Part shown: one piece after another, positions 1 to 64,000 of the stretch | Position numbering within the stretch: the stretch's first letter is position 1 | Layout of the letters: each line of letters begins with the position of its first letter | The notes under the pieces: model-generated | Databases searched by the model: none | What the model was told of the DNA's origin: nothing | What the model saw: the letters and a program-made list of their open reading frames with translations, nothing else | Source of the DNA: Antedon mediterranea | Taxonomy: Eukaryota; Echinodermata; Crinoidea; Comatulida; Antedonidae | Length of the DNA: 64,000 nt | Direction: 5' to 3' | Assembly: GCF_964355755.1 (NCBI RefSeq) | Contig: NC_092670.1 | Coordinates: 38,613,795 to 38,677,794, forward strand | Translations under genes and position numbers: made by a program

Positions 1-118
1 AATTTTTTCTTTTGACTGTCGATCGAAACCAATAGCCCCATAATATGGCCTAGGCTACACAAATTACAATAGTAAAAAAACTGTAAAAGTTTTCTAAATT
101 CATTAAATGTCTTTAAAG

Positions 119-3100
119 GTGAATGCAGTGGATATGGTGACCCGCATTACTTTACTTTCGATGGTAAATCATATGATCACCAGGGCAACTGCACATATAT
201 CCTTTCACGTGATGCGTCACCAGAACACCAGTACACTGTATACATTCACAACGAAGAGTGCGCAAATTTCCCAGGTACCACTTGTCCCGAATCGATGACA
301 GTTCTTTACAAAAATTATACGATTGTTATGCAACATGACTTTGAGGTAATTTTCCTTTTTTTTTAAATTATTATTTTGGCTCGCAGTACAGACCTATCAC
401 AGCAAGCAAAGATAAAACTATATGTTTTTCTTAATTTCATTTAATTTATTTGGTCTCAAAACAAACAAAAAATATACGAGTAGATTACAAACGGTGAACT
501 AAATGAAAGCCGCAACCGATCATTAAAAATTCTTTAAACAATCTATAAAAATGTCTTTTTTAAACAAGACAATTGCTCTACAGGTAATAAAATGCATTTA
601 GATAAGTCTAGGAATGAATATTACAATTTACCAAAAACTGCAACACATTCTCTTAATCATCATTTTTATACTTCTGTTAGTTTAACGTTAGTGGAAATGT
701 AGTGTATGCTCCTGCATATTTCGATGGAATTGAGTTGCGTCAAAATGGTCTCAAAATGATGGTAATTGTTGCTGCAATTGGTTTAGAGGTTCGATTTGAA
801 CCACTGTCTCCGCGATATTTTCGTGTGGTTGTTTCTGCTCAATTGTTTTGGAATAACACAGAAGGATTATGCGGTAAGAAATACATCAATTCCTTCTGCC
901 CTCAATTTAAAGAATAGGGCACTTACTTCTGTCCACTACGCTTTTCCGGTGTAGGCTGCAGTCCTTGTCTACGTCCAACACCCTAACTTGTTTCTTTCCA
1001 CACTTGGAAAAAAAGTGCTTACATTTTCAACAATAAAATAATAATTATTCATTATTTAATTGTGTTTCTTAATCTTAAATGAAGCCCAACAGCAGATGTC
1101 TGGCGAATCTTCTCCGGGATCCTGGTGTTAGGATATTGTGATGATGGAACATTAATCATGTCCTTTATCGACTGAGTCTATTCTATCTCTATTCTTTTTC
1201 TATGTCACCTACTGTATTTTCTGTTTATAATATGAATTATTTATAATAATTTATTCTTTATCAGGTCTATGTAATAATATCACAGAGGATGATTTCATCT
1301 CACGTGAAGGCAAAGTGATTTCTGATCCGTTTGAGTTCGGTTACGAATGGCTTGAGTCTGTAAACGGTGATGAAGCCCACTGCATTCCACAAGTGAAACC
1401 AACTCAATGTATCCCCAGCCAGGAGATTATCGATTGGTGTGGTAACATGAATTCAACCGTGTTCCAATCATGTCATCCATACGTGGATCCACGAGAATAC
1501 TTCAAGACCTGTATTCGAGACAATTGCGCAGAAGGATTTCCAGGAAATTGCTGGGCCTTTGAAAGTTATGCTGAGGAATGTAGTGGATTGAAAGTGTGTA
1601 TTCCTTGGCGATCAGACGATTTTTGTCGTAAGTGATTTATCTTCTACTTGATAAACATTATAGGAAACGACTTCTAATTGTTTTCCCTTGCATATGTACA
1701 TTTCTTACAGTCATTCTTCAACAGAACATTATTTGATTTATATGGTCTTTTCCTTTTTAGCTGAAACATGTCCAGATGGCCTAGTGTACCGTCAATGCAA
1801 CTGTCCAATACCTGAGGTCGATAGCTGCTCATCCTGGGAAGAATTTGACTGTCCTCTTGATCCGATAGCTGGCTGTTTTTGTCCTGAAGGTACCGTTCCC
1901 GATGGAACTCATCCAAGTAATATGACCTGTATTCCCTGTGAAGGTATTATTTTACATATTTATCTACTGTTCTAACAAACGATGATAGGTTTCCCAAAAG
2001 TGCCTTTACAAATAAGCTTTCTCTCGGATGCAATACATTGACTTTATGCAAGACAACAAGACAATCAATGTTTCCGCATTTTGATGATAGGTTTCCCAAA
2101 AGTACCTTTACAAATAAACTTTCTCTCGGATGCAATACATTGATTTTATGCAAGACAACAAGACAATCAATGTTTCCACATTTTATACTGTGATGACGCT
2201 AGTTACTATCCGTTATGCATGAATAATTTCTAGAATTATTACGTAATGCATAACGTTATAAATTACGTAGTAAGCTGGGTACTCATTGTTCACAGACCAG
2301 TGGCTCGGTGATGCACTTGAAACAGGCCATCGTTGTTGTAAATAAATTACAAATGAATTTAACTTGATGTAATTATATTGCCAGACCTATACCTGTCAAA
2401 TAATACTAAACAGCATAATAGCACTAAGATTGTGATTTTGTCTGGATTACTGTAATTAATATTCAATTCAATGACTTATGACATGTAGAATTAACAAAAT
2501 AATGAACATAATGAACTATGAACTATGAACTATAATGTCTAATTATAACCGTTATATATGTTCAGTTACTCCACCACCAACAATACCAACAACAACAAAT
2601 CCTTGTCCTGAAGGTAAGCATTATTTGAATAATTACACAGCCAAACGTTGTAATATCAAATGATCAATGAAACAATTTTCCCGAGCGTTTCTGCTTTTTT
2701 AAATACACCTAAAAGTTACTTTACACAGACGCATTAGGGTTGGTGAGTACCCTGCCAAAATACGCAAGAATTTTGCCAAAATACGCAAATTGAGGGCGCT
2801 ATGCTTTGCCAAAATACACAAATCATGCCAAAATACGCAAATTGAGGGCGCTATGCTTTGCCAAAATACACAAATCATGCCAAAATACGCAAATCAGCCT
2901 TGCCCAAATACGCAAATCATGCCAAAATACGCAAATTGAGGGCGCTATGCTTTGCCAAAATACACAAATCATGCCAAAATACGCAAATCTGCTTTGCCAA
3001 AATACGCAAATCATGCCAAAATACACAAATTGAGGGCGCTATGCTTTGCCAAAATACACAAATCTGCTTTGCAAAAATACGCAAATCATGCCAAAATACG

Positions 3101-6100
3101 CAAATCATGCCAAAATACGCAAACTGAGGGCGCTATGCTTTGCCAAAATACACAAATCATGCCAAAATACACAAATCTGCTTTGCCAAAATACGCAAATC
3201 ATGCAAAATACGCAAATTGAGGGCGCTATAATTTGCCAAAATACGCAAATCATGCCAAAATACACAAATCATGCCGGAAAGCACAAATCTGCTTTGCCAA
3301 AATACGCAAATCATGCAAAATACGCAAATTGAGGGCGCTATGATTTGCCAAAATATGCAAATCATGCCGCCAATACGCAAATTGAGGGTGCTATGCTTTG
3401 CCAAAATACACAATCATGCCCAAATACGCAAATTGAGGGCGCTATGCTTTGCAAAAATACGCAAATCATTCGCTCCTCCTTGTAAAGAGGCCCGAAAAAA
3501 CATATTGGCTTAGCAAGAGGTACAAAAACGTAGCCGTATACTTTACTATCATAATGTTCATATTTATTAGCAATCATATAAACGTATTTATCTTAGATTA
3601 AATATCTAATGCACATTTACTTCTGAAAAGAAATTTATTACCACCATGCTTTATTTACGATACTTTAACGGCCTAGAAATATTCAACCATGCGTACACCA
3701 GCATGGTCTTTTCTTGTCATTTCCCCATCTACATCCCACCGACTGTCTGTAGGCTATGTGAACATTAAGGATTACTCATTCTTCTCATCAGTATTTTCTT
3801 TAATAATTCAAAAACCGCAAAGGGAATGTGTTGTACTTTTAAAGATTTATAAGACTTTGTGTAGAGCATCTGTGTTTGTATTATTTGTGATTCATGTAAG
3901 CGGGAAACCGCCTTGTAAGCCACTAGCCTTAATGTTAATGTTGCTATGTGGCCTTTTCAGAGGATACTTATTACTTGTCTCCAGCGTTGCCAGCGATAAA
4001 ATTTAAATTATGCCGTAGCCTGTCTCAAATAATGCCAGATTGGGAAAAATAATGGCAAATCCCTAAAATGTGGCCCTAATTAGCGCCACCAACGGTTGCA
4101 TGTTTAAAAAACGTCTGTAAAACCCCAACTGACACAAAGGGCCTAAAATGTTATCCCATGTCGTTAAAAATTTATATTTTTAGTTTTGTGTGTAATAACT
4201 AATATAATTCCCAATATCTGGGGTGCGAAAATGGTAATTGCAAATGTCATCAAACACCACCAGCCCGCCACCAAATTTAAAACCTGCTACAGCTACGGAA
4301 ACTTTAAATTGTTTAGCTGAAATATGTTTGGAAATATCATAAAAATATATTAAATGTCTTCAAGACCCCAGCCCACCATGGTTGGAAAATTGGAAAATTT
4401 TGAAAAAATGGAGAGCTGCTCGTTGGCCGGAAATGGCACTTATTTTCAAATATGAAATTAAAATATATTTATTAGTGCCTTCAGGATCTTAGCAAACCAT
4501 GGTCCAAAAATGGCACTTATAATTTAAAATAGGAAATAAAAATGTATATTAGTGTCTCCAGGACCTCTGCCCCACCATAGTTGGGGCTGAGGTAAGAAAA
4601 TTTGGAAAAATAGAGCTGCTCGATGGCCGGAAATATATGAGTCTCTAGGACCTCGGCCCACCATGGTCACTGGGGCTGAGATAACATTTGGAACAAGGCC
4701 ATACAATGGCTGCAGTCGCGTGCTCAACTACGCAACTTGGACAGCACCGAAAATATAGTTATACAATGTTATGTTGAGAAGATTTAGAGATACACGCGCA
4801 ACAAAATTCGTGGAAAGAAGAAAAGACTAAAAATAGGACTGCTAAACGATGCAAATGAAACTGAATTTGAAATATGGAAAACAAATTCTCTAGTAGATTT
4901 TTGTCTCTTTCGTCATAGCTCATCACATTTGATAGAGCGCATCTCGACTTATCCGTATTCCATTCCCCCCCCCCCCCCCATATATGGTCCGGTATCACTA
5001 TATGCGTTTTATCGCTTTTCTGTACTTTTTGAACTGTTTTGATGTACAGACAAGTTTTAAAGTAGGCCTACATTACTTTTTGAAAGTTCATTTTTTTCTG
5101 AGAGCACGCGACTTATGGCTGTTGGCCTTGTTAAAATTGCTATGAGGCCATCATGTGCAAAAGTGTAAATAGCTTTGGTCACGTAATTTCATCATTCCAA
5201 TCAATTTCAATATGTTACAGCTCCTCAGAGTAAAAAGTGATACTCATGATTAAAACGTTTTCTGGAATCTATTGAATTGAAGATACGAATTCATGTACAA
5301 ATTTTGCGCATCGGATGCTGTGACGTCATCATATGGCCAGTTGAATTATAAACGTCATACTTTCATATATTTTTTTTCTCCATATTCTTCGTATCCAAAT
5401 TCCTTCAACACGTCAATATGCGGTTGCTCAGATAATTCCCTTCCAAAATTGCTATCTACGTGCTTCATTTTGATGACATGACATGTTAAAAATTTGATTA
5501 AAATGTGGGTCTCGTAATTTCATGACACAAAATAGGTACAATTCAGCACTGTAAATATATTTAATTCATGTCATAGGATGGCATAATAATTGTCGCCGTT
5601 GATATTTTAACGTATGTGCATGTTGAGGTAGCGGATACGCCGCTTATAATTATGAACTGAAAAAAACAAAACCCTTCATAATGTTTTCGGTTAATTTTCT
5701 CTACATCTGGGGATCCAATAACCTACATGAACTCTGAAATACTTAGCAACATAATTGGTCAATCGCGGCTAGCCTCGTCGGTTTCGTTGTGCTGCCTATC
5801 GCACACACGGGAGTTTGTGAGCAGCCAATTCCTATCCGAAGAGTCGATCGAATCCGAAACAAAAGGATGGATGCACTATTGTACGAAAAAACCTGACAGA
5901 CCTGTTTTGTACGATATGATATTGTGTACAGTGTAAGGTGATATGTACGAAATTGCAAGATTAAACAAAATATTATTGTTGTTCTGTGGTATATTATTTT
6001 TTTAGTTGTTCAAAAAACACAAAATTATGCCAGATTAATATACTAAAAACGGCTAAATAATGCCGCGGCATTTTCCCAGACGCCGTGGGCCTCTAAATAA

Positions 6101-6985
6101 TGCCAAAAAGCATAATAATGCCAGAAATGGCAACTATGCTTGTCTCCAATTATGTCGTCTAGCTTACATTGATATAAATCTATTCAATCTACAATAGGCC
6201 TATAGTTAATAAATTAGTACTTGCTTTACTCGCTTTTTAGCAATAAAGAATGGATATAATTCGTTTTTACTGTTTAAAACTGTCTTCGACCAGTTGATTT
6301 TATTTTCATCCGAGTGCGTACGTTTTTATGCTTTTGGTATGTTTACGGTACACCTCAAGTTGTGTGTTGCCAAAGTGCTAGTCAACGAGGCACGCAATGC
6401 ACACAATCCACGCAATGCATGCAATCCTCGACGACGGTAATTCAACGGAAAAATTACCAACAAGTGCGATCCTTCGAATAATAATAAGCCTTCGTTAATA
6501 TTTGTGTACAATTCATAAACATTTATGAATCACCTACCGTTAATGTAATTATGTTAACAATTTCGAATATCCAGATGCGACTTCGATGTCTACAAGCGAG
6601 ACCAACAAGAAGGGAGCAGCAGTAGTCTGTATAAATTCATTTCATATCGTTTACATTTACTTTTTTTATATTCATAGTTGAGCCTATTGGATGTATTGTT
6701 ATTGAATCTGACCCGGTAGAAGTACGAGACGGTACCTGTATTGGCAACACATCCTCAACCTCTTGTCTTGGCAAATGCGAGTCTTCGTACAAAATCACAG
6801 GCTACACAGACGGGGTTCCAAGTACTGAAAAAGAATGTCCACTATGCGAACCGGTCCGGTTTAGCACCGAAGTCGTCGATCTGGTCTGCCCCGGAAATCT
6901 ATCAAAACAAGTAGAGGTGCAGAAGATAATGGAGTGCAGTTGTAGCGCAAGGGACCATATTTGTCCAGATATCTTGCTAGATTAG
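119..6985 (+). CDS. VWD-C8-TIL-cystine-knot secreted protein (5' partial)
   Basis: This is the C-terminal part of a large secreted, cysteine-rich glycoprotein; the 5' part lies outside the window. Exons: 119-345, 681-873, 1265-1627, 1761-1943, 2566-2613, 6678-6985; the phases chain without a break to the TAG stop. In order the frame shows a von Willebrand D domain (GYGDPHYFTFDGKSYDHQG, ending in GLCGLCNN), a C8 domain (exon 3), a TIL-type cysteine-rich segment (CPDGLVYRQCNCP, exon 4), a short Pro/Thr linker (TPPPTIPTTT) and a C-terminal cystine-knot domain (CIVIES...CLGKCES...CSCSARDHIC). In VWF, gel-forming mucins and hemocytins, D domains mediate disulfide multimerisation and the cystine knot mediates dimerisation. 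The combination fits a mucin/hemocytin/VWF-like protein of extracellular matrix, mucus or clot. Which one cannot be decided from the C-terminus alone. The last intron is 4 kb and carries repeats and a transposon. Confidence 0.88.
346..680 (+). other. intron of VWD-domain gene, no feature
   Basis: AT-rich intron between the two exons that encode the VWD domain, with a GTAATT donor and a TTCTGTTAG acceptor. I see no repeat or gene in it. Confidence 0.6.
1981..2184. repeat. two-copy tandem duplication, 102-bp unit
   Basis: Two adjacent near-identical copies starting GATGATAGGTTTCCCAAAAG at 1981 and 2083, a few substitutions apart, inside the intron between the TIL exon and the linker exon. Confidence 0.85.
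2752..3468. repeat. intronic minisatellite of AAAATACGCAAAT-type units
   Basis: About 700 bp of short interspersed repeats. A 17-18 bp motif (TGCCAAAATACGCAAATCA) alternates with a GAGGGCGCTATGCTTTGC motif, giving a composite unit of roughly 50-110 bp. The array lies in the last intron of the VWD gene. Both strands are open over long stretches because the units contain few stops; the apparent peptides are repeat translations and not genes. Confidence 0.9.
3982..6138. mobile_element. hAT-type non-autonomous transposon, 2.16 kb
   Basis: The element is flanked by a perfect 8-bp duplication CTTGTCTC at 3974-3981 and 6139-6146. Its ends are imperfect inverted repeats: CAGCGTTGCCA at the left and the reverse complement of CATAGTTGCCA at the right, followed by AATAATGCC-rich subterminal sequence on both sides. 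An 8-bp duplication with CA(G)..GTTGCCA ends is typical of the hAT superfamily. I recognise no transposase inside. The interior holds a degenerate direct repeat around CCACCATGG (4360-4680) and a 15-base C run at 4965-4979. Confidence 0.75.
4965..4979 (+). repeat. poly-C run
   Basis: Fifteen consecutive C residues inside the hAT-type element. Its length is prone to sequencing and replication error. Confidence 0.9.
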
Positions 6986-7925
6986 AATATAGATTTTGAA
7001 GTCTGACTTAAAAGTGCATTCTCTACTTTTTTTTATAAATTATATTTTAGTTAAATTCTTTAGTCTTCTTATCGTGACAAGTATTTATTGTTGAATTGAA
7101 ACAAAATGAAAATCGACCTTTGACCTTTGTTGACGAACGAATTTCTCTAAGTATAGGCCTAACAGAATTATGATTTTATTTATTAAACGGAATTTTCTTT
7201 TTGAAGTCTGTTTTGTTGTGCAGTCTGACACGAGTCGAAGTAAAGGAATGAATTGTTCTGTTCCCTTTCCGACTTTTAACAAAATAATTAATTTTAGATT
7301 ATAATAGTTATTATTATTATTTTACATACAATTTGTCTGGGAAAATTTAAAAATATTTTAAATATTTGACGGTCATTGTATTTATTGCATTTATGATGAT
7401 GAATGATTAATAAAACCTCCACTGCACTCATTAATCTTAATAGCTTTAACATGCACATCTGTTTGTTGTAAGTCAATGTCAAAGTTGTTACTTTTGAAAC
7501 GGATAAACATTATTATATAATATTTATGAATCGTAATAAATTACTTTAATGTATATATGATTTGTGTTTAAATCTTACTGTTTTTTATTTGTTACAAATT
7601 GTATTTCTAATAGTAAATAATAAAAGCACGAGAATGCATATTGTTTGAACAACATTTGTTATTTTGAGACTGATGATGAAATGTATTACAGTGTGGACTA
7701 ACATACAACTCAGAAGATATAATAAGATCATTCTAATACAAACTTTTCAATGAAATTATTGTGGGAAAAAGAGATCAGAAAGCAAGCTATTACGACTGGC
7801 GCCCTCTATAGTTATTATCTTTGATTATTATACAGGTAGGAAACAATAGCGTGTAATGAAAGACGAGGGTTTGTGTATTTTTGTCGATTTTATTCCTTGT
7901 TTTTATACTTAAATACACGTTCAGA
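6986..7925. other. 3' UTR of VWD gene and Argonaute upstream region
   Basis: There is no coding sequence. An AATAAA-type signal near 7618-7624 (AATAATAAAAGC) is the best candidate 3' end of the VWD-domain gene. The remaining ~300 bp up to the ATG at 7926 must hold the Argonaute 5' UTR and possibly its promoter; no clear TATA box is seen. Confidence 0.5.
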
Positions 7926-18880
<10,955 letters not shown>

Positions 18881-20527
18881 GAGGTTCACAACAAAATTGG
18901 TTTGTTATGTCGGTTTATCATTTGTTCATGCAGCAGTATGCAAGATTTCACAACATAGAGTTATAATACTTGTTATCGAATAATTTGTGGCATGGACTAA
19001 TGTGTGCATATAGCACACAGAATTTTGTATTTAAAGATTGTACAAGCTCTTAGTGAGTTAACATAGTGTTAAACATATACTCTCATTGTGTAAAGTTAGA
19101 ACATAGTTTACAGTACGTAATTCTGTAAACGCAAGTGAAAGTTGACGACACATTTGTAACCATCAATTGTGTATGTTGGTCAAATGAGGCATTGAATGAG
19201 AGCCGTTTTGGTGCATTTTATCCGTTAGTGAATGTTGCTAGCAAACCCAAAGCCTAATGTTTTCTTCACAGTTGCTAAAAACGGTGTTGAAAGCCAAAAA
19301 CTTGCCAAAATGACCGTTATCTTTCAAGCTTAAGCCAGAATTTTTAAATTAGAAATGAAGGAGTTTTTTTTTTAGAGAATATGAAATTTATGAGGTACAG
19401 GCAAAAAGACAGTAGTAGTAGTAGTAGTTTTAATATTAGTATTTTTATTAGATAACGTACTTCAACATTTTTTGTGCCTTTGAGCCCATGAAGTTATTAT
19501 TTAACATACAAATAATGTTACATATTATTACATTATTTTTAAAGAGAAATTATAGATTATTGGTCCACATTAGAACATTTTATGGAGTTCATAGTTCAAT
19601 TACCTAATGTTACAAAATGCTGTAGTGTGGACAGAGCTTAAGAGACTTATGTGTGTGGACAAACCGATGCAATGTAAACGGAGGTTGTAGATGTAAATAC
19701 TACAGGGACCTTGATCATAGAAGTGTGCTTAGTTTTATTGTGCAAATGAATCTATCCAAAGCTTTCCATTTTTCATTAAGTGCATCAAAAGTTCTATCCA
19801 AATGCTTAACTTATTTTCACTTAAGATCTATCTACATTCTACACAATGTTGAAATCATTTTAACTTAAGAACAAGCAAATTCTACCCAAATCATTTTACT
19901 TAACTGCTTCATATATACTACCAAAAAGCTAAAATAAGTTTTGAAATTGTCTTAAGTGAAAAAGATCCGGTCCCACTAACTTGTACTAATAACTCTTTGC
20001 TTATTATTGGGTCACATAAACGATAATGTACTTCAGAATAATTATTAATATTAAACAATATAGAAAGATAGTATTATTCGGTAGCCTCCCGTTTTATTTT
20101 GATAGGCTATATTTATTTAGGAAAAATGATATAATTATAATTTAAAGCTGGATTTATGCACCCCTCTACAGTTTTCTGCTGGGCTTGAATAGTGGTTTAA
20201 AAATTATTGATAAAAATAGTTATTTTGTAGTATTATCTGGTCGATGCTGACCAACATGCACATTCTCAGCTCATTCATTTCTACAGGATTATATAACTTA
20301 TAAATGGGTTTTATGAGAAATTCTACATTTTGGACATGAATACAGTATTTTAATTTATGAGTTTTGTTGGTATGTGATATGCTTAGTGTTAACTCGCGCC
20401 CATTGTAAGTGCAGATAAAAGATTTCAGCTTTAGTAACTTGTTTTAGAAGCCTAGTGGATGCTGCCTACTTCTGTGAACTGTTCGTAGTGAATGTTGCTG
20501 CCTAGACCAGTGAGCCTCTTTTAATCT

Positions 20528-21225
20528 GGTCAATATTGCTGCCTAACCAGATTATGTCATTTTAGTTATTTGCTTTTAAACCTGGTATATCATCGGTTAA
20601 TGAGTGAGAAGCTTTTGATCTAGTCAATGTTGCTGCCTAACCAGTTTATGTCAGTTTAGTTAATTGCATAACCTGGTATATCATTGTTTAATGAGTGAGC
20701 AGCTTTTGATCTAGTCAATGTTGCTGCCTAACCAGTTTATGTCAGTTTAGTTAATTGCATAACCTGGTATATCATTGGTTAATGAGTGAGCAGCTTTTGA
20801 TCTAGTCAATGTTGCTGCCTAACCAGTTTATGTCAGTTTAGTTAATTGCATAACCTGGTATATCATTGGTTAATGAGTGAGCAGCTTTTGATCTAGTCAA
20901 TGTTGCTGCTTAACCAGTTTATGTCAGTTTAGTTAATTGCATAACCTGGTATATCATTGGTTAATGAGTGAGCAGCTTTTGATCTAGTCAATGTTGCTGC
21001 CTAACCAGTTTATGTCAGTTTTGTTAATTGCGTAACCGGGTATATCATTGGTTAATGAGTGAGCAGCTTTTGGTCTGGTCAATGTTGCTGCTTAACCAGT
21101 TTATGTCAGTTTAGTTAATTGCATAACCTGGTATATCATTGGTTAATGACTGAGCAGCTTTTGATCTGGTCAATGTTGCTGCCTAACCAGATTATGTCAG
21201 TTTAGGTATTTGCTTAACCTGGTTA
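20528..21225 (+). repeat. tandem array, about 8 x 91 bp
   Basis: The unit contains GTCAATGTTGCTGCCTAACC, TTTATGTCAGTTTAGTTAAT and CATTGGTTAATGAGTGAGCA. Phase points recur every 91 bp (20622, 20713, 20804, 20895 and onward); the inner copies are nearly identical and the outer copies more diverged. It lies downstream of the Argonaute stop codon, probably in its 3' UTR. Confidence 0.9.
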
Positions 21226-22917
21226 ATGAGTGCTTCTTGATTCCTGTATTGTTTCATACACAGTTACTTAGCTATGTGGTAACAATATAATCATTGCCTT
21301 TGTATTACCTCAGTACTTTCAACATTGTGCCGTAGAATATCAACTTAATCAATCAATATATTTTTTTTCAATAGATATATTTAACAAGTAAAAAGCTACT
21401 ACTTTCCTTGGCTACAGGTTTAGACTATTGTATAATTGATGTGCTGGGCTATTTCATTGCTGCAGTTTTTATCTATTCCTTTGCAGTTGAAGACTTCTGT
21501 TTAGGATGTGGAATAGGTTGCAGTATTAGGCTTCTATCCTGGCTGAAATTAGGCTGTGGTTTAGGCTATTCTTAGGCTGTGGTTTTAGGCTTTCTTAGGC
21601 TGTGTTTTTAGGCTATTCCTAGGCTGTGGTTTTTAAATTATACAGCTTCAATAGAAGACTTCATTTTAAACGGCAGGTTTCTGTTCAACCAGTAATGTGT
21701 TGGCTGATTCAATCTAATTTTGAAAAAGAATTGAGGTTAAATAAAATTATTTTAGTCAGGAACAAAAATTTTAATTAACTTATATTGTATATATATTTTT
21801 TTTCTCCATTACTATTTGTAACATATTGTTAACATATTGTTTTTTTATTTTCTATTTTAAAAAGAGATTAACACACATTGTGATAATTAGAAAATTCAAG
21901 AAAAATGATAATACCCTGACTAAAAAAAACTAATTATTGAATGCATTGATTTATATCAAGCATTTAGCATAATATTAATTTTCAAAGAGCTAATAAGAAA
22001 CATGTGAATCGATTTTAAGGCCAAATATGGTGCATAAATGCTGCAATGGTCGCAGGACGCTTATTGTAAAAACGCGATCATCTTCCATTATCCTATGAAA
22101 TGAACGTAGGTGCGCAGAAAATGATAAATAATAAATTAACTACATAATACTACTAAGAATATTCTTGTTACTTAATACTATTTTTCCCTACATTTTATCT
22201 ATCAAAACATTTGAATAACATTTTATTATTAGGAGTTATATTTTGTAAAACTCTTCCTATCCAATCCACCAGACGTAATATGTGCAATGCTTTTATACCT
22301 AAACTTTGTGAAGTAATATTTATCATTATTTCTCGCAAAGTACAGTATTTAAATGAATATTAAAAGTACAATATTTATCCTATGCATATCAAGACGGTCC
22401 TTCGTATTTGCCAATAATAAATTATATGTAATTATATACACTTGATACCTCCCAGACGTGAATACAACTTGCCAGGTTCAATTATGTTTTACTAAATTTT
22501 TCTACTAAACTCTTTGCAATTTTGAATGCAGTAATTTATGCCGGAGGTTTTACAGTGCATTTAAGCGTTAAAAAACTATTGATAATTGATAATATGTGTG
22601 TTACTGTACACAACTAATTGATCTTTATGACCTGAAAATATACTTATTACGGAACGCACAGAATTCATCCACATATTTTTCAGAAGTGCATTGTGTATTT
22701 AATATAAGTATACTGTATATACTATTGTGTAGTGGTGTAGATACAGTGTGGTATGTACAATAACCATGTTATATCTCATAAATGTGATGTACTGTAGTAG
22801 CATGCTTTTATTGCTTGTTTTTAAAAATGCTTTTTTTCTTTTAGAAGACTTCTCATATTTACATTTTTTATTGTGAAATAATTTGTCTTTTTTTATGTCA
22901 TAGTTATTGCAGTACAA

Positions 22918-23290
22918 TCATGCTTTACTGCAGTAACTATGTGCTGCAGTAACAGTTGTCTTTTGTAGTTGCTGCAGTACGATCATGCTTTACTGCAGTA
23001 ACTATGTGCTCCAATAACAGTTGTCTTTTGTAGTTACTGCAGTACGATCATGCTTTACTGCAGTAACTATGTGCTCCAGTAACAGTTGTCTTTTGTAGTT
23101 ACTGCAGTACGATCATGCTTTACTGCAGTAACTATGTGCTGCAGTAACAGTTGTCTTTTGTTGTTACTGCAGTACGATCATGCTTTACTGCAGTAACTAT
23201 GTGCTCCAATAACAGTTGTCTTTTGTAGTTACTGCAGTACGATCATGCTTTACTGCAGTAACTATGTGCTCCAGTAACAATTGTCTTTCT
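22918..23290 (+). repeat. tandem array of hairpins, 6 x 65 bp
   Basis: Phase points recur every 65 bp (22921, 22986, 23051, 23116, 23181, 23246). Each unit boundary can fold as GTTACTGCAGTA, an 11-nt loop, TACTGCAGTAAC, a 12-bp perfect stem. It lies downstream of Argonaute. Confidence 0.9.
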
Positions 23291-24548
23291 GTAGTAACTG
23301 TTTCACAATTTAGTTTTACTGTATAGTATGGATAATTACTGCAGTACCTGCATGTTTTCTGCAGAGGTTTAGAATCTTGTCAAAGCAATTGGATATCTTG
23401 TTAGTTTCAATTTGTTGGCATTCATTTGAAACTACAGTGTTTTTACTTTCCATTATATTCAGTGTTACTATTTCTACTTAAACTTACGCAAACAAATCTA
23501 ACTGTATATCTACCACTTACAAGGAGCGTATTATGTGCAAATATAGTACACAGTATTCATTTAATCTAGTACTACTAAAATGGTGCAGGAACATTTTTCC
23601 TATCTTACAACACAACATTTAAATGTAGTAATAAAATATGATAATGCAATTTTTATTTTTCTTTGCTGGGTTTTCATACTATTTATGTAGTTCATAGATA
23701 ATTTGGTTATATTATTACCACTTTTTAGAAGATGTAGTTAGTGGCTTAAAAAAAAGAAATGTTTTTACCGATTATGTGAACACCGTATGAATCCAACGTA
23801 TTTTAATATAACAGAATTTTATTGCACATTATTTTTGTCTTTATAGGGACAGTATTGCCGTTAATATATTTGGGTATTTTCTCAGTTTTTCTTGTGCAAG
23901 ATTGTGGTTTTTAAAGATTGTTGTTTTTTTTAAACACTTTTGTGCAATTTCAGTATTCTCATTATACTTAACAAAGAAACCCTGCTCTTAAATTCCAAGT
24001 ACTATATACAAACCAAAATGCAATACTTTGTTTGTTTTGGTCAAATTATAGCCATCGTTGTCATGGTTACTACAAATTCATTTAAATCATGTAAATCAAT
24101 TTATTATTCAGGATATCAATTATGCATTAGTGATTAATATGCATGTGTTTTTGTGTTTATGCAAATTTGAAGGGAAGGTGGGCGACAATGCAATAGTTGG
24201 TAGGTAGTATCATTATATGACTGGTTAATAAAATATCTATGATAAAGGTATTGATATATACAATGCAACAAGATCTTATAGTAACTATGTATAGCAGACT
24301 TATTACAAATTTACATGGAGTTTAGTACAACTATTGAGAAATAATGCATTTTCATGGTTTTCATTACCAGTAATGTTGTATTGACATCGTGTAGTAGTAC
24401 TCAACTTGGTTTAAATTGAAATAGATATAAGTGTACCATATTAGTTATTCACTTATACTACCTTGATAAATGTTAAGTGTTATCACACTGTACAAATGTA
24501 TGTTTGTAGGGTGATAGTGTACGTTCGCACATAAATGATATTATCTGT

Positions 24549-24699
24549 AAAGCTCTGTCTACACTATCAGTATCAAACTAGTTTGATAAAAAGAGTGTGA
24601 TGTGCCCAAATATGGTAGTGCTATGACATCATCATGTACATATATGGACTCGTCACATTTTTTTGTAAAATAAAGTTTGATAGTGTAGACATGGCTTAA
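24549..24699. mobile_element. family A MITE, copy 9
   Basis: Complete copy downstream of Argonaute. It has a small ATCAGT duplication in the left inverted repeat. Confidence 0.87.
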
Positions 24700-25249
24700 G
24701 GTTAGGTTCAGGACTTGAACCAAACCCTCAATAGGTGCGAAAATATGGTACCGCCGTTTATAGTTGGTAGAAGATTGGTCAAACCATATCAGATATTTCT
24801 TATTCTGATTTAGTTTTTAAAAATAATGTCCAAAGAAAACAGTGCATTTTCAACTTTTCTGTAAATATTGACATTTTCTTTTTATTTATACTCAAGAAAC
24901 TTTGTTATTGTAGCAAAAACATAGAGGTGTAATACGTAAACCACCTCATAGTAAAACAATGCATTGTTGTAAGGACACCGGTAAGGTCCACCCATTATTA
25001 ATGGTATTATTTTTTGTTTGAAAATTGTATTTCCTTGGCTTTGTAAATTGGTGTACTGTATGTATTATTAGTATAGTTTTCTGCTTTCAAAAGACAAAAA
25101 TGATTGAATAAAAGTAACTATTTCACTTGAATTTTGAGTGATTTTTAACATTATATGTAAAACGGTCGAAATTTTGCGATTTTTGTAAACAAATTATGTG
25201 GTAAAATGCCCGAAATATCGATTATAATATATATTATAGGTCGACATTA

Positions 25250-26823
25250 TGACATGGATAACCAATAAAAAATAAAGGGTCAAAATTTGTCCATTTTTCG
25301 AATATTTCCTGTATATGTATATATTGTTTTATCATCATCTTATAGAGTCATAGTAGCCAAAAATTTGGGAGATTTTTCGAAAAATGGCCAAAATATTACC
25401 TTTTTAAAATTCAATTATTATGCGATAATATGGCTTTATATTGCTTTATATCATCTTATAGAGCCATAGTAACTAGTTTTGTCTAAAAATAAAAGGGTCG
25501 AAAATTGGCCATTTTTTGGAAAAATCCCTGTACTAATAGTACAGGGAAATTTTCGAAAAATGGCCTTTTATTTTTTGACATAAATGGTTACTATTGCATA
25601 ATAAACATGCGCAGAGACGAATAATGGGTTCTGCGCATGTCAATTGTGCTATAGTAACCAGTTTTGACCTAAATGGTTACTATAGCATAATAAACATGCG
25701 CAGAGGCGAATAATGGGTTCTGCGCATGTCAATTGTGCTATAGTAACCAGTTTTAACATAAATGGTTACTATAGCATAATAAACATGCGCAGAGACGAAT
25801 AATGGGTTCTGCGCATGTCAATTGTGCTATAGTAACCAGTTTTGACATAAATGGTTACTATTGCATAATAAACATGCGCAGAGACAAATAATGGGTTCTG
25901 CGCATGTCAATTGTGCTATAGTAACCAGTTTTGACCTAAATGGTTACTATAGCATAATAAACATGCGCAGAGGCGAATAATGGGTTCTGCGCATGTCAAT
26001 TGTGCTATAGTAACCAGTTTTGACATAAATGGTTACTATAGCATAATAAACATGCGCAGAGACGAATAATGGGTTCTGCGCATTTCAATTGTGCTATAGT
26101 AACCAGTTTTGACATAAATGGTTACTATAGCATATTAAACATGCGCAGAGGCGAATAATGGGTTCTGCGCATGTCAAATGTGTTATAGTAACCAGTTTTA
26201 TCGAAAAATAAAAAGGTCGAAAATTGGCCATTTTTTTTAAAATGGCCGATTTTCGACCCTTTTATACTATTGCTTAATAAACATGCGCAGAGACGAATAA
26301 TGGGTTCTGCGCATGTCAATTGGCTATAGTAACCAGTTTTGACATAAATGGTTACTATAGCATAATAAACATGCGCAGAGGCGAATAATGGGTTTTGCAC
26401 ATGTCAAATGTGTTATAGTAACCAGTTTTATCGAAAAATAAAAAAGGTCGAAAATTTGCCATTTTTAGAAAAATCTCTGTACAGGGAAATTTTTGAGAAA
26501 TGGCTGATTTTTTACCCATACATAAATGGTTACTATAGCATAATAAACATGCGCAGAGGCGCATAATGGGTTCTGCGCATGTCAATTGTGCTATAGTAAC
26601 CAGTTTTATTGAAAAATAAAAAGGTCGAAAATTTGCCATTTTTGGAAAAATCTCTTTACTATAGTACAGGAAAATTTTCGAAAAATGGCCGATTTTCGAC
26701 CCTTTTATTTTTTGACATAAATGGTTACTATTGCATAATAAACATGCACAGAGTCGAATAATGGATTCTGCGCATGTCAATTGTGCTATCATAACCATAT
26801 TTGACATAAATGGTTACTATACC

Positions 26824-26855
<32 letters not shown>

Positions 26856-27600
26856 ATATCATCTTTTTAAAATTCAATTATTATGCAATAAAATGGCTAT
26901 ATATTGCTTAGTATCATCTTATAGAGCCATAGTAACTAGTTTTGTCGAAAAATAAAAGGGTCTAAATTTTGCCCTTTTTGGAAAAAATCCCTGTACTATA
27001 GTACAGGGATTTTTTCGAAAAATTCCTAAAATATCATCTTTTTAAAATTCAATTATTATGCTATAAAATGGTTATATATTGCTTTGTATCATCTTATAGA
27101 GCCATAGTAACTAGTTTTGTCGAAAAATAAAAGGGTCGAAATTTTGCCATTTTTTGAAAAAAAATCCCTGTACTATAGTACAGGGATTTTTTCGAAAAAT
27201 TCCTAAAATATCATCTTTTTAAAATTCAATTATTATGCGATAAAAATGGCTATATATTGCTTTGCATCATCGTATAGAGCCATAGTAACTAGTTTTCTCG
27301 AAAAATAAAAGGGTCAAAATTTGGTTATTTTTAGAAAAAATCTCTATACAGGAATTTTTTTTAAATAAAGCCCAAAATATCACCTTTTTAAAAATCAATC
27401 ATTATGCTATATATTGCTTTGTATCATCTTATAGAGCCATAGTAACTAGTTTTGTTGAAAAATAAAAGGGTCGAAATTTTTTATAGTACAGGGATTTTTT
27501 CGAAAAATTCCTAAAATATCATCTTTTTAAAATTCAATTATTATGCAATAAAATGGCTATATATTGCTAGTTATGTCAAAAAATAAAAGGGTCGAAATGT
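25250..27600. repeat. palindrome-rich repeat zone
   Basis: It is built from interleaved inverted repeats: the 74-bp GGTTACTATAGCA hairpins listed separately, and AAAATAAAAGGGTCGAAA stretches that pair with TTTCGACCCTTTTATTTT around a core such as CCCTGTACTATAGTACAGGG (perfect 20-bp palindrome near 26990-27010 and 27165-27185). A block of about 170-230 bp with ATCATCTTATAGAGCCATAG recurs at least five times. The open frames here read through repeats and are not genes. Confidence 0.85.
25586..26800. repeat. array of about 12 short hairpin elements
   Basis: Unit of 74 bp: outer stem GGTTACTATAGCA / TGCTATAGTAACC (13 bp) and inner stem ACATGCGCAGA / TCTGCGCATGT (11 bp), with a loop of about 14 nt. 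Seven to eight copies lie head-to-tail at about 85-bp spacing (25586-26180), then copies near 26266, 26348, 26528 and 26719 are separated by the AAAAGGGTCG palindromes. Size and shape resemble a pre-miRNA or a very short MITE that amplified in tandem. Confidence 0.85.
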
Positions 27601-27852
27601 TGCTATTTGAAATAGAAATCCGTATACTGCAGAGTCTCCTGACGTGACAACAGTATTTCCAACACTATACATTGCATACCTTTCATATACATCATGCCAA
27701 CAAAACTTGCTTAGTATTTTTTTTTTAATACGCAAAATATGTGATGATATTGAAATATATTTCATGATCCTATTTTTCAAATTAATGTGAGCTTTACATA
27801 TAGGTTGTTCTACAACTACATCAAATTGTGGAACAAAAGAAAAGCTTTGAAT

Positions 27853-27990
27853 TAATCAAACTAGTTTGACAAAAAAAGTGTGATGTACCTAAATACGGTA
27901 GTGATATTCCCAAATATGGTAGTGCTATGACATCATCATGTCTATATATGGGCAAATTACATTAAGTTTGATAGTATAGACAGAGCTTTA
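27853..27990. mobile_element. family A MITE, copy 10, left end missing
   Basis: Begins at ATCAAACTAGTTTGAC and ends in GATAGTATAGACAGAGCTT, about 30 bp downstream (on the minus strand) of the PRPF6 stop codon, so it is probably in the PRPF6 3' UTR. Confidence 0.82.
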
Positions 27991-28022
27991 TAGTTGGATT
28001 TAATGCATGTTGCTTTTTCCAA

Positions 28023-39962
<11,940 letters not shown>

Positions 39963-40006
39963 GTTGACGTTATTGTTCAAAATATACGCCCTCAACGTTT
40001 TGTGTA
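39963..40006. promoter_or_regulatory. head-to-head intergenic region, 44 bp between start codons
   Basis: The PRPF6 ATG (minus, 39962-39960) and the ATG of the divergent membrane protein gene (plus, 40007) are only 44 bp apart. A shared bidirectional promoter is the simplest reading; transcription starts must overlap or lie inside the opposite 5' region. If the downstream gene starts at its second in-frame Met, the spacing grows only slightly. Confidence 0.6.
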
Positions 40007-42061
40007 ATGTTTGTGTTTATGTTTTTTTGGAAAATGAGGGGAATTCAAGATGTTTATTCAGCGACAAAAAAGGTCGTTGATTTATGGTCGTACGACAGCA
40101 AAACAGTTTTATATTCATCATCTATCGGTGCGCTTGTTTTTCCTGTAAGTCTGGGTTTAATTCAACACTTTGTTTTCAGGACAATTTCAATAGCAAATGG
40201 ACATTTACTTGCCCCTGTTCTAGGCCTAGCTGCTGTGGGACTATCGGGATGCGCTTCGGCCATCGCCGTGACTGAGGCTTCTTACCGGCTTCGGGTAAAA
40301 CAGAATTACTATTATTGGCGAGGTACGTGAATTTGAATCGATCCATTTAAAAAAAATGTTTTTTACATCAAAATAAAATGTTGTTGGAGAGCAAGATAGC
40401 ATTTTATTTAGGCCTATTTTCTATGATTTATTTAATATTATTAATAGTTAATGAATATGTTATGCGCGATTTGAACGATTTGCGCAATTTGAAATTGCGC
40501 AAAAAAAATCCTTGCGCAATTTGAATTGAAACATGTGTTTCAAATTGCGCAAGCAACGTATTAAATTGCGCAAGTAATCTGCAAATTGCGCAAGGTTTTT
40601 CGACAGATTGTGAAATCATGCACACCCATATTTATATAGTAATTTCTAAGAATGATTCAAAATTAAAGATAAATATCGCATTTCCTTATTTTAGTAGTGC
40701 AAATATTGTTATAAGTTAGCATACCGTCGAAGAACCGACGAAGGAAAACGAAGCGGTGGTGTTCCACCAGGCGGGCGCGGCGCGGGCGGTCGGCTATACT
40801 ACTCTAGCCTAGCTAGGGTCTGGACTACTGATACTGACTAGGTTACATGGCCTAGCTTATTAAACTAATATTAAAAACTTAAAAAGTGAGTATTAAACAT
40901 TATCTTCATTGAAATGGTCTTATTTATATAATAAAATACTAAATTTTAAACTCCTCTGCCTAGGCCTAGCCATGTATGGGAAAATTTACAGTTCGTTTTC
41001 AAATTGCGCAAAGGTGTCATATTGCGCAAGAACTATCTTGCGCAATTTACAAATTGTGCAGCGCAATTTAAAATTGCGCAAAGATTTTCTTGCGCAATTT
41101 GAAATTGCGCAAGTTGATTGCGCAATTTGAAATTGCGCAAAAAAATCCTTGCGCAATTTTAAATTGCGCAAGAATTTTTTGCGCAATTTCAAATTGCGCA
41201 AGGATTTTTTTGCGCAATTTTAAATTGCGCAAATCGTTCAAATCGCGCATAACAAATATAAAAATAGGCCTAATATTTAATAACAAAAAAATTCTTCTCA
41301 AATCTCATCAGATGAACCTGCCATCTTCAAGTTGCCCAAACCATACAGCCTTGATGACAAAGACTTGAAATTGTTGGCTGCGTACTTTATGGGAACAGTT
41401 ATTGTATTCAAAGTTTTTAGAGGGCGTTTTGCATCTGTTCTTCCGAGTACTGTGAAATCTCCAGGTAGGCACACAAACATTTTAAAAACTTTAAAATCTA
41501 TGATTAAAACCATTTATTTAAAATCTATAAATTAAAATTTACTATTTTTAATTTCAGGTGCTTTTGCAAATGAAGGAATTATTGGTTCCCATCGGTACGC
41601 TCACAAAAGTCAAAGACAAAAGATTGTGCAAATAGGCCAGAAATTTGGCTGCCACACATGTGGAAGAAAATGGTTTATAAAATCATTTATTGCTGATCAC
41701 CAACCCCCACTATCAGTAAGTGCACATACTGTAGGCCGATGTGTGGAGGAAGGGGATTGAGGATATAGTAAAAGTTAAAAAGTAAATAAATTAATCATCA
41801 TAATAATGTTATATTCTTTTATAGTTGTCACGCAACAATAAGACAAAGAAGTACTTACTTGGGTTGTTGCAGTACCCAAAGGTTCAACAAAAACTGTATC
41901 CACAATGTGTACGATGTAGTCTGAAGCAGCAGAAACATCTACAGTCTCCAGGCAACTATAGTGAGGTCGTAAGTCACGCTTCATCGCTTCGGATCTACCA
42001 CCTATTTCTACCTCTACCTTACATATGGGCTTTTCTTCAAGATGTTCTAAATCACTTGTAA
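40007..42061 (+). CDS. membrane protein with HNH-like CxxC-DH-CxxC core
   Basis: I do not recognise an orthologue by name. Four exons (40007-40322, 41312-41464, 41558-41715, 41825-42061) sum to 864 nt, 287 aa. Three hydrophobic stretches are visible: about residues 35-60 (SIGALVFPVSLGLIQHFVF), 65-85 (LLAPVLGLAAVGLSGCASAI) and 120-140 (LKLLAAYFMGTVIVFKVF). They are followed by a soluble region with C188-H-T-C191, D203-H204-Q-P-P and C237-V-R-C240. The order CxxC, DH followed by P, CxxC is the layout of HNH/treble-clef nucleases, although the usual final N and K are replaced (CVRCSLKQ). This suggests a zinc-binding fold, possibly an inactive or divergent nuclease; catalytic activity is unproven. 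The C-terminus is hydrophobic. An alternative start is Met10 (MRGIQD). The gene is divergent from PRPF6. Confidence 0.85.
40458..41254. mobile_element. foldback element of GCGCAATTT palindromes
   Basis: Ends TGTTATGCGCGATTTGAACG and CGTTCAAATCGCGCATAACA are perfect inverted repeats about 800 bp apart. Each arm continues inward as repeated TTGCGCAATTT.AAATTGCGCAA palindromes (about 4 in the left arm, 7 or more in the right arm). The middle (40620-40980) has a GC-rich patch with GGCGGGCGCGGCGCGGGCGG. The flank AATA occurs on both sides and could be a short target duplication. It fills intron 1 of the HNH-like gene. Confidence 0.8.
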
Positions 42062-42740
42062 TAATGGTGTTTGCTGATTTGTAAATATTGTTTGATATGA
42101 ATCTGAGCAGTAGATGTGAAATGTATGCATTGAAGTAATATATGTCTACACTAGTTTGACAAAAAAAAAGTGATGTGCCCAAATATGGTAGTGATATGAC
42201 ATCATCATGTCCATATATGGGCACATTACATAAGTTTGATAGTGTATAGACAGAGCCTTATACCTCTTGCTCCTGCTTTCGTTCACCCTAAATAAGCTTA
42301 GAAACTTAATTTTAAAAAGTAATGGGACCATATTAATTAAAGTGCCTAGCCATGGGAGGCTAGCATTTTATTAAACATACTTTCACCTTCTATCAAAGTT
42401 TAAAAAACACATCTTTTTAGTTCTAATTCAATCGGTTATCTCTCCCATTTCAATTTTTTGAACATTGGGATAATCTGCTGATTTTTAAAAGCGCTATTTA
42501 TATTTATCAACAACAAAATCTCTATAGATAGAGTATACCATACTAGTAGGTAGTGATTTTATAGTTTTTAATTTCTAATTATGTGCAAAGGAATATGTAT
42601 TATATTTTTTAGAAATAATATAAACACTTTGTGGTGTTCAATAATGTTTTGCAATTTATATATTTCAATAATTTTAATACCTGTATAATACAGAGTACTA
42701 TATGAGTAAGTAACAATAAAGCTATATTCTGTATTGGACT
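42062..42740 (+). other. 3' UTR of the HNH-like gene
   Basis: No further coding sequence. AATAAA at 42715-42720 is the likely polyadenylation signal. The UTR would contain a family A MITE (42143-42260). Confidence 0.5.
42143..42260. mobile_element. family A MITE, copy 20
   Basis: Left inverted repeat shortened (TATGTCTACACTAGTTTGAC); right end GATAGTGTATAGACAGAGCC. It lies in the probable 3' UTR of the HNH-like gene, so the transcript could carry its hairpin. Confidence 0.83.
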
Positions 42741-42917
42741 ATTTGCTGTTAATAAAAATGTGTTTTGTTTATTTTTACTTAATTTCCATAAACAAACATC
42801 AAACAAGTCCACCAACATAGTGGAAAATAAAACAAGATTCAATCGAAATGAGGAAAGCTCAACTGGAATACAAATATTAATAAGATACAAAAACACTAAC
42901 CATGTTCATAATTAATC

Positions 42918-42923
42918 TTTATT
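42918..42923 (-). terminator. candidate polyadenylation signal of the sialidase gene
   Basis: AATAAA on the minus strand, 1.4 kb beyond the sialidase stop codon. If used, the gene converges with the HNH-like gene and its 3' UTR includes the 20-bp minisatellite. Nearer signals are possible. Confidence 0.35.
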
Positions 42924-43234
42924 TCAATGTAAATCATCTTCAAGTTCAATTAGTCTAAATTTCATCAAAATATATCAAAATATAACATGATTTCTGCTTG
43001 TCATAATTTATTTACTGCATAATTTAGTTCCAACAAAGTGTATTTTGATTTAAATAGTCAAACAACAATACGATACATGATGTCCAATTTGAGGTAGTTA
43101 TATCAACTTAGTCAATTGCAAGATAAGTACAATTATACAACAACTTATATAAGTTTAAACTGTCCAGAAATAATAAATAAATATATGTCATTCCAGTTCT
43201 GTCATTTTAAATGCTAAAATAATGATATAATTAA

Positions 43235-43580
43235 TATACATGGAATAACAAAGAATCAATGCTGTGATTGTAATATAACAACCATCCAAGAATGTTAACT
43301 TCCAGGCTTAGATAGTTTAGCCTTTCATGGGTTCAATAAAGTGGGACAAGAAGGCATTCTTGGTCAGCTAAAGAGTAACTGGGTCAGCTGAAGAGTAACT
43401 GGGTCAGCTAAAATAATTGTATATTTAATATGTAACATAGAATAACAAAGAATCCATGCTGTGATTGTATATAACAACCATCCAAGAATGTTAACTTCCA
43501 GGCTTAAATAGTTTAGCCTTTCATGGGTTCAATACACTGGGGCAAGAAGACATTCTTGGTCAGCTAAAGAGTAACTGGGT
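43235..43580. repeat. two-copy duplication, about 190-bp unit
   Basis: GCTGTGATTGTA, ACCATCCAAGAATGTTAACT and AGCCTTTCATGGGTTCAATA each occur twice, near 43260-43340 and 43455-43535. Each copy runs into the GGTCAGCTAAAGAGTAACT repeat. Confidence 0.85.
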
Positions 43581-44175
43581 CAGCTAAAGAGTATCTGGGT
43601 AAGCTAAAGAGTATCTGGGTAAGCTAAATAGTATCTCTGGGTAAGCTAAATAGTATCTGGGTAAGCTAAAGAGTATCTGGGTAAGCTAAAGAGTATCTGG
43701 GTAAGCTAAAGAGTATCTGGGTAAGCTAAAGAGTATCTGGGTAAGCTAAAGAGTATCTGGGTAAGCTAAATAGTATCTCTGGGTAAGCTAAATAGTATCT
43801 CTGGGTAAGCTAAACAGTATCTGGGTAAGCTAAAGAGTATCTGGGTAAGCTAAAGAGTATCTCTGGGTAAGCTAAATAGTATCTCTGGGTAAGCTAAATA
43901 GTATCTGGGTAAGCTAAATAGTATCTCTGGGTAAGCTAAATAGTATCTGGGTAAGCTAAATAGTATCTGGGTAAAGCTAAAGAGTATCTGGGTTTAGCTA
44001 AATAGTATCTGGGTAAGCTAAATAGTATCTGGGTAAGCTAAAGAGTAACTAGGTCAGCTAAATAGTATCTGGGTAAGCTAAAGAGTATCTGGGTAAGCTA
44101 AAGAGTATCTGGGTAAGCTAAAAAGTATCTGGGTAAGCTAAAGAGTATCTGGGTAAGCTAAAGAGTAACTAGGTC
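43370..44175. repeat. 20-bp minisatellite, about 40 copies
   Basis: Unit GTAAGCTAAAGAGTATCTGG, with variants AAATAG for AAAGAG, ATCTCTGG, and edge copies with GGTCAGCTAAAGAGTAACT. It ends about 145 bp beyond the sialidase stop codon on the minus strand, probably in its 3' UTR. Confidence 0.93.
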
Positions 44176-44317
44176 AAAGAAATATATATACAATATCCTG
44201 AGTATGTGCTGGAGAAATGTGTCATGGTTGGTCCAATTTAAATGTAAATGAGGTCAAACTTGTGCTATGACGTATTTATGTATGTAAATGAGGTCAAGAA
44301 AGAAGAGTAAGGGTTGG

Positions 44318-47300
44318 CTAGTCATCAAGTGTAAAGGTTGTAAACTCAATATTTCGTAACAATGTCTTATTACGTTCAAAAAGACAAGCAAACGTTTGCT
44401 CACCATCTTCAACGAATGCTGCCAAATCCGAGTAAGCAGAACCAAGAGTTTCGAGGACTTTGATTGGAGGGTCAGACCAAGTCTGGCATTTGTCCTTACT
44501 TAAACGCACGGAAAGGTTCCTTCTCAATAGTCTGCAATCTGGATTACTAAACAGTGCCCAGCGTAAGTCTTTCATTTCAGGGTCTTCAGGAAGCTTCGAA
44601 TCGGTTGCTTTAAAACCAATAGTGCTCCCCTACAAATAATACATACATTTTTTTAAAACTAGGCCCTATGTAACTTGGGAAACTAAGCAGTAGTCAGGGC
44701 CGTAGCCACCAGTACGGTTGGTAAGGTTTCAACCTGACCACTTTTTCACAGAGGCCTTTGACAACCCAGTGGCTTAAACACTTTTTTTGCGAAAACCGGA
44801 CCACTTTATTTCTCGTGGCTACATCACTGGTAGTGACCAAATCAAATAATACAGACTTTTTGAGAATGGAAATATCAGCTCACGGCTGTGCAGGGTGCAA
44901 GGTAGACTTGCCGCAAGACTCCAAAAATGGGATCACTCGATACATTTTTATTTTATTTAGCCCCAGCTAGTTGCAATCAGGCACAGAATCTGTGTGTTTA
45001 ATGCATTTTACTAGACAAAGTATAGTAGTAAGTGGAGTCCTGAAATGAGTGAAAAAAAAAACTAACCTGGCAACCATTTTTTGGTTCAATTAATGTTTGC
45101 ATCACCTGCGAGTCACTAAATGTTTTACATGCATCAGAGCTATAGCATTGGAAACGTGGATAGGTGCCTCCAGTCCTACAATTTATCACAACATTGTCTG
45201 ATCCCATGTCAACTGGCTACAAATAATAACAAATTATTTGTATAAATAATTACAGTTTTTAACTAAAGCTCTGTCTACACTATCAAACTAGTTTGACAAA
45301 AAAAGTGTGATGTGCCTAAATATGGTAGTGATATGCCCAAAGATGGAAGTGATATGATATGACATCATCATGTCCATATATGGGCACATCACATAAAGTT
45401 TGATAGTGTAGACAGACCTTTACGCATCAATAAAAAAAAATGTATTAATAATGGGGCAAAGGAAAAATATATGAACATCTTTAGAAATCTAATTCGTGAT
45501 AAGTAATTTAAATTTTAATTGAAAAAAAGAAATAAGTATTTCAAATATGTAGGACTTTCTCGTAAACAATAAATGACATAACTTTGTACAATAATCATTG
45601 AAAATTAATTATATCTTTGGTACCTGACATTCGCCTCCTGAGATTTTCTTTCCATCAATTTCAGGCAACGGAATTAAACCTCCCATATGCCATGTTTCTC
45701 CATTATTTTCACTTATGATAACAAATGGTTTACTCTCTGTAAATTAAATTTTGAATTTACAAAGTAATTAATATAAGCAACAAGATAAAATTAGGGATTG
45801 AGTATTAAGGGCTTACAGTACAAATGCCAGGGCTGTGGCCAGCATGAGGCAGATGAGCGCTCGCCTCATGAGAATTTCCAATTTTCACTACCCACCACAA
45901 TTCCCCATCAGAGATCGTCATTTGTATATTAATAATTACTAATAGTAATTTAACAGTCAGGGAGAAAATGGCAAAAGGCTTCCTACTTTCTAGGATTTTA
46001 TCAGATAATCTGTATTGTTTTGACAACTCTTGTAACAGACCACAGTGCTGATTTTGCCATTTTCCCCCTAACTATTGAACCATTTGTGCCTTGCTGTTTT
46101 TAACCTCTCGCTACGGCCTTGTCGCATACTGGACAATGTACTGTAAATTACAATGAAGGTATTTGTAATACTGTACATATAATATGCCATTTGGAAATAC
46201 AGTACACACAGAAAGAAGTCAATTTTGGGGTCAACTGTATAGGCGAATGACATTCTATTTTTAGCACACCACTGTAACTTACTTGTATTTTTGGATTTTG
46301 GCCATCCAACATTTCCAGAAACAATTAACTTTCCTGAATCTAGCTTGATAGCATGGCCAGGTCCTGTATAACAATATAATAGCGTAATAATCAACTACCA
46401 TTTTGTGCAAATGAGTGTAATGCAGAAAACTTTATAAAATACTTTGGATAATAAAGTTATTGTAGAAGAGTATAGATATAACAGTGAGTCATACGTACCT
46501 GTAACGGTGACATAAAAGATACAAGGATCTCACTATTGTCTGTAATGTTTTTAATGGTATTTTTATATGGTTTTCGTTAATGCTTAATATTGTAATGTTT
46601 TTCTTTGTGTGTGCTGCCCATAATGTTTTACATTTTTAGTATGTACACACAATGCTTTCAGCTTTTGCTGCTTTTTGTATTATATTTTAATATATTAAAT
46701 AAATAAATAATTAATTATGTAGTTAACTTCTATCTGCCAAATTAGCTGGTATTGTAGATTTAATTTTAACAGGAGACTTAAGCACGGTCAAACCATAGAC
46801 AACATTTTTAATCAATTCCAATTTAAACAAATACTGGACATCAGCATCTAAAGTATTGTACTGTAAATGTAAACAAAGGTAAGGCGTGACATTGTATAAA
46901 ATATGTCCTCAACATTTTTGCATTTAGTTAACCAAAAGGGCGTGGTCGAAGTAACAGGCCAAATTCTGCGATTATTAGGATACTATTATCAACTCAACTG
47001 TTTGTTTTTATCTTGACAAAACACAACTTTATTTACATTCTAACAGATTGCCACGATTGACAATTGTTTTACTGGATTGAAAATAAAAAATAAACGTACC
47101 AACAGCGCAATAAGATGGTACCCCACTTTTGAAATTAGAAAAGATCTTGTCAACTGGCAGTTCACGGGAAGGTTCCCACGTCTCTCCACCATCATGACTC
47201 TGTGTGATCAATAAATTCCATACGCGGGTGTCACTATTTCTTACGTCACTTTGCGGCATGTTCTCCGGGTAAGTGTTGAACAGTAAGATGACGTTAGTTT

Positions 47301-50300
47301 CATTGATAACAATAGGAACGGGATTCATTGGCCTTTAAAAACAGAAAGAAAAAAGAGATATAGGAACATTTCAGAGCGTGCTTCCATTTGAAAACGAATA
47401 TCACAGGGGTTAACAATTCATCCGTTCGTTTATTCAATATTCAATAAATATTCTCCACACATGTATTAAAAATACATAAAATAATAATTATATAATTTAC
47501 ATGTATAGTTGGGGAGCCAGAAAGGGTTCACCTGCACCCTCTAGCAAACTATGTTAACAATGTTTTTTTGCTTCCTTATATCAATACAAATCAATTTTTT
47601 GCTGTCGCCCGAAAAAAAATTGGGATGCTTGGTCAAACTTTATTTTTGACCATTGGTTAAGAAAATAGCCATATCAATATCTCAGCAACCACTAGTCAGA
47701 AAGTTATAATTTTAGTCTAAAATTACTCGCAAAATATATATTTATATTTGCTCTAATACAACAGAAATACACAAAATGTTTAAAAACACCTTATTTTGAC
47801 ATTTAACCTATAGCTGGTACAAACATTTTTGCGTGGAGCACAATTACCATTTTTAATAACAACTGAATGTTGTCTTTGTTTAATATCAAAATTCTGTACA
47901 CTCCTATTGATATCACTCTAATGAACAAGTGCCAAAAGACATATCATGACCACTGATCAGGAAAATAACCATAGAAATATTTAGCAACCAGGTCAAAAAG
48001 TGATAATTTTGGTCTCAAAATACTAGGAATAAATATGTTTAAAAACGAAATAACAAGTTATGAAAAAGTGGAGCCTTTCTTTTCAGGTATCACATGATAA
48101 ATTGCAACGCGTTGTCCATGATACACTATACGGTAGGCTACTCAGTCCGGCTACTCCTCCTTTTATAGATTAGAAGGGTTGAATTTGGAAGTCTTTGGTA
48201 ACAAATGAGTATTACATTTCAAATAAACTGGCACTGTGGATGATGGTTTTCAGTGGAAGAGGTGGCAATTAGGAAGGAATTCTCAACCTCAGTCCCCCAT
48301 CGTATTGGGATTGAGTAAGGATATTTTAAAAATAGTTGACCAGAAATTAAGTTATGTAAAAATCGTATCAAAGTTCTAGCTTGGAGTCAATTCTATAAAA
48401 CCTTAAAAAGATATTTTAATCTGAAATATACACATGGGTCAGGCCAATTTCAATGGTAGGGCAGTTAAGTGAAGGGGTCTTCTGCACTACCTCATTCCCA
48501 TCATAGTTGGTGCTGAGGTAAGGTATGGAATACAATCATATCAAACTTCTCAATTCTTAACACTAATGTTGTTGTTTGTACTGTATACTTTTAATTTATA
48601 AATAGGAAAAGTCTCCACACACATAGACTGCCAAAATCATTATGCTATATAATACCAAATTTAAACTCTTGCAATATTTCACTTTAAAACTATACCCAGT
48701 TTCTTTCTTGTTGCTTGTGTTTACAATTATGAAAATCTGAAGACAAATCAAAGTAAACTGTTGTAAACAAGTATGACTATGTTATAATAATCCTAAAGGA
48801 CATTATTGTTATTTACTCATCCTCCTTTTTGTTGGATTTACTAATAATTTAAGAAGCAAATAAATGAATGAACATTGCATAGTAACCATCATACTACAGT
48901 GCGCATGTGAGTTTAATTAAAACTAGTATCCTAAATATAGGTTTTACTATGCAACTAATTTACATATTTTTGTTTATTTGTATTAAAAATATTCAATATA
49001 ACTAAGTATGTTGCATCAAACAGCTTATTGTAATGGAGGGAAACATTGAAACATCTGAACAAAACAAACCTAAGTTCTTTAGAATTAAATTATTAATTTT
49101 TAGTTTTTATTAAAATCACATATACTGAGTAGTATGATGTTTACTGTGCAATATCATAATAAACAATAACATAGTAAGCTTCTTAATTAGTATTAGTTAT
49201 AAATTAATAATAATTATTTATAAGTTAGTGATTCCAAATGTTTGTGCCAGCTATAGGTTAAATGTCAAAATAAGGTGTTTTTGAACATTTTGTGTATTTC
49301 TGTTGTAGCAAAAATGTATATTTACGTCAGATATTGTATTGTGAATTTTCATCTCCATTATTTTAATTTAAGAATTGTGTTTTCTCCACTCTAAGCTACT
49401 AATAATTTAAGAACACCGTATTTTAACACTTCGGTGTCAATCAAGGACTTACGAAAGTTGGTAAAGCTCTCAAAAAACTCTGTAAAAGCAGCAGCTGATA
49501 TAAACTACTTAAAAAATGTTTGCCATGTTTCCAAAATGTATAAAATGACTTAAAATAAAAATAAAAAACCTTTTTCCAGTTTCTGTTGCAGGATATATGG
49601 ATGTCTCAGGACTCCAGTTGACATTGTCACCTTTGAAGAGCCTTCGTTTAACTACCATTTTCATTGGTCCATAGTCTTTTGATCCAGTTAGACGCTTTTC
49701 AGAAAACGCCAAGAAATGGTCTTCCTGGAACACCAGAGCTGGAATGCTAATTGGGAAAAATCCACAAGAAATTAACATAATTGTAAAAAAGGTTTGAAAG
49801 CCTTTAAACCACAAACAATTTAAGACCAAGCATTATAGTATTCATGAAACACCGGATTGGGAGAAATTAACAAGAAAGTAACAAAATTGTGAATAAATAA
49901 AGTTTTAAACCTTTAGACCACAAACAATTTGAAACCAAGCATTATAGTATGGGACTGTATTCGATGTTTTAAAATATATCAAGGACAAAAGTAAATGAAC
50001 AAAAAACGAATTATGGCAAAATCATTCTACTGCAGTTTTCCCTTTTCAAAGTTAGTGATGATTATCCAAAATATGCTATACGTCCAGGTAATTACTGCAG
50101 TTACTGCAGTAGAATAATTTTTACATGATAATTATGTCACGAACTCCTCTCACGTATGTTTCCGAGCGGTTGAAAATACTTTAGGAACTCCCTTGTGACA
50201 TAAAAGTATACACACAAAATCCACAAAGTTGTAAAATAACTCAAAAACAAAGCTTTAATTTCAATCAACTTCAACTTTCAACAATCCAGTAAGCACTTTA

Positions 50301-52552
50301 AACAACAGTTTCACAATAACTTTACAATATAATATCCAACCTCTAATCCAACAACCTTCTTCAAAATAAATGCTTCAATCAAAATCCTTCTCCCACTTAC
50401 AATTGTCATACTTCCCCTTATATACAATATGTTCATAACCTTCTAGATCATTCCTTATACTTCTCATTATTACATGATTACAGTTTCTATTAATAGGACT
50501 TCTGGAATGTTCTTGATTGTTCTTATTAATTATACATGGTTTCTTAAATCAAAACATCTAATTCTAGAATGTTCATGTAAATACTATGTTACTCTATATG
50601 TTAGGGAATGGTAATTTATTACACTCCCCCCTCTTTCTGAGCTCAAAACTCTTTCTTGGAGTTTTGAGGGGAAAGTATACACGGACGCGTCAAAACTTAA
50701 CCCACTCCTAGTCTATAAAACTTAAATACGCCATAATAACATAGAAAATAATTATTAATAATTACTAATAATGAACCAACAATATTCATGTAAATTTGTC
50801 GGAATGGTTCACTAACAATTACTGACATAGGAATCATTCAATTTAGTTTTATACTTTGAGGCTTTACAATACTCTTTCAATGAAATATCATGTGAAAATT
50901 TCAAAACACTATTACTGCAATGATATAAAACCACTAATTTCTCTATGGGTTCCGTCTGGTGTTTAGTAAAAGCATGCATAAATAAAATTCCGTCCTTACA
51001 GACCGTCATATCTTCCCGACATAAACCTTCTTTCCTTTCAATATCTTCCCGATGTAAACGTTCTTGGTTATCCATCATCTGCTGCATCAGAAGACTCTGT
51101 TGTTGTATTTGTTGCTTCATTAACAACACTAAAAAGTCTGTACTGCTGTACACTTTACCGGATATTGTTGTTGATTGTTTATCAGCCATATTTTAAATCT
51201 GGATGAGGGTCTTGTTACTAGTTAATCGTAGTTACCGAGACGTTCACAAGTCTACTGTTCCAAATAAATAATGTACTGTTCTTAAAACAATGTTTGTGTA
51301 CTTACGATTAAACAAAACGTAGCACCACGGCTTCCGTAAAATATCTCAGTATCGTAAGTACCACTTCCTCAAAATATCAATAAAAGTACAGTTGATCCTA
51401 AACAGCCACCAATCTATGGCAAAATACAGTAGATCAAACTGCTACCACAAAATATCACAACCGTACTGTAGATAAATACACAGTTAAGTCGAACAGTAGA
51501 TCGAAATAACCGCTGCCACCAAATTAGGCTGAACACCGCTGCCACCAAATTAGGCTGAACACCGCTGCCACCAAATTATGTCACGAACTCCTCTCACGTA
51601 TGTTTCCGAGCGGTTGAAAATACTTTAGGAACTCCCTTGTGACATAAAAGTATACACACAAAATCCACAAAGTTGTAAAATAACTCAAAAACAAAGCTTT
51701 AATTTCAATCAACTTCAACTTTCAACAATCCAGTAAGCACTTTAAACAACAGTTTCACAATAACTTTACAATATAATATCCAACCTCTAATCCAACAACC
51801 TTCTTCAAAATAAATGCTTCAATCAAAATCCTTCTCCCACTTACAATTGTCATACTTCCCCTTATATACAATATGTTCATAACCTTCTAGATCATTCCTT
51901 ATACTTCTCATTATTACATGATTACAGTTTCTATTAATAGGACTTCTGGAATGTTCTTGATTGTTCTTATTAATTATACATGGTTTCTTAAATCAAAACA
52001 TCTAATTCTAGAATGTTCATGTAAATACTATGTTACTCTATATGTTAGGGAATGGTAATTTATTACACTCTAATACAAGTCCAATAAAATCTTTAAAATT
52101 ACCGATATGTTGGTGTGCTCCAGTAGCTAGACTTGAACACAGTTTCTGAAAAACAAAATATGAAATGACTGTATGTAAATTAAAATGCAGAAATCCATTA
52201 TTTTATACACAGGAATAATTAAAAAAAACGTATATCCAGTGCATGCATATGATTTTAAGCATTTATGACGATTGCTTATATTTAATACAATTACAATTGG
52301 CAAGAGGCATATTGAGAATGGGAGAAAGTGCTAACATACAGCAATACTACTGTATACAGTAGTAATAAATCGAGTAGTCAAAGTAATTCATAATTTCATT
52401 GTAGCTGTCAAATGGGTGGTGCATGAGTATGCACCTATTTCTATCCTGTCTCCTGAATCTTCCCCCGACTTGTTTTAAAGAGGGCGTTTATTTGACTGCA
52501 GCGCTCCTGTAATTCATGATAAATCGTTACCTTTAGACGTGCTTCCTCCCAT
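44318..52552 (-). CDS. sialidase (NEU2/3/4-type exo-alpha-sialidase)
   Basis: GH33 enzyme that removes terminal sialic acid from glycoconjugates. Eight exons sum to 1131 nt (376 aa): 52552-52531, 52145-52103, 49746-49570, 47332-47100, 46363-46283, 45736-45624, 45216-45067, 44629-44318. The YRIP motif is formed across the exon 2/3 junction (R22), with R40 and D46, an Asp box SENNGETW (194-201), E221, NCR with R237, and the tyrosine nucleophile in SAYSDL (Y339). These positions track human NEU2 (R21, R41, D46, E218, R237, Y334). A second Asp-box-like motif, SHDGGETW, lies in exon 4; the later SSDACKTF is degenerate. There is no signal peptide. The N-terminus MGGSTSKETVF fits an N-myristoylation signal, so cytosolic-face membrane attachment is inferred. 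The start is supported because ETVFKS aligns with the NEU2 N-terminus; an in-frame upstream extension cannot be excluded. Confidence 0.94.
44695..44829. mobile_element. hAT-like MITE with CAGGGCCGTAGCCAC ends
   Basis: Inverted ends CAGGGCCGTAGCCAC and GTGGCTACATCACTG, 135 bp, in the last sialidase intron. The flanks (GCAGTAGT and GTAGTGAC) match only partly, so the duplication is uncertain. Confidence 0.62.
45264..45420. mobile_element. family A MITE, copy 21
   Basis: Complete copy in the sialidase intron between exons 6 and 7. Confidence 0.87.
45828..46121. mobile_element. possible hAT-like MITE (CAGGGCTGTGGCCAG end)
   Basis: Left end CAGGGCTGTGGCCAGC and right end CGCTACGGCCTTG are weak inverted repeats of the same type as 44695-44829. 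I see no flanking duplication. It lies in sialidase intron 5. Confidence 0.4.
47740..49320. repeat. inverted repeat pair 1.5 kb apart
   Basis: About 47740-47828 and 49243-49320 are reverse complements of about 75-90 bp (ACAGAAATACACAAAATGTT, AAACACCTTATTTTGACATT, TAACCTATAGCTGG), with only a few mismatches. The segment between has no recognisable gene. It lies in sialidase intron 3 and could be the arms of an element or two opposed copies of one repeat. Confidence 0.7.
50018..50121. mobile_element. small MITE-like palindrome, 104 bp
   Basis: Ends AAAATCATTCTACTGCAGT and ACTGCAGTAGAATAATTTT are inverted with one mismatch. It lies just left of the LTR retrotransposon. The CTGCAGT motif recalls the 65-bp array downstream of Argonaute. 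Confidence 0.6.
50135..50623 (-). repeat. 3' LTR
   Basis: 489 bp. On the minus strand it starts TGTAATAAATTACC and ends TCGTGACA, preceded by the polypurine run. Confidence 0.9.
50812..51189 (-). CDS. Gag-like N-terminal fragment of the LTR element
   Basis: A 125-aa frame starting MADKQSTTISGKVYS. Residues about 20-60 are Gln/Met-rich and coiled-coil-like (MKQQIQQQSLLMQQMMDNQE), as in the N-termini of some retrotransposon Gag proteins; residues 47-60 hold a repeated HREDIERKEGLCREDM motif. There is no zinc knuckle and no downstream pol. I infer it is a Gag remnant or a small element-specific protein, not a host gene. Confidence 0.5.
   Translation of the reverse strand: MADKQSTTISGKVYSSTDFLVLLMKQQIQQQSLLMQQMMDNQERLHREDIERKEGLCREDMTVCKDGILFMHAFTKHQTEPIEKLVVLYHCSNSVLKFSHDISLKEYCKASKYKTKLNDSYVSNC
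51509..51578 (-). repeat. triplicated primer-binding region
   Basis: A 24-bp unit containing TTTGGTGGCAGCGGTGTTCA on the minus strand occurs three times in a row. The copy next to the 5' LTR (after a TAA or TAAT spacer) is in the primer-binding-site position. Confidence 0.8.
51579..52067 (-). repeat. 5' LTR
   Basis: 489 bp, no difference seen from the 3' LTR over its length. Confidence 0.9.
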
Positions 52553-52570
52553 GGTACGCTTTAATGCACC

Positions 52571-53202
52571 TGTAAAATGCAGTAAAAAAATACAATAAGA
52601 AAAACAAAATTAATATAAAATACTAAATCTTTATACTCTGTTAGAGCTGTTTTGAAACACACAATGCATGTGATAATGCTAGTCTAGTATCTCTCTTATG
52701 TAAGTACAGTTCGAAGTTCGTAATCAAATAATAGTCTGGTGGGCTTAAGGTTTACTCACATAGAGATAATGAATCTCTATGGTTTCTAGGCCTATGTATT
52801 ATATAACAATAACAATATAAAGAACATACGGCATCCACAAACCATAGAAAAAATACAAATAAGACACATCACATAAATTTCCAACGGGCGTCAACAAACG
52901 AGCATAAATGCAGAATTCATGAAGACCATGGAGTAAATAAAGATCAAGATTACATTTAACATTAGTAAATGAAAGAAATTAGGTGGAGTTGGTATGACAG
53001 TCTAAAGTTCAACAATAATGTACAGCATAAAAACATATTCATGTTTCTATTGGATACAATTTGTGTAGAGCCAGACCTGTGTACGGTTTACGCAATTACT
53101 ACAGTTCATTAATAATATAGGCAGGCCTAGGCTAGTAGGGGAATCTGCTAGTAGTGGCCAGACAGGCAGAGAGGGCGGCCGCCCTGCCTACAATTACCTG
53201 TA
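52571..53202. other. sialidase upstream region
   Basis: TTTTACAG on the minus strand at about 52570-52577 could be a splice acceptor, so a 5' non-coding exon probably lies farther upstream, possibly beyond the foldback element. Otherwise I see only a small hairpin (CATAGAGATAATGAATCTCTATG near 52759-52781) and a NotI-like GCGGCCGC at 53175-53182. Confidence 0.4.
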
Positions 53203-53211
53203 CTTCTAGGC
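53203..53211 (+). repeat. target-site duplication, left
   Basis: CTTCTAGGC, identical to 63558-63566. Confidence 0.9.
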
Positions 53212-53349
53212 GCTTGTGTCAAGCTAGCCAACAATAAGCCAGCCAACAATAAGCCAGCCCACTTTTATTTTTTCCAGCCAACAATAACTATGAAACGCCG
53301 TTTGTGCATTCTTTACATTTTCATTGTTACTTATGGCTTTTATGGTATT

Positions 53350-56300
53350 AGGAATTAAATATTTGTGAGAAAAACGGCGGATTGTTCCTGGGATTCACTT
53401 GGTGGGATTATACTAGGGTGCCTCCTTAGTCGTCCAGTATAAGTTAGAGTGGGACCACTGGTCACGTTTACTCAGCCCTCATCTTTAAAATTTGAGTGTA
53501 ACTCAATTACGATTTTTAAAATATAGTTAAATTTGAAACTGTATTTGTGAGAAAATGGCGGATTGTTCCTGGGAGTCACTTGGTGGGATTATACTAGGGT
53601 ACCCCCTTAGTCGTCCAGTATAAGTAAGAGTGGGACCACTGGTCCGGTTTACTCAGCCCTCATCTTTTAAATTTGAGTGTAACTCAATTACAATTTTTAA
53701 AATATAGTTAAATTTGAAACTGTATTTGTGAGAAAATGGCGGATTGTTCCTGGGAATCACTTGGGGGGATTATACTAGGGTACCTCCTTAGTCGTCCAGT
53801 ATACGTTAGAGTGCGACCACTGGTCCCGTTTACTCAGCCCTCATCTTTTAAATTTGAGTGTAACTCATTTACGATTTTTAAAATATAGTGAAATTTGATA
53901 CTGTATTTGTGAGAAAACGGCGGATTGTTCCTGAGAGTCACTTGGTGGGATTATACTAGGGTACCTCTTTAGTCATCCTGTATAAGTTAGAGTAGGACCA
54001 CTGGTCCCGTTTACTCAACCCTCATCTTTAAAATTTGAGTGTAACTCAATTACAATTTTTAAAATATAGTTAAATTTGAAACTGTATTTGTGAGAAAATG
54101 GCGGATTGTTCCTGGGAGTCACTTGGTGGGATTATACTAAGGTACCTCTTAGTCGTCCAGAATAAATTAGAGTGGGACCACTGGTACCGTTTACTCAGCC
54201 CTCATCTTTAAAATTTGAGTGTAACTCATTTACGATTTAAAAAATATAGTGAAATTTGATACTGTATTTGTGAGAAAATGGCGGATTGTTCCCGGGAGTC
54301 ACTTGGTGGGATTATACTAGGGTACCTTCTTAGTTGTCCAGTATAAGTTAGAGTGGGACCACTGGTCCCGTTTACTCAGCTCTCATCTTTAAAATTTGAG
54401 TGTAACTCATTTACGATTTTTAAAATATAGTGAAATTTGATACTGTACTGTATTTGTGAGAAAACGGCGGATTGTTCCTGGGATTCACTTGGTGGGATTA
54501 TACTAGGGTACCTCTTTAGTTGTCCAGTTTAAGTTAGAGTGGGACCACTGGTCCCGTTTACTCAGCCCTTATCTTTAAAATTTGAGTGTAACTCAATTAC
54601 GAATAATATTTTAAAATATAGTGAAATTTGATACTGTATTTGTGATAAAATGGCGGATTGTTCCTGGGAGTCACTTGGTGGGAATATACTAGGGTACCCC
54701 CTTAGTCGTCCAGTATAAGTTAGAGTGGGACCAATGGTCCCGTTTACTCAGCCCTCATCTTTAAAATTTGAGTGTAACTCATTTACTATTTTTAAAATAT
54801 AGTGAAATTTGAAACTGTATTTGTGAGAAAACGGCGGATTGTTCCTGAGATTCACTTGGTGGGATTATACTAGGGTACACCCTTAGTCGTTCAGTATAAA
54901 GTAGAGTGGGACCACTGGTCCCGTTTACTTAGCCCTCATCTTTAAAATTTGAGTGTAACTCATTTACGATTTTTTAAATATAGTGAAATTTGATACTGTG
55001 TTTGTGAGAAAACGGCGGATTGTTACTGAGAGTCACTTGGTGGGATTATACTAGGGTACCTCTTTAGTCATCCTGTATAAGTTAGAGTGGGACCACTGGT
55101 CCCGTTTACTCAGCCCTCATCTTTAAAATTTGAGTGTAACTCAATTACAATTTTTAAAATATAGTTAAATTTGAAACTGTATTTGTGAGAAAATGGCGGA
55201 TTGTTCTTGGGAGTCACTTGGTGGGATTATACTAGGGTACCTCCTTAGTCGTCCAGTGAAAGTTAGAGTGGTACCACTGGTTCCGTTTACTCAGCCCTCA
55301 TCTTTTAAATTTGAGTGTAACTCAATTACGAATAATATTTTAAAATATAGTGAAATTTTATACTGCATTTGTGATAAAATGGCGGATCGTTCCTGGGAGT
55401 CACTTGGTGGGAATATACTAGGGTACCCCCTTAGTCGTCCAGTATAAGTTAGAGTGGGACCACTGGTCCCGTTTACTCAGCCCTCATCTTTAAAATTTGA
55501 GTGTAACTCATTTACGATTTTTAAAATATAGTGAATTTTGATACTGTATTTGTGAGAAAACGGCGGATTGTTCCCGAGAGTCACTTGGTGGGATTATACT
55601 AGGGTACCTCTTTATTCATCCTGTATAAGTTAGAGTGGGATCACTGGTCCCGTTTACTCAGCCCTCATCTTTAAAATTTGAGTGTAACTCAATTACAATT
55701 TTTAAAATATAGTTAAATTTGAAACTGTATTTGTGAGAAAATGGCGGATTGTTCCTGGGAGTCACTTGGTGGGATTATACTAGGGTACCTCCTTAGTCGT
55801 CGAGTAAAAGTTAGAGTGGTACCACTGGTTCCGTTTACTCAGCCCTCATCTTTTAAATTTGAGTGTAACTCATTTACGATTTTTAAAATATAGTGAAATT
55901 TGATACTGTATTTGTGAGAAAATGGCGGATTGTTCCTGGGAGTCACTTGGTGCGATTATACTAGGGTACCTCCTTAGTTGTCCAGTATAAGTTAGAGTGG
56001 GACCACTGGTCCGGTTTACTCAGCCCTCATCTTTAAAATTTGAGTGTAACTCAATTACGATTAATATTTTAAAATATAGTGAAATTTGATACTGTATTTG
56101 TGAGAAAATGGCGGATTGTTCCTGGGAGTCACTTGGAGGGATTATACTAGGGTACCTCCTTAGTTGTCCAGTTTAAGTTAGAGTGGGACCACTGGTCCCG
56201 TTTACTCAGCCCTTCTCTTTAAAATTTGAGTGTAACTCAATTACGATTAGTATTTTAAAATATAGTGAAATTTGATACTGTATTTGTGAGAAAATGGCGG

Positions 56301-57873
56301 ATTATTCTTGGGAGTCACTTGGTGGGACTATACTAGAGTACCCTCTTAGTCGTCCAGTATAAGTTAGAGTGGGATCACTGGTCCGGTTTACTCAGCCCTC
56401 ATCTTTAAAATTTGAGTGTAACTCATTTACGATTTTTAAAATATAGTGAAATTTGATACTGTATTTGTGAGAAAATGGCGGATTGTTCCTGGGAGTCACT
56501 TGGTGGGATTATACTTGGGTACCCCCTTAGTCGTCCAGTATAAGTTAGAGTGGGACCACTGGTCCCGTTTACTCAGCCCTCATCTTTAAAATTTGAGTGT
56601 AACTCATTTACGATTTCTAAAATATAGTGAAATTTGATACTGTATTTGTACGAAAATGGCGGATTGTTCCTGGGAATCACTTGGTGGGGTTATACTAGGG
56701 TACCTACTTAGTCGTCCAGTATAAGTTAGAGTGCGACCACTGGTCCCGTTTACTCAGCCCTCATCTTTTAAATTTGAGTGTAACTCATTTACGATTTTTA
56801 AAATATAGTGAAATTTGATACTGTATTTGTGAGAAAACGGCGGATTGTTCCTGGGAGTCACATGGTGTGATTATACTAGGATACCTCCTTAGTTGTCCAG
56901 TATAAGTTAGAGTGTGGCCGCTGGTCCCGTTTACTCAGCCCTCATCTTTAAAATTTGAGTGTAACTCAATTATGAAAACATTTTTAAAATATAGTGAAAT
57001 TTGATACTGTATTTGTGAGAAAATGGCGGATTGTTCCTGAGAGTCACTTGGTGGGATTATACTAGAGTACCTCTTTTGTCATCCTGTATAAGTTAGAGTT
57101 GGACCACTGGTCCCGTTTACTCAGCCCTCATCTTTAAAATTTGAGTGTAACTCAATTACAATTTTTAAAATATAGTTAAATTTGAAACTGTATTTGTGAG
57201 AAAATGGCGGATTGTTCCTGGGAGTCACTTGGTGGGATTATACTAGGGTACCTCCTTAGTCGTCCTGTAAAAGTTAGAGTGGTACCACTGGTTCCGTTTA
57301 CTCAGCCCTCATCTTTTAAAATTGAGTTTAACTCATTTACGATTTTTAAAATATAGTGAAATTTGATACTGTATTTGTGAGAAAATGGCGGATTGTTCCT
57401 GGGAGTCACTTGGTGGGATAATACTAGGGTACCTTCTTAGTTGTCCAGTATAAGTTAGAGTGGGACCACTGGTCCCGTTTACTAACCCCTCATATTTAAC
57501 ATTTGAGTGTAACTCAATTACGATTAATATTTTAAAATATAGTGAAATTTGATACTGTATTTGTGAGAAAATGGCGGATTGTTCCTGGGAGTCACTTGGA
57601 GGGATTATACTAAGGTACCCCCTTAGTTGTCCAGTTTAAGTTAGAGTGGGACCACTGGTCCCGTTTACTCAGCCCTTATCTTTAAAATTTGAGTGTAACT
57701 CAATTACGATTAATATTTTAAAATATAGTGAAATTTGATACTGTATTTGTGAGAAAATGGCGGATTGTTCCTGGGAGTCACTTGGTGGGATTATACTAGG
57801 GTACCCCCTTAGTCGTCCGGTATAAGTTAGAGTGGGACCACTGGTCCGGTTTACTCAGCCATCACCTTTGAGT
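53350..57873 (+). repeat. left arm tandem array, about 25 units of ~182 bp
   Basis: The unit runs TATTTGTGAGAAAATGGCGG, ATTGTTCCTGGGAGTCACTT, GGTGGGATTATACTAGGGTA, CAGTATAAGTTAGAGTGGGA, GGGACCACTGGTCCC, TTTACTCAGCCCTCATC, TTGAGTGTAACTCA, TTTTAAAATATAGT. It holds two short palindromes (GGGACCACTGGTCCC and TGAGTGTAACTCA). Units begin near 53541, 53724, 53906, 54084, 54265 and onward. The last unit is cut at about 57873. Confidence 0.95.
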
Positions 57874-57877
57874 GTAA

Positions 57878-60800
57878 GTGACTCTCAGGAACAATCCGCC
57901 GTTTTCTCACAAATACAGTATCAAATTTCACTATATTTTAAAAATCGTAAATGAGTTGCACTCAAATTTTAAAGATGAGGGCTGAGTAAACGGGACCAGT
58001 GGTCCCACTCTCACTTATACTGGACAACTAAGGAAGTACCCTAGTATAATTCCACCAAGTGACTCCCAGGAACAATCCGCCATTTCCTCACAAATACAGT
58101 TTCAAATTTAACTATATTTTAAAAATTGTAATTGAGTTGCACTCAAATTTTAAAGATGAGGGCTGATTAAACGGGACAAGTGGTCCCACTCTAACTTATA
58201 CTGGACGACTTAGGGTGTACCCTAGTATAATCCCACCAAGTGACTCTCAGGAACAATCCGCCGTTTTCTCACAAATACAGTTTCAAATTTCACTAAATTT
58301 TTAAAATCGTAAATGAGTTACACTCAAATTTTAAAGATAAGGGCTGAGTAAACGGAACCAGTGGTCCCACTCTCACTTATACTGGACAACTAAGGAAGTA
58401 CCCTAGTATAATTCCACCAAGTGACTCCCAGGAACAATCCGCCATTTCCTCACAAATACAGTTTCAAATTTAACTATATTTTAAAAATTGTAATTGAGTT
58501 GCACTCAAATTTTAAAGATGAGGGCTGAGTAAACGGGACAAGTGGTCCCACTCTAACTTATACTGGACGACTTAGGGTGTACCCTAGTATAATCCCACCA
58601 AGTGACTCTCAGGAACAATCCGCCGTTTTCTCACAAATACAGTTTCAAATTTCACTATATTTTAAAATATTAATCGTAATTGAGTTACACTCAAATTTTA
58701 AAGATGAGGACTGAGTAAACGGGACCAGTGGTCCCACTCTAACTTATACTGGACAACTAAGGAGGTACCCTAGTATAATCCCACCAAGTGACTCCCAGGA
58801 ACAATCCGCCATTTTCTCACCAATACAGTATCAATTTTCAATATATTTTAAAAATTTTATCGTTATTGAGTTACACTCAAATTTAAAAGATGAGGGCTGA
58901 GTAAACGGGACCAGTGGTCGCACTTTAACTTATACTGGACGACTAAGGACGTACTCTAGTATAATCCCACCATGTGACTCCCAGGAACAATCCGCCGTTT
59001 TTTCCCAAATACAGTTTCAAATTTAACTATATTTTAAAAATTGTAATTGAGTTGCACTCAAATTTAAAAGATGAGGGCTGAGTAAACGGGACCAGTGGTC
59101 CAACTCTAACTTAAACTGGACAACTAAGGAGGTACCCTAGTATAATCCCACCAAGTAACTCCGAGGAACAATCCGCCATTTTCTCACTAATACAGTATCA
59201 AATTTCAATATATTTTAAAATATTAATCGTAATTGAGTTACACTCAAACGTTAAAGATGAGGGCTGAGTAAACGGGACCAGTGGTCCCACTCTAACTAAT
59301 ACTGGACAACTAAGGAGGTACCCTAGTGTAATCCCACCAAGTAACTCCCAGGAACAATCCGTCAGTTTCTCACAAATACAGTATCAATTTTCACTATATT
59401 TTAAAAATTTTATCGTAATTGAGTTACACTCAAATTTAAAAGATGAGGGCTGAGTAAACGGGACCAGTGGTCGCACTCTAACTTATACTGGACGACTAAG
59501 GACCTACCCTAGTATAATCCCACCATGTGACTCCCAGGAACAATCCGCCGTTTTCACACAAATACAGTTTCAAATTTAACTATATTTTAAAAATTGTAAT
59601 TGAGTTGCACTCACATTTTAAAGATGAGGGCTGAGTAAACGGGACCAGTGGTCCCACTCTAACTTATACTGGATGATTAAAGAGGTTCCCTAGTATAATC
59701 CAACCAAGTGACTCTCAGGAACAATCCGCCGTTTTCTCACAAATACAGTATCAAATTTCACTATATTTTAAAAATCGTAAATGAGTTACACTCAAATTTT
59801 AAAGATTAGGGCTGAGTAAACGGGACCAGTGGTCCACTCTAACTTATACTGGACGACTTAAGGTGTACCCTAGTATAATCCCACCAAGTGACTCTCAGGA
59901 ACAATCCGCCGTTTTCTCACAAATACAGTTTCAAGTTTCACTATAATTTAAAAATCGTAAATGAGTTGCACTCAAATTTTAAAGATGAGGGCTGAGTAAA
60001 CGGGACAAGTGGTCCCACTCTAACTTATACTGGACAACTAATGAGGTACCCTAGTATAATCCCACCAAGTGACTCCCAGGAACAATCCGCCATTTTCTCA
60101 CAAATACAGTATCAATTTTCACTATATTTTAAAAATTTTATCGTAATTGAGTTACACTCAAATTTAAAAGATGAGGGCTGAGTAAACGGGACCAGTGGTC
60201 GCACTTTAACTTATACTGGACGACTAAGGACGTACTCTAGTATAATCCCACCATGTGACTCCCAGGAACAATCCGCCGTTTTTTCACAAATACAGTTTCA
60301 AATTTAACTATATTTTAAAAATTGTAATTGAGTTGCACTCAAATTTTAAAGATTAGGGCTGAGTAAACGGGACAAGTGGTCCCACTCTAACTTATACTGG
60401 ACGACTTAGGGTGCACCCTAGTATAATCCCACCAAGTGACTCTCAGGAACAATCCGCCATTTTCTCTCTAATACAGTATCAAATTTCACTATATTTTAAA
60501 ATATTAATCGTAATTGAGTTACACTCAAACGTTAAAGATGAGGGCTGAGTAAACGGGACCAGTGGTCCCACTCTAACTTATACTGGACAACTAATGAGGT
60601 ACCCTAGTATAATCCCACCAAGTGACTCCCAGGAACAATCCGCCATTTTCTCACAAATACAGTATCAATTTTCACTATATTTTAAAAATTTTATCGTAAT
60701 TGAGTTACACTCAAATTTAAAAGATGAGGGCTGAGTAAACGGGACCAGTGGTCGCACTTTAACTTATACTGGACGACTAAGGACGTACTCTAGTATAATC

Positions 60801-63405
60801 CCACCATGTGACTCCCAGGAACAATCCGCCGTTTTTTCACAAATACAGTTTCAAATTTAACTATATTTTAAAAATTGTAATTGAGTTGCACTCAAATTAA
60901 AAAGATGAGGGCTGAGTAAACGGAACCAGTGGTCCCACTCTAACTTAAACTGGACAACTAAGGAGGTACCCTAGTATAATCCCACCAAGTGACTCCGAGG
61001 AACAATCCGCCATTTTCTCTCTAATACAGTATCAAATTTCAATATATTTTAAAATATTAATCGTAATTGAGTTACACTCAAATTTTAAAGATGAGGGCTG
61101 AGTAAACGGGACCAGTGGTCCCACTCTAACTAATACTGGACAACTAAGGAGGTACCCTGGTGTAATCCCACCAAGTAACTCCCAGGAACAATCCGCCAGT
61201 TTCTCACAAATACAGTATCAATTTTCACTATATTTTAAAAATTTTATCGTAATTGAGTTACACTCAAATTTAAAAGATGAGGGCTGAGTAAACGGGACCA
61301 GTGGTCGCACTCTAACTTATACTGGACGACTAATGACGTACCCTAGTATAATCCCACCATGTTACTCCCAGGAACAATCCGCCGTTTTCACACAAATATA
61401 GTTTCAAATTTAACTATATTTTAAAAATTGTAATTGAGTTGCACTCAAATTTTAAAGATGAGGGCTGAGTAAACGGGACCAGTGGTCCGACTCTAACTTA
61501 TACTGGATGAATAAAGAGGTTCCCTAGTATAATCCCACCAAGTGACTCTCAGGAACAATCCGCCGTTTGCTCACAAATACAGTATCAAATTTCACTATAT
61601 TTTAAAAATCGTAAATGAGTTACACTCAAATTTTAAAGATGAGGGCTGAGTAAACGGGACCAGTGGTTCCACTCTAACTTATACTGGACGACTTAGGGTG
61701 TACCCTAGTACAATCCCACCAAGTGACTCTCAGGAACAATCCGCCGTTTTCTGACAAATACAGTTTCAAATTTCAGTATATTTTAAAAATCGTAAATGAG
61801 TTACACTCAAATTTTAAAGATGAGGGCTAAGTAAACGGGACCAGTGGTCCCACTCTAACTTATACTGGACGACTAAGGGGCTACCCTAGTATAATACCAC
61901 CAAGTGACTCCCAGGAACAATCCGCCATTTTCTCACAAATACAGTATCAATTTTCACTATATTTTAAAAATTTTATCGTAATTGAGTTACACTCAAATTT
62001 AAAAGATAAGGGCCGAGTAAACGGGACCAGTGGTCCCACTCTAACTTAAACTGGACAACTAAGGAGGTACCCTAGTATAATCCCACCAAGTGACTCCCAG
62101 GAACAATCCGCCATTTTCTCACTAATACAGTATCAAATTTCACTATATTTTTCAAATCGTAAATGAGTTACACTCAAATTTAAAAGATGAGGGCTGAGTA
62201 AACGGGACCAATGGTCCCACTCTAACTTATACTGGACGACTAAGGGGGTACCCTAGTATAATCCCCAACCAAGTGACTCTCAGGAACAATCCGCCGTTTT
62301 CTCACAAATACAGTATCAAATTTCACTATATTTTAAAAATCGTAAATGAGTTACACTCAAACTTTAAAGATGAGGGTTGAGTAAACGGGACCAGTGGTCC
62401 CACTCTAACTTATACTCTACAACTAAAGAGGTACCCTATAGTATAATCCCACCAAGTGACTCCCAGGAACAATGTGCCATTTTCTCACAAATACAGTATC
62501 AATTTTCACTATATTTTAAAAATGTTATCGTAATTTAGCTAGTTACACTCAAATTTAAAAGATGAGGGCTGAGTAAACGGGACCAGTTGTCGCACTCTAA
62601 CTTATACTGGACGACTAAGGAGGTACCCTAGTATAATCCCACCAAGTGACTCTCATGAACAATCCGCCGTTTTCTCACAAATACAGTATCAAATTTCACT
62701 ATATTTTAAAAATCGTAAATGAGTTACACTCAAAATTTTAAAAATGAGGGCTGAGTAAACGGGACCAGTGGTCCTACTCTAACTTATACTGGGTGACTAA
62801 TGAGGTACCCTAGTATAATCCCACCAAGTGACTCCCAGGAACAATCCGCCATTTTCTTACAAATACAAGTTCAAATTTAACTATATTTTAAAAATCGTAA
62901 TTGAGTTACACTCAGATTTAAAAGATGAGGGCTGAGTAAACGGGACCAGTGGTCCCACTCTAACTTATACTGGACGACTAAGGAGGTACCCTAGTATAAT
63001 CCCGCCAAGTGATGCCCAGGAACAATCCGCCGTTTTCGCACAGATACAGTTTCAAATTTCACTATATTTTAAAAATCGTAATTGGGTTACATTCAAATTT
63101 AAAAGATGAGGGCTGAGTAAACGGGACCAGTGGTCCTACTCTAACTTATACTGGGCGACTAAGGAGGTACCCTAGTATAATCCTACCAAGTGACTTCCAG
63201 GAACAATCCGCCGTTTTCTCACAATTACAATATCAAATTTCACTATATATTAACAATCGTAATTGAGTTATACTGAAATTTAAAAGATGAGGGCTGAGTA
63301 AACGGGACCAGTGGTCCAACTCTAACCTATACTGGACGACTAACGAGGTACCCTAGTATAATCCCACCAAGTGAATCCCAGGAACAATCCGCCGTTTTTC
63401 TCACA
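57878..63405 (-). repeat. right arm tandem array, about 31 units of ~182 bp
   Basis: Same unit on the minus strand. Variant units recur: ones with CCACCATGTGACTCCCAGG lie near 58973, 59520, 60250, 60805 and (CATGTTACTCCC) 61356, giving a roughly 550-bp three-unit higher-order period with one four-unit step. Confidence 0.95.
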
Positions 63406-63557
63406 AATATTTAATTCCTAATACCATAAAAGCCATAAGTAACAATGAAAATGTAAAGAATGCACAAACCGCGTTTCATAGTTATTGTTGGCTGGAAAAA
63501 ATAAAAGTGGGCTGGCTTATTGTTGGCTGGCTTATTGTTGGCTAGCTTGACACAAGC

Positions 63558-63566
63558 CTTCTAGGC
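63558..63566 (+). repeat. target-site duplication, right
   Basis: CTTCTAGGC, identical to 53203-53211. Confidence 0.9.
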
Positions 63567-64000
63567 TTACTCCATAGTTAGCCGCCTGAGGATGGGAGAG
63601 CCTAGATTACTATTTGACTGTAGGTAGTGTAGACCTAGCTAAGTTACGTGCAACTTCCAACTTATTAAGACTATGGGACATTATAAATATTCTACTTTTT
63701 AGTGTCTACAATTTAGAAATATTATTGTTTAGAAAACATGCAATGTAATATACTACTACTAACTATTCAACTAGCCTACTGTGTGACGAAACAAGTGTGA
63801 GTAAAACTCATTCATCCATAACCGCAACAACACACTTATGGAACGCCTAGATAAAGAATGAGTCATAAACGTGACTGATTGAGATCTAAGTATTATTATC
63901 ATCATTGAGATCTACGTATTATCATATCATAGAAATAACAAAATATTGTAAACTAAGATAATTCACAAACAAATTCGCAGAAGATACGAGGAAACAAGTA
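63567..64000. other. gene-free tail of the window
   Basis: AT-rich sequence with no recognisable exon or repeat apart from a short repeat of TTGAGATCTA.GTATTA at 63887-63920. Confidence 0.4.

What the first reader, a model, noticed from the sequence alone, without database searches (positions are those of the whole stretch)
53212..63557. A 10.3 kb foldback transposon with a perfect 9-bp target-site duplication
Seen: CTTCTAGGC on both sides, near-identical ~200-bp inverted termini, and arms of about 25 and 31 tandem ~182-bp units facing each other with almost no spacer. Known: Drosophila FB elements have long inverted termini with inner tandem repeats and make 9-bp duplications. Inference: this is a FB-like, possibly Mutator-related family that can move as a unit despite being almost wholly satellite. 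A cruciform of 4-5 kb per arm is possible. The intact duplication and near-identical termini argue for fairly recent insertion.
Basis: partly seen in the sequence, partly recalled or inferred. Interest (0 to 1): 0.88.

Follow-up and report, generated by a model that had tools for sequence, protein, structure and literature searches.

The report
Foldback transposon made of satellite DNA
This is a mobile DNA element made almost wholly of two facing arrays of a short repeat; the genome holds a family of them, one carries a likely enzyme gene, and about half of those checked sit a short distance from a particular DNA word, so it may show how satellite DNA can jump and choose where it lands.

Summary
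It belongs to a family: an 18-bp tip search found 89 sites (backward-read control 0), from which I paired 27 elements of 7.5-33 kb. Twenty-four of 27 meet the duplication criterion that 0 of 702 mismatched pairs meet. Joined flanks of two other members match unbroken repeats elsewhere, i.e. paralogous empty sites. Two 13-kb members at different sites differ by 11 bases and exactly one 182-bp unit, so the satellite palindrome moves whole. One 33-kb member has a core coding for PHD-finger, DDE-like, ubiquitin-protease and Ulp1 domains. PHD finger, 9-bp duplication and satellite-bearing inverted termini fit Rehavkus, a Mutator-related group; homology to Rehavkus itself could not be tested. Eleven of twelve members read whole lack the core, with 10 different centre junctions. 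Unexpected: 14 of 26 insertions lie 25-60 bp from a GGCGC/GGGCG word (4% expected), with 5 of 18 further termini (2% expected). New variant of a known kind.

The parts
53203..53211 (.). left target-site duplication CTTCTAGGC
53212..53358 (+). left terminal inverted repeat tip (147 bp, non-satellite)
   Evidence: 40 scored genome matches of 95 candidates, 26 of them 100% identical
53212..53224 (.). terminal palindrome GCTTG-TGT-CAAGC
   Evidence: read from the sequence
53221..53259 (+). 15-bp subterminal tandem repeat (2.6 copies), candidate transposase-binding sites (inferred)
53360..57869 (+). left arm: tandem ~181-bp units, 24.7 copies
57872..57875 (.). centre junction where the two arms meet, GTGT overlap, no core
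57876..63409 (-). right arm: tandem ~181-bp units in the opposite orientation, 30.2 copies
63411..63557 (-). right terminal inverted repeat tip
63510..63548 (-). 15-bp subterminal tandem repeat, right
63545..63557 (.). terminal palindrome, right copy
   Evidence: read from the sequence
63558..63566 (.). right target-site duplication CTTCTAGGC
53171..53180 (+). GAGGGCGGCC, the motif near the insertion point (32-41 bp outside the element border)

Best explanation
The window element is a non-autonomous (core-less) copy of a recently active foldback DNA transposon family of Rehavkus type (Mutator-related). Shown: a common terminus; 8-9 bp duplications; whole elements at different sites with their arrays; array change by a whole unit; centres that differ from copy to copy; one member with a core that codes for PHD-finger, DDE-like, ubiquitin-protease and Ulp1-protease domains. 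Inferred: the transposase made by such a core-bearing copy binds the palindromic tip and the 15-bp repeats, cuts the element out and joins it to a target with a 9-bp stagger; the satellite arms grow and shrink by unequal exchange or slippage; the centre of the palindrome breaks and is rejoined, often at short homologies, which deletes the core and leaves arms that meet head-on but can still be moved in trans. Target choice is guided, perhaps by tethering to a protein bound at a GRKGGCG motif 25-60 bp away.
For: Family and tips. Duplications of 27: 18 perfect 9-bp at the border plus 1 outside a 10-bp partial tip copy, 3 perfect 8-bp, 3 nine-bp with one mismatch, 1 with two mismatches, 1 none; 0 of 702 mismatched pairs pass. 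Empty sites for 2 of 8 members tried: C5:1140428 (120 bp unbroken at 100% in 9 places, more at 98-99%) and C3:20650318 (124 bp at 98% in 2 places). Movement whole: C1:21189257 and C10:3232243 share the same centre junction, 11 mismatches in 12,981 aligned bases and one 182-bp gap, with different duplications; C4:3991330 and C7:1168087 9 mismatches in 10,926, a 178-bp gap at the centre and a 1-bp gap, with different duplications. Window versus C3:20650318 (which lies the other way round): arms collinear at 98.3% and 96.9%; the smaller copy lacks 140 bp and about 2.7 kb at the centre. Ten different centre junctions in 11 core-less copies, overlaps of 0-8 bp. Core in C3:8279859-8313032: ORFs of 1108 and 774 aa; PHD 8.4e-6, UCH 1.7e-20, Peptidase_C48 9.8e-19; D868, D944 and a CxxH at 991-994 by position. 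Rehavkus features: PMC6446971 (passages, section 8) and PMC10218199 (passages).
Against: No match of the core ORFs to PF10551 at E up to 1, and profile comparison of the DDE region with five MULE-like proteins of the same genome gave 0.1% probability. No Rehavkus or NOF sequence was on hand to compare. The core-bearing copy is one in 12 read whole, so the link between core and family rests on one locus with an intact 9-bp duplication. Fifteen of 27 paired elements were not read through. Several centre junctions fit the arm sequences imperfectly (68-76 of 80 for five of the ten kinds, 78 for one) and 4 of the 10 kinds show no overlap. No expression or excision data.
Confidence: 0.82

Rival explanations
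1. The family is moved in trans by an ordinary MULE (Phantom/Ghost type) elsewhere in the genome, and the C3 core is a chance passenger.
For: 36 PF10551 matches in the genome; MULE foldbacks with 8-9 bp duplications are known: Tm1 (PMC3169594, passages), Muta1 (PMC5225508, passages).
Against: By coordinates none of the 36 matches lies inside one of the 27 paired elements. The core has the PHD finger reported for Rehavkus.
Confidence: 0.12
2. A foldback of another superfamily, such as Galileo (P superfamily), or a KDZ/Ginger-like transposon with protease domains.
For: Foldback shape arises in unrelated superfamilies (stated in PMC3169594 and PMC4079207, passages); a paper on Ginger elements holds the words Ulp1 and PHD many times (search listing only).
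Against: 8-9 bp duplications; no P, THAP, integrase or KDZ model among the Pfam families listed at E up to 1 for the core ORFs.
Confidence: 0.08
3. Assembly artefact: a collapsed or mirrored satellite array.
For: Long palindromes are hard to assemble; no reads were available.
Against: 27 paired copies on seven large contigs, ending in the same tips at different sites, 24 of them with duplications by the control criterion; a single-unit difference between siblings; empty sites for two.
Confidence: 0.02
4. The motif near insertions reflects open or GC-richer chromatin, or retention by selection, rather than tethering by a bound protein.
For: Flanks are 39.6% GC against 34.9%; other DNA transposons correlate with CTCF-bound chromatin (PMC5333637, passages). 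Two of the 18 further termini have such a word closer in, at 11-13 bp.
Against: In 52 flank sides the words are in 0, 9, 5, 3, 0 for successive 20-bp bins from the border and 0-2 per bin beyond, with about 0.6 expected; composition alone would not make such a band.
Confidence: 0.4

Closest known systems
Rehavkus (Repbase group; Rehavkus-1_TC of Tribolium)
   Same: 9-bp duplication, PHD finger in the transposase, minisatellite by the TIR (PMC6446971, Table 1 row in a passage and section 8); Rehavkus-1_TC is 9.5 kb with a 164-bp satellite unit in its inverted termini (PMC10218199, passages).
   Different: Here the arrays are far longer than the mostly five and eight monomers cited there, 11 of 12 copies read whole lack the core, and the core adds ubiquitin-protease and Ulp1 domains (no full Rehavkus protein was seen to compare). 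Reported hosts are insects/arthropods and annelids; the host here is unnamed.
Drosophila FB / FB-NOF
   Same: Long inverted termini with inner tandem repeats, 9-bp duplications, optional coding core (recalled).
   Different: No FB or NOF sequence could be compared; the unit of ~181 bp and total size are much larger (recalled).
Tetris (Drosophila virilis)
   Same: Foldback with ~220-bp tandem units in its TIRs and 8-10 bp duplications (PMC4079207, passages).
   Different: TIRs up to 1,735 bp only, and no transposase source was found there.
Tm1 (Meloidogyne) and Muta1 (Aedes)
   Same: Foldback-like TIRs with short tandem repeats and mostly 8-9 bp duplications; Muta1 has a palindromic tip motif (PMC3169594 and PMC5225508, passages).
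   Different: Repeats of 12-15 bp only, and MULE transposases (PF10551 match stated for Tm1).

Membership tests
Foldback DNA transposon (structural class) | long inverted termini with inner tandem repeats | tested here: met
Foldback DNA transposon (structural class) | moves as a unit with target-site duplication and empty sites | tested here: met
   (empty sites for 2 of 8 tried; not for the window copy)
Rehavkus | 9-bp target-site duplication | tested here: met
   of 27, 19 perfect 9-bp (one outside a 10-bp partial tip copy), 3 perfect 8-bp, 4 imperfect 9-bp, 1 none
Rehavkus | TIR of 26-400 bp | tested here: met
   147-bp non-satellite tip shared by the copies, then the array
Rehavkus | PHD finger in the transposase | tested here: met
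   PF00628, 26.2 bits against cut-off 24, in ORF1 of the C3 core
Rehavkus | minisatellite next to the TIR | tested here: met
   ~181-bp arrays in both arms; the source places it before the 3' TIR
Rehavkus | DDE domain homologous to Rehavkus transposases | not testable with these tools
   no Rehavkus sequence held
MULE proper (PF10551) | match to the MULE transposase domain | tested here: not met
   no match at E up to 1 for the core ORFs; hhalign 0.1%
MULE/hAT-type DDE transposase | DDE with CxxH | tested here: inconclusive
   VIDATG, INMD and CTSH seen in order; alignment with two related loci keeps the INMD/VEID acid and the CxxH; third acid not fixed, no fold made
Galileo / P superfamily | 7-bp duplication (recalled) | tested here: not met
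Drosophila FB / NOF | sequence homology to FB termini or the NOF protein | not testable with these tools
   no sequence held

The most novel reading that the evidence does not exclude
The family inserts by tethering: its transposase complex is placed 25-60 bp from sites of a host DNA-binding protein whose motif, near ATTGAGGGCGCTATTT with GRKGGCG at its heart, resembles the CTCF core (recalled). Large satellite palindromes would thereby be planted beside insulator-like sites and could alter chromatin folding there, with the PHD, ubiquitin-protease and Ulp1 domains acting on chromatin at the target.
Probability: 0.4. Interest if true: 0.8.

Novelty: new variant of a known kind. Interest (0 to 1): 0.62.

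Why it matters
It shows satellite arrays of 7.5-27 kb moving whole as transposons, with a single-unit change between near-identical siblings, which makes the path from transposon to satellite (and back) directly measurable. It adds a possible autonomous partner with ubiquitin-protease and Ulp1 domains to a group that, per PMC6446971 (section 8), is described in Repbase only. If the spacing from the GRKGGCG motif reflects tethering, it is a natural case of a DNA transposon aimed by a host DNA-binding protein.

Tried and rejected
Dating by terminus identity was rejected: tips are near-identical from copy to copy (26 of 40 scored matches at 100%, subfamily of the window only) while the arms of single elements differ by 4-7%. 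A scan of viral contigs with the DDE region found no relative. The other inverted family that flanks the short relatives was not resolved. The idea that the satellite unit itself carries the target motif is weak: units hold a GAGGGCTGA-like site above the 99.9% control level, but one chance hit in a 181-bp unit is not surprising. A structure prediction of the core protein was not sent: the tool's text names sources that do not include genome-fetch loci, so it was left out. The joined-flank search took 8 of 26 joined sites and scored 40 of 139 candidates, most of them copies of one repeat; no match for the other 6 shows nothing. Text searches for PHD, ubiquitin and Ulp1 with Mutator listed no title that names this combination; only listings and the starts of abstracts were seen, so no claim of priority is made.
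Full report
Observation. The element is at the stated place. Its ends, the 9-bp duplication CTTCTAGGC (53203-53211 and 63558-63566), the 199 of 200 identical terminal bases and the two facing arrays were checked. TRF gives 24.7 and 30.2 copies of a 181-bp unit. The arms meet at 57872-57875 with a 4-bp overlap and no core.

A family. The window lies at G000:C1:38613795-38677794 in a 354-Mb genome of 18 contigs. A search with the 147-bp tip scored 40 of 95 candidates and all 40 match; these are the window's subfamily. The 18-bp tip gave 89 sites with up to 2 mismatches, against 0 for the same pattern read backwards; some of the two-mismatch sites may be chance. From I paired 27 elements (window included) of 7.5-33.2 kb on seven contigs, a plus tip followed by a minus tip; the rest of the sites are single, short or degenerate. 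Two subfamilies differ at AACAATA/GACAATA in the tip. Of 27, 18 have perfect 9-bp duplications at the border and one more (C3:32277395) outside a 10-bp partial copy of the tip; 3 have perfect 8-bp, 3 nine-bp with one mismatch, 1 (C7:1140462) with two, and 1 (C4:17145022, left tip damaged) none. With the criterion used for the control (at most 1 mismatch in 9, or 8 of 8) 24 of 27 pass, or 25 with C3:32277395 corrected, against 0 of 702 mismatched pairs. All genome counts are lower bounds, since only the best candidates are scored.

Empty sites. I joined 60+60 flanking bases of 8 members with one copy of the duplication and searched them. Two gave unbroken matches over the joint: C5:1140428, 120 bp at 100% in nine places (more at 98-99%), and C3:20650318, 124 bp at 98% in two places. 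So these two elements inserted into copies of older repeats. The window copy and five others gave no listed match; 40 of 139 candidates were scored, most of them copies of one repeat, so this shows nothing about them.

Movement as a unit. Twelve elements were read whole (and the window). C1:21189257 and C10:3232243 (13.2 and 13.0 kb, different duplications) have the same centre junction, 11 mismatches in 12,981 aligned bases and a single gap of 182 bp, one unit. C4:3991330 and C7:1168087 have 9 mismatches in 10,926, a 178-bp gap at the centre and a 1-bp gap. The window element and C3:20650318, which lies the other way round, have collinear arms (98.3% over 5.5 kb and 96.9% over 2 kb, with gaps of 2 and 5 bp), the smaller lacking 140 bp and about 2.7 kb at the centre. 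Eleven of the twelve have no core; their centre junctions are of 10 kinds with overlaps of 0-8 bp, 4 of the 10 with none, and six of the ten fit the arm sequences imperfectly, five of them at 68-76 of 80. Repeated end-joining at the middle of a palindrome is the reading (inferred). Within one element 1.5 kb of array in the two arms is 93-96% alike in all twelve.

The core-bearing copy. C3:8279859-8313032 (33.2 kb, perfect duplication ATGTGCGAG) has arms of about 10 and 7.5 kb around 15.7 kb of other DNA. That holds ORFs of 1108 and 774 aa in the same direction. ORF1 has a PHD finger (8.4e-6) and ORF2 a ubiquitin hydrolase (1.7e-20) and a Ulp1 protease domain (9.8e-19). ORF1 shows VIDATG from 866 (D868), INMD from 941 (D944) and CTSH at 991-994, an order that fits a DDE enzyme with CxxH; PF10551 did not match at E up to 1 and hhalign with five MULE-like proteins of this genome failed (0.1%). 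Divergent relatives lie elsewhere, one with its own PHD finger (L070), and a broken closer one at C4:12.43 Mb. Of 12 and 4 matches listed, only the C3 locus covers the whole query at high identity. A GT...AG intron between the ORFs is possible (inferred). The core also holds other dispersed repeats.

What it is. PMC6446971 (passages and section 8) gives for Rehavkus a 9-bp duplication, TIRs of 26-400 bp, a PHD finger and a minisatellite, hosts arthropods and annelids, and treats it as outgroup to or member of MULEs. PMC10218199 (passages; [quoted passage not shown] These features are met here. Tetris (PMC4079207, passages), Tm1 (PMC3169594, passages) and Muta1 (PMC5225508, passages) are parallel cases. 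That RepeatMasker calls this group MULE-NOF is recalled. Membership in Rehavkus is therefore likely but not proven by sequence.

Where it inserts. A k-mer count on the 27 flank pairs (100 bp each side) found AGGGCG/CGCCCT in 11 against 0.83 expected (P 1.8e-10 among 1,620 six-mers; background 390 segments of 200 bp, mostly the window). With flanks to 300 bp for 26 elements (C4:17145022 left out), GGCGC/GCGCC/GGGCG/CGCCC is in 0, 9, 5, 3 and 0 of 52 flank sides for successive 20-bp bins from the border, then 0-2 per bin, against 1.1-1.3% per bin in controls (10 loci at round positions, and the window), i.e. about 0.6 of 52. Fourteen of 26 elements have it 25-60 bp out on either side, expected 4%, P about 1e-13; ranges of the same width further out give 3, 2, 0, 1 and 2 of 26. 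The range was set after seeing the data. Eighteen further termini, seen on one side only, gave 5 hits in the same range (2.0% expected, P 2e-5). This second set was not blind: seven of its flanks, two of the hits among them, were printed and all, before the range was fixed; the words had been taken from the paired set. Two of the 18 have such a word closer in, at 11-13 bp. A weight matrix made from 18 paired sites only gives, in the 18 further termini, 2 and 4 hits in the 20-39 and 40-59 bp bins, 0.36 expected per bin, and 0-2 elsewhere. The fitted motif is ATTGAGGGCGCTATTT, with GRKGGCG at its heart. Flanks share no longer homology at E 1e-3 apart from two 18-21-bp matches. The likeness to the CTCF core is recalled. 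Tol2 and piggyBac insertions correlate with CTCF sites in mouse cells (PMC5333637, passages), so a chromatin preference has precedent; a short set distance from a sequence word is what is added here. Whether other transposons in this genome show it was not tested.

Limits. No reads, no second individual, no name for the host, no expression data, no structure model, and 15 of 27 paired elements not read through.

Noticed in passing
L053 (C3:25733741-25734508), L054 (C5:10442626-10443373), L055, L082: Short (~550 bp) or broken relatives whose tips lie inside a second inverted sequence (TATAAACGTTGAGGGCAGC...), which was scored at 40 places (of 51 candidates), several of them inverted pairs 0.7-3.4 kb apart. 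How the two came together is unclear.
   Followed up: partly
C7:23903809-23935298 (L039, L040, L068, L078): A foldback whose right tip is split by a ~15-kb insertion.
   Followed up: partly
C3:32277395 (L013): A 10-bp partial copy of the tip sits between the duplication and the left tip, as if the end slipped during insertion.
   Followed up: no
C1:23750569-23755354: Four copies of a tip-like 18-mer (TCTTGTGTCAAGCTAGCT) in the same direction at ~1.5-1.6-kb spacing.
   Followed up: no
window 2753-3469: A TGCCAAAATACGCAAAT/GAGGGCGCTATG tandem array that also occurs in the C3 core; it contains the GAGGGCGCTAT word found near the insertions.
   Followed up: partly
window 34068-34272 and about a dozen shorter places: A 21-bp word near ATATCACTACCATATTTGGGC recurs through the window as short arrays in both orientations.
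   Followed up: no
window 8632-9090 and 9642-10127; 1231-1632; 6635-6982: Open frames with argonaute N-terminal (the second below its cut-off), C8 and DAN domains.
   Followed up: no
L070 (C2:17926300-17929300): Another transposon-like locus with a PHD finger and a related DDE region, 31% identical to the C3 protein over 166 residues.
   Followed up: partly
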